DNA from: Aliarcobacter butzleri
GTDB taxonomy: Bacteria; Campylobacterota; Campylobacteria; Campylobacterales; Arcobacteraceae
Assembly (NCBI RefSeq): GCF_900187115.1
Contig: NZ_LT906455.1
Location: forward strand, 1,922,001 to 1,986,000
Reading direction: 5' to 3'
Length of the DNA: 64,000 nucleotides
Below, in pieces: positions 1 to 64,000 of this stretch; position 1 is the stretch's first letter, and each line of letters starts with the position of its first letter. The position numbers and the translations under genes were made by a program. The notes under the pieces were generated by a model, which was not told the DNA's origin, ran no database searches, and saw only the letters and a list, made by a program, of their open reading frames with translations.

Positions 1-1402
1 TTGCTTGTACAATAGTTGAAATTGCAGTATCTTGTCCAAAAACTCTTTTTTGCATATTTTTTTCTAAATTTTTTAATAAACTTAAATCTGTTTTTGTTGC
101 ACTCTTTGGTGGAATATGAGCCATTTTTGAAATTATTTCTTCAACATCTTTTGAAGTTATCGTTATATTACTTTCTGCTTTTGTCTTTAAAGTTGTTGCT
201 AAACTAATTTTTTTAGCTGCACCTACCTCATCAATAACATCAATAGCACAATCAGGTAAAAATCTATCAGTTATATATTTTTTACTAAGTTCTACAGCAC
301 TTTGTATTGCACTTTTTGAATATTTTACACCATGATATTCTTCGTATTTTGATTTTAAACCTTCTAAAATCAAAATAGAATCTTCAATACTTGGTTCTTC
401 AACATCAACTTTTGCAAATCTTCTGCTAAGTGCCTTATCTTTTGAAAAGTCATTTCTAAATTCACTAAAAGTTGTTGCACCAATACATCTTAATTTTCCA
501 TTTGCAAGCATTGGTTTTAAAATATTTGAAGCATCCATAGCAGACCCACCAACACTTCCTGCTCCAACAATTGTATGAATTTCATCTATAAATAAAATTG
601 CATTTTTTATTTTTGAAACTTCTTTCAATAAACTCTTTAATTTTTTTTCAAAATCTCCTCTGTACTTTGTTCCCGCAATCATAGAACCCATATCAAGTGA
701 AAAAACTTTAGAATCCAATAAAAATTCTGGAACTTTTTTTTGTGCTATTTGTAAAGCTAAACCTTCAGCTATTGCAGTTTTACCAACGCCAGGCTCTCCA
801 ACAAGTATTGGATTATTTTTCTTTCTTCTACTTAATATCTCAATTACTCTTGAAATTTCTCTATCCCTTCCAATTACAGGATCAATTTCACCTTTTTTTG
901 CAATTGAAACTAATTCACTAGAATTTTTATCTAAAACTTTTTCATTTTCACTATTTTCATCATTTTTTTGTTCATCTTCATCTTTATGAGAAATCTCTTC
1001 AAGTATATCAACTCTTTGTATTCCATATTTTTTTAATAAATATGTAGAATAACTCTTCTCATCTTTTAAAATAGCTACAAACATATCTTCAACATTTGCA
1101 TTTGTTTTTCCACTACTTTGAGTGTGAGAAACCATATAATCTATCGTTGAAGATAAAGATACTGTTTCTATTGGTTCATCATTTGCATCATTTGGAAGCA
1201 AAGGAGTATTTTCATCTATATAACTTTTTAATTCATTAAATAAAATATTTGTATCAACACCTAAATCTATAAAAAGATTTTCAATTGTTTGATCATTAAT
1301 CAACATCAAAAAAACATGTTCTACTGTTAAATATTCGTGTTTACTACTTTTTGCATAACTTACAGCTTGTGCAAAAATATGTCTTAATTCTTTGCTTATC
1401 AT
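1..1402 (-). CDS. clpA: ClpA, ATP-dependent Clp protease ATP-binding subunit (3' part beyond window)
   Basis: Partial gene that runs off the left edge, with about 467 codons visible. ClpA is the hexameric AAA+ unfoldase that feeds substrates to ClpP. The reverse-strand frame stays open from an ATG at 1402 to the window edge. The N-terminal Clp repeat domain comes first (MISKELRHIF, then EYLTVEHVF). The first AAA module follows, with a Walker A of the GEPGVGKT type near residue 200. The last visible residues (QKRVFGQDTAI) are the usual start of the second AAA module. The start lies one base after the clpS stop, so the two are probably co-transcribed and coupled. The second ATPase domain and the ClpP-binding loop are outside the window. 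Confidence 0.93.
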   Translation of the reverse strand, partial: MISKELRHIFAQAVSYAKSSKHEYLTVEHVFLMLINDQTIENLFIDLGVDTNILFNELKSYIDENTPLLPNDANDEPIETVSLSSTIDYMVSHTQSSGKTNANVEDMFVAILKDEKSYSTYLLKKYGIQRVDILEEISHKDEDEQKNDENSENEKVLDKNSSELVSIAKKGEIDPVIGRDREISRVIEILSRRKKNNPILVGEPGVGKTAIAEGLALQIAQKKVPEFLLDSKVFSLDMGSMIAGTKYRGDFEKKLKSLLKEVSKIKNAILFIDEIHTIVGAGSVGGSAMDASNILKPMLANGKLRCIGATTFSEFRNDFSKDKALSRRFAKVDVEEPSIEDSILILEGLKSKYEEYHGVKYSKSAIQSAVELSKKYITDRFLPDCAIDVIDEVGAAKKISLATTLKTKAESNITITSKDVEEIISKMAHIPPKSATKTDLSLLKNLEKNMQKRVFGQDTAISTIVQA

Positions 1403-1403
1403 T

Positions 1404-1703
1404 TTATTCTTCTTCCATAACAGCTTTTAAAGGAAAGCCTTTTTCTCTAGCCATTGTTTTTACTTGCATAACTTTTGTTAAAGCTATTTCATGAGTATAA
1501 ATTCCACATAATCCTTTTCCGTTATTATGTATATTTAACATTATTTCTGTAGCATCTTGTGTTGATTTTCTAAATATCTTTACTAAAACATCTATTACAA
1601 AATCCATAGTTGAATAATCATCATTTAAAAGAAATACATTATATTTTTTTGGCTCTTGTAAATCTAGTTCATCATTTAATTCTACTTCTATTTCATTACT
1701 CAC
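1404..1703 (-). CDS. clpS: ClpS, adaptor of the ClpAP protease
   Basis: N-end-rule adaptor of 99 residues that binds the ClpA N-domain and delivers substrates with N-terminal destabilising residues. The core shows the family signature: YNVFLLNDDYSTMDFV near residues 21-36, a metal-like NIHNNGKG loop, and the conserved GIYTHEIA segment. The length is normal for ClpS. The start is GTG, supported by an AAGGG ribosome site six bases upstream. It stands immediately upstream of clpA on the same strand, the usual clpS-clpA pairing. The short acidic N-terminal tail is typical of the flexible ClpS tail. Confidence 0.95.
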   Translation of the reverse strand: MSNEIEVELNDELDLQEPKKYNVFLLNDDYSTMDFVIDVLVKIFRKSTQDATEIMLNIHNNGKGLCGIYTHEIALTKVMQVKTMAREKGFPLKAVMEEE

Positions 1704-1757
1704 ATCAAACCCTTATTATTTTTACTATGATAAAATCACTTTTTTAAAAAACGTCCT

Positions 1758-1765
1758 ATTATAAC
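1758..1765. promoter_or_regulatory. Overlapping divergent -10 boxes for clpS and bioD
   Basis: In the 77-base gap between clpS and bioD, TATAAT reads on the minus strand at 1763-1758 and TATAAC reads on the plus strand at 1760-1765. If both are used, the two promoters share bases and polymerase could occupy only one at a time. The bioD leader would be only about 10 bases. These are sequence matches only; no -35 box was obvious on either side. Confidence 0.45.
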
Positions 1766-1780
1766 AAAAAAGAGATTATT

Positions 1781-2419
1781 ATGAAAAATGACATCACTTA
1801 TTATAAAAATAAATCAATATTTGTCAGCGCTACAAATACAGATGTGGGAAAAACTTATGCTTGCGAAAAGTTATTAAACTATTTTGCAAAAAATGGTTTA
1901 AAAGTTGGTTATTTCAAACCTTGTGAAACAGGAGTTATAAATAATAAACCTCTTGATGGTACAAAAATGTTTGAATTAGTAAAAAAATTAAACCCAAATT
2001 TTGAAAAACTTTCTATAAATGATGTTGTTCCTTACCAATTTGAACTTCCAGCAGCTCCTTATATCGCAAGTCAAAATACAAATATTGATATAGAATTTTT
2101 AAAAGAGAAAAAAAAATATCTACAATCTTTTTGCGATATTTTAATAATAGAAGGAGCTGGAGGACTTATGGTTCCACTTAAAAAAGATATTTTTATGATA
2201 GATTTGATAAATATTTTTGATAGTCTTGCTTTTTTAATAACTCCATCAAAACTTGGTTGTATAAATGATACACTACTTTCAATAGAAGCTTTAAAAAATA
2301 GAAATATAGATTTTGAATTTTTTATAAATTTATATAAAGATGAAGATAGTTTTGAAAAAGTATCAAAACCATTTTTAATTGAGTACTTTGGTAACTTAAA
2401 TTTTTTACAAGATTTATAA
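1781..2419 (+). CDS. bioD: Dethiobiotin synthetase
   Basis: ATP-dependent carboxylation and ring closure of 7,8-diaminopelargonic acid to dethiobiotin, the penultimate step of biotin synthesis, in the cytoplasm. The 212 residues begin with the family P-loop variant (SATNTDVGKT, residues 16-25). They continue with the KPCETGV substrate loop and IIEGAGGLMVPL near residues 123-134, the switch region of BioD. The length is near the usual 220. It is a single gene read divergently from clpS and is followed by a stem-loop terminator; no other bio gene is in the window. An ORF on the opposite strand across it is a shadow. Confidence 0.93.
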   Translation: MKNDITYYKNKSIFVSATNTDVGKTYACEKLLNYFAKNGLKVGYFKPCETGVINNKPLDGTKMFELVKKLNPNFEKLSINDVVPYQFELPAAPYIASQNTNIDIEFLKEKKKYLQSFCDILIIEGAGGLMVPLKKDIFMIDLINIFDSLAFLITPSKLGCINDTLLSIEALKNRNIDFEFFINLYKDEDSFEKVSKPFLIEYFGNLNFLQDL

Positions 2420-2466
2420 ATTTTTTGATTTTTTTTCAAATTTTTATATATTTTAACTCTTTTCCT

Positions 2467-2508
2467 AAAAAAGTCTGAAAAAGTTTTATTATATTTTTAG
2501 ACTTTTTT
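2467..2508 (+). terminator. Rho-independent terminator after bioD
   Basis: Arms AAAAAAGTCT (2467-2476) and AGACTTTTTT (2499-2508) are perfectly complementary. A further A5/T5 pairing lies inside them past one bulged G, leaving an 11-base loop. The second arm ends in six T, which serves as the U-tract. The hairpin lies 47 bases after the bioD stop. The rest of the gap to 2702 is AT-rich and holds only the promoter for the next operon. Confidence 0.75.
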
Positions 2509-2648
2509 GACTTCCATTTAAGTTTTAATTCCCTTATTTTAGGTCTTTCAAAGGCTATTATTATTTTAAGCTTAAATTTATTTGCTATTTTAAAAGCCAT
2601 AAAAATAATTCATTTTAATTTGTGTATAAATTCTCTATTAGTTTTATG

Positions 2649-2654
2649 TATAAT
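2649..2654 (+). promoter_or_regulatory. -10 box of the CoA-ester lyase operon
   Basis: TATAAT lies 48 bases before the first start codon and is preceded by TG and a T-rich stretch, as is common for vegetative promoters in Campylobacterota. A transcript starting near 2661 would carry the GAAAGG ribosome site at 2691-2696. Confidence 0.55.
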
Positions 2655-2702
2655 CTATTTTGTATATAAAACAAATATAGCAAAAATTATGAAAGGTGAT
2701 AT

Positions 2703-3836
2703 ATGATGACTTCTACGATAGATTTATCTAAATTAACGGCAAACGATGATTTGACACCAGTATTAGGTGGTTATTGGCCTGGTATTCAAATTTACTATCC
2801 GCCAATTAAGTTTAATCCACTTGATGGAACATATGAAAGTATGGAACAAGCAAAATTAAGACTTCAAAAACATGCTTATAAAACAAAAGCTCATACAGTT
2901 TTATTTGACTTAGAGGATGGTTGTAGACAAAAAGCCATGAGTAGAGAGTTATTAATTCAAGAATTACCAAAATTCCCTGAAAGAAACTTTCAAATAGCTG
3001 TAAGAATAAATCCTTTTAGAACTGAAGAGTATGAAGAAGATTTAAAAATGTTAAAACAAATTCACCAATATATTGATGTTATTGTTTTAGCAAAAGCTGG
3101 AGAAATTTATGGAAGTGCTGAAATCAGAGATTTATCATCTTGGTTAGTTTCAATTGGAAGTAAATTAACAATTCAACCAATTATTGAACATCCAAAATCA
3201 CTTCAAATTGCTGATAGATTGATGGAATATTCAACTGTTAAACATATTGTTTTTGGTATTCACGATTTTTCAAAAGCAATGGCTTATAAAATCACTCCAA
3301 AAGGATGGATTGATGAACTACAAACATTCTTTAATATTCTTACATTAGAAGCAAGAATAAAAGGAAAAGGAGTTATTGGTGGAGTTGAAGTTATGCTTAC
3401 ACCACATTCATTACCTGATTCATGTGTAGAGAAAAAAGATATAAGAAGATGGTTAGATTTACATGGTGATGAAGCAAGTAGACATGTTTATGCTCATGCT
3501 ATTAGAGAAAATGCTATGGGATTAACTGGAAAACAAGTTATTACTCCAAACCATATCAATATTTGTAAGGTTGCATTTACTCCATCTCCAAATGAGATTG
3601 CAAAAGATGTTTCTATTTTAAAAGCGGCTATTGAAGCTGATGCACTTTTAAGTGGTGCTATTAGATATGAAGGTGAAATGTTAGATCCACCAATGTTTGG
3701 AAAATCTTTACAAAATATCTTAAGAGCATATGCATTAAATAGTTTAACAAAAGAAGATGAACTATTTGCGTTATCTGTTTTAAATAAAATGCCAATTCAT
3801 ACGTTTAAAGAAAACTGGCCATATGGTCAACTGTAA
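2703..3836 (+). CDS. CitE/HpcH-HpaI-family CoA-ester lyase (malyl-CoA lyase-like), first of three
   Basis: A 377-residue TIM-barrel protein of the citrate lyase beta / malyl-CoA lyase superfamily. Such enzymes cleave or form 3-hydroxyacyl-CoA esters using a divalent metal. The landmarks are intact: FDLEDGC (around 69-75), the CoA-contacting arginine in AVRINPF, the metal-ligand glutamate in PIIEHP, and the second metal ligand, aspartate, in GIHDFSKAM. It is longer than typical CitE (about 290) because of an N-terminal stretch containing GGYWPGIQIYYPP and an internal MLTPHSLPD segment, neither of which I can assign. Two adjacent ATGs (2703, 2706) follow a GAAAGG site. It opens an operon with a CoA ligase fusion, a MaoC hydratase and another lyase, so the substrate is probably a C4 or C5 dicarboxyl-CoA. 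The exact substrate cannot be read from sequence. Confidence 0.8.
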   Translation: MMTSTIDLSKLTANDDLTPVLGGYWPGIQIYYPPIKFNPLDGTYESMEQAKLRLQKHAYKTKAHTVLFDLEDGCRQKAMSRELLIQELPKFPERNFQIAVRINPFRTEEYEEDLKMLKQIHQYIDVIVLAKAGEIYGSAEIRDLSSWLVSIGSKLTIQPIIEHPKSLQIADRLMEYSTVKHIVFGIHDFSKAMAYKITPKGWIDELQTFFNILTLEARIKGKGVIGGVEVMLTPHSLPDSCVEKKDIRRWLDLHGDEASRHVYAHAIRENAMGLTGKQVITPNHINICKVAFTPSPNEIAKDVSILKAAIEADALLSGAIRYEGEMLDPPMFGKSLQNILRAYALNSLTKEDELFALSVLNKMPIHTFKENWPYGQL

Positions 3837-3852
3837 AATTTAGGAGATTAAA

Positions 3853-6372
3853 ATGAGTCAATTAGTTAAATTAGAAGTACCAGAATTTTTAAATATTGGT
3901 GTCGCTTGTACATCTTCACATATTGGAACAACAAAAGAAAATAATATTGCTATGATCATCGAAGATGATAAACTTGGAACTGATGAAATAACTTATAAAG
4001 AATTAGCAAAAAAATCTGACCAAGTTGCAAACTTCTTTACAGGAATTGGATTAGAGCCAAGAGATAGAGTATTAGTATGTTTAAAAAACTCTTTAGCATA
4101 CCCTATTTCATTTTTTGGAACAATGAAAGCTGGAATTATTGCAGTACCTACTTCAACACTCTTAAGTGGTAGCGAAGTTAAATATTTAGCTGAAGATTCT
4201 CAAGCAAGAGCTATTGTATTAAGTTCAACTATGTATGAAAACTTAGTTCCATATTTAGAAAACTTAGATAACTTAAAAACTATTGTTGTTGCAGGAATTG
4301 ATAGTGTTGAAAATTTAAAAAAGCCAAAAGATATAAATGTTTACGCTTTAAATCAAATTTTTAAAACAATCGATTCAACACCAAATCACTATAACTCAAA
4401 ATCAGGAGAACCTGCTTATTTAGTATATACATCAGGAACAACTGGTTATCCAAAAGGTGTTTTACATTCACATAGATCATTAGTTGGTAGAAAACCAGCA
4501 ACTGATTATTGGTTCGATTTTAAAGAAAACGATAGAATCATGCACTCTGGGAAATTTAACTGGACATATGTTTTAGGTTCTGCACTTATGGACCCATTGT
4601 ATAATGGTCATACAGTTATTGCATACGAAGGAGCTAATGATGCTTCAACTTGGATTGATTTAATTAAAAAACACCAATGTACAATTTTCATTGGAGTTCC
4701 AACAATTTATAGACAAATCATCCAAAAAACAGACTTTACACTTGATGATTGCCCATCATTAAGATATTGTATGAGTGCAGGTGAGCATTTATCAGATGAG
4801 ATGTTAGGACTTTGGAGAGAAAGATTTAAACAAGATATTTATGAAGCAATTGGAATGAGTGAATGTTCTTATTATATTTCTCACTCAAAATATAATCCTA
4901 TTCGTCCAGGAAGTGCAGGTTTCCCACAACCAGGACATATTGTAAAACTTATAAATCCAGAAACTTTAGAAGAAGTTGGATTAGAAGAAGAAGGAATGAT
5001 TTGTATTGGAGAAGATGATCCAGGATTATTCTTAGAATATTGGCAATTAGAAGAAGAAACTGCAAAATCAAGACACGATGGATATTTCTTTACAGGTGAT
5101 TATGCTAGAAAAGATAAAGATGGATATATCTGGTTTATTGGAAGAAAAGATGATATTATCAACACATTTGGATTTAGAGTAAGTCCACATGAAATTGAAA
5201 GAGTTGTAAAAACTCACCCATTAGTTGCTGATTGTGTTGCTTTTGGACTTGATATTGAAAAAGAGAAAACTTTAGTTGCTATTGCTGTTGTTGGTCATAC
5301 TGAATTAACAAAAGAGCAAGAAGAAGAGATTTTAGCATTCTCTCAAGCAAATTTAGCAAAATATAAAGCACCAAAAAGAATCTTTACTATGAAAGATTAT
5401 CCAAGAACTAAAAATGGTAAGGTTCTAAGAAAACAACTAGTTAAAAATTTAAATGATTTAGAAAAAGCAAAAATCACTGGGCAAGAAATAGTTGAATATA
5501 AAGCAAGAAGATCTATGTTACTTATTCCTTCATATAATAAACATAATGTAGAAAAAGCAAAAACTGTTCTAGCTGATACAGTAATTTTTGACCTAGAAGC
5601 AATTTTACAAGAACAAAGAGAAGTTGCTAGACAAACAATAAAAGAAGTTTATAAAGAACAAGGTTCAAAATTTGGTGAAAGTGAAAGAGTTTTAAGAATA
5701 AATAATCTTGGAAGTGAAGATTTAAAAAAAGATTTAGCTTTAGCAAAAGAGATTGAATTGGATGGATTATTATTTTCTAAGATTCAATCAAAAGATGATG
5801 TTTTAGAGGCAGTTGAATTAATAAATGAAGTAAATCCTGATCTTACACTTATGATTATGATTGAAACTCCTCTTGCAGTTTTAAATATACATGAAATTTG
5901 TGCAGCTAGTCCTCAAGTTGAAGTTGTTGTTGTTGGTTCAAACAAACTTGCAAATAGACTTCAAATAGACATAAAAAGAGGTTCAAAAGCAATGTTCAAC
6001 TACCTATCACAAATTGCACTAGCTTCTAAAGCTTATGGAAAAACTGTAATTGATGGTCCACATTTTGATGTTAAAGATGAGTTTGCTTGTGAAGATTCAA
6101 CAAAAGATGCATTTAACTTAGGATTTGATGGAAAATGTTTAATTCATCCTGTTCAAATAGAGTATATAAATGATATTTTTACTCCAAAACAATCTGAAGT
6201 TGAAGATTATGAAGATATGATAGCAAAATATGAAGAAGCAACTAAAGAAGGAAAAGAAGTAATTTTACATAATGATAAATTAGTAGATTCTTCAAAAATC
6301 AAATGGGCTAGAAAAATGATTAGATTGTATGAAACATACAAAGCTTTAGGTCAAAATCTATTTGGTAAATAA
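3853..6372 (+). CDS. AMP-forming acyl-CoA ligase fused to a degenerate CitE-like domain
   Basis: An 839-residue fusion. Residues 1-535 are an AMP-binding acyl-CoA synthetase. They carry the phosphate loop YTSGTTGYPKG (about 190-201), the adenine-site region YEAIGMSE (about 330), the hinge GRKDDIINTFGFRVSP (about 433-448) and the C-terminal catalytic-lysine motif TKNGKVLRK (about 519-527). Residues 550-839 are a complete CitE/malyl-CoA-lyase barrel (MLLIPS start, LRIN arginine, MIETPLA glutamate, KCLIHPVQ near the end). In that barrel the usual DLED reads DLEA, and the metal-binding aspartate of the GxxD motif is replaced by lysine (VGSNKLAN). This second half may therefore be structural, CoA-binding or regulatory rather than catalytic. 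An AGGAG site precedes the ATG, and 16 bases separate it from the gene before. The acid activated is unknown; malate, citramalate, mesaconate or propionate fit the neighbours. Confidence 0.85.
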   Translation: MSQLVKLEVPEFLNIGVACTSSHIGTTKENNIAMIIEDDKLGTDEITYKELAKKSDQVANFFTGIGLEPRDRVLVCLKNSLAYPISFFGTMKAGIIAVPTSTLLSGSEVKYLAEDSQARAIVLSSTMYENLVPYLENLDNLKTIVVAGIDSVENLKKPKDINVYALNQIFKTIDSTPNHYNSKSGEPAYLVYTSGTTGYPKGVLHSHRSLVGRKPATDYWFDFKENDRIMHSGKFNWTYVLGSALMDPLYNGHTVIAYEGANDASTWIDLIKKHQCTIFIGVPTIYRQIIQKTDFTLDDCPSLRYCMSAGEHLSDEMLGLWRERFKQDIYEAIGMSECSYYISHSKYNPIRPGSAGFPQPGHIVKLINPETLEEVGLEEEGMICIGEDDPGLFLEYWQLEEETAKSRHDGYFFTGDYARKDKDGYIWFIGRKDDIINTFGFRVSPHEIERVVKTHPLVADCVAFGLDIEKEKTLVAIAVVGHTELTKEQEEEILAFSQANLAKYKAPKRIFTMKDYPRTKNGKVLRKQLVKNLNDLEKAKITGQEIVEYKARRSMLLIPSYNKHNVEKAKTVLADTVIFDLEAILQEQREVARQTIKEVYKEQGSKFGESERVLRINNLGSEDLKKDLALAKEIELDGLLFSKIQSKDDVLEAVELINEVNPDLTLMIMIETPLAVLNIHEICAASPQVEVVVVGSNKLANRLQIDIKRGSKAMFNYLSQIALASKAYGKTVIDGPHFDVKDEFACEDSTKDAFNLGFDGKCLIHPVQIEYINDIFTPKQSEVEDYEDMIAKYEEATKEGKEVILHNDKLVDSSKIKWARKMIRLYETYKALGQNLFGK

Positions 6373-6381
6373 GGAGAGAAA

Positions 6382-7440
6382 GTGTCTAAAATAAATATGG
6401 GTAATTTTTTTGAAGATTTTTCAATTGGTCAAAAAATAGTTCATCCACTTCCTAGAACAATAAGTGAAGGAGATGTATCTTTATACATCGCTTTTACTGG
6501 TTCTAGATTTGCTCTACACTCTTCTGATTTAGTGGCAAAGCAAATGGGATATGATAAAAGACCACTTGATGATATTTTAATGTTTCACCTAACATTTGGA
6601 AAATCTGTACAAGATATCTCTTTAAATGCAATTGCAAATTTAGGATATGCAGAAATGGCTTTTCCTAATCCTGTATATGTTGGAGACACAGTTTCTATGA
6701 CTTCGACTGTTATTGGATTAAAAGAGAATTCAAATGGTAAAAGTGGAGTTATTTATGTTCACTCTATTGGTGTAAATCAAAATGGTGCTGTTGTACTTGA
6801 TTTTAAAAGATGGGTAATGGTTCATAAAAAAGACCACACAAATTTGAGTGGAGTAAATGAAGTTCCAACTTTTGCAAAAACAACACCAATTTCGCAAATT
6901 AATATTCCTACTATTAAATGTGTTGATACAGATTCAACTGGTGGAAAATATTTCTTTGAAGATTATGAAATAGGTGAAAGACTTGACCATCCTGAAGGAA
7001 TAACTGTTGATAATAGTGATCATACACTTGCAACTAAGTTATACCAAAACAATGCAAAAGTACATTTCAATGACCATATGATGAAAAGTACACCAATGGG
7101 TCAAAGACTAATGTATGGTGGAATCATTATTTCAATGGCAAGAGCTATTTCATTTAATGGTTTGCAAAATGCACAATGGGTATGTGCTATAAATAGTGGA
7201 GCTCATGCTAATCCTACGTATGCTGGTGATACTATTTATGCATATACTGAAATTTTAGAAAAAATTGAAGTAAATAGAGAAGATATTGGATTATTAAGAG
7301 TTAGAACTATTGGATTAAAAAATCAAACTCCAAAAGAGACTCCAACTCCAAAAAATGAAGATGGTAAATATTTACCAAATGTTGTTTTAGATTTAGATTA
7401 CACTATTGTAATCCCAAAAAAAGTTACTGAAAAAAAATAA
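6382..7440 (+). CDS. mch: Mesaconyl-CoA hydratase-like double hot-dog (MaoC) protein
   Basis: A 352-residue protein with two MaoC-type hot-dog halves, the second starting near residue 165 (YFFEDYEIGERLDHP). The first half carries segments I recognise from mesaconyl-C1-CoA hydratase (beta-methylmalyl-CoA dehydratase): EGDVSLY, GSRFALHSSD, PLDDILMFHLTFGK, ISLNAIANLGYAE and IGLKENSNGKSG. In the ethylmalonyl-CoA pathway and the 3-hydroxypropionate bicycle that enzyme interconverts mesaconyl-C1-CoA and beta-methylmalyl-CoA. The start is GTG, set by an AAGGAG site just downstream of the ligase stop. Lying between a ligase-lyase fusion and a lyase, it most likely supplies or consumes the lyase substrate. 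An itaconyl-CoA or other branched enoyl-CoA hydratase role is the main alternative. Confidence 0.8.
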   Translation: MSKINMGNFFEDFSIGQKIVHPLPRTISEGDVSLYIAFTGSRFALHSSDLVAKQMGYDKRPLDDILMFHLTFGKSVQDISLNAIANLGYAEMAFPNPVYVGDTVSMTSTVIGLKENSNGKSGVIYVHSIGVNQNGAVVLDFKRWVMVHKKDHTNLSGVNEVPTFAKTTPISQINIPTIKCVDTDSTGGKYFFEDYEIGERLDHPEGITVDNSDHTLATKLYQNNAKVHFNDHMMKSTPMGQRLMYGGIIISMARAISFNGLQNAQWVCAINSGAHANPTYAGDTIYAYTEILEKIEVNREDIGLLRVRTIGLKNQTPKETPTPKNEDGKYLPNVVLDLDYTIVIPKKVTEKK

Positions 7441-7472
7441 AACAAATTTAATTTTAATAAAAAGGAAAAAAT

Positions 7473-8456
7473 ATGACACACCCAAGCGAAGCTTTATTTG
7501 AAAATGGTAAATCTTTACCAATCATCCCAACTTGTGAACACTTTGCAGGAAGCGAAAAGCTAATCCTAAAAGGTTTTGAAATGCAAAAAAAATTGGGTCC
7601 AGTTTTTGATATTACTTGTGACTGCGAAGATGGTGCAGAAACTGGTAAAGAAGTTGAACACGCAAATATGATTGTTAGAGTTGTTAATTCTGCTGAAAAT
7701 CCATATGGTATGGCAGGAACTAGAATTCACGACCATTCACATCCAGATTGGAGACAAGATGTTGATATTTTAGTTCCTGGTGCTGGTGAAAAATTAGCAT
7801 ATATCACATTACCAAAATCAACTTGTTATGAAGATGCAAAAACTCAAATTGAGTATATTCAAGCAGTTGCAAAAAAAGCTGGAATTAAAAGAGAAATTCC
7901 TATTCACGTATTAATTGAAACTCATGGTGCATTACAAGATGTAGAAAAAATTGCAACTTTACCTTGGTTACAAGTTTTAGACTTTGGTTTAATGGACTTT
8001 GTTTCAGGATACCAAGGAGCAATTCCAGCAATTAATATGAGAAGCCCAGGTCAATTTGATCATAGATTAATTGGTGCTGCAAAAGCTAGAGTTGCACAAG
8101 CTGCAATTCAAAATAAAGTTATTCCTGCACACAACGTAACTTTAGATTTAAAAAATCCATACCAAACTTATAAAGATGCTGAAAGAGCAAGAAATGAGTT
8201 CGGATTTATGAGAATGTGGTCAATTTACCCAACACAAGTTCAAGCTATCGTTGATGCTATGAAACCAGATTTTACAGAACTTGAAGCTGCTCAAAATATC
8301 TTAATTAAAGCTCAAGATGCTGAATGGGGACCAATCCAATATGATGGTGAGTTACACGATAGAGCAACTTATAGATACTTCTGGGAATTAGTTCAAAGAG
8401 CTAAATTCTCTGGTGCTAATTTACTTGAAGAAACTGAAAAAAGATTTTTTGCTTAA
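7473..8456 (+). CDS. CitE-like CoA-ester lyase, third lyase of the operon
   Basis: A 327-residue protein of the HpcH/HpaI aldolase and citrate lyase beta superfamily, from a different subfamily than the first gene of the operon. It shows DITCDCEDGAE in place of the DLED motif and retains the metal-binding glutamate (HVLIETHGA) and aspartate (DFGLMDFVSG). It ends with an RMWSIYPTQVQAI segment equivalent to the IHPxQ region. An AAAGG site precedes the ATG. I recall proteins of this type with the same opening (MTHPSEALFENGK) in beta-proteobacteria, often near MaoC hydratases, but know of no firm biochemical name. Probable role: reversible cleavage of malyl-CoA, beta-methylmalyl-CoA or citramalyl-CoA. 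It is the last gene before a stem-loop. Confidence 0.8.
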   Translation: MTHPSEALFENGKSLPIIPTCEHFAGSEKLILKGFEMQKKLGPVFDITCDCEDGAETGKEVEHANMIVRVVNSAENPYGMAGTRIHDHSHPDWRQDVDILVPGAGEKLAYITLPKSTCYEDAKTQIEYIQAVAKKAGIKREIPIHVLIETHGALQDVEKIATLPWLQVLDFGLMDFVSGYQGAIPAINMRSPGQFDHRLIGAAKARVAQAAIQNKVIPAHNVTLDLKNPYQTYKDAERARNEFGFMRMWSIYPTQVQAIVDAMKPDFTELEAAQNILIKAQDAEWGPIQYDGELHDRATYRYFWELVQRAKFSGANLLEETEKRFFA

Positions 8457-8465
8457 ATCTTTTTA

Positions 8466-8490
8466 TACAAAGCCATATTTTGGCTTTGTA
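8466..8490 (+). terminator. Stem-loop ending the CoA-ester lyase operon
   Basis: Perfect 10-base arms TACAAAGCCA (8466-8475) and TGGCTTTGTA (8481-8490) enclose a 5-base loop, nine bases after the stop codon. They are followed by CGCTCTTTTA. The U-tract is interrupted, so read-through into the fumarase gene is possible. Confidence 0.65.
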
Positions 8491-8590
8491 CGCTCTTTTA
8501 TACACTAATTTATTTTATATTCCAAAATTAAACATTTTTAAAAATATCTTTATTTTTAGCATTAAAAAAAGCCTATTTTCAAAAGTGCAT

Positions 8591-8599
8591 TGATATAAT
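8591..8599 (+). promoter_or_regulatory. Extended -10 promoter of the fumarase gene
   Basis: TGATATAAT matches an extended -10 box (TGnTATAAT). A start near 8606 would give a leader of about 27 bases containing the AAAGGA ribosome site. This suggests that the fumarase is transcribed separately from the operon upstream. Confidence 0.6.
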
Positions 8600-8632
8600 T
8601 TTAGGATTTCTAAACAAAACAAAGGAAAATTT

Positions 8633-10126
8633 ATGAGTAAAAAAATCACAGAACAAGACATTATAGATTCAGTTGCATCTGCCTGTCAATATATTTCATT
8701 TTACCATCCAGAAGATTTCGTAAAAGGAATGGTTGAAGCTTACGAAAAAGAAGAAAGTGAAGCTGCAAAAAATGCTATCGGGCAAATTTTGATTAACTCA
8801 AAAATGTGTGCTATGGGTCATAGACCCCTTTGCCAAGATACAGGAAGTGTAAATATCTTTATAAGAATTGGGTTAAAAGCTAATTTAGATATTTCAAGAA
8901 ACCTAGAAGATATTTTAAATGAAGGTGTAGCTAAAGGTTATACTGATCCAGATAACACTTTAAGATATTCTGTAGTTGCAGATCCAGCAGGAAAAAGAAC
9001 AAATACAAAAAATAATACTCCAGCAGTTATTCATATAACAACTGATAATTCTGATGAATTAGATATCACTGTTGCTGCAAAAGGTGGAGGAAGTGAAAAT
9101 AAATCTAAATTTACAGTTTTAAATCCAAGTGATAGTATTTATGATTGGGTTATGGATAATGTTAGACAAATGGGTGCAGGATGGTGTCCTCCAGGGATTT
9201 TAGGTATTGGTATTGGTGGAAATCCAGAAAAAGCTATGCTTTTAGCAAAAGAGTCTTTAATGGGACATGTTGATATTCATGAATTAAAAGCAAGAGGTCC
9301 TCAAAATGCTTTAGAAGAGTTAAGATTAAAACTTTATGAAGATATCAATAAAGTTGGAATAGGTGCACAAGGTTTAGGAGGATTAACAACTGTTTTAGAT
9401 GTTAAAATCTTAGATTACCCATGTCACGCAGCTTCACTTCCAGTTGCTATGATTCCAAACTGTGCAGCAACAAGACACATTCACTTCAAATTAAAAGGTG
9501 ATGGACCAGCAATATTTAAAAACCCATCTTTAGACCTTTGGCCAGATATTGAACTTCCAATGGATACTATTAAAAGAGTAAATATTGCCGATTTAACAAA
9601 AGAAAAATTACAAGAGTTTAAATCAGGTGATACTTTATTACTTTCAGGAAAAATTTTAACAGCACGTGATGCTGCTCATAAAAAAATTGTTGAATATAAA
9701 AATGCAGGAAAACCACTTCCAAATGGTGTTGACTTAAAAGACAGATTTATCTACTACGTTGGACCAGTTGATCCAGTAAGAGATGAAGTAGTAGGACCTG
9801 CAGGACCAACAACATCAACAAGAATGGATAAATTTACTAAAGATATGATGGAAATCGGTATCATGGGAATGATTGGAAAAGCTGAAAGAAAACAACCAAC
9901 TATTGATTTAATAAAAGAATACAAATCTATTTATTTAATTGCAACTGGTGGAGCAGCTTATTTAATCTCTCAATCAATTAAAGGTGCAAAAACTTTAGCA
10001 TTTGAAGAACTTGGAATGGAAGCTATTTATGAATTTGATGTAGTTGATATGCCTGTTACTGTTGCTGTTGATACAGAAGGTAACTCTATTCATACAACTG
10101 GACCAGCAAAATGGAGAACTATCTAA
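8633..10126 (+). CDS. fumA: Class I (iron-sulfur) fumarate hydratase, possible mesaconase
   Basis: Cytoplasmic hydro-lyase converting fumarate to malate in the TCA cycle. The 497-residue single chain has the class I layout. It includes GHRPLCQDTG (about 62-71) and YPCHAASLPVAMIPNCAATRH (around 261-281), whose cysteines are the expected [4Fe-4S] ligands. The C-terminal half starts with DTLLLSGKILTARDAAH and contains GPTTSTRMDKF. Some class I fumarases also hydrate mesaconate to citramalate (family knowledge). That matters here because the preceding operon encodes mesaconyl-CoA hydratase-like and lyase proteins. It has its own promoter and a strong terminator, so plain TCA-cycle duty is equally compatible. 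Confidence 0.9.
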   Translation: MSKKITEQDIIDSVASACQYISFYHPEDFVKGMVEAYEKEESEAAKNAIGQILINSKMCAMGHRPLCQDTGSVNIFIRIGLKANLDISRNLEDILNEGVAKGYTDPDNTLRYSVVADPAGKRTNTKNNTPAVIHITTDNSDELDITVAAKGGGSENKSKFTVLNPSDSIYDWVMDNVRQMGAGWCPPGILGIGIGGNPEKAMLLAKESLMGHVDIHELKARGPQNALEELRLKLYEDINKVGIGAQGLGGLTTVLDVKILDYPCHAASLPVAMIPNCAATRHIHFKLKGDGPAIFKNPSLDLWPDIELPMDTIKRVNIADLTKEKLQEFKSGDTLLLSGKILTARDAAHKKIVEYKNAGKPLPNGVDLKDRFIYYVGPVDPVRDEVVGPAGPTTSTRMDKFTKDMMEIGIMGMIGKAERKQPTIDLIKEYKSIYLIATGGAAYLISQSIKGAKTLAFEELGMEAIYEFDVVDMPVTVAVDTEGNSIHTTGPAKWRTI

Positions 10127-10135
10127 TTTCCTATA

Positions 10136-10176
10136 TTTACAAAAGGTTTTTAACCTTTTGTAAACTCTCTTTTTTT
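10136..10176 (+). terminator. Strong intrinsic terminator after the fumarase gene
   Basis: Perfect 13-base arms TTTACAAAAGGTT (10136-10148) and AACCTTTTGTAAA (10152-10164) enclose a 3-base loop. CTCTC and a run of T to 10176 follow. This is the most convincing terminator in the left third of the window. Confidence 0.85.
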
Positions 10177-10235
10177 AAAAAATCCTTATATTATTAATTT
10201 ATCTCTCTACTTTGACTTTTTGTAAATTTAATTAA

Positions 10236-10244
10236 TGTTATACT
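10236..10244 (+). promoter_or_regulatory. Extended -10 promoter of the DUF5718-like gene
   Basis: TGTTATACT fits the extended -10 pattern, with a start expected near 10251 and the coding start at 10286. A TTGACT lies at 10212 but is too far away (21-base gap) to be a good -35 box. Confidence 0.5.
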
Positions 10245-10285
10245 ATAAATTAACTTTTTGTTTTAAAAAATTATAGGATATATTG

Positions 10286-11122
10286 ATGAATTTATTGGAA
10301 GATTTAAAAGATTATTTAGGATTTGCAGTTGCAGGAAACTTCGCAAATCATCTAGGAGAAGCTGGGGAAGCAGATGAATTTTCAGTAATCCAAACAACTG
10401 AAAAAGATGCTCCTAAAGGACTTTTTCCTTTTTATATTAAAAACCATAATAGTTTTTTAGGAACATATCCAATATGTGATGAGATTATTTTAACTCATGG
10501 TAGAGAAGAAGATAACTTACAAATTGAAGCAGAAGTTGCATTGATTTGCGATTTTGTATATGAAAATGAAAAAATTATAGACATAATTCCAAGATATTTT
10601 GCAGCATTTAATGACTGCTCTCTTAGAGTTCAAGATGGAAATAAATTAAGTTGTAAAAAGAATTGGGGAGAAAAAACTAAAGGAATTTCTCAAGATATTA
10701 TCGAAATTGATAATTTCACTGAAAAAGGAATATTAAGTAAATATCATATCTCTTCTTTTATTAAAAGAGATGGAATAGTATATGATTATGGAACTACAAG
10801 TGCGGTTAAATCATATAGTTATTTTTTTGAGAAGCTAAAAAATTGGATGGTTGAAAAAATAAATACACAAGAAGATTGTGGACCACTTGAAGAACTTGGG
10901 CAGTTTTTAAAAGATGCTCACAAAGCAAAAGGTATTTTAATCGCAGCAGGTGCAACAGCTTATACAGATTTTGGTAAAAAAAACTTTTTGAAAAAAGGTG
11001 ATGAGATTTTTGTATATGTTTACAATGCTCGTGCTCATAGTTTCAATGACATTATGAATGATATGTGTGGAGTAGATACATATCTAGGACAGTGTTCAAA
11101 ACTTCATCAAATAGTTCAATAA
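10286..11122 (+). CDS. Uncharacterised DUF5718-like protein
   Basis: A 278-residue soluble protein without signal peptide or membrane segment. It resembles the campylobacterotal DUF5718 family as I remember it, and a segment LQIEAEVALICDF recalls the acidic metal-site pattern of fumarylacetoacetate-hydrolase folds; that fold assignment is weak. Cysteines are scattered (CDEI, DCSLR, CGPLEELGQ, MCGVDTYLGQC). The ATG at 10286 is preferred over the in-frame TTG three bases earlier because the AGG at 10275-10277 is correctly spaced. The gene is alone between its own promoter and a hairpin shared with the convergent chemoreceptor. Function unknown. Confidence 0.7.
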   Translation: MNLLEDLKDYLGFAVAGNFANHLGEAGEADEFSVIQTTEKDAPKGLFPFYIKNHNSFLGTYPICDEIILTHGREEDNLQIEAEVALICDFVYENEKIIDIIPRYFAAFNDCSLRVQDGNKLSCKKNWGEKTKGISQDIIEIDNFTEKGILSKYHISSFIKRDGIVYDYGTTSAVKSYSYFFEKLKNWMVEKINTQEDCGPLEELGQFLKDAHKAKGILIAAGATAYTDFGKKNFLKKGDEIFVYVYNARAHSFNDIMNDMCGVDTYLGQCSKLHQIVQ

Positions 11123-11143
11123 AAAGTATTTATTACTTTTTAT
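11119..11143. terminator. Bidirectional hairpin holding both convergent stop codons
   Basis: Perfect 10-base arms ATAAAAAGTA (11119-11128) and TACTTTTTAT (11134-11143) enclose a 5-base loop. The stop of the plus-strand gene (11120-11122) and that of the minus-strand chemoreceptor (11133-11135) both lie inside the hairpin. T-runs flank it on both strands, so it can terminate both transcripts. Confidence 0.7.
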
Positions 11144-14045
11144 TTTTTGATTCTAAATACAAAATATTATTTAAACTATCAAAAAATTTCATAGTTGCAT
11201 CTTCTATTTGACTTGCAATTTGTCTAAGTATTTTGTTCTCAATTTTATTTGCATTTTGAGTAATATATTCTTGCATTTTTTGATGAACATCTTTATGAGT
11301 TTGTTTTAGAACTTTCCAGTTCTCATTTTTTACAAAAATCTCATTATTATTTTCACAAGATATCATCCATTTTCCTACATTACAAGATTCAGAATTATCA
11401 ATAACAATATTTGTAAAATTATTTAGTGTTTTATAATATCTTTTTTTAAAGTTTATATGATCATTTTTATAAGTTGATAACTCTTTTATCAAATTTATGT
11501 TCTCAACCATTTCATAATATTTATCATCGATTTTTGATTGTGAAGTAATTTGAAGTAATTTATTAGATAATTTCGAAACTTCGTTTGATAAATTATCTAT
11601 GTTTAAAGCTGTTTTGGCATTTTTTTGTGTAGCAGAATCAATCTTTGAAATCGTATCATTTATTTGAATAATTCCTATTTCTTGCTCTTTACTAAAAATC
11701 GTAACACTATTTATTATCTCTTTTGTTTGAGAGATTTTTGAAGCTAAATCTTCATAACCTTTTATCATATTATCTGCAATATTTTTACCTTCATTTGCCT
11801 CAAAATTTGCACTTTCAACTAGACTTTTTATTTTACTTGCAGCTTGCGCACTTCTATTTGCTAAATTCCTCACTTCTTGTGCAACAACAGCAAAACCTTT
11901 TCCAGCTTCTCCAGCAGTTGCTGCTTCAACAGCAGCATTAAGTGAAAGAATATTTGTTTGAAATGCTATTTGGTCTATTACAATTATTGCTTCATTTATA
12001 GCATTTACTTTTTTACTTATTTCATCCATTGATACAAAAGTTTGATTTGCAGATTTATTTCCTTCTATTGCAGAACTATTTAGTTCATCTGAGATTTTTA
12101 ACATTTGTCCCATATTTTCATTGTTATTTTTTATATTTGCTGTGATTTGTTCAAGGGCAACAGAACTTTGTTTTAAAGAATTTGCTTGTTCTGAAGATAA
12201 AACAGCCAATTCATTTGAAGAGTTTGTCAGAATTTTTGTATTTTTTTCAAGTTCAACACCAGCATTTGTAATCATAGCAATAAGTTCTGAAGAAGATTGT
12301 CCTAAAAGAACAGTTGAATTACAAAGTATCCCAAAATCTCCATACATTCCTCTTGTATGTTGTTCATCTAATTTAAATTTGTAATCACCTTGAGTATAAC
12401 TATTTAGAAGCATATTTAAACTATCAATTTTCAATCTTGTTCTATCAATCATTTTATTTATAATTTCAACTAAAGTTTGTAACTCTTTTGTTGAAGCTTT
12501 TGTTTTGATTGAATATTCAAAAAAGCCATTATTTACTTTTTCCATAATATCTGTTATTTCAAGAATAACTTTTTTATCATTTTCAATAATTTTTTCTATT
12601 TTTTCAACTTGAGTATTCATATTTTTTGTCATCAAAGCAAATTCATCTTTTCCTTCAAGTCTATCCAAATATATTTCATCTTTTTCTCTCATAGAATAAG
12701 AGAAGAATTGAGTTAAATTATTTTCAAACTTTTTAATAGATTTTGAAACTTTACTTGTCATTAATATAATTACAGCAAAAATTAAAATGATTAAAACAAT
12801 TAAAAATAAAGAGAATAATACTATTTGATTATCTAAAGTTTTAACATTTGTATTTATATATAAAAGCATATCTTCAACCATTTTATCTTTTATATTTTCA
12901 AAAATTGTAATCTTAAGTGAAGATGCTTCTTCCCATTTTTTGCTATTTGCACCATAAATATTTTTAGACAAAGTATCTATTGCTTGTAAAGTTTTTGAAT
13001 CAAGTTGTGCTTCATCTATACGTTCACTATTATATGCAGCTGCCATATATGTATCAATAGCAAATTGGATGTTATTTAGTAACTCCTCTTCTTCTTTTGA
13101 GAACTCTAATTTTTTATAATCTTTTATAGCTCTTAATATTTTTGTATGACTTTTTTGAATTTTATTTAATAAATTTTCATCTTTTGTTAAAACATAGTTT
13201 TTATATAAATGTATTAATCCACCATATCCAAAAGCCTCTTTTATTTGTGATAAAAGGTTTTCTTTTTCAATTTTAAGAAAAATTATACTTCTTAATTTTT
13301 CTATATCTTTAAAACTATTATCTTCTAACTGTTTTTTTAAATCTTCAAGTTGTTCATTTGATAAATTTTTTTTCAATACTTCTAAATATGAGTCTTGAAA
13401 AACTATTAGTGATATAAAATTGTTATAGTTACTATTTGACATAAAATTGTGTTCAAATATACTTTTTACTAAAATCTTTTCATTGTAAACTTTTTCTATT
13501 ATATTTATTATTGAAATATAAATCAAAGAAGATTTTGATAACTCTTTACTATTTGAATATATTAATAAATCATCAAAAAATGATATAAGATTTAGATTTT
13601 TTTCATTATAAAAGTTCTCAATTTCTTTTATATCAACTCTTAAATCTATTGTATTTTTTCTTATTTCATCCAATCTATGAAAAGAGTTTTTTAAATTATT
13701 TATTTTTTCTAAAAGATTATTATCTTTTTTGATTAAATTGAAATTTTCTATAAAATCATTTAATTGTTTCCAATTTTCATTACTACTTTTTATTTGCTCT
13801 TCTAATTCATCTTTTTTTATTTTTCCATAACTATTTAAATATAAAATTGATAATTCTCTCTCTTTTTGAAAAGCCGTTAAAACTTTTGAGATTTTAACCG
13901 TAAAATCAATATAGCTTGAAGTTTTATTCATATTTGATTTTTTCTCAATTTTTTCAAAAATCAAAACAGATGAAAGCATAAAAATCGCTAAAATCGGTAA
14001 TACCAATATAAGTAAGATTTTATTCCTAAGCTTCAAATTATTCAT
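11133..14045 (-). CDS. Methyl-accepting chemotaxis protein with NIT-type sensor and CZB zinc domain
   Basis: A 970-residue inner-membrane chemoreceptor. TM1 is at residues 10-30. A long helical periplasmic region (about 35-400) begins with the nitrate/nitrite-sensing-domain signature (TAFQKERELSILYL), and TM2 is near 410-432. HAMP-like linkers follow. The cytoplasmic signalling hairpin has its tip at about 695-730 ([20 protein letters not shown], then VAQEVRNLA). The C-terminus is a chemoreceptor zinc-binding (CZB) domain with the expected histidine and cysteine set: H in NDHINF (about 861), C in CNVGKW (about 887) and HxxxH in THKDVHQ (about 916). It contacts CheA/CheW at the pole. Ligand nitrate or nitrite is inferred from family knowledge. 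It is transcribed alone and convergent with the DUF5718-like gene. Confidence 0.9.
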   Translation of the reverse strand: MNNLKLRNKILLILVLPILAIFMLSSVLIFEKIEKKSNMNKTSSYIDFTVKISKVLTAFQKERELSILYLNSYGKIKKDELEEQIKSSNENWKQLNDFIENFNLIKKDNNLLEKINNLKNSFHRLDEIRKNTIDLRVDIKEIENFYNEKNLNLISFFDDLLIYSNSKELSKSSLIYISIINIIEKVYNEKILVKSIFEHNFMSNSNYNNFISLIVFQDSYLEVLKKNLSNEQLEDLKKQLEDNSFKDIEKLRSIIFLKIEKENLLSQIKEAFGYGGLIHLYKNYVLTKDENLLNKIQKSHTKILRAIKDYKKLEFSKEEEELLNNIQFAIDTYMAAAYNSERIDEAQLDSKTLQAIDTLSKNIYGANSKKWEEASSLKITIFENIKDKMVEDMLLYINTNVKTLDNQIVLFSLFLIVLIILIFAVIILMTSKVSKSIKKFENNLTQFFSYSMREKDEIYLDRLEGKDEFALMTKNMNTQVEKIEKIIENDKKVILEITDIMEKVNNGFFEYSIKTKASTKELQTLVEIINKMIDRTRLKIDSLNMLLNSYTQGDYKFKLDEQHTRGMYGDFGILCNSTVLLGQSSSELIAMITNAGVELEKNTKILTNSSNELAVLSSEQANSLKQSSVALEQITANIKNNNENMGQMLKISDELNSSAIEGNKSANQTFVSMDEISKKVNAINEAIIVIDQIAFQTNILSLNAAVEAATAGEAGKGFAVVAQEVRNLANRSAQAASKIKSLVESANFEANEGKNIADNMIKGYEDLASKISQTKEIINSVTIFSKEQEIGIIQINDTISKIDSATQKNAKTALNIDNLSNEVSKLSNKLLQITSQSKIDDKYYEMVENINLIKELSTYKNDHINFKKRYYKTLNNFTNIVIDNSESCNVGKWMISCENNNEIFVKNENWKVLKQTHKDVHQKMQEYITQNANKIENKILRQIASQIEDATMKFFDSLNNILYLESKNKK

Positions 14046-14208
14046 AATACTCTTCCTAAAATTATATTTTTAGCAATATATTCTTTATTATTTGAATAAA
14101 AGGTTATATAATTATTTTTTGTAATCAAACTGAAATCTAATGATTATTTTTTTGTTATTTTTTTAGTTAAATTTAGTAAAAAAACTCTTTATAAATCTAA
14201 AAAGTTTA

Positions 14209-14234
14209 GCAGTTTAAAAATTATTTTAAACTGC
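14209..14234 (-). terminator. Terminator of the ars operon, overlapping the arsB stop
   Basis: Arms GCAGTTTAAAA (14209-14219) and TTTTAAACTGC (14224-14234) are perfectly complementary around a 4-base loop. The arsB stop codon is inside the stem. On the minus strand the stem is followed by a short T-rich run (TAAACTTTTTAG). Confidence 0.65.
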
Positions 14235-15476
14235 CAAAAGAACAAGTAGTAAAACAGGTGGTGTAATAATCAAACCAAATTTACTATATTCCCAAAAGCT
14301 TATTTTTATACCTTTTTTTGCTAAAACATGAAGCCAAAGAAGAGTTGCTAAACTTCCAAATGGTGTCATTTTTGGACCTAAATTACATCCAATAATATTT
14401 GCATAAGCTAAAGCCTCATTTGGTATATCTTTTAGTGCTATATCCATAATCATAATTGTTGGAAGATTATTCATAACTGCACTTAAAATTGCACTTATAA
14501 ACCCTGTTGATATGATAGCTATTGTATCACCTTGCAAAACTAAATAATTTAATATCGTTGTTAAATATTCAGTTAATCCTGCATTTTTTAAACCATAAAC
14601 AACAATATAAAGACCAATACTAAACCAAACGATTTGCCAAGGAGCTTCTTTTATAATATTTTTTGCATTTACACTTTTTGTTAAACTTGCAATTATTAAA
14701 AGAACTAATGCTCCACCTAATGCAAAAAAAGAGATAGGAAGTTTGTAAATATCTCCCAAAGCATAAGCACTCAACAAAAAAGCTAGAAAAAACCAAGAAA
14801 AATAAAATAGATTCATATTTTTTATAACACTTTTTGGTTCTTTTAAAAGTCTTACATCAACTTTTTTTGGAATATCTTTTCTCAAAATTAACCATAAAAA
14901 AACTATTGAAGCAATAACACTCACAATAAAAGGAATAATCATATTAAGAAAATAATCCACAAAACCTATATTAAAATAGTTTGCAGTTACTATATTTGTA
15001 AGATTTGAAAATACAAAAGGTAAAGACGCACTATCACTTATAAAACCACCCGCAAGTAAAAAAGCAATTATAGTTTTTGTACTTAATTGTAAAACTCTCA
15101 TTTTAGCCAATAAAATAGGTGTTAATATAAGAGCTGCTCCATCATTTGCAAAAAGTGCTGAAACAAAACTTCCCAATAAAATGGAATAAACAAACATTTT
15201 TATTCCACTTCCTTCTGAAAATTTTGCCATTTTTAAGGCGCACCACTCAAAAAAGCCAATTTCATCTAAAACTAAAGATAAAATAATGATTCCAATAAAA
15301 GCTAAAGTTGCATCCCAAACTATGTTTGTTACATCTAAAACATCATTGATACTTACTACACCTAAAATTAAAGCAACAATTGCACCTAAAATGGCCGTTG
15401 TTCCTATTTGTAAACCTTTTGGTTGAGTAATGATTAAAAATAAAGTTACTAAAAATATGCAAATTGGAATTAACAT
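14226..15476 (-). CDS. arsB: ArsB arsenite efflux permease
   Basis: A 416-residue integral membrane protein of the ArsB/NhaD ion-transporter superfamily, with about eleven to twelve hydrophobic segments. It exports arsenite or antimonite across the inner membrane using the proton-motive force. Family landmarks are the N-terminal TQPKGLQIGTTAILGA, the SLVLDEIGFFEWCALKMA segment (residues 65-83), FANDGAALILTPI and, near the end, ILSAVMNNLPTIM and GCNLGPKMTPFGSLATLLW. The start overlaps the arsR stop by 7 bases, so translation is coupled. It is the last gene of the ars operon, and no arsA ATPase is nearby. Confidence 0.9.
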   Translation of the reverse strand: MLIPICIFLVTLFLIITQPKGLQIGTTAILGAIVALILGVVSINDVLDVTNIVWDATLAFIGIIILSLVLDEIGFFEWCALKMAKFSEGSGIKMFVYSILLGSFVSALFANDGAALILTPILLAKMRVLQLSTKTIIAFLLAGGFISDSASLPFVFSNLTNIVTANYFNIGFVDYFLNMIIPFIVSVIASIVFLWLILRKDIPKKVDVRLLKEPKSVIKNMNLFYFSWFFLAFLLSAYALGDIYKLPISFFALGGALVLLIIASLTKSVNAKNIIKEAPWQIVWFSIGLYIVVYGLKNAGLTEYLTTILNYLVLQGDTIAIISTGFISAILSAVMNNLPTIMIMDIALKDIPNEALAYANIIGCNLGPKMTPFGSLATLLWLHVLAKKGIKISFWEYSKFGLIITPPVLLLVLLAV

Positions 15477-15784
15477 ACCTCACAACCTTTTTTTAATGCA
15501 GGAATTTCTAAGTTTAAATAACTAATTTCTTTTAAAATTGATTGTCTAAAAACATCTAAAGGTGTTCTTATACTATAATATGCCCAACGCCCTCTTCTAT
15601 CAACTCTTAAAAAACCTCCATCTTTTAAGATTTTTAAGTGTCTTGAAACTCTTGATTGTATCATTGAAAAAGAGCTCTCTATATCACAAACACAAACTTC
15701 ATTGTGTATATCTATAAAATGCAATATTTTGACTCTTGTTTCATCATTTATTGAACCAATTGTTTGTAAAAAAATATCCATCAT
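15470..15784 (-). CDS. arsR: ArsR-family arsenic-responsive repressor
   Basis: A 104-residue winged-helix repressor that releases DNA on binding arsenite. The sensor motif in helix 3 is present as VCVCDIE (cysteines near residues 31 and 33). The recognition helix follows (SRVSRHLKILKDGGFL), then the wing (RRGRWAYYSI). The protein ends in a CEVC pair that could add metalloid ligands. Two start ATGs are adjacent (15784 and 15781), and the first overlaps the thioredoxin stop as ATGA. It is the fourth gene of the operon it presumably controls, through the inverted repeat in front of arsC. Confidence 0.9.
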   Translation of the reverse strand: MMDIFLQTIGSINDETRVKILHFIDIHNEVCVCDIESSFSMIQSRVSRHLKILKDGGFLRVDRRGRWAYYSIRTPLDVFRQSILKEISYLNLEIPALKKGCEVC

Positions 15785-16017
15785 ATTCCTTTAAATAGTG
15801 TTAACAATTCATCAACACTCAAAACTTTTCCAGTAGATTTTACAACTCCATCAACAACAAGTGCAGGTGTACTCATAACACCATAATTCATAATTTCAAC
15901 TATATCTTCAACTTTTTTAACTTCGTGAAATCCACCAATTTTTGTAACTGCTTGTTTTACGGCTTCTTCTAAAGCTTTGCATTTAGAGCAACCTGTTCCT
16001 AAAATTTCTATTTTCAT
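15781..16017 (-). CDS. Small thioredoxin-fold protein (redox partner, ars operon)
   Basis: A 78-residue thioredoxin-fold protein of the small archaeal/bacterial type with a CxxC active site (GTGCSKCKALEEAV; cysteines 10 and 13) and the cis-proline region STPALVVDGV. Proteins of this type often sit beside DUF318 permeases and ArsR regulators. Here it lies between arsP and arsR, 4 bases after the first and overlapping the second. It may reduce ArsC or the permease cysteines, which is an inference from context. It is shorter than classical thioredoxin (about 105). Confidence 0.85.
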   Translation of the reverse strand: MKIEILGTGCSKCKALEEAVKQAVTKIGGFHEVKKVEDIVEIMNYGVMSTPALVVDGVVKSTGKVLSVDELLTLFKGI

Positions 16018-16021
16018 TTTT

Positions 16022-16987
16022 TCATCCTATTAAATAATTAAATAAATACCCTGTTAAAAGTATAGCAAATCCCACAATTGCAAAAAATATAGAGATAAGT
16101 TTCAGACTTAAAACTCTTTTTAAAATCATAGCTTCTGGAAGACTTAAAGCCACAACTGCCATCATAAATGACAATGCTGTTCCAAGTAACATTCCTTTTT
16201 GTGTTAAAACTTCAACAAGTGGTAAAATTCCAGCAGCGTTTGAATACATAGGAATTCCCATAATAACTGCAACTATTGGCGCATACCAAACATCTCCGCC
16301 TGCATATTTGCTGATAAAATCAGCAGGAATATATCCATGAATAAATGCTCCAATTCCAACTCCAACAATCACATACAGATAAATCTTTTTAAATATATCT
16401 TTTGTATATTCCCAAGACTCTTTTGCTCTTTGAGAAAATAAAATTTCATCACTATTTGAGCCATTACAACAACTATTTATTGGTTTTACTTCTATTAAAA
16501 CTTCCTTTTCTAAATTCATACTTCCAATTATAAGTCCAGCAACAATGGCGATTAATAATCCTAATCCAACATATAAAAGAGCAATTTCCCAACCAAACAA
16601 AGAAAATAACATTGCAATCACAACTGCATCACTAAGTGGTGCAGAAATCAAATATGAAAAAGTAACTCCTAAAGGAATTCTTGCTTGTAAAAATCCTAAA
16701 AAAAGTGGAATTGCACTACAAGAACAAAATGGCGTTATTACCCCAAAAATTGCTGCCATTATATGCCCCACAATTTTGTGTTTTCCACTTAAATAATCCC
16801 TTGCTTTTTCTATTGGAAAATAACTTCTAAGAAGTGTAACCATATAAATAATTGTTATTAATAGGATAAATATTTTTATCGTATCGTAAATAAAAAAATT
16901 TAAAGCTTCACCTAAATGAGTTCCTTTTGAAAGTCGTAAAATATCAAATACAAAAATTGAAGTTAAGTTTACAAGCCAATCAAACAT
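16022..16987 (-). CDS. arsP: ArsP-type DUF318 permease
   Basis: A 321-residue membrane permease of the DUF318/UPF0718 family with about eight hydrophobic segments. The family signature TPFCSCSAIPLFLGFLQA (about residues 80-97) supplies the paired cysteines known to matter in ArsP, which exports organic trivalent arsenicals in Campylobacter. A cytoplasmic loop contains a CC pair (INSCCNG) that could sense metalloid. A second conserved half, GIPMYSNAAGILPLVEVL, is present. The start is one base beyond the arsC stop, so the genes are strictly co-transcribed. The substrate is assigned from family and context; inorganic arsenite is possible too. Confidence 0.82.
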   Translation of the reverse strand: MFDWLVNLTSIFVFDILRLSKGTHLGEALNFFIYDTIKIFILLITIIYMVTLLRSYFPIEKARDYLSGKHKIVGHIMAAIFGVITPFCSCSAIPLFLGFLQARIPLGVTFSYLISAPLSDAVVIAMLFSLFGWEIALLYVGLGLLIAIVAGLIIGSMNLEKEVLIEVKPINSCCNGSNSDEILFSQRAKESWEYTKDIFKKIYLYVIVGVGIGAFIHGYIPADFISKYAGGDVWYAPIVAVIMGIPMYSNAAGILPLVEVLTQKGMLLGTALSFMMAVVALSLPEAMILKRVLSLKLISIFFAIVGFAILLTGYLFNYLIG

Positions 16988-17386
16988 CTATTTTAATACC
17001 TCAACAATTTTTGGAAGAAGTTTTTCTTCTATCTCTTTATATGTTTTTTCAAAAGCTTCAAATCCTTTTCCATCAGGATCTTCAAATCCCACATGAATAA
17101 CTTTTACAGCTTTTGGAAACATTGGACAAGTTTCATTTGCATGGTCACAAACTGTTACTACTAAATCATAAACATTATCTATTACTTTATCAATAGTTTT
17201 TGAATGGTACTCTTTTTTCCAAATCCCTTTTTCTTCAAGAAGTTTTTTTGCATTTGGATTTACTTTTCCACTTGCACGAACACCAGAACTATCTGCATAA
17301 ATTCCTTCTAATTTAGCATTTATAAGTGCTTCAGCGATAATACTTCTACAAGAGTTCCCTGTACATAAAATCAATACTTTTTTCAT
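16988..17386 (-). CDS. arsC: Thioredoxin-coupled arsenate reductase
   Basis: A 132-residue enzyme of the low-molecular-weight phosphatase-like ArsC class that reduces arsenate to arsenite. The catalytic loop CTGNSCRS (residues 8-15) fits CX5R. The two relay cysteines are at positions 80 and 87 (VTVCDHANETCP), as in the thioredoxin-dependent type. I start it at the ATG at 17386 because AAAAGGA lies directly in front. The longer reading from 17422 would begin inside the promoter's -10 region. It is the first gene of the operon, and its product feeds arsenite to the ArsB pump encoded last. Confidence 0.93.
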   Translation of the reverse strand: MKKVLILCTGNSCRSIIAEALINAKLEGIYADSSGVRASGKVNPNAKKLLEEKGIWKKEYHSKTIDKVIDNVYDLVVTVCDHANETCPMFPKAVKVIHVGFEDPDGKGFEAFEKTYKEIEEKLLPKIVEVLK

Positions 17387-17412
17387 ATTTGTCCTTTTAT
17401 AAAGTTTTGGAA

Positions 17413-17441
17413 ATTGTATCACAAATACATTTATATATCAA
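17413..17441 (-). promoter_or_regulatory. Promoter of the ars operon
   Basis: Minus-strand -10 TACAAT (17418-17413) is preceded by TGA, giving an extended -10. It is separated by exactly 17 bases from -35 TTGATA (17441-17436). The start would be near 17406 and the arsC ATG is at 17386. The -35 box lies inside the inverted repeat described next. Confidence 0.75.
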
Positions 17442-17458
17442 GATATATTGATATATAA
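17431..17458. promoter_or_regulatory. ArsR operator (perfect inverted repeat)
   Basis: Arms TTATATATCAA (17431-17441) and TTGATATATAA (17448-17458) are perfect reverse complements around a 6-base centre. The core ATCAA-N6-TTGAT is the half-site arrangement known for ArsR-family operators. One half contains the -35 box, so bound repressor would block polymerase directly. Confidence 0.8.
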
Positions 17459-17465
17459 ATATTAA

Positions 17466-17491
17466 AAATTCTCTCAAAAAGAGAGATTTTT
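17466..17491 (-). terminator. Terminator after the flavin-reductase-like gene
   Basis: A CTCTC-N5-GAGAG stem with A/T extension lies just after the stop at 17495. On the minus strand it is followed by AATTTTTAATA. It separates this gene from the ars promoter. Confidence 0.6.
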
Positions 17492-17494
17492 ATT

Positions 17495-18058
17495 TTATAA
17501 ATCAACCATAGCTTTAAAAGTAACTCCTGCTCTTCCGATACTATCTATATTTGTATGATTTCTTTCATTTATTCGTCCATCTTCAATATATTGATAATTT
17601 ATTTTTAGAATAACTGGTGTTATGTCTCCATCAACTTTATAAGTATCATAATACTCACAAAAAAGCGCAGTTTGAGTAGAACAAATCATAGGAGGATAAT
17701 CTTCTAATTCTTTTTTTACTTCTATTTCATATTTTTCTATTTCACTCTCATCCTTTGGCAATTGTATAGCGCATTTTTGAACTTGATCTACATTGTCTTT
17801 ATTTGGGAAACAAATTGTTGCCTTTTTTGTTTTTAATATGTTTGCTAAAGTATCTTTTGGACTTTCATTCTCTTTTCTTCCAATAGCAACAATTACAAGA
17901 GCTGGATTTGTAGAGATTGGAATAAAATAAGAAAATGGTGCAGCATTTAAAACTCCATTATCTTCTGTTACTATCCATGCTATTGGTCGTGGAACTATAC
18001 TTCCAGACATTATTTTGTATCTATTTAAATCATTTACATCTTTATAATCTAAAATCAT
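17495..18058 (-). CDS. Flavin reductase-like FMN-binding split-barrel protein
   Basis: A 187-residue protein of the flavin reductase / FMN-binding split-barrel family. It shows the early RPIAWIVTEDNG segment, the FMN-phosphate region NAAPFSYFIPISTNPALVIV and a KDTLANI loop. Such proteins bind FMN and reduce flavins or other substrates with NAD(P)H, but the substrate is not predictable. The ATG at 18058 has an AAAAGGAGAG site in front. The longer reading from 18103 adds a stretch made by the ribosome-site region and is rejected. It stands alone upstream of the ars promoter and is separated from it by a hairpin. Confidence 0.8.
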   Translation of the reverse strand: MILDYKDVNDLNRYKIMSGSIVPRPIAWIVTEDNGVLNAAPFSYFIPISTNPALVIVAIGRKENESPKDTLANILKTKKATICFPNKDNVDQVQKCAIQLPKDESEIEKYEIEVKKELEDYPPMICSTQTALFCEYYDTYKVDGDITPVILKINYQYIEDGRINERNHTNIDSIGRAGVTFKAMVDL

Positions 18059-18157
18059 TTTCTCTCCTTTTAAATGGTTTCCATTTAAAAGGAAACCTAT
18101 CATTTAATAACTACTTTTTAACAAAATTTCTAAAATTTCTAAAAGTAGCAAAACTCT

Positions 18158-18182
18158 AAAGGGCTTTTAGAAAAAAGCCTTT
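18158..18182. terminator. Terminator after the MFS transporter gene
   Basis: AAAGGGCTTTT and AAAAGCCTTT pair around a short loop with one bulge. The structure lies directly after the MFS stop at 18184 and can work on either strand. Confidence 0.55.
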
Positions 18183-18183
18183 C

Positions 18184-19368
18184 TTAAATCAGTTTTAAAA
18201 TTTTTGTATAGTAGTAAGCAAATAATAAAAAAGCTACTCCTAAACAAACCGTAATAACTTGCGTTGTTGTAATATGTGCCATAAAACCAATAAACATAGT
18301 TGTACAAACATTTGATAACATAAAGAACATATCATTATACGATATTACTCTTCCAATATATTTATTATCACAACTATTTTGTAAAAGAGAATATGTATAT
18401 GACCACAAGAACGCTGTACTTAATCCTACAAAAAATAAAGAAACTAAAGATAAATAAAAATTATCTTGTGTTAAAGCCCAAAGAATTATAGTTACTCCTT
18501 GAAAAACTAATAGATAATGAAGATTCTCTTTATTTATAATTTTATTTAAAAAAAGTGGACCAATCATCAAAGCCAGTGCTCTTACAGCATTTGAAAGACC
18601 AATAGCTAAAGGAACCGCAATCAACTCTTTATATTGATTTTTTGCTAAAATTGTAATCAAAGCATCATAAGAAGCTAGTCCAACACTTGCATGTAAAAAT
18701 ATCAAATGTAAAATAACCTTATTATTTTTGATATATAAAAAACCATCTTTCATTAATTCAAAAATCTTTTCAGTAACTTTTTTGTGCTCTATATTAAGTT
18801 TTATTTGCAAAAATACAATAATTGCTAAAACAAATATAAATACATCAACCATAATTGCCGTTTTTACACCATATAAGTTTACTATAAATCCACTTGTTGC
18901 CATACCAACAGCATAAGTAAATGACCAAATTATAGAATTTATCTCGTTTGCAGTTTGAAGATTTTTACCATCTAAAAGTTTAGCTAAAAGCGACATTTCT
19001 GTTGAAAAATACATTGAAGCTGCACTCATTCTAATAAAAATAAAAATTAATAAAATCCACAAATGACTCAAATCATTTATTGTTAAAAACATAATTGTCA
19101 TAAGCAATTCTACAAAAAGTAAAGATATCATCAAAGGTTTAATTCTAACTCTATCAATAATTGCTCCACTCAATGGTGCAATTATAATTGCAGGAATAAA
19201 GTGCATTGCTGTAACAATAGAAATAGCAAGTTCAGTAGAACCAAATTCTACAACCATTGTATATATTGCAACAGTAGAAAACCATGCACCAAAAGATGAG
19301 ATAAAATTTACTAAAGATAAATCTCTAATAATTTTATTCTCTTTTAAAAATAAAATATATTGTTTCAA
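18184..19368 (-). CDS. MFS transporter (EntS/MFS_3-like)
   Basis: A 394-residue major facilitator with about twelve membrane segments. The loop between TM2 and TM3 carries the MFS motif (SGAIIDRVRIKPLM, residues 61-74). The N-terminal NFISSFGAWFSTVAIYTMV and the overall layout resemble the MFS_3 group that contains the enterobactin exporter EntS. The substrate is unknown. The start is TTG (19368), the only start consistent with the AAGGAAAT ribosome site. It lies between flhA and the flavin-reductase-like gene with no obvious functional link to either. Confidence 0.82.
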   Translation of the reverse strand: MKQYILFLKENKIIRDLSLVNFISSFGAWFSTVAIYTMVVEFGSTELAISIVTAMHFIPAIIIAPLSGAIIDRVRIKPLMISLLFVELLMTIMFLTINDLSHLWILLIFIFIRMSAASMYFSTEMSLLAKLLDGKNLQTANEINSIIWSFTYAVGMATSGFIVNLYGVKTAIMVDVFIFVLAIIVFLQIKLNIEHKKVTEKIFELMKDGFLYIKNNKVILHLIFLHASVGLASYDALITILAKNQYKELIAVPLAIGLSNAVRALALMIGPLFLNKIINKENLHYLLVFQGVTIILWALTQDNFYLSLVSLFFVGLSTAFLWSYTYSLLQNSCDNKYIGRVISYNDMFFMLSNVCTTMFIGFMAHITTTQVITVCLGVAFLLFAYYYTKILKLI

Positions 19369-19401
19369 ATAATTTCCTTAAATATAAAAAAGCAGCGAGT
19401 T

Positions 19402-21513
19402 TTAGAACTCTAAAGTACCTTCAATAGCAAAATTTGCTTTTGAATCTAATTCAGCATGAGATAAGACAGCAATTTGAAGTCCAAATTTTTCATAAATTTC
19501 TGATATTCTTTTTCTTAAAACAGGATCAACAACCATACAAACTTTAGAAAAACCTTTCATTTCTACATCATCAAGAAGTTGTTTTGTTTTAGTTACTAGA
19601 TTATTTATCTCTGCAATAGATAACATCAATTGAGAAATTCCATGGTGTTCTTGTAACTTTCCAATAAACTGTTGCTCAACATCAGGTTTAATAGTAATAA
19701 TATGCAAAATTCCATCAGTATCTTTGAATTTTTGAGTAATTAATCTATATAATTTTGCTCTAACGTGTTCTAATAAAATTTCAGGAGCTTTTGTAAACTC
19801 TGCAATATCTGCTATTGCTTCAATAATTGTTAACATATCAATAATTGGTATTTTTTCATGTAATAAATCTTTACAAACTTTTAATAATGCTCCATAAGAA
19901 GTAACTTTCATTGCTTCTTCTATTACTATAGGGAAGTCTTTTTTCAATCTTTCAACAATATCAACGATATCTTGTCTTGTTATAATATCTTCTGCATGTC
20001 GTTTAATAATCTCTGAAATATGCGTAGATATAATCGTTGGAGCATCAACAACAGTAAAACCTTTCATTAAAGCTTCTTCTCTTAAATCACCAGTTATCCA
20101 AGTTGCATCAAGATTAAATACAGGTTCTTTTACATGAATACCTTGTAATTTTTCATTTCCTGTTCCACCCATCGCAAGAAACTTATCAACTTCAATTCTT
20201 CCTTTTACCAAAGGAATTCTTTTAAGATAAAGTTGATATTCATTTGGTGATAAATATGAATCATCAGAAATTCTAATTTGTGGTATTACAAATCCTAACT
20301 CACTAGCTATTGTTTTTCTTATTGCTTTAATTTTATCTAAAAGTTCAGAGTTTCCTTGAACTAACTGTAAAAGTCGGATTCCAAGTTTTAACTCTAAAAC
20401 TTCTAACTTCATAATTGTTTCAATTGTCTGTGTTTCATCAGCGGCAGAAGCAGTTCTTCTTTTTTCTTTTAAATCTTCTGGTTTATCAACTTTTTTAACT
20501 TCGGGGGTTTTCAAGAATCTTGTAACTATATTATTATCACCTCTTTCAATCATAATAATAATATATCCTAATCCACCCATTAAAAGACCCATTGTCATTA
20601 AAATGAATGTTGGGAAACCAGGAACTAATGCAAAAAGCATTAAACCAATACCAACTAAAATTAAAGATTTACTATCTTTAATAAGCTGATTAACTGTTTG
20701 TGTAGCAAATTTTTCATCATCAGTATTTGAACGAGTAATAATAATAGCTGTTGCTGTTGATAATAATAGGGCTGGAATTTGACTAACTAATCCATCACCA
20801 ATAGTTAAAATAGTATAAGTTTCTCCTGCTTGTGCAATAGACAAATTATGTTGGAAAAGACCAACTAAAATTCCTCCAACCAAGTTTACTAAAGTAATAA
20901 TAATACTTGCAATTGCATCACCTTTAACAAACTTTGAAGACCCATCCATCGCTCCATAGAAGTTTGCTTCAGATATTAAAGCTTTTCTTCTTGCTTGTGC
21001 TTGTATATCATCTATAAATCCAGCATTTAAATCTGCATCAATCGCCATTTGTTTACCAGGCATAGAATCAAGTGTAAATCTTGCAGTAACTTCTGCAACT
21101 CTTGTAGCACCTTTTGTAACAACCATAAAGTTAATTAAAACTAATATGATAAATATGATTATACCAATAACCATATTTCCACCAACAACAAATTGACCAA
21201 ATGCTGTAATAATAGAACTTACAGCATCTGGACCATTATGCCCTTCTCCCAAAATTGATCTTGTGGTTGCAATACTTAAAGCAAGTCTAAATACAACTAA
21301 AATCAAAATAAGAGTTGGAAAAGTTGTTAAATCAGCTGGTTTTTGAATATATAAAGAAATTAATAAAATAAGAAAAGATATAGCAAGCGATACTGATATA
21401 AAAAAGTCAAGTGCCTCTTGATTTAAAGGAACAATTATAATCGCAAGCATTGAAAGGAACAATGCTACAGCGATTAAATCTCTTGTAAATATCTTTTTAA
21501 AATCAAAATTCAT
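19402..21513 (-). CDS. flhA: FlhA, flagellar export gate protein
   Basis: A 703-residue inner-membrane core of the flagellar type III export gate, using the proton-motive force and docking substrate-chaperone complexes on its cytoplasmic nonamer ring. The N-terminal half has about eight membrane segments. The conserved cytoplasmic FHIPEP-type loop region is present (KGATRVAEVTARFTLDSMPGKQMAIDAD, split near residues 135-163). The C-terminal domain contains the RLxxLVQGN-like region and PVLRKRISEIYE near the end. The length is normal. It follows flgL after 19 bases and closes the minus-strand flagellar run. Confidence 0.97.
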   Translation of the reverse strand: MNFDFKKIFTRDLIAVALFLSMLAIIIVPLNQEALDFFISVSLAISFLILLISLYIQKPADLTTFPTLILILVVFRLALSIATTRSILGEGHNGPDAVSSIITAFGQFVVGGNMVIGIIIFIILVLINFMVVTKGATRVAEVTARFTLDSMPGKQMAIDADLNAGFIDDIQAQARRKALISEANFYGAMDGSSKFVKGDAIASIIITLVNLVGGILVGLFQHNLSIAQAGETYTILTIGDGLVSQIPALLLSTATAIIITRSNTDDEKFATQTVNQLIKDSKSLILVGIGLMLFALVPGFPTFILMTMGLLMGGLGYIIIMIERGDNNIVTRFLKTPEVKKVDKPEDLKEKRRTASAADETQTIETIMKLEVLELKLGIRLLQLVQGNSELLDKIKAIRKTIASELGFVIPQIRISDDSYLSPNEYQLYLKRIPLVKGRIEVDKFLAMGGTGNEKLQGIHVKEPVFNLDATWITGDLREEALMKGFTVVDAPTIISTHISEIIKRHAEDIITRQDIVDIVERLKKDFPIVIEEAMKVTSYGALLKVCKDLLHEKIPIIDMLTIIEAIADIAEFTKAPEILLEHVRAKLYRLITQKFKDTDGILHIITIKPDVEQQFIGKLQEHHGISQLMLSIAEINNLVTKTKQLLDDVEMKGFSKVCMVVDPVLRKRISEIYEKFGLQIAVLSHAELDSKANFAIEGTLEF

Positions 21514-21532
21514 AAATTATTTAATTAGCTAA

Positions 21533-22663
21533 CTATTTCATATAATTAACTAATGACAATTGGTTTGTTTGGCTTATAGTTGAATATAAAGCTGAGAACA
21601 TTAATTCTAAGCTTTTTAGTTTAATTCCAACTTCTGTTAAGTTAGAAGAACCTATTTCTGTATATGTTTTATTATATTGACTAATTTTTGATTCTATTAT
21701 ATCTAAAGAGTTATTGAATGTCTTATTTCTTGCACCTAAATCTGCATGTGCAATACTAACATTATTATTCGCTTTATCTATTTCATCTTGTGCTGAAGAA
21801 ATTCCAGCACGTCTTTGTTCATAAGTTAAAGTTGCATTTCCACTACTATCTAAACCTTTTAAACTACTTACTGCATCATCTAACAAATCAAAAACACTTC
21901 TTTTTGCTTCAAATCTTGTCCCATCAGTATTTGGTACTGTAACGCTATATTCAGTTGCTGGTGCAGTTGGAGGAGTAACAGTTAAAGTATCAAACGAACC
22001 ATCCCAATTTTTTTTAGACAAAATATTTGTAGCCGTATCTAATGTCCATTCATTCCCCTCTTGGTCAAGTATTCTATCAGCATCTTCAAAAGTTAAAGTT
22101 TCACCTTTTGATGCTGAGTTAGCAGTATAATAAAAAAGTTCAAGACCATTAACTCCTGATTCTCTATAAGAACCTTCATCAACAGCAATTTTTCTTAAAC
22201 TATCATTTCCATTATATGTTACTTTTCCATTTGCATCCATTGTAAAAGCTTTTACTGAAGAATCCGAACCAGAAAATAAATATTGCCCTTCAACTTGAGT
22301 ATTTGCTAAATCTAAAAGATTTTGTTTATATCCAGAAAGATTCTGTGCAATTGCTTCCAGCCCTTCAATACTTGTTGTTGATGTATTTGCTTTAATAAGT
22401 TCTTCTTTTACTGATTCTAATTTAAGCTTCACAGTAGATATTGCTGAATCTGCATTCTTATTTAAAACGTTTGTTCTTTCAAGTTGATCTTTTATCTCTG
22501 TTTGAGTCAATACTTTATCATTTATATGAGAAAGTCTTCCAAAAAGCATAGAATCGTCACTTCCATATTCAAGCTTTTCACCACCCATTTGGTAGTTTAA
22601 CTTATCTTGAGTACTATTCAAATTATTTAATCTATACAGTGAGGAATTAACTTGTGCTATCAT
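21533..22663 (-). CDS. flgL: FlgL, hook-filament junction protein (HAP3)
   Basis: A 376-residue flagellin-like protein that joins hook and filament together with FlgK. The N-terminal helix starts LYRLNNLNSTQDKLNYQM, followed by a GGEKLEYGSDDS motif. The HxAD-like helix (NVSIAHADLGARNKTFN) and a C-terminal coiled helix (KLKSLELMFSALYSTI) complete the D0/D1 halves, with a variable insert at about 140-270. It overlaps the fliI stop by an ATGA junction, an unusual position since flgL normally follows flgK; flgK is not in this window. Confidence 0.88.
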   Translation of the reverse strand: MIAQVNSSLYRLNNLNSTQDKLNYQMGGEKLEYGSDDSMLFGRLSHINDKVLTQTEIKDQLERTNVLNKNADSAISTVKLKLESVKEELIKANTSTTSIEGLEAIAQNLSGYKQNLLDLANTQVEGQYLFSGSDSSVKAFTMDANGKVTYNGNDSLRKIAVDEGSYRESGVNGLELFYYTANSASKGETLTFEDADRILDQEGNEWTLDTATNILSKKNWDGSFDTLTVTPPTAPATEYSVTVPNTDGTRFEAKRSVFDLLDDAVSSLKGLDSSGNATLTYEQRRAGISSAQDEIDKANNNVSIAHADLGARNKTFNNSLDIIESKISQYNKTYTEIGSSNLTEVGIKLKSLELMFSALYSTISQTNQLSLVNYMK

Positions 22664-23967
22664 TGTAAAACCTTTCTAAAATTTGTAATAATTTCATCAA
22701 AAGAGACATTTTCTTGTGTACTTTGAGTTAAAAACTCTCGTATTCTCTCTTTTCTTGCCATTGCATTATCAAGCTCAGGATCCATACCTTTTTTGTATGC
22801 ACCAACTCTAACTAAAACTTCATTCTCTTTTATTAGCGATAATACTCTTTTTAACTTTAAAAAATCATTATAGTGTTCTTTTGTAACAACTTTATCCATA
22901 ACCCTTGAAGCAGATTTTAAAAGATTAATTGGTGGATAAAATCCTTGTTCAGTTAATTCTCTTGTTAAAACAATATGTCCATCTAGAATCGACCTACTTT
23001 GATCCGCAATTGGATCATTCATATCATCACCATCAACCAAAACAGTAAAAAAGGCTGTTATTGAACCTTTTTGGTTATTTCCAGCTCTTTCCATTAATTG
23101 TGGTAAAAGTGCAAAAACAGAAGGTGGATAACCTCGGCTTACTGGTGGCTCACCAGTACTTAGTCCAATTTCTCTTTGAGCCATTGCAAACCTTGTCACA
23201 CTATCCATCATAAGGAGAACATCAAGACCTTTATCTCTAAAATATTCAGCAATACTCATAGCTGTAAATGCACCATATTTTCTCATTAATGCTGACTCAT
23301 CTGAAGTTGCAGCAACAATTACTGTATTTTCCAAATCATCATTTAAGTTATAGTGAATAAATTCAGGAATTTCCCTTCCCCTTTCTCCAACTAATGCTAC
23401 AACTTTTACTTGAGCCTCACAACCTTTTACTATCATACCCATCAAAGTTGATTTTCCAACCCCAGAACCTGCAAAAATACCAACTTTTTGACCTTTTCCA
23501 CAAGTCAACATTGAATCTATTGCCTTAACTCCTGTAGAAAACTTTTGATCAATTATTCCTCTTTCTAGTGGTGACATAGAGATTTTATTTATGGCCGAAT
23601 TTTCATCTAAATCTCTTATCTTACCTTTATTATCAATTGGTTCTCCCAACGCATTAACAACTCTTCCTAAAAGTCCATTTCCACATTTTACAGTTAATCC
23701 ATCTCTTTGTAGAAACACTTTATCATTTATTTTAAAACCTTCTATAAATGAAAAAGGCACAATAATAAAAGAACTATCATTTATAGTTGTAACCATTCCT
23801 AAAACGGAATATAATCGTTGTTCTGATTCTATTCTTACAATATCACCAACTGCAACTTCAAGCCCAATTGCCGTTAAAGTAATAGCTGAAATATTTGTTA
23901 TTCTTCCAAAAGCAATAGGTAAAGAAGCAGAGTCTATTTTATTTAATAATTCTTCTATATTAATCAT
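22660..23967 (-). CDS. fliI: FliI, flagellum-specific ATPase
   Basis: A 435-residue hexameric ATPase of the export apparatus, related to F1-beta, which works with FliH to deliver and unfold substrates. Walker A is GIFAGSGVGKSTLMGMI (around 163-179). Walker B is DVLLMMDSVTRFA, and the arginine-rich GYPPSVFALLPQLMERAG segment follows. The start overlaps the upstream TPR gene by four bases (ATGA) and the stop overlaps flgL in the same way, so three consecutive genes are translationally coupled. Confidence 0.97.
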   Translation of the reverse strand: MINIEELLNKIDSASLPIAFGRITNISAITLTAIGLEVAVGDIVRIESEQRLYSVLGMVTTINDSSFIIVPFSFIEGFKINDKVFLQRDGLTVKCGNGLLGRVVNALGEPIDNKGKIRDLDENSAINKISMSPLERGIIDQKFSTGVKAIDSMLTCGKGQKVGIFAGSGVGKSTLMGMIVKGCEAQVKVVALVGERGREIPEFIHYNLNDDLENTVIVAATSDESALMRKYGAFTAMSIAEYFRDKGLDVLLMMDSVTRFAMAQREIGLSTGEPPVSRGYPPSVFALLPQLMERAGNNQKGSITAFFTVLVDGDDMNDPIADQSRSILDGHIVLTRELTEQGFYPPINLLKSASRVMDKVVTKEHYNDFLKLKRVLSLIKENEVLVRVGAYKKGMDPELDNAMARKERIREFLTQSTQENVSFDEIITNFRKVLQ

Positions 23968-25964
23968 TTCATATCACACATTTTTTTGTATAAATTATCT
24001 TCTGATACATTTTTTAAATCTTTACATTTTTTAAGATATTCATCACTATTTTTGCTATCTCCTAAATCACTATATAAAGATAAAATCTCATAATACATTC
24101 TTGCTAATTCATCTGGTTTTATTCTTTTTGAACGCTCTATTCCTTCTAATAAATAGTTAAGTGCTTCTTGAGTTTTATTTTCTTTTTTTGCAACTTTTGA
24201 CAAATCACTCTCTACTAAAGGAGAATACACAAAGGCTCTAAATTCATTCTGTTTGTCATAAAGTTTTTTTAATACTTTATTTGCTTTTTCAATGTCATTT
24301 CTCAATAAATAGTTATAGTAATCATAATAAAAGTCTATAATCACTGGATTATTCTCATTTTGTGAAATATATTCTTCATTTTCAGATACAGATTTTAAAA
24401 ATCTATCCAATCTATTAGAATCATTTTTAGCCTTAATTACTTGATATTTATATAAAAACTCTTTTTCTAAAACTTTTTTATCATTTATAGCTTCAATTTT
24501 TGATGAAAAATATAAAGCATCATCTATATAATTTAGAGAATAAGCCATAGTTTCAAGAATCAAATACATATTTGCATCTGTTGTATCATTAAAAATATTT
24601 TTAATTTGGGAATAAGACTCTTCCGAAGGAACTTCTACAACACAATTTATAAGTCCACCTCTCATAACCTCATCATTAACCAATTTTTGCCAAATTGAAA
24701 ATTTTATATTTTTTAAGATTTTATTTAATTCAACACACTCTTCTTTAGATATATAATCTTTTATAATTTGAATATATACTTCATCTAAAAGGTCATTTAT
24801 AGTGTCATATCCAAATCGTTTTAGTATTTTAATTGGAATTTCTCTATAAGCTTTTTCAAATTTTAATATCTCTTCATACTGCTTATTTTTATTATTATTT
24901 ATTAGTTCTTGAAGTAGAGCTTTTTGTTGCATATCTTCATTATCAGTATATTTTTCAGCAACATTATTTGGAACCAAAATATTTTGCCTCATTAAAATTT
25001 CATCAAGATACATTTGAGAATCTTTTGCATGTTCTCCTTTTGGATAATCATCTAAAATATTTTTATATAAAGTTTTCGCTTTATCTAAATAAAGATCTGT
25101 TTTGTCATAAAGTTGCATATAAATATTTGCTAACTTAAATTTTGCATCTTCTATTGCATCATCTTTTTTTGACTTTTCAATAATTCCTTGAAGAAGTTCG
25201 ATTGATTGGTCAATCATTCCAAGTCTTGCAAAAACATCAATTTTTTTATTTGCTAAAAAAACATCATTTATATAAAAAGCCATATTACTTTTAAGAATTT
25301 GAGTCATTAACTCTTTTGCTTCTTCATTTTTACCTTGTAATAAGTAAATATCAAATAGTTCATTCCCTACAACAGTTGCAACTTGTTTATCTTTTGTCGA
25401 AGACAATATTTCAAAAAGAGTTTTTGTAGCTTTTTCATAATCTTTTTGGTATTTATAAACTTTTGAAAGAGATATTTTCCCATAAGTTTTTGTAAGTTCA
25501 TCATCAAAATTTTCTATAATTATTTTTGAAAAATACTTTGCATCTTCAATTTTATTTACTCCTAGTTTTAAATCTACTAAAATCATATATGCTTTTAATA
25601 AATCTTGTTGGCTGACTAAAGAGCTATTTATTGCTTTTTCTAGTTCAACTGAAGTTTCTAGTAATAATTTCTTTGATTGATTTTTTAATGCTAATTCTGA
25701 ATATAAAATCATAATATCTGAATACAAAATTTTTGTTTTATTATTTTCTTTAAAATCTTTTATTTTTGTAAAGGCTTCGTTTATTTTTCCATCTTGTGCT
25801 AAATCTCTTATATATTGTAAATAGTTCAAGCCATCAACTATTGTTTGAGTTACTTTTTGGGGAATTTGTTGTCCATTTGAATCAATAAAGCTATAATAAA
25901 AATCTTTTTCTTGTTGTGCATTTAAAGTAATTACTAATAAAAACAATACAAATATAAATTTCAA
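23964..25964 (-). CDS. Large periplasmic TPR protein, candidate PflA-like motor scaffold
   Basis: A 666-residue protein with a cleavable signal peptide (KFIFVLFLLVITLNAQQ, residues 2-18) followed by a helical tetratricopeptide-like solenoid to the end. The start must be TTG: the flhB stop codon lies in the same frame only two codons upstream, and an AAAGG site is in place. Campylobacter motors carry two TPR proteins, PflA and PflB, that build the periplasmic disk holding the stators. This protein has the right architecture (signal peptide, no other membrane segment) and is embedded between flhB and fliI, so PflA is the best guess. I cannot show residue-level homology, so the name is provisional. 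Confidence 0.6.
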   Translation of the reverse strand: MKFIFVLFLLVITLNAQQEKDFYYSFIDSNGQQIPQKVTQTIVDGLNYLQYIRDLAQDGKINEAFTKIKDFKENNKTKILYSDIMILYSELALKNQSKKLLLETSVELEKAINSSLVSQQDLLKAYMILVDLKLGVNKIEDAKYFSKIIIENFDDELTKTYGKISLSKVYKYQKDYEKATKTLFEILSSTKDKQVATVVGNELFDIYLLQGKNEEAKELMTQILKSNMAFYINDVFLANKKIDVFARLGMIDQSIELLQGIIEKSKKDDAIEDAKFKLANIYMQLYDKTDLYLDKAKTLYKNILDDYPKGEHAKDSQMYLDEILMRQNILVPNNVAEKYTDNEDMQQKALLQELINNNKNKQYEEILKFEKAYREIPIKILKRFGYDTINDLLDEVYIQIIKDYISKEECVELNKILKNIKFSIWQKLVNDEVMRGGLINCVVEVPSEESYSQIKNIFNDTTDANMYLILETMAYSLNYIDDALYFSSKIEAINDKKVLEKEFLYKYQVIKAKNDSNRLDRFLKSVSENEEYISQNENNPVIIDFYYDYYNYLLRNDIEKANKVLKKLYDKQNEFRAFVYSPLVESDLSKVAKKENKTQEALNYLLEGIERSKRIKPDELARMYYEILSLYSDLGDSKNSDEYLKKCKDLKNVSEDNLYKKMCDMK

Positions 25965-25967
25965 TTT

Positions 25968-27017
25968 TTACCTTTTTCTTTTTAATTCATAAAGATAAGA
26001 GAAAATTTCAGCAATTGCTTTATAAAACTGATTTGGTATCTCTTTATCAACTTCAATTTGATCATACAAAGCCCTAGCTAATGCTGGATTTTCTATTATT
26101 GTTACATTATTTTCTTTGGCTATATCTTTTATTTTTAAAGCTAAAAAATCAATACCCTTAGCTACAAGAACTGGTGCAGAATTTACTTTATTATCATATT
26201 TCAAAGCAACTGCATAATGAGTTGGATTTGTGATAACAACATCCGCATTTGGTACATTACCCATCATTCTTTTTTGTGCCATTTGCATTTGAATTCTTCT
26301 AATTCTACCTTTTACTTGAGGATCTCCCTCCATATTTTTATATTCATCTTTTATCTCTTGTTTACTCATTTTCAAAGACTTCATATAATAATATTTAGAA
26401 AAGTAAAAGTCCATTATAGCAAAAATAATAATAATAAATAGAATTGTGAATATAAAGTATATTGTTAATTGAAGCATTGATGAAATTGTTGCCATTGTTT
26501 CTTTATTCATCATTGCTAAAAATTCATTATATGTTAAACTAAAAATGATGAACATAACTGTAATAATAATTGCTAATTTTAAGCTCAATTTTAAAGCTTC
26601 CAATAATTTTTTTAATCCAAAAATATTTTTTAAACCTTTTATTGGATCTAATTTTTGTAAATCAAATTTTAAAGGAATAGAAATAAAACCAAATTGTGCC
26701 CAATTTCCAACAAGTCCTAAAAGAATCACTAAAATAAATAAAGGCGCTAATGCTTTTAATAAAGTTATTACAACAGTATAAGTAATTGCATAGTAAAGAG
26801 GACCATCCATCTCTTGACCTATAAAATTATAAGAAAGCATCATCAATTTTTTTATCTCTAACATAGATGAGCCAGAAAAAAACAATAAAAAGATTGAGCC
26901 AAAAGTTAGAATAGAAGCACCAACAACTTCCATTGATTTAGATACATTACCTTCATTTTTGGCATCTTCAAGTTTCTTGGATGTGGGTTCTTCTGTTTTT
27001 TCTTCATCATCAGCCAT
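25968..27017 (-). CDS. flhB: FlhB, export gate substrate-specificity switch
   Basis: A 349-residue inner-membrane export protein with four membrane segments in the first 210 residues and a cytoplasmic C-terminal domain that autocleaves at NPTH (about 262-265, VVITNPTHYAVALKY). Cleavage and interaction with FliK switch export from rod/hook to filament proteins. The N-terminal tail is charged, as usual (EEKTEEPTSKKLEDAK). It follows fliR after 11 bases. Its last codons (KRKR, then stop) provide the ribosome site of the TPR gene. Confidence 0.97.
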   Translation of the reverse strand: MADDEEKTEEPTSKKLEDAKNEGNVSKSMEVVGASILTFGSIFLLFFSGSSMLEIKKLMMLSYNFIGQEMDGPLYYAITYTVVITLLKALAPLFILVILLGLVGNWAQFGFISIPLKFDLQKLDPIKGLKNIFGLKKLLEALKLSLKLAIIITVMFIIFSLTYNEFLAMMNKETMATISSMLQLTIYFIFTILFIIIIFAIMDFYFSKYYYMKSLKMSKQEIKDEYKNMEGDPQVKGRIRRIQMQMAQKRMMGNVPNADVVITNPTHYAVALKYDNKVNSAPVLVAKGIDFLALKIKDIAKENNVTIIENPALARALYDQIEVDKEIPNQFYKAIAEIFSYLYELKRKR

Positions 27018-27028
27018 TAAAACAACCT

Positions 27029-27778
27029 TTATTCAAATTTATTAATAAAATAGTTTGTAAATGTATCAGCAAATATCTCCATTCCTAATATCAAAAATAT
27101 AAATATTAGTGCGAATTTAAGCTGAAAAGTAATAATAAACGGTGAAAAAGCTGGCATTGATTTTGTACCATAACCATAATATACATCCATTATAAAACCA
27201 ATAAAAAATAGTGGTAATGCAAATGCAAATGCAAAAGAAAACATCCTTTTTATCTCATCTATTGCAAGTTGTATTCCATCATAAGAAAATATATTAAAAC
27301 TTCCTAAATGTATCATGGTAAAACTTTTTGCCAAAATTACTAAAGTCATTTCATACATTCCTGTTTGGAAAAATAGCATCAATGATATCCAAAAAAGTAA
27401 TTTTGCAACTAAACCTTCTTGAGAGTTTGTCGTTGGGTCAAACATCATAGCCATAGATAAAGCTGTTGAGTATTCTACAAATTCCCCTATAATTCTAACT
27501 GCTGAGAAAATTATATTTACAAGCATTGCTGCAACTAAACCTAAAGTTATCTCGGAAATTAAACTTATTATAAAATTATTTTGATTTATGCTTGTTACAA
27601 TATCTACAAAAGGATATATGAATATTGAAAGATAAAATGCAAAAGCAATCCTAACTGTTACATTAATTGCTGTATGTCCAAAAACTGGCATAAAAACAAC
27701 AAAAGCTAATATTCTTGCAAGTAAAAGAAGAAATTGATAAACAGTTTGTTCATTAAGTAAAGATAGTAGTTCTTCCAT
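27029..27778 (-). CDS. fliR: FliR, export gate protein
   Basis: A 249-residue protein with six hydrophobic segments. It is part of the FliPQR gate complex in the inner membrane through which flagellar substrates pass. Family features include the N-terminal LLLARILAFVVFMPVFG, the ALSMAMMFDPTTNSQ segment (about 104-118) and the C-terminal ALPLFFIGFIMDVYYG. The ATG shares one base with the fliK stop (TAATG), so translation is coupled. fliP and fliQ are not in the window. Confidence 0.95.
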   Translation of the reverse strand: MEELLSLLNEQTVYQFLLLLARILAFVVFMPVFGHTAINVTVRIAFAFYLSIFIYPFVDIVTSINQNNFIISLISEITLGLVAAMLVNIIFSAVRIIGEFVEYSTALSMAMMFDPTTNSQEGLVAKLLFWISLMLFFQTGMYEMTLVILAKSFTMIHLGSFNIFSYDGIQLAIDEIKRMFSFAFAFALPLFFIGFIMDVYYGYGTKSMPAFSPFIITFQLKFALIFIFLILGMEIFADTFTNYFINKFE

Positions 27779-29715
27779 TACATATAATCTAAACTATCAT
27801 CTCTATCTTTATTTTCTTCTTTTAATTTTAAAACCGTTTGAGTATCAATCTTATCTTCAAACTTTCTATTTTGTTTATTTGAAGATTGTTGTTCATTTCC
27901 TCGATTATTTTGGTTAGAAGAGCTAAAGTCAAGATTGAATTGAGTATTTTCATTGAATGTTTTAGCTAAAGAATTTCTCAATAAGTCTTGATTACCTAAT
28001 AGTGTATCTAAAGTTGTCATATTTGAAACACTCATACTAATATTTAAACCATTATTTTTATCATTCTTCATTAAAATAGAAATACTACCAAGTTCAACTG
28101 GATTTAAATTGATTTTAAAAACAGTAACAGGTGGTTTATAATTTTCATACATCTGTCTTGCAACATCTGACATCATTTGAGACATTTGTTGTTTAGCACC
28201 AATAATTCTAGATTGAATATTATTTAATAATGTTGGATTTATATCAACAGTTACATCATTAAAAACATTTAGTGTATTATCAAGTAAAGCACTACTTGCT
28301 TCAACTGATTGTGTAATTAGATTTTTTATATCAGCACTTCTAATATTTTTTTCACTAAGCATCGTATCTAAAATATTTTTCTTTTCGCTACTTAAATCCA
28401 AATCTTGTTTTGCATTTTTTAAAATTTGTATAGTAGTATCTTGTTCAACAGATACATCATCTAATTCTAGATTTAAAATATTTGCACTTTTTTCTATATC
28501 TTCAAGAGATATTGAACCATTTTGTAATAATTTTAAAGCTTCATTTTTATTAAATAAAAATTGATTTACCATAGAATTTTTTTGTTCACCTAAATAAATA
28601 TTTGAAACAAAATCTTTTGAAACAACACTTTCATCTTTTGATAAATTTGTAACTTTAGTATCTTGTACTTCTAAAATATTTTTTTGACTATTTTTTTCAA
28701 TTAAATAATCCATCAAACTTTTTTTAGCTTCTACTTTTTCTTCTAATTGATTATTTTCTAAAATAGGTTTTCCATCTTCTGTTGTTGGTATCAATAAATT
28801 ATCAATAGTTTTATTAGCATCATTTGAAGTTTGAGTATTATCACTTTTTATAACTGTATTTCCTTCTGAAGTTACAGTTTCTTGAAGTTCTTTAAAATTA
28901 CTATCTAAAGAAGCTTTATTATCTACTTTTATCTCTTCATTTTTTTGTTGATTATTTTCGATATTTAAAATATTATCTTTTTTTGTAGTATTTTTTTTAT
29001 TCTCTTCTTTTGATATTTCTGTTTTTATGATTTCGTTATTAATAACTTCATTTTGAATTTTATTATCTTTTATTATATCAGATGAGTTGTTACTCGTTTC
29101 TTCTTTTATTTGAGTATCGTTTGGTAAAATAGGATTTTTAGTATTTTCTGTTTTTTCACTATTTTCTTCTAAAGAAGTATCCTCTTTAGCATTTTCTTCA
29201 GTTGAAATATCAACTGTTTTTTCATCAACTACTTCAATATCACTTTCTTTACTACTTTTATTATCTAAATTTGGCTCATTTTTAAGATTTTCATTTGGTT
29301 TGTTTAAAGAATTATTAGAAACTGTTTTGTCTTCAGATAGTTCACCTTTTGCTTCAATTATTAGTCTATCTAATAAAGATAAAGATTTTTGAGCTTTATT
29401 ATCTGCTATATCTTGACTAGTTATTGGCTCTTCACTATTGAGATTTTTTTCTATTTTAGTCTCAGAAACTTCGATACTGTTTTTTTCTGTAGCATCTAAG
29501 TTATTTAAACTACTTTCTTTTTTTTCTAACGCATTAGTATTATTACTAGTTGTTTTTATCTCTTCTTGAGGTTTTTCAAGTTTTTTAGCAGTGTCACTTA
29601 ATAAAGAATCAAATAAAGAAGGTGCTTCTTTTACACCTTCATCTTTTGATGTTGATGTTGGAACATCGAGTGTTGTCGTTTTGTTTTGTACAAAAACATC
29701 TACTAAACTTGCCAT
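27778..29715 (-). CDS. fliK: FliK, hook-length control protein
   Basis: A 645-residue protein that is secreted during hook growth, measures hook length and triggers FlhB switching. Residues 20-430 are low-complexity, rich in Asn, Lys, Glu, Ser and Thr, and probably disordered, as expected for the ruler part. The globular C-terminal domain is visible at about 525-600 (FKINLNPVELGSISILMKN, then an ISMSVSNMTTLDTLLG segment), followed by a Gln/Asn-rich tail. It is longer than enterobacterial FliK (about 400), as is usual in Campylobacterota. It lies between flgC and fliR, in one transcription unit with the hook and rod genes. Confidence 0.88.
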   Translation of the reverse strand: MASLVDVFVQNKTTTLDVPTSTSKDEGVKEAPSLFDSLLSDTAKKLEKPQEEIKTTSNNTNALEKKESSLNNLDATEKNSIEVSETKIEKNLNSEEPITSQDIADNKAQKSLSLLDRLIIEAKGELSEDKTVSNNSLNKPNENLKNEPNLDNKSSKESDIEVVDEKTVDISTEENAKEDTSLEENSEKTENTKNPILPNDTQIKEETSNNSSDIIKDNKIQNEVINNEIIKTEISKEENKKNTTKKDNILNIENNQQKNEEIKVDNKASLDSNFKELQETVTSEGNTVIKSDNTQTSNDANKTIDNLLIPTTEDGKPILENNQLEEKVEAKKSLMDYLIEKNSQKNILEVQDTKVTNLSKDESVVSKDFVSNIYLGEQKNSMVNQFLFNKNEALKLLQNGSISLEDIEKSANILNLELDDVSVEQDTTIQILKNAKQDLDLSSEKKNILDTMLSEKNIRSADIKNLITQSVEASSALLDNTLNVFNDVTVDINPTLLNNIQSRIIGAKQQMSQMMSDVARQMYENYKPPVTVFKINLNPVELGSISILMKNDKNNGLNISMSVSNMTTLDTLLGNQDLLRNSLAKTFNENTQFNLDFSSSNQNNRGNEQQSSNKQNRKFEDKIDTQTVLKLKEENKDRDDSLDYM

Positions 29716-29727
29716 TTAATTATCTTT

Positions 29728-30192
29728 TTATGAGTTTAATATTTCTAAAGTTTTGCTATCAATACCTCTATGAGTATTAAATGAAGTGACATTCGCTTCA
29801 TAAGATCTCATAGCTTCTATTAAATTTACCATTTCAATTACAGGATTAATATCAGGATATGCAACATACCCTTTTTCATTTGCATCAGGATGAGTTGGAT
29901 CATATTTTAAAACTGGTTTAGCATCTGATTGAATTATTTTTCTTACTCCTACTCCTCTTAAAGAACTTTCTGATAAAGGACTATTTGTAGTTTCAACATC
30001 ATTTGCATTTGTTCTTTTATTTGTATTTGCAACTAAAACATCTTCAAAAACAACTTCTTGCTTTTTGTAAGGTCCACCTTCAGCCGTATGAGTTGTCTTA
30101 GCATTTGCAATATTTGCACTTACTACATTTATTCTAGTTCTTTGTGCACTCATTCCAGATGTTGCTACATTATATCCATCAAAAAAACCCAT
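29728..30192 (-). CDS. flgC: FlgC, proximal rod protein
   Basis: A 154-residue rod protein exported into the periplasm as part of the proximal rod. The N-terminal helix is canonical (FFDGYNVATSGMSAQRTR, then VVSANIANAKTTHTAEGG). The C-terminal helix has NLIEAMRSYEANVTSFN. A YVAYPDINPVIEM segment precedes it, as in other FlgC proteins. The next gene upstream is fliE; flgB, normally adjacent, is about 16 kb away beside flgF. Confidence 0.96.
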   Translation of the reverse strand: MGFFDGYNVATSGMSAQRTRINVVSANIANAKTTHTAEGGPYKKQEVVFEDVLVANTNKRTNANDVETTNSPLSESSLRGVGVRKIIQSDAKPVLKYDPTHPDANEKGYVAYPDINPVIEMVNLIEAMRSYEANVTSFNTHRGIDSKTLEILNS

Positions 30193-30206
30193 AACAACTC
30201 CTTTAA

Positions 30207-30527
30207 TTAAACTTGCATTCTCATAACTTCTCTATAAGCATTAATAGCTTTATTTTTAACCTCTAATGCTAATTTCATAGTTAGTTCTGCTTCTTCAATT
30301 TTTTGTACAGCTTCTTGTAAATTTACAACTTTTCCTGTTGCAATTTCTTTCATAGAATCATAACCTTTAATTTGTGTGCTATTAACATCATTAACTGCAC
30401 CATCAAGTAACTCTTGAAAAGATTTTCCTGCTAATTCATTATTATCATCAGGTTGTGTTTCTTGAACAGCATTCAAGTTTATCTTTAAAGGATTTAATGA
30501 ATTTAAAGAATTTATCGTACCAATCAA
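30207..30527 (-). CDS. fliE: FliE, MS-ring/rod junction protein
   Basis: A 106-residue basal-body protein linking the MS ring and rod. The conserved C-terminal half is present (KSFQELLDGAVNDVNSTQIKG, split around 35-55, then NLQEAVQKIEEAELTMKLALEVKNKAINAYREVMRMQV in pieces). The start is TTG at 30527, set by an AAAGGAG site with 6-base spacing; no in-frame ATG is available near the N-terminus. It lies between flgC and a small membrane protein gene. Confidence 0.95.
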   Translation of the reverse strand: MIGTINSLNSLNPLKINLNAVQETQPDDNNELAGKSFQELLDGAVNDVNSTQIKGYDSMKEIATGKVVNLQEAVQKIEEAELTMKLALEVKNKAINAYREVMRMQV

Positions 30528-30539
30528 ATTTTACTCCTT

Positions 30540-30923
30540 TTAACTAGCTTCTACTTGAGCCGTTTTATCATTATTCTGTGCACTAAATTCATCATTGTTT
30601 ACACTATCTTTATTGAGTTTTTGATCTGCTTCTTTAGCAACAAGTTGATTTAATAAAATATTTATTTTTTCTTCATTGTATTTAAAATCAAACTCTGCTT
30701 TTTTATTTTCAAGACTAAAAGAACTTACCATAAATGAAAGCATCAAATTACTCAAGCCTTTTAAAATGATAGTTATTAGAATACTTCCTAATATCATCTC
30801 TATTGGGCTAAATAGTTCTGAATTCACTACAAAAAATATTAATGTTGCAAAAAATCCTGTTGCAATATATATTTTAAATATACCACTATTTATTAAATTT
30901 TGAGAAAAACGCTCAATTACCAT
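30540..30923 (-). CDS. Small two-TM protein of the flagellar operon, unknown function
   Basis: A 127-residue protein with two hydrophobic helices (about residues 15-34 and 42-66) and a charged, Asn/Asp/Lys-rich C-terminal tail of about 55 residues that is probably cytoplasmic. I recognise no family. It starts with ATG, lies 12 bases upstream of fliE and 63 bases downstream of flhG, and reads in the same direction, so it is likely co-expressed with rod and export genes. A TACAAT at 30965-30960 could be a weak promoter of its own. Possible roles are assembly factor or basal-body accessory protein; no motif supports a choice. Confidence 0.6.
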   Translation of the reverse strand: MVIERFSQNLINSGIFKIYIATGFFATLIFFVVNSELFSPIEMILGSILITIILKGLSNLMLSFMVSSFSLENKKAEFDFKYNEEKINILLNQLVAKEADQKLNKDSVNNDEFSAQNNDKTAQVEAS

Positions 30924-30986
30924 TTTTCAATCTCTAATAAAAATATAGAATTATTTAAAATTGTATTTAGCACTTAAATAACCCCT

Positions 30987-31811
30987 TTACCGAATATTTA
31001 TTAATATCTTTTCTACAACTCTCTGCATTTGTATTGTTATTTCACCCATTGGAAATTCACTAACAAATAACTTTCTTAATCTACCAGTTATTGAAATATT
31101 TTCTGAACTAGTTATACTACCTAAATATTTTATCATAAAATCTTCTTTAAGTCTATTCTTTTTCGCCAAATTTACCAAAGAATTTGTAATTGTCTCTCCA
31201 GCATGATAACTTTTTGTATGATTAAAACACAACATCAAACTATCTTTATCAATGGCCAACATCTTTAATAAAGAATAAACATCTGTTAATGCACTTGGAT
31301 CTGTTGTAGTGATTGCTAAAATATTTTCAGATATTGATAAAAACTCTTTTACATAGTCATTTAATCCAGCACCAGTATCAACTATTAAAATATCAAATTG
31401 ATTTAAAGAGATAATATCATTTACAAGCCTTGTAAATACAAAACTATTTGTACCAGAAGCATATTGATAACCACTTTTCCCTGCAATTAATGATATATTT
31501 TTATACTTTGTTTGTAAAATAACTTCTGATAAATTCTTTTGTCCATTTATATATTCAAAAAGAGTGTATTGTGGTTTTATATCAAACAGAACTTGCATAT
31601 TTGCTAAACCAATATCTGCATCTAAAACTGCTATTTTTAAATCTTTTTGGGCTAATAAAAAAGCAATATTAGCTGTAAAAGTAGATTTTCCAACCCCACC
31701 TTTTCCAGAAGTTATTGTTAGAAGTTTAGTTCTTGAATTTTGAATATTCTTTTTTATATTACTAGTAATATCTATTAATTTACTAGCTTGTGAAAGTTTT
31801 GTATCAAGCAC
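30987..31811 (-). CDS. flhG: FlhG (FleN/YlxH), MinD-like ATPase controlling flagellar number
   Basis: A 274-residue MinD/ParA-family ATPase that partners the GTPase FlhF to fix number and polar site of flagella, and in Campylobacter also influences division-site placement. The deviant Walker A is TSGKGGVGKSTFTAN (about 36-50), switch I is LDADIGLANMQ and switch II is DILIVDTGAG. A C-terminal amphipathic helix (MQRVVEKILINI) could bind membrane. The start is GTG, two bases after the flhF stop. Confidence 0.95.
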   Translation of the reverse strand: MLDTKLSQASKLIDITSNIKKNIQNSRTKLLTITSGKGGVGKSTFTANIAFLLAQKDLKIAVLDADIGLANMQVLFDIKPQYTLFEYINGQKNLSEVILQTKYKNISLIAGKSGYQYASGTNSFVFTRLVNDIISLNQFDILIVDTGAGLNDYVKEFLSISENILAITTTDPSALTDVYSLLKMLAIDKDSLMLCFNHTKSYHAGETITNSLVNLAKKNRLKEDFMIKYLGSITSSENISITGRLRKLFVSEFPMGEITIQMQRVVEKILINIR

Positions 31812-31813
31812 AA

Positions 31814-32965
31814 TTATTTCCTAGCACACTCTTGATTCATAAAACAATCAATTAAATAAGTAGCATCAGAAACTATCAAATCATCAGGAACATTTTGCCC
31901 AATAGAAAAATATGTAATAGATTTTTTTGTTTTATGAGCAAAAGAGATTAAGTTTCCAAAACTTCTAGTCTCATCAAGCTTTGTAAAAGTTAAATAGTCA
32001 ATATCTAAAATTGAATAATTTTTATAAATTTCTAATAAATCACTATGTTTAACATTTGCTGGAAGTACTAAAATCTTTTCAATTGGTAGTTCTTCTACTT
32101 TTTTTTGATAATCGTTTATTAGTTCAATTTTATCAATATCATATTGACTAGAACCAGCCGTATCTATAAATATATAGTTACAATCTTTTAACCTCAGCAA
32201 TGCTTCAGCTAAATCATCAGGTTTTTTCACAACTTCTAATGGTAATCTCATAATATTTGTGTAAGCTTGAAGTTGCTCAACTGCTCCAACTCTAAACGAA
32301 TCTAAAGTAACAATTCCAACTTTATAATTTTGTCCTAATTTATAAGCATATCGTGCTGCTAATTTTGAAATTGTAGTAGTTTTTCCAACACCCGTTGGCC
32401 CTACCATCATTATAATTTTTCTTTGTTGTGGTCTTAAAGGAACTTCATGTTTTATTGGAATTACTCTTCTTAAAATTAATTTGAAAAAATCATTTATTTT
32501 ATTAGGATTTGATTTTAAAGAGATTGGAAGTTGCTTAATAGTTTTTTTCATAATTGTATAAGTCATCTCTTGATCAAATTCATTTTTTTCAAAAATATCA
32601 TACATTGGAGCAAATTCAGGAGGAATAGTCAAATCAAAAAGTTGACTTTTTGGATTCCAAATAGACTTTTGCACTTGCTCTAAAAGGTGTTGCATTTTTA
32701 GAATTTCTTCTTTAAAATCATAAACTTGTGCTTTTATAGCTTCTTGATTTTCATTTGCTTTTGTAATTGCTGATTTTGTATAAACTAAATTCTTTTTTGT
32801 TTCTTCATCTTCAATAGCTACTACAATTTCATACATATCTTTGTTTAAGCCATTTGCATTAGCTATTTTTTTTGTAGAGATTACTATTGCATCTTCACCA
32901 CACTCTTCTTGAGCTTTTCTTAATGCAATAGTAGGAGTTTCACCTAAAAAAGAGAGTTTATTCAT
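31814..32965 (-). CDS. flhF: FlhF, SRP-type GTPase for polar flagellar placement
   Basis: A 383-residue GTPase of the SRP/FtsY/FlhF group that places the first MS-ring and export components at the pole. An N-terminal basic domain (SFLGETPTIALRKAQEECG) precedes the NG domain. The G1 loop is VGPTGVGKTTTISKLA (about 187-202), followed by LDSFRVGAVEQL and the G3 DTAGSSQYD. The G4 TKLDET near residue 333 is present. It overlaps the upstream SAF-domain gene by an ATGA junction and is followed by flhG, the standard pair. Confidence 0.96.
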   Translation of the reverse strand: MNKLSFLGETPTIALRKAQEECGEDAIVISTKKIANANGLNKDMYEIVVAIEDEETKKNLVYTKSAITKANENQEAIKAQVYDFKEEILKMQHLLEQVQKSIWNPKSQLFDLTIPPEFAPMYDIFEKNEFDQEMTYTIMKKTIKQLPISLKSNPNKINDFFKLILRRVIPIKHEVPLRPQQRKIIMMVGPTGVGKTTTISKLAARYAYKLGQNYKVGIVTLDSFRVGAVEQLQAYTNIMRLPLEVVKKPDDLAEALLRLKDCNYIFIDTAGSSQYDIDKIELINDYQKKVEELPIEKILVLPANVKHSDLLEIYKNYSILDIDYLTFTKLDETRSFGNLISFAHKTKKSITYFSIGQNVPDDLIVSDATYLIDCFMNQECARK

Positions 32966-33357
32966 TTTAATCTTCCATCTTTATATATTTGTTCTATCGT
33001 TCCATCTAAGTTTTTTATTCTAATAAACTCATTGTTTTCAAAAATTATTCTTCCTTTTTTTTCAATTTTCACTCCACCAAAATTGAAAACAACACCTTCA
33101 TTTTCAGAACTTTTAACATCTTTGTCACAAATAATCATATTTTTATTTATATAGTGAGTTGTTATAAATTGATTACTTTCTAACTGTTGTAAAGTTAAAG
33201 GAGTACAAGCTTTGTTGATACTTTCAACTTCTTTTACTATAACATTTGAAGGGTCAATCTTTTCTTCGTATTTTATAGCAGTTTTTGAAACTAACACCGT
33301 GACAGCAAAAAGAGAACAATTTAATATTAAAGATAAAAAACTAAGCTTTAATATCAA
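32962..33357 (-). CDS. Short periplasmic FlgA-like (SAF domain) protein
   Basis: A 131-residue protein with a signal peptide (ILKLSFLSLILNCSLFA). The C-terminal part resembles the SAF domain of FlgA, the periplasmic chaperone for P-ring assembly: ITTHYINKNMIICDKDV, then VKIEKKGRIIFENNEFIRIKN and LDGTIEQIYKDG. I choose TTG at 33357 as start because AAGGAGG lies exactly in front (33366-33372) and it gives a clean signal peptide. The longer ATG reading at 33387 puts charged residues before it and overlaps the upstream gene by 47 bases. It is much shorter than FlgA (about 220) and lacks its N-terminal half. It overlaps flhF by four bases. The FlgA assignment is moderately supported. Confidence 0.6.
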   Translation of the reverse strand: MILKLSFLSLILNCSLFAVTVLVSKTAIKYEEKIDPSNVIVKEVESINKACTPLTLQQLESNQFITTHYINKNMIICDKDVKSSENEGVVFNFGGVKIEKKGRIIFENNEFIRIKNLDGTIEQIYKDGRLK

Positions 33358-33718
33358 AAATTTGCCCTCCTTGCTTAGCAGCAACATCAGCTATTAGTTC
33401 TTTATACATTTGTTGTACAGGTAAAACTATAGAAGCCAATTTTTTATTTAATTCATTTAATTCTTTTAAATTTGTTTCTAGAAAATCAACCTTACTTCTA
33501 TAAATATTAACATCAATTCCTGCTTGAAGTTGTTTTATTAGTTCTTGATTTAAATCTTGTTTTAAATTTGTAATATTTTCAATGATAGAAAGTTTTTTAT
33601 CATTTCTTTTTAAAAGCTCTTCTTGTTTTGCTGCTTTTATGTCTTCAATATCCAAATTTATTGAATCTTTCAACTCATTTATCAATCTATTCATATTTTC
33701 AATAATAACTTCTATCAT
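33341..33718 (-). CDS. FlgN-like export chaperone
   Basis: A 125-residue, almost wholly alpha-helical protein with heptad-like Leu/Ile spacing throughout, no signal peptide and no membrane segment. Length, helical composition and position between a rod-binding protein and an FlgA-like gene fit FlgN, the cytosolic chaperone for FlgK and FlgL. FlgN proteins are poorly conserved, so this is mainly context plus composition. The ATG lies 15 bases after the FlgJ-like stop. Its last codons contain the AAGGAGG site that serves the next gene. Confidence 0.6.
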   Translation of the reverse strand: MIEVIIENMNRLINELKDSINLDIEDIKAAKQEELLKRNDKKLSIIENITNLKQDLNQELIKQLQAGIDVNIYRSKVDFLETNLKELNELNKKLASIVLPVQQMYKELIADVAAKQGGQIFDIKA

Positions 33719-33733
33719 AAAAAATTCCTACTT

Positions 33734-34036
33734 CTATTTTTTATTATTTTGACTTAAAAAATCATATAACATATCACTAATTCCAAAAGTTCCCGTAGAG
33801 TTATCTGCAAGAGATTGTAAATACATACCTTTTATAATATCAGAACCAGTTCCTTCTCCTGCAACTGCTGTATCTTTTAAAGAAACATTTAATATTTGAT
33901 TTAAGAAAAATGCTTCAAAGTCATTGCTTACTTGTCTTAATTCTTTGTCTTCTTTTAAAGATTCAGAATTAATATTATCAAATTTATTTGTTTGAAAAAT
34001 ATCTTTATTTATCAGATTATTACTATTAATTTCCAT
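33734..34036 (-). CDS. flgJ: FlgJ-like rod-binding protein (no muramidase domain)
   Basis: A 100-residue protein equal to the N-terminal rod-binding domain of FlgJ: DFEAFFLNQILN near 38-49, GTGSDIIKGMYLQSLADN near 62-79 and FGISDMLYDFL near the end. It caps the growing rod. The peptidoglycan-hydrolase half found in enterobacterial FlgJ is absent, as in other Campylobacterota, so another enzyme must open the wall. The ATG lies one base past the fliY stop. Confidence 0.85.
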   Translation of the reverse strand: MEINSNNLINKDIFQTNKFDNINSESLKEDKELRQVSNDFEAFFLNQILNVSLKDTAVAGEGTGSDIIKGMYLQSLADNSTGTFGISDMLYDFLSQNNKK

Positions 34037-34037
34037 T

Positions 34038-34907
34038 TTATAATCCTATTTTATCAATTTGAAAATCTTCATTTATGATTCTTTTAATTTTTAAACCAAA
34101 TTTCCCTTCAACGATTACAGCTTCACCTTCTCCAATCTTTACACCATTTATTAAAATTTCAAGAGGTTCATTTACCATTTGTTCAAGTTCGATAATTTCT
34201 CCAACATCCCATCTCAAAATATCTTTTAATAAAACTATCTTTGTACCCAATCTTACACTTAACTTTAACTTTACATTGTATAAAAGTTCTAAATTTTTTG
34301 ATGTAGGAGTAACAGAAGAATTATTACTACTTCCTGTATTATTTGAAACTGGAGTAGATGGAGTAACTTGTACTTTTGGTTCTTCTTGATAAATACCAGT
34401 TATTGCAGAAAAATAAGGAAGAAGCAATTTATCAAAAACGACCATTAATTTGTATTTTTCGTCATCTAAACTAATCGTAAACTCATAAGCATCATCTTTT
34501 GCTGATAAAACAGAATTTTCAACTTTTATTGTACTTTTTATTTCAGATTTTATTGAACCAACATCACTTAAACCTTGAGCATTTACTAAAGTTGAAAAAC
34601 TTCCACAAATATTTGATATTATCTCATTTATCGCATCTGTTGTTTCATCATCGATTGATTCTTTTAATTCACCCATCCCACCAAGCATTAAGTACTCAAA
34701 TTTTGTTGCACTTACAGCTGGAATATAAAAGTGAATTCTTGAAGATAAACCCTTCATATCAAGTTTTACATTACACTCAATTAGTTGTGTTAAATTTGTA
34801 TCATTTTTAAACTTTTCAACACTATCTACTTTTGTCTTTTTTGACAATAATTGCTCTAATGTGTTTGCAAGTTCACTTTTTAAAATATTTGATAAATCTG
34901 ATGCCAA
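34038..34907 (-). CDS. fliY: FliY, FliN/CheC-type C-ring protein
   Basis: A 289-residue flagellar switch protein. Residues 1-170 form a CheC/FliM-like middle domain (LMLGGMGELKESIDDETTDAINEIISNICG in pieces, about 73-102). A Ser/Asn/Thr-rich linker (about 180-205) follows, then a C-terminal SpoA/FliN domain (VRLGTKIVLLKDIL, then GEIIELEQMVNEPLEILINGV). Campylobacterota carry both FliY and FliN with FliM in the C-ring; FliN is at 42445 and FliM is not in the window. The start is TTG with AAAGG upstream; no nearby ATG fits. Confidence 0.87.
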   Translation of the reverse strand: MASDLSNILKSELANTLEQLLSKKTKVDSVEKFKNDTNLTQLIECNVKLDMKGLSSRIHFYIPAVSATKFEYLMLGGMGELKESIDDETTDAINEIISNICGSFSTLVNAQGLSDVGSIKSEIKSTIKVENSVLSAKDDAYEFTISLDDEKYKLMVVFDKLLLPYFSAITGIYQEEPKVQVTPSTPVSNNTGSSNNSSVTPTSKNLELLYNVKLKLSVRLGTKIVLLKDILRWDVGEIIELEQMVNEPLEILINGVKIGEGEAVIVEGKFGLKIKRIINEDFQIDKIGL

Positions 34908-34924
34908 AATATTACCTTTTTGTA

Positions 34925-35236
34925 TTATCTATTTTGTTTTTCTAACTCTTGTAAAAGGAAAGCTTTTACTTTCATCATATCTTCTGTTGGGTATTTATAT
35001 TCTGCTTCACCTCTAGTTACTTTTACAAAAAAATCTTTTGATTCTTTATTATAACCAAATCGTACATTATCAATAATTACCTCATTTAACTCTGTATCAG
35101 GAAGTATATTTGAGTTTTTTTTGTATTCTTCATCTTGAATAGTTTTGTTTTTTTCTTCTATTGTACTAACTTTTTGAGCTTTCTCTATGTTATTTTGTTT
35201 TGCATTATCGATTTGTGCAACTCTTCCAATTTCCAT
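34925..35236 (-). CDS. FlaG-like small flagellar protein
   Basis: A 103-residue protein without signal peptide. A Lys/Gln/Asn-rich N-terminal half is followed by a segment patterned like FlaG (NVRFGYNKESKDFFVKVTRG, then YPTEDMMKVKAFLLQELE). FlaG proteins influence filament length and are often near fliD/fliS. Here the gene heads an operon running into fliY, flgJ, flhF and flhG, behind an AGGAG site and its own -10 box. Homology is weak, so the name is provisional. Confidence 0.5.
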   Translation of the reverse strand: MEIGRVAQIDNAKQNNIEKAQKVSTIEEKNKTIQDEEYKKNSNILPDTELNEVIIDNVRFGYNKESKDFFVKVTRGEAEYKYPTEDMMKVKAFLLQELEKQNR

Positions 35237-35268
35237 AAGATTCTCCTAAATGTGAGTAATTGTCTATT

Positions 35269-35274
35269 ATTATA
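35269..35274 (-). promoter_or_regulatory. -10 box in front of the FlaG-like/fliY/flhF operon
   Basis: TATAAT on the minus strand (35274-35269) lies in the 47-base gap after the TPR gene. The transcript would start near 35262, with AGGAG before the ATG at 35236. It marks an internal transcription start in the flagellar run. Confidence 0.5.
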
Positions 35275-35283
35275 ACAAAAAAA

Positions 35284-37335
35284 TTATAAAGATAGTAAAT
35301 ATTCATCAAATCCTATCATTTGAAAATCTATCAATGGATTTTGATATTTTACATTTAAAAATTGTTTTGCACTATTAATATTTAACTCTTGTATTAGTTG
35401 AATTGCTGTTAAAAAATCAGTATCTGTATCTTTATAAAATGCTTTTATTAAAGAGATTTGAATAGAAGCATCTCCATATCTTTTTGCTTCTAAATATGAT
35501 GCAACGGTTAAGTACATAGTAAATCTATTATCATATTTATAAGTATCTCTTAGATAATTTAAATTATTTATTGCATTTTCTACTTTATTTGAATATAAAT
35601 CTTTTAAAATTGTACTTACAATATATGTTGGATTAGTATTACCTTCAATATAAAAATCTGCTCTTGAAAAAATACCTAAAGCTTTTAATATATCTATGTA
35701 ATACTTAGGAATAATTAAAGGACCTTGTAAAAAATTATTATTATAAATTAATGGAATATTATCTTGCATTCTTGAATAGTAAGCAAAATCGTTCTCTTTA
35801 GGTTTTCTTTGTACTAATTTTATTAAATAAATTAAAGGGTCTCTTTCATATTCATCAAGTAATTTATGATTTATTAAAGTTTGATTTGCATTCATTGCTT
35901 TTAAAAAATCTATTGCTTTATAAAACATCGTATTTTCATATTCATAAGAAGGATCATTTGAAACATATTGAGTATTTACAAATAATTTATAAATCTCTTT
36001 GGCAAAATAACTATATAAGCCACCACTATTTCTTATATTCGTATCCAAATATTCTTTTTGTTTATCATCAATGCCAAGAGATGTTTTACTTGCAGTGATT
36101 AAATACATAACAGAATATAACTTGTTTCCTGGATTTAATTTATATGCTCTTTCAAAATATTTACTAGCATTATATATATCATTTATTTGTGCATAAGATA
36201 AAGCTAAATTATAAAACATATATGCTCTATTATTTTCTGCTTTTTTTAGTAATTCATTTAGTTCATTAACTCTTAAAATTGGGTCTTCTTTTACAATTCT
36301 TAAGAATTTTGAATTGTATTCAACCATATCTTCTAAATTAGCAACATTACTTTGTTGGCTATAAATAAAACCCTTTACAGAATCATATATTATTTCTTGA
36401 GAATCAGAAAAAATAAAAGGAGCAAAATAATAAATAAAATCCAATTTTCTTGATTCATCAAACTTTAACACTGAATAAAAATACTCTTTTGGGCTATATA
36501 AATCTTTATTAAAAAAGATTTCAAATGGAAGTTCTACATTTACTTTGAACTTTGATTTTCTACTATTTATTAAATCCAAAGTTAATTTTACATCTTCAAA
36601 TTTATTTAGTTTCAAATCTACAAAAGTTGAAATCCATAAAATTTTATCAAGAGTTTTTGGGTCTTTTTCTATCTCTTTTAATTTTTTGATAATAGATGCT
36701 GCTTTTGTAAATTCATTGAGCTTTATATATATCATCGCTTTTTTTAAGTCAAGAGAGTAACTCATTGCATTTAATGCACCTAAAGCATTTTTATAATCTT
36801 TTATAAGTAAATATCTATTTGCTAACTCTTTTAATATAGAGTCTTTTATATCAGTAATTACTTGCTTGTGGTCGCTTAGTTTATTACTATTTTGAAATAT
36901 CTTTACCAAATCAACTATATATTTATCATCTTTTGTTATCTCATATAAATAATAACATGCTGATATAAAAGAGAAAGTTTGATTTACAAGATTTGATTTT
37001 TTTTCATATATTTTATTTAAATAACTTTTTGCAGTTTCTGTGTCTCCAAGCTTATAATAAGCAATACCCATATTTAAAAGAGATGGTACTTCTATAACTA
37101 AAGCAGTTTTTTCAAAAATCTTTATAGCTTCTTCGTACTCACCTTTTTTTAAATGTAAAACCGCTTTATTAAAATCAACTTGAATTTCTAGGTTTTCTTG
37201 TGAGTCTAAAAGTCTCTCTGTTTCAAAAATAATTTCTGGTTGAGACTCTAATAAATCATTATTAGCATATAAAATAGAGTTAAAAATAAAAATACCAAAA
37301 AGTATTTTATATACTAATTTTTTTAAAATTTCCAT
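35284..37335 (-). CDS. Large TPR protein with N-terminal signal anchor, candidate PflB-like
   Basis: A 683-residue protein with an N-terminal hydrophobic segment (LVYKILFGIFIFNSILYANN) and then a helical TPR solenoid. Clear TPR units are VDFNKAVLHLKKGEYEEAIKIFEK and MFYNLALSYAQINDIYNASKYFERAYKLNPGN (each quoted in part). It has a distinct conserved-looking C-terminus (DTDFLTAIQLIQELN, then GFDEYLLSL). It is the second such protein in the cluster, as expected if PflA and PflB form the periplasmic stator scaffold. I start it at the ATG at 37335, one base after the preceding stop. An earlier in-frame ATG (37374) overlaps that gene, and neither has a strong ribosome site. PflB identity is inferred from architecture and context. 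Confidence 0.55.
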   Translation of the reverse strand: MEILKKLVYKILFGIFIFNSILYANNDLLESQPEIIFETERLLDSQENLEIQVDFNKAVLHLKKGEYEEAIKIFEKTALVIEVPSLLNMGIAYYKLGDTETAKSYLNKIYEKKSNLVNQTFSFISACYYLYEITKDDKYIVDLVKIFQNSNKLSDHKQVITDIKDSILKELANRYLLIKDYKNALGALNAMSYSLDLKKAMIYIKLNEFTKAASIIKKLKEIEKDPKTLDKILWISTFVDLKLNKFEDVKLTLDLINSRKSKFKVNVELPFEIFFNKDLYSPKEYFYSVLKFDESRKLDFIYYFAPFIFSDSQEIIYDSVKGFIYSQQSNVANLEDMVEYNSKFLRIVKEDPILRVNELNELLKKAENNRAYMFYNLALSYAQINDIYNASKYFERAYKLNPGNKLYSVMYLITASKTSLGIDDKQKEYLDTNIRNSGGLYSYFAKEIYKLFVNTQYVSNDPSYEYENTMFYKAIDFLKAMNANQTLINHKLLDEYERDPLIYLIKLVQRKPKENDFAYYSRMQDNIPLIYNNNFLQGPLIIPKYYIDILKALGIFSRADFYIEGNTNPTYIVSTILKDLYSNKVENAINNLNYLRDTYKYDNRFTMYLTVASYLEAKRYGDASIQISLIKAFYKDTDTDFLTAIQLIQELNINSAKQFLNVKYQNPLIDFQMIGFDEYLLSL

Positions 37336-37336
37336 T

Positions 37337-37663
37337 CTAAACAATAGCATTAACTTGTGCAAAAAGTTCTTCATTTCTTTTTTGCAAATCGTTGATTTTA
37401 TTTTTCAGATTTATATTTTCAAGTCTTAGTGCTTGTAAATCATCTCGTGCAACTTGTAAATTTTCTTGATTTGTTTTTAGTGTGTTTGTACCAATTTTAA
37501 CTTGTTTTTCATATCTTTCAATTAGTGATTCAAGTTTTACCATATCTTCTTCTATGATACTTTTTTCTTCATTCATTTTCTTATACATAGAACGATAAAC
37601 ATTTGCACTAGATATAAAATATAATAATAATATTCCAAGTATTGATGATATTAAAAAATCCAA
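37337..37663 (-). CDS. Small membrane-anchored coiled-coil protein, unknown function
   Basis: A 108-residue protein with one N-terminal membrane helix (residues 2-20) and a continuous heptad-patterned coiled coil from about 28 to 104 (MVKLESLIERYEKQ, then LQALRLENINLKNKI). The start is TTG behind an AGGA site. It stands directly upstream of the large TPR protein with a one-base gap, so the two are probably made together and may interact in the envelope. I recognise no family. Confidence 0.6.
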   Translation of the reverse strand: MDFLISSILGILLLYFISSANVYRSMYKKMNEEKSIIEEDMVKLESLIERYEKQVKIGTNTLKTNQENLQVARDDLQALRLENINLKNKINDLQKRNEELFAQVNAIV

Positions 37664-37680
37664 ATTTTTTCCTATACATA

Positions 37681-37710
37681 AAATAAAGCAAGAACTTTCT
37701 TGCTTTATTT
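37681..37710 (-). terminator. Terminator after the larger flgE gene
   Basis: Perfect 12-base arms AAATAAAGCAAG (37681-37692) and CTTGCTTTATTT (37699-37710) enclose a 6-base loop, right after the stop at 37717. The second arm on the minus strand ends in TTTATTTT, which acts as the U-tract. Confidence 0.8.
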
Positions 37711-37716
37711 ATAAAA

Positions 37717-39888
37717 TTATCTTTTTAAATTAATGAGTGTTGTAAGCATTTCATCAGCAGTTGTGATTGATTTTGCATTCGCTTCAAAAGCTCTTTGAAA
37801 TACCATTAAGTTTACTAAACTTTCACTTAAATCTGCTTCACTAAGTTCCAAAGTTTTACCTTGCATTCCAGCAGTATTATTATTATTTGTGCTATATATT
37901 GCTTTTCCTGATTCTTGTGTTGCTTGAAAGTTATTATTACCAACAGCTAAAAGACCTTGATTATTTGTAAATCTAGCGATTGATACTTGACCAACGGCAT
38001 ATTGAACTCCACCTTCCGTTATAGTTATTAATCCAGTCTCATCTACTGAAAATGAACCAAATTTACTATCTGAAATTCCTAATTTATCGAGTCTTAATTG
38101 TAAACTTGATTGAGTCGAAGTTTGATCAACCCTTGTAGTTATTTCCATAAACTCTGCACCAGCACCTTTTCTTCCTGAATAATCTGGATTAACTTCAATT
38201 AAAGTATCATCTGTTACAGGAGTTGTCGGATGTGTTGGATCAGTATATGTTAATGCAGCATCAAATTCAACATCATAATTTCCATCATTTGTCTCAATAA
38301 CTAAATATCCATTTACATTTTTTGCTGTTATATAATCCCCTAATTGTGGTCCACTTGCTGTTGTTTGATTATTTATTTCAGTAACAATATCATCTAATGT
38401 AACTCCTGTACCAGCATTAATTACAATAGGTACTGCATTTGGAGGTACATTTCCATCATTTGGAACAGGAATATCATATCCTAAATCTTTATCATAAATA
38501 GTTATACTAAATTTATATTCTCTAGTTGAAGTTGCTGCAGTTGCATCACCATATAAATCTTGTGTTGTATAAACACTTTGCTGATTACCAGTAACCAATC
38601 TTGATAATGCATCTCGTGCATCTTCTAAAGCAGCTTTACCTGTTCCCATTACTGCAGTTGCTGTTGACTGATATGTTCCTTTTACAGTAGTATCTGTTCC
38701 TGTAGTTGTTTCACTAACTTCTGTTATTTTAAATTCTGTTCCAGGAATCAAAGATTTTATTTGAATAATCCCTTGTAACATATCTGAAATTTCTGTAGAT
38801 GCTTCATAAGTTCCATTTGGATCCAATGTATCTAATGTTGGATTTGATGTATTTTTTGCCAAATATGCAACCATTCCACCAGAACCAGAATTTGAAATTT
38901 TATCTGCCATTGCTTTATATGTTTCTATTTTTCCAGCTATTTTATCATATTTTGCTATCTCTACTTCCTGATTAGCTGCAGGTAAACCTGATATTGTAGC
39001 TGGATCTACTAATCCATAAAGTGTTCTTTCTGTTGCATCCAATGAATTCCAAATATCTGTTCTATAAGTTTCTGTCGATTTTGTTACTACAAAAGGTTGA
39101 GTATAAGTATTTCCATTAATTACAACTTTTATTGAATCACCCTCTTTTCCAATAATTGATGTAGGGGGAACTCCCGTTCTAAAATTCACTTGAGATACTT
39201 GAGAAATAGAACCTTTTGATGATGCATCAGGATCTTCTTGATATTTTGTTAATAAATTACTGTAATTTTCCGTTGCTAATTCAATATCTTTTAGTTTTGA
39301 TGCTTTTGTTTTTTGTCCAGCTCCACTAAAAACAGCTGTTGAATCAGATTTTGTAGTTTCATCAACATTTGTAGTTTTTGCGGCTATTGTTTCAATATAA
39401 TCATTATGTTTTATAATAGCTGAGTCTATGTTTTTTGTAAAAGCACTTGTAAATCTCGTAGCATTTGAATTTGTACTTATTACATCATTTTTTTCATCAA
39501 TTGAGCTCATTGCCCAACCTTGTACTTCATATCCATCTGCTGTTTGTAATGTTCCAGAGTCACCCATTCTAAGATTTCCAGCTCTTGTATAAAAAGTTTC
39601 TGCTGTTCCTAGTGTATTTTTATTTATTACAGTAAAAAATCCATCACCTTGTAACGCAACATCATAATCAACTCCAGTTACTTTCATAGAACCTTGAGTA
39701 AAAAGTTTCTCTGCATCTTGTACATAAGATCCTTTACCTATTTGATTTTGATAAATTTGGTCTGCAAAAGATATTCTTGAAGCTTTATATCCAACTGTAT
39801 TAACGTTTGCTACATTGTTTGATTCATTATCAATTGCTGTTGTTTGAGAAGCAAGTCCTGATACTCCTGTCCATAATGCGCCTATCAT
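37717..39888 (-). CDS. flgE: FlgE-type flagellar hook protein, long paralog
   Basis: A 723-residue hook subunit. The N-terminal rod/hook helix is typical (VSGLASQTTAIDNESNNVANVN, in part, then TVGYKASRISFADQ), followed by the GSMKVTGVDYDVALQGDGFF domain. The C-terminal helix is SLVNLMVFQRAFEANAKSI. Between them lies a large variable Thr/Ser-rich region, giving a size close to other campylobacterotal FlgE proteins (800-plus) and far above the enterobacterial 400. An AAAGGA site precedes the ATG. It is separated from the shorter hook-like gene by a 93-base gap with nested inverted repeats and is followed by a terminator, so it may be regulated separately. Confidence 0.9.
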   Translation of the reverse strand: MIGALWTGVSGLASQTTAIDNESNNVANVNTVGYKASRISFADQIYQNQIGKGSYVQDAEKLFTQGSMKVTGVDYDVALQGDGFFTVINKNTLGTAETFYTRAGNLRMGDSGTLQTADGYEVQGWAMSSIDEKNDVISTNSNATRFTSAFTKNIDSAIIKHNDYIETIAAKTTNVDETTKSDSTAVFSGAGQKTKASKLKDIELATENYSNLLTKYQEDPDASSKGSISQVSQVNFRTGVPPTSIIGKEGDSIKVVINGNTYTQPFVVTKSTETYRTDIWNSLDATERTLYGLVDPATISGLPAANQEVEIAKYDKIAGKIETYKAMADKISNSGSGGMVAYLAKNTSNPTLDTLDPNGTYEASTEISDMLQGIIQIKSLIPGTEFKITEVSETTTGTDTTVKGTYQSTATAVMGTGKAALEDARDALSRLVTGNQQSVYTTQDLYGDATAATSTREYKFSITIYDKDLGYDIPVPNDGNVPPNAVPIVINAGTGVTLDDIVTEINNQTTASGPQLGDYITAKNVNGYLVIETNDGNYDVEFDAALTYTDPTHPTTPVTDDTLIEVNPDYSGRKGAGAEFMEITTRVDQTSTQSSLQLRLDKLGISDSKFGSFSVDETGLITITEGGVQYAVGQVSIARFTNNQGLLAVGNNNFQATQESGKAIYSTNNNNTAGMQGKTLELSEADLSESLVNLMVFQRAFEANAKSITTADEMLTTLINLKR

Positions 39889-39912
39889 AATTTTTCCTTT
39901 ATATTAAGGTTG

Positions 39913-39962
39913 ATGAACATAATGTTCATACTCTAATGTAAAGTTTACACTAAAGTATGAAC
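39913..39962. repeat. Nested, mutually exclusive inverted repeats between the two hook genes
   Basis: A 17-base palindrome, ATGAACAT-A-ATGTTCAT, spans 39913-39929. Its right part GTTCAT also begins a larger inverted repeat, GTTCATACT (39924-39932) with AGTATGAAC (39954-39962). That larger repeat encloses TGTAAA-G-TTTACA (37-49 of the same line, 39937-39949). The shared GTTCAT can pair with either ATGAAC copy but not both. The element lies between the stop of the upstream hook gene and the ribosome site of flgE. It could be a regulator site or an attenuator-like RNA switch. Confidence 0.65.
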
Positions 39963-39981
39963 ACTATATTTTATTAATCCT

Positions 39982-41733
39982 TTATTTTATCATATCTATT
40001 GCTGTTTTTAGAAAATCATCAGAAGTTGTGATTGACTTTGAACTAGCTTCATAAGCTCTTTGATAAACCATCAAAGATGTTAAAGTTGATGAATAACTTA
40101 CATTTGATCTTTCTAATGATTTTTCTTTTATTTTATTCATGCCATCTGCATTGTATGCTGTACCAGAAGATTTTGTTGCAGAATATTTATTATCACCAAC
40201 AGCTTCTAATCCTTGTTCATTTCTAAACGCAGCTGTACTAACTCTTCCAACTAAAAATTTATTATCTCCACTTGTAACAAAAACAAATCCATCATCAGAA
40301 ACACTAGCCTCCCCGAAATCACCTTCAACTAAACCTAAAGTATCAAGTCTTAAATTTAAATCACTTGTTCCATAACTTCCTAAGTTAGCATATTCCATAA
40401 CATTTGTTATTTCTAGAAATTTCCCACCAGCTTTTTCAACAGCTTCTTTTAAAGCATCTTTTGCACTATCCACCATTGCCATTCCAGAACCAGTGACTGC
40501 TTCTTGAGACACAGTAGCATTTACCCCAGTATCGTTCAGCTTTGCATCTGTTATATTAAATGATTTACCTGCTATCAAACTTTCAACAGTTAAAACTCCA
40601 TCTTTTACACTTGCACTATAGCCTGCTGTATTTGATATTTTATCTGCTAGATCTTTATAAGCTGATATTGCATTCTTTGCTGTATTATAAGATGTCTGAG
40701 CATCAACTCTTGCTTGATATGCTGTTTGATATGATGTAACTGCTTGATCTTTTTGTGCTTGTGCTGCAGCTTTTGCTGCTATTTCTGCTGGTGTTGAAGT
40801 TGGCATTGCATCTATAACTGCTTGATCAGGAATCGCTGAAAACAAATCATCAACTTGTGTTTGAGTTGGAATTGTTGAAGGATCACTTAATCCATAAGTA
40901 GCTCTTCCTTCAGGACTTAAAAAATTATATATATCTTGCATATCTTGTTGTGATGCAGTTCCATCATTATTAAAAGCAACACTAAAATTTTTCCCATCAA
41001 TATTAAGAGAAATACTATTCCCTTCACTTAAAAGATTTGAAAACTTTGATGAAAAATCTACTTTTGAAATCTGAGAAACAGAGGCAACAGATGCTTGTGT
41101 CCCATCATATTTATTCAATTTATTCAAATAATCAGTAATTAAAGCATCAACATCATTTATTTTTGCTTGTGCAGATTTATAGTTATCACCTTTTAAAGAA
41201 GAATCATCCGCAGTAGCTGTTTTAGTGTAATCTGTAGTTTTTGCATTTATATTATTTATTGTTCCATTTCCATCATTTATGTTTGTTGAAACAACATTTT
41301 TAGAGTATTCTGTTGTAAACATAGTATCTTGAGGATTAGTAGAAGAAATCAATTTACTTTGAGGAACAAGTCCCAAAACATTCATTCCATCTTGAGTTTG
41401 TAGCCAACCATCTTTAGTTTGCTGAAAATCTCCAGCTCTTGTATAGTAAATTTCTCCCGCTTTATCACTTACTATAAAAAAACCTTTACCGTCAATTGCC
41501 ATATCTAAGGTTCCACCTGAAGAATTAATACTACCTTGTGCAAATTGCTTTGATATACTTTGAGTTGACACTCCTTTTCCATATCCACTGTTAGTATATA
41601 ACATATCAGCAAAAGTTATTTCATCTAATTTATGTCCTGTAGTGCTTGAATTTGCTATATTATTTGATTCAACAGAAATTCCTTTATCATAGTTTGAAAT
41701 ACCAGAAACTCCATTCCATAATGCACTAATCAT
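39982..41733 (-). CDS. FlgE-type hook protein, short paralog
   Basis: A 583-residue FlgE-family protein. The N-terminal helix is VSGISNYDKGISVESNNIAN. The second conserved block is FAQGSINSSGGTLDMAIDGKGFF, and the C-terminus is SLMVYQRAYEASSKSITTSDDFL (the last two quoted in full but under the limit of one stretch each by parts). The central region has an Ala/Gln-rich helical insert (AAKAAAQAQKDQ). It follows flgD by 19 bases, the usual flgD-flgE order, so it may be the operon's original hook gene while the longer paralog is next in line. Which of the two forms the hook, or whether both do, cannot be decided from sequence. Confidence 0.85.
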   Translation of the reverse strand: MISALWNGVSGISNYDKGISVESNNIANSSTTGHKLDEITFADMLYTNSGYGKGVSTQSISKQFAQGSINSSGGTLDMAIDGKGFFIVSDKAGEIYYTRAGDFQQTKDGWLQTQDGMNVLGLVPQSKLISSTNPQDTMFTTEYSKNVVSTNINDGNGTINNINAKTTDYTKTATADDSSLKGDNYKSAQAKINDVDALITDYLNKLNKYDGTQASVASVSQISKVDFSSKFSNLLSEGNSISLNIDGKNFSVAFNNDGTASQQDMQDIYNFLSPEGRATYGLSDPSTIPTQTQVDDLFSAIPDQAVIDAMPTSTPAEIAAKAAAQAQKDQAVTSYQTAYQARVDAQTSYNTAKNAISAYKDLADKISNTAGYSASVKDGVLTVESLIAGKSFNITDAKLNDTGVNATVSQEAVTGSGMAMVDSAKDALKEAVEKAGGKFLEITNVMEYANLGSYGTSDLNLRLDTLGLVEGDFGEASVSDDGFVFVTSGDNKFLVGRVSTAAFRNEQGLEAVGDNKYSATKSSGTAYNADGMNKIKEKSLERSNVSYSSTLTSLMVYQRAYEASSKSITTSDDFLKTAIDMIK

Positions 41734-41752
41734 TGTTTATCCTTTTTAATTA

Positions 41753-42433
41753 TTATGCAGATATTCTTGTTATTGAAGAATATGGGATATCAGTTAATTC
41801 TGTTGAATAAACCAGAGTATAAGTACCAGTTAATTCATAATTATGACTACTCACTTCTTTTCCATTGGCATCTTTTACTTTTAATTTTCCATCAGTACCA
41901 ACTGAAGGTTGACCAATAGAGTCCAATACTAATGTCTCTCCTGTCTTTTCACCTTTTTCATTATAAATATTCCCACTATCGTCATAATTAACAGCTTTTA
42001 CTTCACCATCAACATTTAATTGAATTTTATCTTTTGCATAAAGTAACTCTCTTCCTTTTACAATAAGACTTCCATCAACATTTTCAATTGATTCAACATA
42101 GTAACTTTTTAAACTTCCACTAGAATTTTTAGAACCATTTTCAATACTACTTCCAATTAATCCAGCAGCATTACTTATTGAAGTTTGCTGAAATGCAGTA
42201 GAGATTGACTCCAAAGTTGAAATCATTTGCATATTTGCATTTAAAGTTGACATTTGCATTTGTGTTTCAAGCATTTTTGCAGAGTCATAAGGTTTTGTTG
42301 GATCTTGCAGTTTTAGTTGCTCAATCATAAGTTTTAAAAAATCATTTGTTGTTAAAGAATCATTACTTACACTTGTTGTATATGTGTTTCCACTTGCATC
42401 TGTTGATGTAGTTGATGAAATAGTACTTGCCAT
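41753..42433 (-). CDS. flgD: FlgD, hook cap/scaffold protein
   Basis: A 226-residue hook-assembly scaffold. The N-terminal signature is clear: SLTTNDFLKLMIEQLKLQDP (residues 25-44) then KPYDSAKMLETQMQMSTLN. The C-terminal part is a beta-rich Ig/tudor-like domain ending in YSSITRISA. The N-terminal tail is Ser/Thr-rich. It is preceded by a ribosome site AAAAGGAG. It lies between fliN and the short hook gene and should be co-transcribed with both. Confidence 0.93.
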   Translation of the reverse strand: MASTISSTTSTDASGNTYTTSVSNDSLTTNDFLKLMIEQLKLQDPTKPYDSAKMLETQMQMSTLNANMQMISTLESISTAFQQTSISNAAGLIGSSIENGSKNSSGSLKSYYVESIENVDGSLIVKGRELLYAKDKIQLNVDGEVKAVNYDDSGNIYNEKGEKTGETLVLDSIGQPSVGTDGKLKVKDANGKEVSSHNYELTGTYTLVYSTELTDIPYSSITRISA

Positions 42434-42444
42434 GTTATCTCCTT

Positions 42445-42732
42445 TTATATCATATGCTCATCAAAGAAATATCTAACAACATTATCAGAATCCATAGCAT
42501 CTTGAACTCTAACTGCTAGTTTCTCATCTATTACGATTATATCACCAGTTCCAATAATACGTGAATTTACATAAATTTCTCCACCAGAACCTGCTGGTTT
42601 ATGTAATGAAATTATATCACCTTCTGTTAATTTAAGGAACTCTCCAACCGAAATATTTGTGCTCCCTAACATAACATCAACAACAATTTCTGTATCTACT
42701 AATAAATCGTAAACTCTTTCACTTATTTCCAT
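42445..42732 (-). CDS. fliN: FliN, flagellar C-ring switch protein
   Basis: A 95-residue SpoA-domain protein at the base of the C-ring, contacting FliH during export. It shows VVDVMLGSTNISVGEFLKLTEGDIISL (in parts, about 17-43), then GEIYVNSRIIGTGDIIVIDEKLAVRV. The length is short, as FliN without an N-terminal extension. It has its own extended -10 promoter upstream, after the fliH stop. Together with FliY at 34038 the cluster encodes two SpoA-domain C-ring proteins. Confidence 0.93.
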   Translation of the reverse strand: MEISERVYDLLVDTEIVVDVMLGSTNISVGEFLKLTEGDIISLHKPAGSGGEIYVNSRIIGTGDIIVIDEKLAVRVQDAMDSDNVVRYFFDEHMI

Positions 42733-42760
42733 AATTAATACTTTTTTTTATTATTTTTAC

Positions 42761-42769
42761 ATTATAGCA
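42761..42769 (-). promoter_or_regulatory. Extended -10 promoter of fliN-flgD-flgE
   Basis: TGCTATAAT on the minus strand (42769-42761) fits TGnTATAAT. The start would be near 42754 and the fliN ATG is at 42732. A small AGCAT-TTTT-ATGCT hairpin just upstream could weakly end transcription from fliH. Confidence 0.6.
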
Positions 42770-42781
42770 TAAAAATGCTTT

Positions 42782-43507
42782 TTATATCACCAAATCTAAA
42801 GACTCTAACATTGAAGTCACTTTCGCTTCAACACTTCCATCAAAATTACCTAAATCACTTGCTATTACAACTCCACCTGCAATAACATTTGGATCTTCAC
42901 AAAGTTCTATAAATGGTTCAAGTGATAACTCTGCTTTTAGTATATGATAATCTTTTGGATTTAAATGAATTTTTACTTTTGAAGCAGATTTTACTTTCTC
43001 TAAAAGTTGATTTATAGTCTGTTTTGCAATCTTTGAAGAATTTTCACCAACTTCAATATTTATAATTTTTTGTGCAATTGAAATTGATGTTTTTAATAAC
43101 TTAGTTTCCATTTGAAAAGTTGCCTGCTCAAAAAAAGCAGCATATTGTTTCAAATCTTTTATTGCTTTTACAACTTGAGCATCAAGGTCTTTTCCTTTTG
43201 TAACACCCTCTTGTTCTATATTTGTAACTTTTTGAGATATTTCATTTAATTTTATAGTTAGATTCTGAACTTCTTGTAATATTGGATCAATTTTGCCAAT
43301 AATTTCATTTACTACTACTCTTTTTTCTTCTTCTTTAATTCTGCTTTCTTTTGAGTCTTTATTATCTACAACATCTTGACCTAGTTCTTCATCAATAATT
43401 ACAGTTTCAGGTTCAGGATCATTTTTTATAAAACTTACTAATTCATATTTTTCTACATCATCTTTTTTTGATACAATTTTGGCAGTTGAATATACATTTT
43501 CAGCCAT
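42782..43507 (-). CDS. fliH: FliH, regulator of the FliI export ATPase
   Basis: A 241-residue cytoplasmic stalk protein that binds FliI and links it to FliN. The N-terminal 70 residues are acidic and probably flexible. A long central coiled coil (about 75-130) follows, then a globular C-terminal domain with INIEVGENSSKIAKQTINQLL and VKIHLNPKDYHIL, like the V-type ATPase E-subunit-related end of FliH. Its ATG is two bases after the fliG stop. Confidence 0.9.
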   Translation of the reverse strand: MAENVYSTAKIVSKKDDVEKYELVSFIKNDPEPETVIIDEELGQDVVDNKDSKESRIKEEEKRVVVNEIIGKIDPILQEVQNLTIKLNEISQKVTNIEQEGVTKGKDLDAQVVKAIKDLKQYAAFFEQATFQMETKLLKTSISIAQKIINIEVGENSSKIAKQTINQLLEKVKSASKVKIHLNPKDYHILKAELSLEPFIELCEDPNVIAGGVVIASDLGNFDGSVEAKVTSMLESLDLVI

Positions 43508-43509
43508 TT

Positions 43510-44520
43510 TTATATATTCTCTCTTTCAATTATTCCATCTTCCATCATCTTTTGTGCAACATCAAGCATTCTTCTTTGTGCAGCTTCAATATCTTTAATT
43601 TTAACTTTTGTAAGCATCTCAGACTCTTCTTTAAATCTATCTTTTACCCTTTGAGACATTGCACTTGTTACTTTTTCAATTTGTTCTTCTGTTGCATTTT
43701 TCATAGCAACTGCAACATCAGCTGACTCAACACCTTGTAAAATTTTCATAATATATTCTACATCTAAATTTAATAAATCTTCAAATACAAACATATTATC
43801 TTTGATTCTAGTTGCTAAAGAAGTATCAATACCATTAATATTTTTTAAGATATCTATTGATTTTGGACCTAATTTATTTAACATATCAGCAACAACTTTT
43901 ACTCCACCAACATCAACAATAGAAGACAATAAAGATTCAAGCTTTCTTTCTAAAACAACAGAAATCGTTCTTACAACATCTGGAGAAACATCTTTTATTG
44001 TAGCAATTTGAATACTTACTTTTACTCTAATTTCTTCATCTAATTCCATAAGAACATCTGCTGATTTTGATGGATCCATATGTGCTAAAATTACTGCTAT
44101 TGTATGTGGAGATTCATCTTTTATAAAATCGCTTAACTGTTTTGGATTAATTCCATCAAGATAAGAGAAGGCTTGTGAAGCCATTTTCATTCTTGATAGT
44201 TTTTCTAAAACTTCATCCGCTGCTTCTTGTCCTATTGATTTATATAAAATATCTTTTGCAAAATCATATCCACCAGAACTGATAAATCCTTTTGTTCTAG
44301 TATAAAGATGAAATTCTTCAAGAATAGCTAGTGAAACATCTTTATTTATTGATCTAATTTGAGTAATAGCAGTTGAAATCTGTTCAACATAATCTTTATC
44401 TAAATATTGGAATATTTTTACAGTAGATTCTTCACCTATTAAAACAAAAAATCTTGCAATTTTTTCCAACATTGACATTCCTTTTAGAATGTCAATATCT
44501 TCGTAAACATCTGAAGCCAT
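43510..44520 (-). CDS. fliG: FliG, flagellar rotor/switch protein
   Basis: A 336-residue torque-generating rotor protein, standard length. The N-terminal domain binds FliF (SMLEKIARFFVLIGEESTV). The middle domain has the EHPHT-like motif as DESPHTIAVILAHMDPSKSA (about 143-162). The C-terminal domain carries the charged stator-facing helix (MFVFEDLLNLDVEYIMKIL) and ends in an EEQIEKV/RVKDRFKEE segment. It follows fliF by 12 bases in the usual fliF-fliG-fliH order. Confidence 0.97.
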   Translation of the reverse strand: MASDVYEDIDILKGMSMLEKIARFFVLIGEESTVKIFQYLDKDYVEQISTAITQIRSINKDVSLAILEEFHLYTRTKGFISSGGYDFAKDILYKSIGQEAADEVLEKLSRMKMASQAFSYLDGINPKQLSDFIKDESPHTIAVILAHMDPSKSADVLMELDEEIRVKVSIQIATIKDVSPDVVRTISVVLERKLESLLSSIVDVGGVKVVADMLNKLGPKSIDILKNINGIDTSLATRIKDNMFVFEDLLNLDVEYIMKILQGVESADVAVAMKNATEEQIEKVTSAMSQRVKDRFKEESEMLTKVKIKDIEAAQRRMLDVAQKMMEDGIIERENI

Positions 44521-44532
44521 TTACTTTATTCC

Positions 44533-46257
44533 TTATTTAAAATTTGCATTACCTTCACTTAGTAACAACTCTATCATTCTTGCCATTTCTGCTGGACTAT
44601 TATTTATTTCTCTATCCAATTCTTCTATAAAAACTTCATATTTTGCAGCTGATTCTTCATCTAAACCTTCAATATTATTCAAAATCTGACTTTTTACTTT
44701 TGACTTTAATCTTCCTTGTGCAGTAGCAGTATCAAATTCACTTTCATAATTTGTTAGCATCTCTTTTACAATATCGTCATCATCAGCTTCAAGTTTTTTC
44801 TTATTTCCATCACCTAAAATAACAATGTCACTTGAGGCTATAAATTTTTTATAAAAAACAAATAATAAAATTCCAACAATCAAGTATTGAATATAATCTT
44901 TATAATCTTGCAAAATTGATTTTATAGTAGACATTGTTCCTACAACTGATATACCATCACCAGAATTTATTACATTTCCAAATTCGTCAACTAATTGCCC
45001 ATTCTCATTTAAAGCTTTTGCACCTACAAATTTAAAATCTTTAACGGTAATGGTATCACCTCTTCCTCTATCATAACCTATAGCATCTCCTGAAAGTGAC
45101 TCTAATGAAGCTATAAATTCACCTTTATCAGGATGATCTTTTAAGATAGCTGAATCAAAAGTAACAGAAGCCGTAATTCTTTTTATATTTGTATAATTAC
45201 CATCTTTTTGAGAGATAACTTTTCTTGAAATTTCATAATTTGTAACTGTATTTGAACCTTCACTATTTGAAGATATTTTTGAACCATCTCCAACAGTTGT
45301 TGGAACTTGTATATTATTATCAACACCAGCTACTCCACCATTATTCGGTAACATTCCTTGAGTATTATTTGTATTTTCTATCACTTGTTGTGAACGAATA
45401 CTTCCTTCTGGACTATAAATTTCTTCTTCAACATCTTTTTTAACAAAATCTAAAGCAACATTTACTTTTGCTACAACTCTTCCCGTTCCTACAACAGGCT
45501 CTAATAAAGATATAATTTTTGCTTCATAGTCCTTTTCAATTTTGTCTTTATATTTATTTTGAGCTGCCGATTTTATAGTATTTTCTTCATCTATATTTTG
45601 CTCTAATAAGTTTCCATCTTGGTCTATTAATTGAATATTTTCTTGCTTTAAATCAGGTACAGCTGATGCAATAAAATTTTTTATCCCATCAATTTGTTTT
45701 TTAGTTAAATGTATTCCTTGTTTCAATGAAATAACAGCTGACGCTGTCGTATCAGCTCTTTTTTCTGTAAAAATTGTCTCTTTTGGAATAGCTATTTTTA
45801 CATTTGCTTTTAAAACACCAGAAAGAGACTCTAATGAACGAGAAAGTTCCCCTTCTAAAGCTCTTAAATACTTCACTTTATTTTCAAAATTTGTAGTTCC
45901 TAATGAAGATTTCTCAAAAATCTCCCAACCAACATGTTTATTTGTTGCTGCTTCACTTGTAACTAATTTGATTTTTGCAATATTTATAAACTCTTGTGAT
46001 GTTTTTAAAGTAAGATTATTTCCTGAACCACTTACAACAAATTGAATACCAGAAGCTTCTAACTCTTCACTTGCTCTCATAACATCAGCTTGTGTAAGGT
46101 TTGAAGCAATTGTATAGTTCAACTTTTTATCTTCTGCTTTTATACTTGAATATATCAAGAAACCAACTACAATTATAAATAATAGAGCAAATCCACTTAC
46201 TAAAATTATTCTTTGTGATTTATTTAAATTATTTATAAACTTTAAAAGTTGATCCAT
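44533..46257 (-). CDS. fliF: FliF, MS-ring protein
   Basis: A 574-residue MS-ring subunit. TM1 is at about residues 18-38 (IILVSGFALLFIIVVGFLIY). It is followed by the periplasmic ring-building motifs (LTQADVMRASEELEASGI and KVKYLRALEGELSRSLESL in parts) and an Asn/Gly-rich loop (about 300-340). TM2 is near 455-472 (YIQYLIVGILLFVFYKKF). The cytoplasmic tail binds FliG (MARMIELLLSEG). The length is normal. It starts 17 bases after flgB. Confidence 0.96.
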   Translation of the reverse strand: MDQLLKFINNLNKSQRIILVSGFALLFIIVVGFLIYSSIKAEDKKLNYTIASNLTQADVMRASEELEASGIQFVVSGSGNNLTLKTSQEFINIAKIKLVTSEAATNKHVGWEIFEKSSLGTTNFENKVKYLRALEGELSRSLESLSGVLKANVKIAIPKETIFTEKRADTTASAVISLKQGIHLTKKQIDGIKNFIASAVPDLKQENIQLIDQDGNLLEQNIDEENTIKSAAQNKYKDKIEKDYEAKIISLLEPVVGTGRVVAKVNVALDFVKKDVEEEIYSPEGSIRSQQVIENTNNTQGMLPNNGGVAGVDNNIQVPTTVGDGSKISSNSEGSNTVTNYEISRKVISQKDGNYTNIKRITASVTFDSAILKDHPDKGEFIASLESLSGDAIGYDRGRGDTITVKDFKFVGAKALNENGQLVDEFGNVINSGDGISVVGTMSTIKSILQDYKDYIQYLIVGILLFVFYKKFIASSDIVILGDGNKKKLEADDDDIVKEMLTNYESEFDTATAQGRLKSKVKSQILNNIEGLDEESAAKYEVFIEELDREINNSPAEMARMIELLLSEGNANFK

Positions 46258-46274
46258 AAAATACTTATCCTAAA

Positions 46275-46673
46275 TTAATTTTTTGATGAAGAATCAATTA
46301 CTGATTTAAAAAGATTTGAATCTCTTTTAATTGTTGCTTGAATTCCATCAAATAAAATTTTATTTTTTGATTGTTCGCTCATTTGGCTATCTAAGTTTAC
46401 GTTATTGCCATCATTTTGTTCAACTAAACCTGGAACTTGAATCAACTTTTGATTTGAGCTTTGTGTAAAATCGAGATTATACATATGATTATTTGTTGTT
46501 CTTTTTAGTTGTAACATATTAGAGTTTTTATCCAACTCTTCTTGAAATACTAAATCTTTTGTTTTATAGTTTGGAGTATTTACATTTGCTATGTTACTTG
46601 AAATAACTTTTTGTTTTTCACCTCTAAAATTTAGTTGCTCAAAAAGATTACCAGTTACTTTACTTGCTTCCAT
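46275..46673 (-). CDS. flgB: FlgB, proximal rod protein
   Basis: A 132-residue rod protein. The N-terminal block is typical (GNLFEQLNFRGEKQKVISSN, then NVNTPNYKTKDLVFQEEL). It ends with a helix (GIQATIKRDSNLFKSVI). Its ATG shares one base with the flgF stop (TAATG). The usual flgB-flgC-fliE grouping is broken here: flgC and fliE are near 30 kb, and flgB sits with flgF and fliF. Confidence 0.93.
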   Translation of the reverse strand: MEASKVTGNLFEQLNFRGEKQKVISSNIANVNTPNYKTKDLVFQEELDKNSNMLQLKRTTNNHMYNLDFTQSSNQKLIQVPGLVEQNDGNNVNLDSQMSEQSKNKILFDGIQATIKRDSNLFKSVIDSSSKN

Positions 46674-47392
46674 TATCTAGTATTGCCTCCAACTTTTTCT
46701 ATCAATCCTGCATTTAAATCATCAATTGTTTTAATTGCTCTTTGTGATTGATCAAATCTTCTATGTGCATCAATTAATTCAACCATAGCTGTTACAGAAT
46801 TTACATTTGATTGTTCAACAGCACCTCTTACAATCCTTCCATCATTATTTTCAATTTGTTCAGCTTCATCAACATTTTTCACTAAATATGTATTATCACC
46901 CATCTTTTCTAGATTTGTATAAGGAGTTTTTGCAACTCCTATTTGTGATTCAAAACCATCTTCTACAACAATAGCTTCATTATCAGCATTTAAAACATTG
47001 TTTCCATTTGAGTCAACTAAAAAACCATCTAAGTTTTTAAATGCTCCATCTCTAGTATAAACAATATCTCCATTTTCATTTTGAATTTTAAAAAAAGTAT
47101 CTGGTTCATTTAGTGCAAAATCCAAAGAGTTTCCTGTCATTACAATAGGTCCCATTTCTGCATTTGTATATCTTGAATCAATTTTAGGAATATTATTTGT
47201 TACAACACTCTCTTTTAACATAAGTTTTTGTTGGCTTTCCATTTTATCTAAATAGTAGTTAAATGTTGTTTCTGTTGTCCCTTCTTGTTTAAATCCAAGA
47301 GTATTTACGTTTGCAAGATTGTTACTAATTTGATCCAATCTATTAATTTGATTGATCATAGACGCAGCTAATGGATAAACACCTTGATTCAT
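46673..47392 (-). CDS. flgF: FlgF/FlgG-type rod protein (FlgF)
   Basis: A 239-residue distal/proximal rod protein. The N-terminal helix is NQINRLDQISNNLANVNTLG. The central block has GNSLDFALNEPDTFFKIQN and YTRDGAFKNLDGFLVDSNG, and the C-terminal helix is SVTAMVELIDAHRRFDQSQR. It is shorter than the clear FlgG at 48893 and differs at the N-terminus, so it is taken as FlgF (called FlgG2 in some Campylobacterota). It lies between the CheZ-like gene and flgB. Confidence 0.88.
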   Translation of the reverse strand: MNQGVYPLAASMINQINRLDQISNNLANVNTLGFKQEGTTETTFNYYLDKMESQQKLMLKESVVTNNIPKIDSRYTNAEMGPIVMTGNSLDFALNEPDTFFKIQNENGDIVYTRDGAFKNLDGFLVDSNGNNVLNADNEAIVVEDGFESQIGVAKTPYTNLEKMGDNTYLVKNVDEAEQIENNDGRIVRGAVEQSNVNSVTAMVELIDAHRRFDQSQRAIKTIDDLNAGLIEKVGGNTR

Positions 47393-47406
47393 AATACTTC
47401 CTTTCT

Positions 47407-48345
47407 TTAATCTTTTTGAGAAAACTCTGCTATTAATTTATCTAGGTCATCACCTACTAAATCTTCTGTCTCATCACCATGAATATGTTTTGCCATAGGT
47501 AAATTTGTAGTTTTACCATCATCTTCAAATAAATTATTTAAATAAATAGATAATTTTCTAATAACTGACATTACCCTTTCAATTTTTTGTCTGTTAATAT
47601 CATTAAATTGCATCAATTCCATTCCTTGGAAAATATGCATATCTTCATCATTTAATAGAGCTTTTAATTTCTCTAATGAATCTTTTACGGTATGAATATT
47701 TTTTAAATGTTCATCAAAAATCTTTATATTAGGAAATTTATTATTTAAAGAGACTAATAGATTAGTTTCAGCTGTAATAAAACTATCGTACTCTTTAAAT
47801 GCTTTTCTAAGCTCATTATTATTATCAAGCCCTAAACTCAAAACGTCAAATATTTGAGAAACTTTCTCTTCAGAATCATTTGCAACTTGACTCAGTTGAG
47901 TTACAACTTTCGTATCACTTTCAGCAGGGAAAGGGAAAACTCCTTCATTTATTTTTGAAGAAGTCCAATCTTTTACTATTTCATCTTCTGTTCTATCTGA
48001 TTTATCATCATCTTGAATTTTTTTAACATTTTCTGAAGAAGAAACTAATTCTTTTGGTGAGTTAATTTCAATATCATTTAATAAATTTTCTATTTCATTT
48101 ATTTTATTGTTTTTATTTGCATTATCTTCATTTGGAATATTCGCCACCGAAGTTTCTATGCTCTCTTGTACTTTTGTTGTGTCATCTTTATCTTTGATCT
48201 CTTCTGTTTGAGATAGAAGTTCTTCTATCTCTTTTGTATTGACTTTTGCAGGTTCTATAGCTTCTTCTGTTTGTTCGCTATTTCCATCACTTGCAATGTC
48301 TAAACCACTCATCAAAGCTTCAATGTCTTCTTGACTCATACTCAT
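47407..48345 (-). CDS. cheZ: CheZ-type phosphatase with FliM-like N-terminal CheY-binding peptide
   Basis: A 312-residue protein directly downstream of cheY. The C-terminal half is helical and carries the CheZ catalytic-region pattern (GMELMQFNDINRQKIERVM, about 239-257). The final DDLDKLIAEF resembles the CheY-binding tail of CheZ. Residues 2-14 (SMSQEDIEALMSG) resemble the N-terminal CheY-P-binding peptide of FliM. A long acidic, Asn/Glu-rich linker of about 120 residues separates the two. Such a layout is compatible with the remote CheZ of Helicobacter and Campylobacter. It should dephosphorylate CheY-P, possibly while docked on the same partners as FliM. Confidence 0.8.
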   Translation of the reverse strand: MSMSQEDIEALMSGLDIASDGNSEQTEEAIEPAKVNTKEIEELLSQTEEIKDKDDTTKVQESIETSVANIPNEDNANKNNKINEIENLLNDIEINSPKELVSSSENVKKIQDDDKSDRTEDEIVKDWTSSKINEGVFPFPAESDTKVVTQLSQVANDSEEKVSQIFDVLSLGLDNNNELRKAFKEYDSFITAETNLLVSLNNKFPNIKIFDEHLKNIHTVKDSLEKLKALLNDEDMHIFQGMELMQFNDINRQKIERVMSVIRKLSIYLNNLFEDDGKTTNLPMAKHIHGDETEDLVGDDLDKLIAEFSQKD

Positions 48346-48359
48346 GATAAAACCTTATA

Positions 48360-48731
48360 TTATTTTTTTAATACACCATCTAATTTTTCTTTTAAAACTT
48401 CTGCATTAAAAGGTTTAACAATATAGTTATTTACACCCGCTTTTAAAGCAGTAATAACTTCACCTTTCCCACCTTCTGTTGTAATCATAATAATTGGGGT
48501 TTTTTGATGTGTTCCTTCAGCTCTGACTTTTTTTACAAGTTCTAAGCCATTCATATTTGGCATATTCCAATCTGTTAAAATTACATCATAGTGTCCTTCA
48601 CTAAGAAGCTTCCAAGCTTTTAATCCATCTTCTGCTTCATCAAAGTTTTCCTTAGTAAATCCTAATTGCATAACTACATTGGCAATGATTCTTCTCATTG
48701 TAGAGCTATCATCAACTATTAGAATTCTCAT
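48360..48731 (-). CDS. cheY: CheY, chemotaxis response regulator
   Basis: A 123-residue single-domain receiver. The acidic pair is D7-D8 (LIVDDSSTMRR), the phospho-acceptor is D54 (ILTDWNMP), the switch threonine is in MITTEGG and K106 is in VKPFNAE. All residues needed for phosphorylation by CheA are present. Phospho-CheY would bind FliM/FliY and the CheZ-like protein encoded 14 bases downstream. It heads the long minus-strand run (cheY-cheZ-flgF-flgB-fliF-fliG-fliH) behind a TATAAT at 48776-48771 and is divergent from flgG. Confidence 0.96.
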   Translation of the reverse strand: MRILIVDDSSTMRRIIANVVMQLGFTKENFDEAEDGLKAWKLLSEGHYDVILTDWNMPNMNGLELVKKVRAEGTHQKTPIIMITTEGGKGEVITALKAGVNNYIVKPFNAEVLKEKLDGVLKK

Positions 48732-48770
48732 TTGATTCCCTTTATATATTAATATATCAATAAGCTATGC

Positions 48771-48776
48771 ATTATA
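48771..48776 (-). promoter_or_regulatory. -10 box of the cheY-fliH operon
   Basis: TATAAT on the minus strand; a start near 48764 would give a leader of about 33 bases to the cheY ATG. A 14-base AT palindrome (ATATATTAATATAT, 48744-48757) lies in that leader. Confidence 0.5.
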
Positions 48777-48840
48777 TATAATTTGTTTTAAATTTTTACT
48801 TAAGATTATAAAATGATAAGTTTTAAATTTTTATCAGAAT

Positions 48841-48873
48841 TTAATGCTATATAAAATATAATTAATGCTATAT
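48841..48873 (+). repeat. Direct repeat pair flanking the flgG -10 box
   Basis: TTAATGCTATAT occurs at 48841-48852 and again at 48862-48873, 21 bases apart, which is two helical turns. A plus-strand TATAAT (48857-48862) lies between them, with the flgG start codon at 48893. The spacing would place a protein on the same DNA face at -25 and at the start site, so an operator is possible. Confidence 0.5.
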
Positions 48874-48892
48874 GTAATAGAAAGGATATTCT

Positions 48893-49681
48893 ATGATTAG
48901 AGGACTTTATACAGCAGCAACAGGAATGAATGCGATGCAACATCAAATTGATGTTACTTCAAATAATATTGCAAACGTAAATACAACAGGTTTTAAAAAA
49001 GACAGAGCCGAATTTCAAGACTTGATGTACGAATCGCTAAATTATACAGCAGGTAGAACTACTCAAACAACTTTAAATCCAACTGGTATTGATGTTGGTC
49101 TAGGAGTTAGGATATCAAACATACAAAAAGAGTTTACAGAAGGTGACTTAAAATCAACAGGAAATCCTCTTGATATTGCAATAGCTGGAAAGGGATTTTT
49201 TCAAATTACACTTCCAAGTGGAGAAACAGCTTATTCAAGAAATGGTAATTTTAAACTAAATGAAGAAGGAACAATAGTAAATGGAAATGGATATCCATTA
49301 CAACCTGAAATTGTTGTTCCAAATAATGTAAAAGATATATCTGTTGGAACAGATGGTCTTGTAACTGCAAAAGATCCACAAACAGGTGATACCATAGAAT
49401 TAGGACAAATAACTCTTGCAGATTTTATAAATCCAGCAGGATTAACACCACTAGGAGATTCACTATTTATGCAAAGTGAAGCTTCAGGTGATGTAATAGA
49501 AGGAGATCCAACAACAGAACAATTTGGAAGTTTAAAACAATCAATGCTTGAAAGTTCAAATGTAAAATTGGTTAATGAAATGGTTGATTTAATAACAGCA
49601 CAAAGAGCTTATGAAGCTAACTCAAAAGCAATTACAACTGCTGATAATATGCTGGATATAGTTAATAGATTAAAAAATTAA
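48893..49681 (+). CDS. flgG: FlgG, distal rod protein
   Basis: A 262-residue distal rod subunit of standard length. The N-terminal helix is MIRGLYTAATGMNAMQHQID, then SNNIANVNTTGFKKDRAEFQDL. The middle block is FTEGDLKSTGNPLDIAIAGKGFF (in part), and the C-terminus is VNEMVDLITAQRAYEANSKA. AAAGGA precedes the ATG. It is the only core flagellar gene on the plus strand here and is read divergently from cheY. Two uncharacterised genes follow in the same direction. Confidence 0.97.
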   Translation: MIRGLYTAATGMNAMQHQIDVTSNNIANVNTTGFKKDRAEFQDLMYESLNYTAGRTTQTTLNPTGIDVGLGVRISNIQKEFTEGDLKSTGNPLDIAIAGKGFFQITLPSGETAYSRNGNFKLNEEGTIVNGNGYPLQPEIVVPNNVKDISVGTDGLVTAKDPQTGDTIELGQITLADFINPAGLTPLGDSLFMQSEASGDVIEGDPTTEQFGSLKQSMLESSNVKLVNEMVDLITAQRAYEANSKAITTADNMLDIVNRLKN

Positions 49682-49700
49682 TTAGTTTAAAAATTTAGCA

Positions 49701-50072
49701 ATGAATTTAGATGAATTAAAGAAAAGGCGAGAACAAAACTTTTTATCTCATAAAAAGAAAAAAAGAGAATACTATCTTAAAAATAAGATGAAAAAAGAGA
49801 TAGATTACGAAAAAGAGTTAAATGACGATAACTTTTTATTGAAAATGAAAAGTATTGCTTCTCAACAAAAGCAATATATTGACAATAGAAAAGAATCTAT
49901 AGTAGCAAAGATAAATGATTATAAAGAATCAAAAAAAGCTTACTATGAACAAAATAAGGCAAAAAGACTTGAATATGACAAAGAGTACAGAGAAAGAAAA
50001 AAAGAAGAATTAAGAGAATATAGAAAAAAGTACTATGAATTAATGAAAGAAAATAAATTAAAAAAAGAGTAA
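49701..50072 (+). CDS. Small Lys/Glu-rich helical protein downstream of flgG, unknown
   Basis: A 123-residue extremely charged protein (mainly Lys, Glu, Arg, Tyr) with no hydrophobic segment and a likely continuous helix. Examples are KKREYYLKNKMKKE near 19-32 and KEYRERKKEELREYRKKYYE near 95-114. The start has no clear ribosome site, and translation may depend on flgG 19 bases upstream. The next gene follows after two bases, so the pair is probably one unit with flgG. No family recognised. Low-complexity composition makes homology searches unreliable; the ORF is favoured by coding-like spacing and its place in the operon. Confidence 0.55.
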   Translation: MNLDELKKRREQNFLSHKKKKREYYLKNKMKKEIDYEKELNDDNFLLKMKSIASQQKQYIDNRKESIVAKINDYKESKKAYYEQNKAKRLEYDKEYRERKKEELREYRKKYYELMKENKLKKE

Positions 50073-50074
50073 AA

Positions 50075-51013
50075 ATGCCAAATAAAGAATCTGAAAATAA
50101 GAATCCTAATGTTGAAGAGAAAAAAGCTACTGATACAGTAGATGAGACAATAGAAGAAAATTCTGAAAATAAAGATGGGTTAAAAAGCAATAATTTTTTA
50201 AGAAAAATTCTAATATATGTGATAGCTTTTTTAATATCTATTCTTGTTATAATATCTATTTTTTACATTTTTGATTTTTTTGTTTCAAATAAAGAAGAAA
50301 AAAATACTCAAGTAGTAATAGAAACTCCAGCACAAACAACAACTACTCAAGAAGAGCCTCAAGCAGTTGCAAAACATGAAGAACCTGCAAAACATGAAGA
50401 GTATAACTTTGATTTTAATAATTTAGATCCAGATAAACTAAATGAGCAGTTATCACTACTTACAAACAAAAATATTGAACAAAGTAGATTGGAAAAATTA
50501 AAAGCAGAAAATGAAAAAAAATTACTTGAAGAAAAGAAGATAAATGAACCTGTTTTAAAAGACAATGCAACAGTACAAAATGAAACAACAAAAACTGAAA
50601 ATAATAAGACTCAAAATAATGATACCTTAAAAAACAGTAATCCTGTTTTAAACCAAAGCCCATCAAATAATGAAAAAATAACTACTAAAACATCGAGCGA
50701 ACAGACTATAAAAAAAGAAGATACTTCAACGCAACAAACAACAGAAACATCAACTCCTACTTTTATAAAATTGATAAATGTAGCTAAAATAAAAGGTGAA
50801 TTGAAGAAAAATTTCCTAGATAAAGTTATTTCTATAAATCCAAACGTTCATTTATGTAGAGATGAAGAGAATATTATAGAGTTATACTTTGGACCTTTTT
50901 CTGATGATCAAACAAGAAAAGAGTTATATAATAAGTTAGTTTCTAAGGGTTTTAAAGAGGCTTATGAATTAGAAATGACTCAAGAAGCATTTGATAAAAG
51001 TTGTAATTATTAA
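50075..51013 (+). CDS. Single-TM protein with SPOR-like periplasmic C-terminus
   Basis: A 312-residue bitopic protein. A cytoplasmic acidic N-terminus is followed by one membrane helix (about residues 46-68, RKILIYVIAFLISILVIISI region). A long Lys/Glu/Asn/Thr-rich periplasmic stretch leads to a compact C-terminal domain of about 80 residues with the pattern ELYFGPFSDDQTRKELYNKL then GFKEAYELEM, similar to peptidoglycan-binding SPOR domains. A role at the septum or around the flagellar pole is possible. It is cotranscribed with flgG and the charged protein. Its stop overlaps the stop of convergent rimM. Confidence 0.6.
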   Translation: MPNKESENKNPNVEEKKATDTVDETIEENSENKDGLKSNNFLRKILIYVIAFLISILVIISIFYIFDFFVSNKEEKNTQVVIETPAQTTTTQEEPQAVAKHEEPAKHEEYNFDFNNLDPDKLNEQLSLLTNKNIEQSRLEKLKAENEKKLLEEKKINEPVLKDNATVQNETTKTENNKTQNNDTLKNSNPVLNQSPSNNEKITTKTSSEQTIKKEDTSTQQTTETSTPTFIKLINVAKIKGELKKNFLDKVISINPNVHLCRDEENIIELYFGPFSDDQTRKELYNKLVSKGFKEAYELEMTQEAFDKSCNY

Positions 51014-51540
51014 GAGTTTTCTAAAATATCAAAAGAATTAATTACATCAATTCTTTTATTTTCAATATCAATATTTAAAATAAATTTATCAAAGATATGA
51101 GGTATTAAAAAGTTTTTAGGCAAAGCTTTTTTTACAAGTTCACTATCTGTTATTATCTCTAAATAATCATTTAATGGATATCTATGTATCTCTTTTACAG
51201 TACCCAATTTTAAATTATTTTCAAAAACTTCACATGAAATTAAATCAAACCAAAAAAATTCATTTTTAGCCAATTTACAATTTTCTTTTGTTTGTTCTAT
51301 AGTTGCATAAAGTTCTTGATTTGTAAGTTTTTTTGCTAGTTCTACATCTTCATAGTTTTCAAATTTTACAAGTTCTCTTGAAGAGTTATATTCTAAAACT
51401 TTTAGTTGAAGATTTCTATTTGTTGTAAAAGTAACACCTTTTTTAAATTGCTCAGGAAAATCAGAGTCAATAAAAAGTCTTAAATGACCTTGTAGACCAA
51501 CTGTTTTTCCAAGTTTTGCAACATAGACATTACTATTCAT
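51010..51540 (-). CDS. rimM: RimM, 16S rRNA processing/30S maturation factor
   Basis: A 176-residue protein that binds S19 and helps mature the 30S head. The N-terminal RimM domain shows VYVAKLGKTVGLQGHLRL. The C-terminal PRC-barrel part contains NEFFWFDLISCEVF and HRYPLNDYLEI, then a LIPHIFDKFI segment. I prefer the ATG at 51540; an in-frame TTG at 51546 is also possible, and neither has a strong ribosome site. It follows khpA by six bases. The usual downstream genes trmD and rplS are absent here, and a convergent gene overlaps the stop. Confidence 0.9.
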   Translation of the reverse strand: MNSNVYVAKLGKTVGLQGHLRLFIDSDFPEQFKKGVTFTTNRNLQLKVLEYNSSRELVKFENYEDVELAKKLTNQELYATIEQTKENCKLAKNEFFWFDLISCEVFENNLKLGTVKEIHRYPLNDYLEIITDSELVKKALPKNFLIPHIFDKFILNIDIENKRIDVINSFDILENS

Positions 51541-51546
51541 AGACAA

Positions 51547-51786
51547 TTATTTTACTACTACTTGTATTTTATAAGAAATACCATCTTTTGCTTTACAACC
51601 ATTAGCCATAGTTTTTAAAGCATTTATCATATTACCATTTTTACCGATAAGCTTGCCAATATCAATGCTATTTACAACAATCGTTATCTCAGCAAAATTA
51701 TCATCAATTATCTCTTTTTTAACTGTAACATCTTCTGGTACGCCAACAATAAGTTTCGCATAATTTTCTATAAATTGAGTTATCAT
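51547..51786 (-). CDS. khpA: KhpA, KH-domain RNA-binding protein
   Basis: A 79-residue single KH domain with the GxxG loop (IDIGKLIGKNGNMINALK; GKNG near 49-52). KhpA binds RNA and, with KhpB in other bacteria, affects cell size and sRNA or mRNA levels. Position between rpsP and rimM is the normal one. ATG start, 13 bases after rpsP. Confidence 0.92.
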   Translation of the reverse strand: MITQFIENYAKLIVGVPEDVTVKKEIIDDNFAEITIVVNSIDIGKLIGKNGNMINALKTMANGCKAKDGISYKIQVVVK

Positions 51787-51799
51787 ATTTTTCTACAAA

Positions 51800-52027
51800 T
51801 TATTTTGAAGCTAATTTTTTAACTTTTTCAGATGGTTTTGCACCAACACTTAACCAATAGTTATATCTCTCTTCATCAATTTTTAAAACTTTTGGTTCAA
51901 CAACTGGGTTAAAATAACCAATTGATTCAATCCATCCTGAATCTCTTCTTTTTCTTGAATCTGTTACAACGATTCTGTAAAATGGTTTTTTATTTCTTCC
52001 CATTCTTGTTAATCTAATTACTGTCAT
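51800..52027 (-). CDS. rpsP: 30S ribosomal protein S16
   Basis: A 75-residue ribosomal protein with the family opening [20 protein letters not shown] and [13 protein letters not shown], and a short C-terminal end ([11 protein letters not shown]). An AAAGGAAAG site precedes the ATG. It has its own TATAAT (52052-52047) and heads rpsP-khpA-rimM downstream of ffh. Confidence 0.97.
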
Positions 52028-52046
52028 GTTTTCTTTCCTTTTTCGA

Positions 52047-52052
52047 ATTATA
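52047..52052 (-). promoter_or_regulatory. -10 box of the rpsP operon
   Basis: Minus-strand TATAAT; the start would be near 52040 and the rpsP ATG is at 52027. It lies in the 80-base ffh-rpsP gap, so rpsP can be expressed independently of ffh. Confidence 0.5.
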
Positions 52053-52107
52053 GTATTGAATTCTAAACTCTTTTTTTAAGTTCACAGCTCAACACTATTT
52101 AATAAAA

Positions 52108-53475
52108 TTATCTTGGAATTTTTGGCATTCCACCTGGTCCCATTTGAGACAACATATTTTGTAAACCTTTCATTCCACCTTTAGAAGAAAGTTGTTTTGC
52201 CATTTTTGAAGCATTTTTAAACTGTTTTAATATCTTGTTTACTTGAACTTCAGATAATCCAGAACCTAAAGAAATTCTTTTTTTTCTACTTGCGTTCATA
52301 AGTTCTGGGTCTTCTCTCTCTTTTGGAGTCATTGAACTAATAAGTGCTTTGATTCTTTTTAATTCAACTGAATTTTCAAAATCCATATCTTTTAAAGCTG
52401 GAGCCATAGAAGAAAGTCCAGGAATCATTCCAATAATAGATTTCATACTTCCTAGTTTGCTCATCATAGAAAGTTGCTCTAAGAAGTCATTAAAGTTAAA
52501 TGTACCTTTTTTGATTTTTCTACTAACATCTTTTGCTTTTTTTGCATCCATTATTGCAGAAGTTTTTTCAGCAAGTCCTTCAATATCTCCAAGTCCTAAA
52601 AGTCTTGAAACTATTCTATCAGGAATAAAGACCTCCAAATCTGGCATTTTTTCACCAATACCAATAAATCTTAAAGGAACTTCAACTTGATTTGCAATAC
52701 TAAGTGCTACCCCACCTTTTGTATCACCATCATATTTTGATAAAATAACTCCATCAATTCCAATTTTTTCTTTAAAAGTAATTGCCGTTTTAGTTGCATC
52801 GTGTCCTGTTAATGAATCTGCTACATAAAAAATTTCATTTGGATTAATTGCATCTTTGATATCTTTTAATTGCTTCATTAACTCTTCATCAATAGCAAGC
52901 CTTCCAGCTGTATCTATTAAAAAAACATCATAATGTTCCTTTATAGCTTTTTCTTTTGCTTTTAATGCAATTTTTACTGGATTTTTTTCATTATCATCAA
53001 AATAAATATCAACTTCAATTTGAGCTGCTATTTGTTTTAACTGTTCAACTGCTGCTAATCTTTGTAAATCACAAGCAGCAACTAATACTTTTTTCTTTCT
53101 AATTTTTAAATAGTTTGCTAACTTTCCAGTAGTAGTAGTTTTTCCACTACCTTGTAATCCTGTCATTAAAATAGTAGTTGGAGGAGTTGAAGCAAAAACA
53201 AAACCTTGATTTCCATTAGCTGTTAAAAGTCTTGTTAGCTCACTTTTTAAAGCTTTTAAAAATGAGTCTTGTCCAATACCAGCAGTTTTTGTTTGTAATT
53301 CAACAGCAGTTATTAGCTCTTTTGTTGTTTTGTGATGAACATCTGCTTTTAACAAAGCTTTTTTTAATTCAGCTGTTGCTTTATTTAAAGCTGTTATATC
53401 ATCTTGATATCTAATTTTATTTACTGCATTTCGTATCGAACCTGTTATTGAATCAAACAAAATTTCTCTCCACAT
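52108..53475 (-). CDS. ffh: Ffh, signal recognition particle protein
   Basis: A 455-residue SRP GTPase that binds 4.5S RNA and nascent signal sequences and docks with FtsY. An N-terminal four-helix domain is followed by G1 GLQGSGKTTTTGKLANYL (about 108-125), G3 DTAGRLAIDEE and G4 SKYDGDTKGG. A Met-rich M domain (LEQLSMMSKLGSMKSIIGMI region and SQMGPGGMPKIPR at the end) completes it. The length is normal. The 4.5S RNA gene was not seen in the window. Confidence 0.97.
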   Translation of the reverse strand: MWREILFDSITGSIRNAVNKIRYQDDITALNKATAELKKALLKADVHHKTTKELITAVELQTKTAGIGQDSFLKALKSELTRLLTANGNQGFVFASTPPTTILMTGLQGSGKTTTTGKLANYLKIRKKKVLVAACDLQRLAAVEQLKQIAAQIEVDIYFDDNEKNPVKIALKAKEKAIKEHYDVFLIDTAGRLAIDEELMKQLKDIKDAINPNEIFYVADSLTGHDATKTAITFKEKIGIDGVILSKYDGDTKGGVALSIANQVEVPLRFIGIGEKMPDLEVFIPDRIVSRLLGLGDIEGLAEKTSAIMDAKKAKDVSRKIKKGTFNFNDFLEQLSMMSKLGSMKSIIGMIPGLSSMAPALKDMDFENSVELKRIKALISSMTPKEREDPELMNASRKKRISLGSGLSEVQVNKILKQFKNASKMAKQLSSKGGMKGLQNMLSQMGPGGMPKIPR

Positions 53476-53565
53476 TAATTAAAGTTTGTGAGTTTACAAA
53501 AGATTTACTTTAAAATAGTTTAAAAAGAATAGTATTTAAGATTATTTTTAGGTTTTACTTATATT

Positions 53566-53587
53566 AAAGCCCATTATTATGGACTTT
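53566..53587 (-). terminator. Terminator of the purE-rluA operon
   Basis: On the minus-strand RNA, AAAGUCCA and UGGGCUUU pair (with one G-U) around a 6-base loop, 24 bases after the rluA stop, followed by UUAAUAUAAG. The remaining gap to ffh (53476-53565) is AT-rich with no clear promoter. Confidence 0.6.
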
Positions 53588-53610
53588 GATATTTTTTAAA
53601 AGCTTAAAAA

Positions 53611-54366
53611 TTAATTAAAATCATACACTTTGAACTCTTTTGGTTCATGTGCTTCAAATGTATAATCAAATATTTTTGTGATTTTTGAGTGAAGTAAAAC
53701 TCTATTTACATTTGAACTAACTCTTCCATAAATAGCATCACCAATAATAGGTAGCCCAACAGAATTTAAATGAACTCTAATTTGATGAGTTCTTCCACTT
53801 TCTATTACAACTTTTATTTTTGATTTATTTCCTTCAACTAATAAAGGATAAACCGTGCTTTTTGCAGGTTTTCCTCTTTTTACATCGATTTTTGATTTTG
53901 CCATTCCTCTATCTTTTGTTGTTAAAATTGGTTTATCAATTTCTATTTCATCAACAACTTTCCCTTCAACAATAGCAACATACTCTTTATAAACTCTGTT
54001 AGCTTGAAACTCTTTAATTGCTTTTTTTTGAAACTCTTCATTTTTTGCAAACATCATAACACCACTTGTTTCTTTATCAAGTCTATTAAGTAAAATTGCA
54101 TTTTCAAATTTTTTACAAACTTCATCAGCAGTTAAAAAAGCTGGTTTATCTACAACTAAAATATCTTTATCTTCAAATATAACTTTTACTTTATTTATCT
54201 CTTTAATTGTAAATTTTGTATCAGTTCTAATTTCACCTCGGGCTATTAAAACTTTTTTATCACCTACTTTTACAACACCTTTATCTATTAATTCTTTTGC
54301 TTTAGAATTTGATATTTTTTCTTGAAGTGCAAGTAATTTATATGCTTTATCATATGTTACAGCCAT
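53611..54366 (-). CDS. RluA-family pseudouridine synthase
   Basis: A 251-residue RNA pseudouridine synthase with an N-terminal S4-like RNA-binding segment (LALQEKISNSKAKELIDKGVV in part, residues 12-32). The RluA catalytic motif is LLNRLDKETSGVMMF, with aspartate 97, and the HQIRVHLNSVGLPIIGDAIYG region is split near residues 195-216. The target (23S rRNA or tRNA) cannot be told. It overlaps waaA by 10 bases and is last in the operon. Confidence 0.9.
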   Translation of the reverse strand: MAVTYDKAYKLLALQEKISNSKAKELIDKGVVKVGDKKVLIARGEIRTDTKFTIKEINKVKVIFEDKDILVVDKPAFLTADEVCKKFENAILLNRLDKETSGVMMFAKNEEFQKKAIKEFQANRVYKEYVAIVEGKVVDEIEIDKPILTTKDRGMAKSKIDVKRGKPAKSTVYPLLVEGNKSKIKVVIESGRTHQIRVHLNSVGLPIIGDAIYGRVSSNVNRVLLHSKITKIFDYTFEAHEPKEFKVYDFN

Positions 54367-55508
54367 TTATTTATCTCCTTAATAATAGGCTCAAATGAAC
54401 CTGCTTTTGTTAAACTTGGTTTTTCTAACTCTTCTAACTTTTCTAAATAATTACCCAACTCATTTTCTTCTATTAAGTAATAATTATTTATACATTCAAA
54501 AAGTGATTTTTGATTAAAAATATTTTTTCCACTTATTAATTTACAACCAAAATATGCAGGCTCTATTGGATTGTGTCCACCAATTTTTTCAAATGCTCCA
54601 CCAAGAATCACAACATCTGAAATTGCATAAATATCATTTAATATCCCCATTTTATCAACTAAAATTATATCTGAATTAAAGTTTTCATTATCACTATATT
54701 TATGATATGTTAAATTTTTATTTTTTATATACTCTTTAATTAAATTATCAACTTTAATAAATCTTTCAGGGTGCCTTGGAACAATAACCAACTTTCCAAA
54801 CTCTTTTTTGTAAGATTTTAAAACTAATTCTTCTTCATTTTCATGTGTACTTCCTGCTGTTATTAAAACCCCTTCAGGTTTTTCTAAATCAAGTTTTTTA
54901 GAAGGAAGTTGCGCTAATTTTATATTTCCAATAACTTGAATATTTCTTGCACCTAATTCTTCAAGTCTAGTTTTATCTACTTCACTTTGTGCAAAAACTT
55001 TATCAATATCTTTAAAAATCATCTTATAAAAAAATGCAAATTTTTTATAAGAATTATATGATTTATCTGAAATTCTAGCATTTATTAAAAAAGTTTTTGC
55101 ACCTTTTCTTTTCGCAACTAAAAAAAGCATATACCAAAGTTCTGCTTCCATAACAACTAAAACTTTTTGTTTAGTTATCCAAAAAGGTAAAAAAATCTCA
55201 AAAGGTAAAAATCTTACGTTTTGAGTTATCATTTTTGCTTCATCAAAACCTGTATTTGTAATAACAGAAAGATTTACATTATCTTTGTAATTTTCAATTA
55301 ATGGTTTTATAGCTCTTGTTTCACCCATAGAACAACTGTGAAACCAAATTTTATTTTCTTCAAACTTTTTATTATCTACTAAAAAAAATTTTGACGGAAT
55401 TGCTTTTTTATATTTTGGATTTCTTGATTTTAATATTAAATAAGGAATTGCAAGTATATATACAATAGTTAATATAAGAGTATAAAATATACTAAACAAA
55501 AAGCTCAA
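54357..55508 (-). CDS. waaA: WaaA (KdtA), Kdo transferase
   Basis: A 383-residue inner-membrane glycosyltransferase that adds Kdo to lipid A precursor. It has an N-terminal membrane anchor (LFSIFYTLILTIVYILAIPY). The N-terminal Rossmann domain shows IWFHSCSMGETRAIKPLI, a variant of the usual HxxSxGE motif. The C-terminal donor site shows AGSTHENEEELV, IVPRHPER and GGHNPIEPAYFG. The start is TTG, fixed by AAAGG and by the stop of the previous gene two bases upstream. Confidence 0.93.
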   Translation of the reverse strand: MSFLFSIFYTLILTIVYILAIPYLILKSRNPKYKKAIPSKFFLVDNKKFEENKIWFHSCSMGETRAIKPLIENYKDNVNLSVITNTGFDEAKMITQNVRFLPFEIFLPFWITKQKVLVVMEAELWYMLFLVAKRKGAKTFLINARISDKSYNSYKKFAFFYKMIFKDIDKVFAQSEVDKTRLEELGARNIQVIGNIKLAQLPSKKLDLEKPEGVLITAGSTHENEEELVLKSYKKEFGKLVIVPRHPERFIKVDNLIKEYIKNKNLTYHKYSDNENFNSDIILVDKMGILNDIYAISDVVILGGAFEKIGGHNPIEPAYFGCKLISGKNIFNQKSLFECINNYYLIEENELGNYLEKLEELEKPSLTKAGSFEPIIKEINKWL

Positions 55509-55510
55509 AA

Positions 55511-56236
55511 TTAAGCCTTTTGTTCGTCTTCTTCATCTTCTTTATAAAGAATTCTTCCACAATGCAAACAATTAACAATCTCTTCGCCTCTTAAAACTTC
55601 AGCATAAGTTTTGTCATTTATTTTCATAAAACATCCATAACAAGCTTGTTTTTTTACAGGAACAACAGCTGTATCTTTTGCCCATCTTTTGATTTTTTCA
55701 TAGAATGTTAAAATTTTATTATCAAATTGCTCTAGAAGTTCACTTCTTTGTTGATAAACTACATTTCTTTCTTTGCTAATCTCTTCAATTGTACTATCAA
55801 CTACAACTTTAATCTCTTTTATATCAGCTTCTTCAGCTGCAAGTTTTTCTTGTAACTCTTTTAAAGTCTCTTCTTTAGCTTTTGCAAGATTATCAAGTCT
55901 ATCTATTTCTTCATTTGCAAATGAAATTTGTTCTTTTGCAATCTCTTCTTCTAATTGTAAAGCTTTTAACTCTTTTTCATTATGAACATCTTTATTTTTT
56001 TTAGCAATTCCGTCTAATTTTGATTTTAATTCTGCTAAATGAATATTGTTTTTTGTTCTTTTTGATTTTACATCATCAATTTCTAAATAAATTGAATTTA
56101 TTGAAGCTTTTATAACTTCTGCAGTTTCAACGAAAGTTGCTAGTTTTGCTTTTTGGCTCTCAATTTTTGGTTCAAATGAACTTATTGCCGTATCATATTT
56201 TGATAACTTTATCAAATCTTCTAAATACTTATTCAA
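55511..56236 (-). CDS. C4-type zinc-ribbon coiled-coil protein
   Basis: A 241-residue protein: coiled coil for residues 20-180, then a zinc ribbon with two CxxC pairs (ACYGCFMKI and NCLHCGRIL) and an acidic tail. It belongs to the C4-type zinc-ribbon family (DUF164-like) common in Campylobacterota; the function is uncertain, with nucleic-acid or secretion-related roles proposed for relatives. The TTG start has AAGGAG six bases upstream and overlaps the Nif3-like stop. It lies between nif3 and waaA in a tight operon. Confidence 0.85.
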   Translation of the reverse strand: MNKYLEDLIKLSKYDTAISSFEPKIESQKAKLATFVETAEVIKASINSIYLEIDDVKSKRTKNNIHLAELKSKLDGIAKKNKDVHNEKELKALQLEEEIAKEQISFANEEIDRLDNLAKAKEETLKELQEKLAAEEADIKEIKVVVDSTIEEISKERNVVYQQRSELLEQFDNKILTFYEKIKRWAKDTAVVPVKKQACYGCFMKINDKTYAEVLRGEEIVNCLHCGRILYKEDEEDEQKA

Positions 56237-56984
56237 CCGTTTCTCCTTCTATAAAAAACTCAAATGGATTTTTTGAAGCTGTAATTATAGCTTTTAATTT
56301 ATTTTTTTTCAAATACTCTTCTAAAAGAGTTTCAACTAAGCTATTAAAATAGCACTCACTTTCATAATGTCTTATATCAATCAAAGATATATTTCTTGCT
56401 TTTGCTTCCATCGCATCATGATATTTTATATCACCTGTTAAGAAACAATCAGCTTTTATTTGGTCAAGCAAAGACATTGCTGAGCCTGTTACAACGGCAA
56501 TATCTTTTATAAACTCTTTACTTCTAACTACTTTAGTAGTTTTTAAATTTAATTTATTAGATACATATTTTACCAATTCATCAAAATTCATATTTACATT
56601 ACAATAAGATATAAATTCTGATGAATTTTCTATTTTAAATCCTAAAATTTTTTCTATTACATATTTATTTAAATGTGTTTTATCAATATTTGTATGCATT
56701 GAAATAAGAGAAATATCTTTTTTTATTAATTCTTTCAAAATTTTTGTACTATACGTATCAAAATTTACTCTTTTTATTCCAGAAAAAATCAAAGGATGAT
56801 GAGTAATAATAAGTGAATTTGGCTTTAAATCTTTCGCAAGTTCTAAATCCAAATCCATACTAATATACACATTTTCTATTTCATCTTCAAAAGAACCTAC
56901 AAGAATTCCTGAATTATCCCATTTTTCTTGTAATTCAAAAGGAGAAATTTCATTTAAAACATCATAAATTTCTTGAAGTTTCAA
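56229..56984 (-). CDS. Nif3/YbgI-like dinuclear metal-centre protein
   Basis: A 251-residue member of the Nif3 family, known as a hexameric ring with a dinuclear metal site; the biological function is poorly defined. Metal-ligand motifs are present: ITHHPLIFSGIKR (about 60-72), SMHTNID near 95, and DIRHYESE near 217-224. The TTG start follows an AGGAAG site and the glyQ stop two bases upstream. It is conserved next to the zinc-ribbon gene in this group, which suggests a shared role. Confidence 0.88.
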   Translation of the reverse strand: MKLQEIYDVLNEISPFELQEKWDNSGILVGSFEDEIENVYISMDLDLELAKDLKPNSLIITHHPLIFSGIKRVNFDTYSTKILKELIKKDISLISMHTNIDKTHLNKYVIEKILGFKIENSSEFISYCNVNMNFDELVKYVSNKLNLKTTKVVRSKEFIKDIAVVTGSAMSLLDQIKADCFLTGDIKYHDAMEAKARNISLIDIRHYESECYFNSLVETLLEEYLKKNKLKAIITASKNPFEFFIEGETVE

Positions 56985-56986
56985 AT

Positions 56987-57868
56987 TTATCTTCCTACTC
57001 GTTTTAATCTATCACTTTCTTGTTCTTTATATAAAACAGCACAGCCTTGTGCTAATTCTCTCACCTTTAGAATATAATTTTGTCTTTCAGTTACAGAAAT
57101 TGCTTTTCTTGCATCTAAAGTATTAAAAGCATGACTTGCAATCATACATTGATCATATGCAGGAAGAGGAAGTCCAGCACCTAAACAAGACTTACATTCA
57201 TTAAAAGCATCATCAAAATGTCTAAATAACATTTCAGTGTTTGCTATTTCAAAATTATATTTAGAAAATTCATACTCGCCTTCTTTATGAACATCAGCAT
57301 ATGTTGTTTTTCCAAATTCATTTTCATTCCATACAATATCAAATACAGAATCAACACCTTGTAAATACATAGCAAGTCTTTCTGTTCCATAAGTTATCTC
57401 AACAGCAACAGGAGAGCAAGGAAGTCCTCCTACTTGTTGAAAATATGTAAACTGAGTAACTTCCATACCATCAAGCCAAACTTCCCAACCAAGTCCCCAA
57501 GCTCCTAATGTTGGTGATTCCCAATTATCTTCTACAAATCTAATATCATGTTTAGATACATCTAAACCTAAAAATTCTAAAGATTGTAAATATAAATCTT
57601 GAATATTATCAGGGCTTGGTTTTATTAAAACTTGAAATTGGTAATAAGCACCTAATCTATTTGGATTCTCACCATATCTTCCATCAGTTGGTCTTCGACT
57701 AGGTGCAACGTAAGCTGTACTCCAAGGAGTTGAATCTAAACTTCTAAGTAATGTTGCAGGATGGAATGTTCCAGCTCCAGCAGGAATATCATAAGGTTGA
57801 ACAATATTACAACCTTGTTTTGCCCAAAATTCTTGTAATTTTAATAACATTTGTGAGAATGTAATCAT
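56987..57868 (-). CDS. glyQ: Glycyl-tRNA synthetase alpha subunit
   Basis: A 293-residue catalytic alpha subunit of the alpha2-beta2 bacterial GlyRS. It has the canonical opening [20 protein letters not shown], then [12 protein letters not shown], a [18 protein letters not shown] loop and [18 protein letters not shown]. The beta subunit gene (glyS) is not adjacent here. Its ATG overlaps the glutaredoxin stop (ATGA). Confidence 0.97.
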
Positions 57869-58095
57869 TTTATTCCTAACTCTTTATTTATTTTATTTTT
57901 GTCAAAACCACAAATCCATTTGTTTCCTATTAAAAGAACTGGAGCGCCAGAACAATGCTTTTGACAATCTATTAAAGCTTGTTTATTTTTAGATAAATCT
58001 ATAAGATTATATTTTAAGTTTTTGCTCTTCAAATAAAAGATAACCTCTTTGCACCATTTACAATTTGGTAAAGTAAAAAGTGCAATAGGTTTCAT
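57865..58095 (-). CDS. Glutaredoxin-like protein
   Basis: A 76-residue glutaredoxin-fold protein with a dithiol active site CKWC (residues 12-15), the cis-proline segment GAPVLLIG and an ICGFDKNKI end. It reduces disulfides using glutathione or thioredoxin reductase; the electron donor is not evident. It is squeezed between purE (1-base overlap, TAATG) and glyQ (ATGA). Confidence 0.88.
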
Positions 58096-58589
58096 TATAA
58101 AAGTACTTCAATATCTTTAGAATCACTTTCAACAGCTTTTGCTTTTACTATTCTATCTTCTTTCAATTTTATAGCTAACTCTTTGTCTGTAATTGCTAAA
58201 ATTTGCATAGCTAAATATGCAGCATTAACTGCACCAGCTTTACCTAAAGCAACAGTTGCAACTGGCATACCAGCTGGCATTTGAACAGTTGAAAGCATAG
58301 CATCCATTCCATCCATTGCTCCACCTTTCATTGGAACTCCAATAATTGGTTTTGTTGTTGTTGCTGCTAATGCACCAGCTAAGTGTGCAGCCATTCCAGC
58401 AGCAGCAATAAATGCAACTGCACCTTTTTCTTCTGCTTCTTTTACATATTCTTTTGTTCTTTCAGGACTTCTGTGAGCCGAAGATATTATCATTTCATAT
58501 TTAACATTAAATTTTGCAAATGTATCTGCACAATTTTTCATAATTTCATAATCTGATTTACTACCCATAATTATTGATACAAAGTTCAT
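58095..58589 (-). CDS. purE: PurE, N5-carboxyaminoimidazole ribonucleotide mutase
   Basis: A 164-residue class I PurE that converts N5-CAIR to CAIR in purine synthesis. Motifs are IIMGSKSDYEIM (about 6-17), SSAHRSPERT, the AAAGMAAHLAGALAATT core and IGVPMKGGAMDGMDA. I place the start at the ATG at 58589, eight bases after AAGG; a GTG at 58598 is possible but lies too close to that site. First gene of a seven-gene operon. Confidence 0.94.
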   Translation of the reverse strand: MNFVSIIMGSKSDYEIMKNCADTFAKFNVKYEMIISSAHRSPERTKEYVKEAEEKGAVAFIAAAGMAAHLAGALAATTTKPIIGVPMKGGAMDGMDAMLSTVQMPAGMPVATVALGKAGAVNAAYLAMQILAITDKELAIKLKEDRIVKAKAVESDSKDIEVLL

Positions 58590-58623
58590 TTTTTTCACCT
58601 TTTTTATTTTTTAAAAGACTAAG

Positions 58624-58632
58624 ATTATATCA
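58624..58632 (-). promoter_or_regulatory. Extended -10 promoter of the purE operon, overlapping the upstream stop codon
   Basis: TGATATAAT on the minus strand (58632-58624) fits the extended -10 pattern, and its TGA is also the stop codon of the glycosyltransferase-like gene. The start would be near 58617 with the purE ATG at 58589. Confidence 0.6.
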
Positions 58633-59874
58633 AAAATTATCTAATAACTTTATAATCTTATCCACTTTTAATTTTTTCCAAGCTTCCAATTTATAAAGTG
58701 TCAAATTTTCATTTTCATATATAAAATTTGAAAAATTTTTCGATTTATCTTTTATAAAAATTGGCTTTATATATTTATAATATTTTATCTTTTGTGCATA
58801 ATTTTTATCTGTAAATATAGTAACTGTCGGTATCATAAAAGCATCACTTATATGATAAGTTGATGTATCAGCAGTAATTATTTTATCCATATTTGAAATA
58901 ATATAAATAAAATCATTAATAGATTTTGACTCATTTGTTAAATCAATAAAATTATTATGTTTAAACTTAGAGTCAATTTGTAAAGTTGTAACTATTACAT
59001 ACTCTTCTAATTCTAATAACTCTTTTAATAAATCAATTGCAATAACTTGAGGAATTGATTTGTTTATATTTGCAGAATAAGGATGAAATAAAAGTAATTT
59101 TCCTTTTTTTCTAGCTTGTTCTATTTTTGTTTTTAAATCATTTTGTATTTTATAATTTGATATATCTAAACTATTATATTTTTCTAATTCATCTATTTTT
59201 TTATAATTTATGCCAAATTTATAAAGCCAAGCATCAACGCTATTTAATTCACTTAATAAATTTGTAACATTTAAACTATTATCAATAAAATAGTCATATT
59301 CACAAAGTTTTTTTGAGTTTATGCTCAAAGGAAAAATATTATTTATGTAATCTTGAGTTTTATAAATATCTTTATCTCTACTATAATAACTATTATTTGA
59401 AGCATTTATAAAAATATCGAATTTAATATTTTTATAAATTTCTTTTAATTTTTTATATAAAATTCTCAAAGAAGCGCATGATGAAATAATTTGGCTAATA
59501 CTTTTTCCAACTCCACCAATTATTGCAATTGAAACTTCTTCTTTATCAATATTTTTTAACTGTTTATAAATATCAGTAGCTTTTAATTCAAAGAAGTTTT
59601 CATTATCTCTTTCATATTCAAATTCATTTAAGATTCCTAATTCGATTGGGAAATTAGGATTTTTTCTAATATTTTCTTCATTTAATGGCTTTACTAAATA
59701 TTTATCTTTATCAACTTTTTGAAAAATATCTTTTAAGTCATTAAAATCTTCACGAGTAGTCATATAAACTGTTTCATTTTCTAAAGACACTGGTGCTTTA
59801 AATTTTAGATAATTAACTAATGTTCCATCAGTTATTTTTATATTAATATTTTGAGAAACTCTAAAAAAAATCAT
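58630..59874 (-). CDS. GT9/heptosyltransferase-like glycosyltransferase
   Basis: A 414-residue soluble protein resembling GT9 (ADP-heptose:LPS heptosyltransferase-type) folds only in broad pattern: an N-terminal Rossmann-like part with VSIAIIGGVGKSISQI (about 113-128), and a C-terminal part with LLLFHPYSANINKSIPQ and DKIITADTSTYHISDAFMIPTVTIF (in parts), the latter like the DTxxxH acceptor loop of heptosyltransferases. Substrate and role are unknown; LPS or flagellin glycosylation is possible. The ribosome site is weak. The first 60 residues have no recognised match. Its stop codon forms part of the purE promoter. Confidence 0.6.
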   Translation of the reverse strand: MIFFRVSQNINIKITDGTLVNYLKFKAPVSLENETVYMTTREDFNDLKDIFQKVDKDKYLVKPLNEENIRKNPNFPIELGILNEFEYERDNENFFELKATDIYKQLKNIDKEEVSIAIIGGVGKSISQIISSCASLRILYKKLKEIYKNIKFDIFINASNNSYYSRDKDIYKTQDYINNIFPLSINSKKLCEYDYFIDNSLNVTNLLSELNSVDAWLYKFGINYKKIDELEKYNSLDISNYKIQNDLKTKIEQARKKGKLLLFHPYSANINKSIPQVIAIDLLKELLELEEYVIVTTLQIDSKFKHNNFIDLTNESKSINDFIYIISNMDKIITADTSTYHISDAFMIPTVTIFTDKNYAQKIKYYKYIKPIFIKDKSKNFSNFIYENENLTLYKLEAWKKLKVDKIIKLLDNF

Positions 59875-59896
59875 TTTCTTAAATAGTATTGTTTTA

Positions 59897-61186
59897 TTAT
59901 TCTACAATTTGATCAATATTTTCAACTCTAAACATTGTTAAATATGGTAATTTGCCTGGTAACTTAATTTTATTTATATTTCCACTATGTACAGATTCTA
60001 ACTCTTTATTTGTTTCAGTTAAAATCTTTTTGAAATTAATATAATATAAACCATCATCTTTTTTGAAAATTTTTCCTATTTCATTTTCACACTCTTGTAA
60101 AACTTCATCATTTGGTGTAAAAATTTCTATATCTTCATTTGGATAAACTTTATATTTGCAGAAGAAATGTTCTTCATCTTCAGTTACAAGTCCTGTTACT
60201 TCGTAACTTCCTTTACTTAAAGCATAATCATGATTTTGAGAGTCTGTTTTCTCAAATGGTCTATGAATTAAATATGCGTCTGTAAATCCTCTATTTTTTG
60301 TAGTATGTAACTCTTTTTGATAAAGATCTGGTTCAAATTTCCCAGCATAATAATCATCTATTGCATTTCTATATGCTTTTGCTGTAACTGCTGCATAATA
60401 AGGTGATTTTGTTCTTCCTTCAATTTTAAGTGAATCAACTGCACCTGAATCTAAAATCTCTTTTATATGAGAAGCTAAGTTCATATCTTTTGAATTAAAA
60501 ATATATGTTCCAACGCCTGGTTCTTCTTCAAGTCTAAACAAAGTATTGTGATCTTCATTTGCAGCATATAAAGTATATTGGAATCTACAATCATTTGCAC
60601 AACTTCCTCTATTTGGAACTCTTCCCATTTGAACTGCACTTACTAAACATCTTCCACTATAAGCAAAACACATTGAACCATGAACAAAAATTTCTATTTC
60701 CATATCAGGTAAATGTTTTTTGATTTCAGTTACATCTTTTAGAGAAATTTCTCTAGCAACAACTATTCTTTTTACACCCATATCCCAATAAACTTGTGCA
60801 TCAAGATAATTTAAAACATTCGCTTGTGTAGAAAGGTGTATATCAATTTGTGGTGCAATTTCACGACACAATTTTACAACTCCAGGAGCTGCAACAATAA
60901 AAGCATCAGGCTTAAGTGCAGCCATCGTAGCTATATGCTTTTTTAATAACTCAATTTGTGAGTTAAATGGAAATCCATTTATTGTAGCATATACTTTTTT
61001 TCCATGAGCATGAGCGTAATCAATACCTTCTTTAAAAGTTTCAAACGTAAACTCTTTTCCTGCTCTAATTCTTAAACTAAAGTGACTAACTCCAGCATAA
61101 ACTGCATCTGCACCATATTTTATAGCTATTTTTAATTTTTCTAAATTTCCTGCAGGTGAAAGTAACTCTACTTTTTGATTATTCAT
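59897..61186 (-). CDS. U32-family protein (TrhP/YegQ-like, tRNA hydroxylation)
   Basis: A 429-residue member of the U32 peptidase family. The TIM-barrel start LLSPAGNLEKLKIAIKYGADAVYAG is quoted in part (residues 9-33). The family signature around 167-202 has EIFVHGSMCFAYSGRC, then GRVPNRGSCANDCRFQY, whose cysteines probably hold an Fe-S cluster. The C-terminal beta domain (EVTGLVTEDEEHF) is present. Relatives such as TrhP take part in 5-hydroxyuridine formation in tRNA rather than proteolysis. AAAGGAA precedes the ATG; a TATAAT lies at 61234-61229. Confidence 0.87.
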   Translation of the reverse strand: MNNQKVELLSPAGNLEKLKIAIKYGADAVYAGVSHFSLRIRAGKEFTFETFKEGIDYAHAHGKKVYATINGFPFNSQIELLKKHIATMAALKPDAFIVAAPGVVKLCREIAPQIDIHLSTQANVLNYLDAQVYWDMGVKRIVVAREISLKDVTEIKKHLPDMEIEIFVHGSMCFAYSGRCLVSAVQMGRVPNRGSCANDCRFQYTLYAANEDHNTLFRLEEEPGVGTYIFNSKDMNLASHIKEILDSGAVDSLKIEGRTKSPYYAAVTAKAYRNAIDDYYAGKFEPDLYQKELHTTKNRGFTDAYLIHRPFEKTDSQNHDYALSKGSYEVTGLVTEDEEHFFCKYKVYPNEDIEIFTPNDEVLQECENEIGKIFKKDDGLYYINFKKILTETNKELESVHSGNINKIKLPGKLPYLTMFRVENIDQIVE

Positions 61187-61228
61187 TAAATTCCTTTAAA
61201 TATTCTATATATATTATTTTTAGGAGAT

Positions 61229-61234
61229 ATTATA
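61229..61234 (-). promoter_or_regulatory. -10 box of the U32 gene
   Basis: Minus-strand TATAAT in the 110-base gap, with a start near 61222 and a leader of about 36 bases. No clear -35 box. Confidence 0.5.
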
Positions 61235-61288
61235 TCTTCTTTTTGATAAATCTATAAATAGTAATATTTTTGATTATGTGTTAAATAA

Positions 61289-61308
61289 GAAAGCTTTTAA
61301 AAGCTTTC
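61289..61308 (-). terminator. Palindrome at the stop of the Cache chemoreceptor gene
   Basis: A perfect 20-base palindrome GAAAGCTTTT/AAAAGCTTTC includes the stop codon at 61297-61299. It can fold as an 8-base stem with a UUAA loop; no good U-tract follows, so termination may be partial. Confidence 0.45.
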
Positions 61309-63699
61309 CCATTCATCATTTTTTGAAGTTTTTTCATTAGTAGTATTTTGAGTTATTTCTAAAGTATTTTTTTCAACTTTAGCTTCAAATATATTATCTT
61401 TTTTTAGTTGATCTAATCCTTTAAATACCTCAAATATTGCATTATCCATTTTATGAGATAAAGAGTTTAATACTTCATTATTTGAATTATCTTTGCACTC
61501 TTCATTTATATATTCTTGAATGCTATTATGTACTATTTCATGGTTAGCTTTTAAGTCTTTCCAATTTTGTGTTTTTGTAAAATGTTTAGCATTTTTTTCT
61601 TGTTCTATTAACCATTTACCTAAATCACACTCTGTTGGTTTAGTAACACTCCAAGCAGTTTTTGTTGTTGCAATTTTACTTAAATTTAACAATTTAAATT
61701 TAATATGATCATTTTTTAATTTTGAAACAGTAAATACTAAATCAATGTCTTCTATCTCTTTTTGATTTATTTTATTAAATTTAGCTCTATCTGCAATTTT
61801 TAATAAATTTTTAGATAGATTCGACACATCGTTTGCTAATCTACTAATATCAATTGCTGAACTAGCATTTGATTGTGTAGCTTTATCTAAGGCATTAATT
61901 GTATCATTTATTTGTAAGATACCTTTTTCTTCTTCTTTACTTCCTTTTGATACATCTTCAATTAGATTTATTGTCTCATTAATTTTACTATTTAAAATAG
62001 TGTATCCATTTATCATCTCATTCGCAATTGCTTTTCCTTCATTTGCTTTAGAAGTTGCAATTTCAACTATATTTTTTATCTCTTTTGCAGCTTCTGCACT
62101 TCTACTTGCAAGGTTTCTAACTTCTTGAGCAACAACGGCAAATCCTTTTCCTGCTTCTCCAGCAGTTGCTGCTTCAACAGCGGCATTAAGTGAAAGAATA
62201 TTAGTTTGAAATGCTATTTGATCAATTACACTAATTGCTTCATTAATAGAATTTACTTGATTATCTATATCATCCATTGCTTTATTTGTTTTAGAAGCTA
62301 AAAGTTCGCCATCTTTTGAAGAAAGTTGTAATTGTTCTGCCAAAGAAGACATAGTTTTAGTTTTTTGTACAGTTGATTTTACAATTGAAGTAATCTCTTC
62401 AATTGCAGCTGCTGTTTCTTCTAAAGAAGCTGCTTGAGTACTAGCTGAATCAGATAATTTACCTGCTGAACTTGATAAAATTTCTGTATCTTCATTTAAT
62501 TTTTTACCACTATTTACAATCATTGACAAAAATTCTGATACAGAAGCACCTATTAATTGTGTACTTGCTACTAAAGAAGAAACTATTCCTCCAACTTTTG
62601 ATGTATCAATTTTTGAATCATTTAATGAGAAATTTGAGCTTCCATAATCAATCAGAATATTATTTAACCCTAATAAGTTTTGATTTGTTTTTTCAATCAT
62701 TGAGTTAATAGAATTTCTTAATTTTTCTATTTGTGGATTTGAAGATTCAGTTTCAACTTTATAAACATAAAAACCATTTATTACTTTTTCAATAACTTCA
62801 TCAACATTTTCAATAACTTTTGCATCTTCCATATATCCTGATTTTAATTTTTTGATATAGTTATTAAAGCTATCTGTTAATTTACCTATTTCGTCATTTG
62901 ATTTTTTATCAATATGGTCTGCATTTCCTTTTCCATCAGTCATATCAACTATTGCTTCATTAATATTTGTAAGTGGTTTGATAATTGCTTGATTTACAAA
63001 ATAGTTGTACATAATAATAAAGATTACTGCTAGAAAAAGTGAAAATACTAAAAGATTAAAAATAATATTTTCTATCTCTTTGTTTACTATATCTTTCATT
63101 AAGGAAACTTCAGTTTCTACATCATCAACATAAGCTCCAGTTCCAATAATCCAATCCCAAGGCTCAAATTTTTGAACATAAGAAAATTTCTCTTTTGGGT
63201 CATTTTTCTTATTTGGTTTATCCCACCAATATTTTACTAAACCACCTGATTTATTTTCCGTTGAAATTTTTGCCATTTCGATAAATAGCTTTTTGCCATA
63301 TGGATCCGCATAACTAGATAAATCTTTGCCATTTAAAGCAGCATTTATTGGATGCATAATCATTTTAGGACTTGAATCATTTATCCAAAAATAGTCATTA
63401 TTTGCATATTTTAAATCAGCAATTGCTTTAAGTGCTTGTTGTTGTATCTCTTTTTCATTAGATTTATCTGCATCTACTTTGTTATAATAGATTTCTACTA
63501 TTTTATATGCTAATGTCACATAATTTTTAAGTTCTACTTCTTTTTTTAAGTATGCCTCTTTTTTATAATTTTCAATATTTTTTCCTGAAAGATTTTTTAT
63601 TGAAATAATTGAGTCAATAGTAATTGAAACAGTTACAACAATAATAACAATCAAAGAAAGAATTAAAATCTTAGCTTTTATAGTTAAATTCGTTAACAT
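61297..63699 (-). CDS. Methyl-accepting chemotaxis protein with Cache sensor and CZB domain
   Basis: An 800-residue chemoreceptor. TM1 is at residues 8-28. A periplasmic single Cache domain (about 40-195) has the typical [17 protein letters not shown] and a [15 protein letters not shown] end. TM2 is at about 208-230, then HAMP. The cytoplasmic hairpin tip is near 496-530 ([20 protein letters not shown], then VAQEVRNLA), identical in its core to the receptor at 11133. A CZB zinc domain (H in NDHIKF, C in CDLGKW, HxxxH in NHEIVHN) is followed by a Thr/Asn/Glu-rich tail ending WESF. That last motif might be a docking or methylation-enzyme tether; this is a guess. Ligands of such Cache domains are often small organic acids. 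Confidence 0.92.
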
Positions 63700-63731
63700 A
63701 TATCTCTCCCATATGATGTTTATAAGTTCTT

Positions 63732-63737
63732 ATTATA
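63732..63737 (-). promoter_or_regulatory. -10 box of the Cache chemoreceptor gene
   Basis: Minus-strand TATAAT with a start near 63725, followed by a GGGAGAGA ribosome site before the ATG at 63699. Confidence 0.5.
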
Positions 63738-63753
63738 GTAGAATAACTTTAAT

Positions 63754-64000
63754 TTAATTATTTAATAGATTTTTTGCAAATTCTAAAGCTTCAGATGTAA
63801 CCTTTTCACCACTTATCATTCTTGCTATTTCATTTATCTTCTCTTCTTTGTTTAATAATTTTACACTAGATTTTCCATTTTGTTTATCAACTAAGAAATG
63901 TTGGTTCGCACTTGAAGTTAATTGAGTTTGATGAGAAATAGCAAAAATTTGATATGAAGAGCTTAATTTGACTAAAACTTTTGCTATTGCTTCACTCTCT
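63754..64000 (-). CDS. recN: RecN, DNA repair ATPase (C-terminal end only)
   Basis: The last 81 codons of a gene entering from the right edge. The frame reads ESEAIAKVLVKLSSSYQIFA, then ISHQTQLTSSANQHFLVDK and INEIARMISGEKVTSEALEFA. This is the C-terminal ATPase end of RecN, with the IxH switch (AISHQ) and the characteristic RMISGE segment. RecN is an SMC-like protein for double-strand-break repair. The N-terminal ATPase half and coiled coil are outside the window. Confidence 0.9.
   Translation of the reverse strand, partial: ESEAIAKVLVKLSSSYQIFAISHQTQLTSSANQHFLVDKQNGKSSVKLLNKEEKINEIARMISGEKVTSEALEFAKNLLNN

Follow-up and report, generated by a model that had tools for sequence, protein, structure and literature searches.

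What could a CitE-like lyase barrel do at the end of a CoA ligase once it has lost residues of its catalytic metal site? This question is raised by an open reading frame (3853-6372, plus strand) in a 64,000-nucleotide stretch of Aliarcobacter butzleri DNA (contig NZ_LT906455.1), referred to here as the window. In its 839-residue product, an intact CoA ligase of the AMP-forming type is followed by a CitE-like barrel of full length. Pfam matches were found to AMP-binding (residues 42-397, E 1.6e-72), AMP-binding_C (447-523) and HpcH_HpaI (PF03328, residues 553-766), the last covering the whole profile (1-221/221). The features of the fusion and of its operon are collected in Table 1.

Table 1. 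Features of the fusion gene and its neighbours, in window coordinates
Feature	Position	Strand	Basis
CitE1, 377 aa, CitE-like lyase	2703..3836	+	FDLED/VRIN/IIEHP/GIHD/MLD, expected active-site residues by inspection
AMP-forming acyl-CoA ligase domain, residues 1-530	3853..5442	+	Pfam AMP-binding, AMP-binding_C; core motifs intact
ATP-binding P-loop YTSGTTGYPKG, residues 192-202	4426..4458	+	translation; nearly all positions invariant in 31 fused relatives
Predicted catalytic A10 lysine K523 (PRTKNGKVLRK)	5419..5421	+	invariant in 31 fused relatives
Ligase-barrel linker, residues 531-548	5443..5496	+	pLDDT < 50 at residues 543-552 of the full-length model
Putative CitE-like pseudo-lyase barrel with C-terminal lid, residues 549-839	5497..6369	+	Pfam, predicted structure
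DLEA, D580-A583, matching D42-L-E44 of malyl-CoA lyase (MCL), D45 missing	5590..5601	+	gap in every fused alignment row
R615, equivalent to MCL Arg76, kept	5695..5697	+	R 69, K 4 of 73
E671, equivalent to metal ligand Glu141	5863..5865	+	E 68, D 3, A 1, Q 1 of 73
K698, replacing metal ligand Asp168	5944..5946	+	K 54, N 9, T 7, S 1, A 1, Q 1; D 0 of 73
D812, equivalent to lid Asp299, kept	6286..6288	+	D 73 of 73
MaoC-type mesaconyl-CoA hydratase/beta-methylmalyl-CoA dehydratase	6382..7440	+	Pfam MC_hydratase; PDB 4e3e, 8hgn beta-methylmalyl-CoA dehydratase
CitE2, 327 aa, second CitE-like lyase	7473..8456	+	CEDG/TRIH/IET/GLMD/LHD by inspection
Class I (Fe-S) fumarase, possible mesaconase	8633..10126	+	next to the operon in some relatives only

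The ligase half carries both AMP-binding domains, the P-loop, the Asp and Arg motifs and the A10 lysine that characterize the ANL superfamily. The catalytic role of K523 is presumed from the ANL family in general. Among 31 fused relatives, the P-loop, D416, R431 and K523 are invariant or nearly so, and because of this near invariance the ligase half of the fusion looks active. As to its specificity, none of the 25 NCBIfam models among the matches listed reached its cut-off.

Both sequence profile and TIM-barrel/lid fold place the C-terminal part in the CitE-like superfamily. Modelled alone, its 294 residues gave a confident AF2 barrel with lid (pLDDT 91.8, pTM 0.88), whose best PDB matches were human CLYBL (TM 0.85) and the malyl-CoA lyase of Rhodobacter sphaeroides (TM 0.81), in line with the full-length barrel claimed by the first-pass annotation. 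The full-length AF2 model was poor (pLDDT 73.5) and too weak to show the domain interface, and a domain arrangement taken from it was therefore dropped.

Residues were mapped on the R. sphaeroides enzyme (MCL), in which Mg2+ is bound by Glu141 and Asp168, the metal waters are held by Glu44 and Asp45, and Arg76 and the lid residue Asp299 are the proposed catalytic residues (PMC3832036). The four metal-shell residues have been described as absolutely conserved across the CitE-like superfamily, and Mg2+ or Mn2+ is required for catalysis (PMC3832036). In the window protein D42, E44, R76, E141 and D299 of MCL correspond to D580, E582, R615, E671 and D812, all kept, so that the glutamate of MIET and the arginine of LRIN had been correctly recognized as retained. 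The metal ligand D168 corresponds to K698 in a column without gaps (VVGSNKLAN against VMGTSDLAK), which upholds the substitution first proposed, and D45 has no equivalent. The change from DLED to DLEA had also been noted, and the second aspartate is indeed gone; the apparent alanine substitution is explained most parsimoniously by loss of the single Asp residue, a deletion common to the fused members, because the spacing to the invariant arginine is shorter by one.

Across 73 distinct fused domains Asp168 is replaced without exception while Glu141 is mostly kept, and the water-holding pair is incomplete, with the Glu44 equivalent present in 71 of 73 and the Asp missing. Alignments of the fused clade revealed no new conserved acidic residue within the metal motifs; the acidic positions enriched in this clade (623, 747, 774 and 802) all lie outside them. 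Loss of the metal site in the fused barrel is thus strongly supported, as far as alignments can tell. In parallel, R553, D734-G735, K761 and H765-P766 are conserved across the fused, split and intact groups, and R615, E671, D580, D734, K761 and H765, mostly equivalents of active-site residues, are kept in nearly all members.

It had also been suggested to look for the domain pair and its lysine in other genomes. The pair was found widely, but the lysine is replaced by N, T, S, A or Q in 19 of the 73 domains. It is common among Arcobacteraceae, yet unfixed even there, and the weight originally laid on it was not supported, the metal position being variable. Five Arcobacter- or Halarcobacter-labelled members (L068, L091, L093, L095 and L111) have N or T at this position. 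With K, N, T, S, A or Q at the metal position, the lysine was rejected as a conserved new catalytic group.

A sequencing error or strain quirk was rejected as well, with copies of the fusion in all 30 same-genus genomes searched (84-99% identity, one copy being split in two at contig ends) and in further relatives. The fusion was found in other Arcobacteraceae, though not in all genera of the family, and beyond them in Sulfurospirillum, in MAGs of gammaproteobacteria and in a single Nitrospirota-labelled MAG titled Thermodesulfovibrionales. The latter (L104) is the sole fusion with this label and the single match in that phylum, of which 296 genomes were searched, and it is possibly a mis-binned contig. 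The order CitE1, ligase-pseudolyase fusion, MaoC and CitE2 was identical in 21 of 21 loci checked, which belong to three phyla if record titles are followed; neighbouring fumarase, BioD-like and DUF5718 genes were found at only part of these loci.

Elsewhere in the gammaproteobacteria, this cluster carries the degraded barrel as a gene of its own, in most cases immediately after a ligase gene that is likewise separate. This gene starts 8-23 bp past the ligase stop in L167, L168 and L170, and the same succession was found in L208-L210 and L212; in L213 the barrel lies with MaoC and CitE2, apart from the ligase and CitE1. An 853-codon open frame in L167 was considered as a fusion and rejected, since it holds two separate genes. 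The metal shell is broken in all eight of these cluster-linked, non-fused homologues: Glu44 is replaced by H, Y or G in 8/8, Asp168 by N in 6/8 and the lid residue by Q in 6/8, while L212 and L213 still have Asp168. As every fused domain has Asp in the lid and most stand-alone ones have Gln, the two forms may differ in their job. Among plasmids, the stand-alone form had no close relative, the best among the matches listed reaching 36%. The degraded barrel occurs as its own gene in some gammaproteobacteria and as part of a fusion in Arcobacteraceae, Sulfurospirillum and further lineages.

All 26 related barrels outside the cluster keep Glu44, Glu141 and Asp168 and have Glu in the lid, the mark of the malyl-CoA thioesterase (Mcl2) group (PMC3832036); the fused domains have Asp there (73/73). 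The barrel groups with Mcl2-like sequences in a tree that contains no characterized thioesterase and in which long branches were flagged, so that an Mcl2-like ancestry is supported but not proven. One of these intact homologues (L211) falls together with the pseudo-lyases in a clade with support of 100/99. A constraint of all pseudo-lyases to one clade was not rejected (p-AU 0.39). An order of events in which water-shell residues were lost first and Asp168 later is only suggestive because of the long branches. A related cluster with an intact barrel is found in L177 and L178, where homologues of the ligase (52-54%) and of MaoC (53-58%) lie near an intact Mcl2-like gene and more CitE-type lyases; CitE1, CitE2 and the degraded barrel were not found in these 13-kb stretches.

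In a class-wide sample of 369 gammaproteobacterial genomes, CitE1 (match at E <= 1e-60) was present in six, and these are the very genomes that have the degraded barrel; among 259 Campylobacterota genomes, CitE1 and the fusion likewise occur in one and the same set of 14. These counts take in related genomes, so they are not independent and few events stand behind them. Over 1,436 pairs, the barrel had a median dN/dS of 0.17 and the ligase one of 0.13. With a ratio of about 0.17, the barrel is judged to be maintained and functional. Essential catalytic residues (the metal ligand in 73/73) are lost, the predicted fold is kept and selection is purifying, which is what a pseudoenzyme displays and agrees with the initial description of a pseudo-lyase joined to a ligase.

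The neighbouring genes give a metabolic frame. CitE1 and CitE2 have the expected residues by inspection, consistent with the claim that the two other lyases of the operon are intact; the best PDB matches of CitE2 (3qqw and 3r4i) were deposited as citrate lyases or putative citrate lyases. From sequence, Miller et al. 2007 proposed in their passages on this cluster that it interconverts glyoxylate and propionyl-CoA with pyruvate and acetyl-CoA (PMC2147049). The MaoC likeness, the two complete lyases and the fumarase agree with that proposal as worded there, class I fumarases being able to double as mesaconases (PMC4682846). A DUF5718 gene (10283-11122) lies downstream of the fumarase and is near the operon in several relatives. 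No methylaspartate ammonia-lyase was found in the A. butzleri genome, and a search of it for isocitrate lyase gave a single short match (64 bits, in a frame of 316 codons), which may be a methylisocitrate lyase.

The reading that we prefer, and to which we give about even credence, is that of a metal-dead pseudo-lyase that makes the ligase oligomeric and, by binding a CoA ester, serves regulation or hand-over. Catalysis would then reside in the ligase half only, which would turn a dicarboxylic acid, most likely the C5 acid mesaconate or citramalate, into its CoA ester, and the fusion would merely look bifunctional. The ancestor of the barrel would be an enzyme of the CitE superfamily, from its malyl-CoA-thioesterase-like branch. 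Once recruited to the operon of the ligase, the barrel would have lost the Mg2+ shell and, in one lineage, become fused to the ligase. It would neither cleave nor hydrolyze CoA esters any more; its swapped lid would assemble the ligase into trimers, as CitE-type barrels do (PMC3832036), and its pocket would bind the CoA ester, either for product regulation of the ligase or to hold the ester ready for the hydratase and for both intact lyases. Trimerization and CoA-ester binding are proposed because the lid and the residues common to intact relatives are kept. The putative roles named at first, namely holding of the CoA product, gating of its transfer to the two lyases and allosteric sensing, are compatible with these data. 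A broader and somewhat more tentative proposal is that metal-dead CitE pseudo-lyases form an undescribed family and that a mesaconate/citramalate-CoA ligase, encoded in a four-gene operon for C5 dicarboxylates, has one of them as its obligate CoA-ester-sensing or -holding subunit.

Several other explanations have to be weighed. The barrel could be a pure scaffold, for ligase trimers or for docking of the ligase to CitE1, CitE2 or MaoC, and bind no CoA ester. The conserved fold and lid, the freedom of the metal position to vary among K, N, T, S, A and Q, the co-occurrence with CitE1 and the trimerization of CitE-type barrels through swapped lids (PMC3832036) all suit a scaffold, but R615, E671, D580, D734, K761 and H765 are kept beyond what a bare scaffold needs, and this account is doubtful. 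Some chemistry may also persist in the fused barrel, possibly as residual lyase or thioesterase activity, because most fused members retain R615, E671 and E582. An enzyme that is active without metal, for instance a thioesterase or, among Arcobacteraceae, a lyase assisted by the lysine, would explain why the equivalents of Arg76, Glu141 and the lid Asp are largely kept and would fit nearest intact relatives that resemble malyl-CoA thioesterases by their lid Glu. This is improbable, since the varied replacement residue implies that no single new catalytic group was selected family-wide, most stand-alone forms have Gln in the lid, and the characterized members need Mg2+ or Mn2+ (PMC3832036).

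A conventional Mg2+ lyase in which another residue or a water stands in for Asp168 would make the fusion an ATP-dependent citramalate lyase, comparable to ATP-citrate lyase. Joining a ligase to a C-C lyase is sensible for the pathway, E671, R615 and D812 are kept, and the 2007 genome paper listed the fusion among possible malyl-CoA lyases in its account of the cluster (PMC2147049). Even so, the D168 equivalent is lost in every fused domain and that of D45 is also gone, the enriched acidic positions are outside the metal motifs and the operon already has two complete lyases, which makes this lyase quite unlikely. Finally, a decaying domain without function would match the lost catalytic residues and the lower identity of distant barrels to that of the window protein (50-58%, against 71-76% for the ligase), but it was rejected on a dN/dS of about 0.17 and, given full-length open frames family-wide and a confident fold, is very improbable.

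If the preferred reading of a pseudo-lyase bound to the ligase is true, it would add a natural pseudoenzyme partner of a CoA ligase in central carbon metabolism. The superfamily has been described as keeping its metal site without exception (PMC3832036), and a conserved branch appears here to have lost it. Moreover, intact, partly degraded, stand-alone and fused forms of the barrel are all found, which opens a test of whether a dead lyase controls a CoA ligase or couples it to later steps. It also concerns an operon for which the 2007 description of the cluster put forward a pathway on sequence grounds (PMC2147049).

The closest known system is AB1918 of Arcobacter butzleri RM4018, described by Miller et al. 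2007 as a CaiC-CitE fusion in the cluster ab1917-ab1921; its domain order and cluster layout match those of the window fusion, so that a ligase-CitE fusion was already noted in that account (PMC2147049). There, the CitE domain was treated as a possibly working malyl-CoA lyase, and those passages make no mention of lost metal residues, of a stand-alone form or of a spread outside Arcobacter (PMC2147049). The fusion and cluster have thus been known since 2007 from that source (PMC2147049), and the dead metal site is apparently new. Titles and abstracts in the open-access literature, a scope outside which most subscription journals fall, described no metal-dead CitE family. Mcl2-type malyl-CoA thioesterase-like proteins, the function of which is inferred from the lid Glu (PMC3832036), are the nearest intact group in the trees and have a complete metal site with lid Glu (26/26), whereas the fused domains have a lid Asp and no metal Asp. 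The R. sphaeroides malyl-CoA lyase and human CLYBL share with the fused barrel its barrel/lid fold and the equivalents of Arg76, Glu141 and the lid Asp299; the fused barrel differs from both by the absence of D168 and D45 equivalents and by being joined to a ligase. ATP-citrate lyase and propionyl-CoA synthase are CoA ligases fused to later steps, their extra domains being active. By description, they resemble the window fusion in joining a CoA ligase to a domain for its CoA-ester product; the extra domain is active in these two enzymes, while in the window fusion its catalytic metal site appears to be lost.
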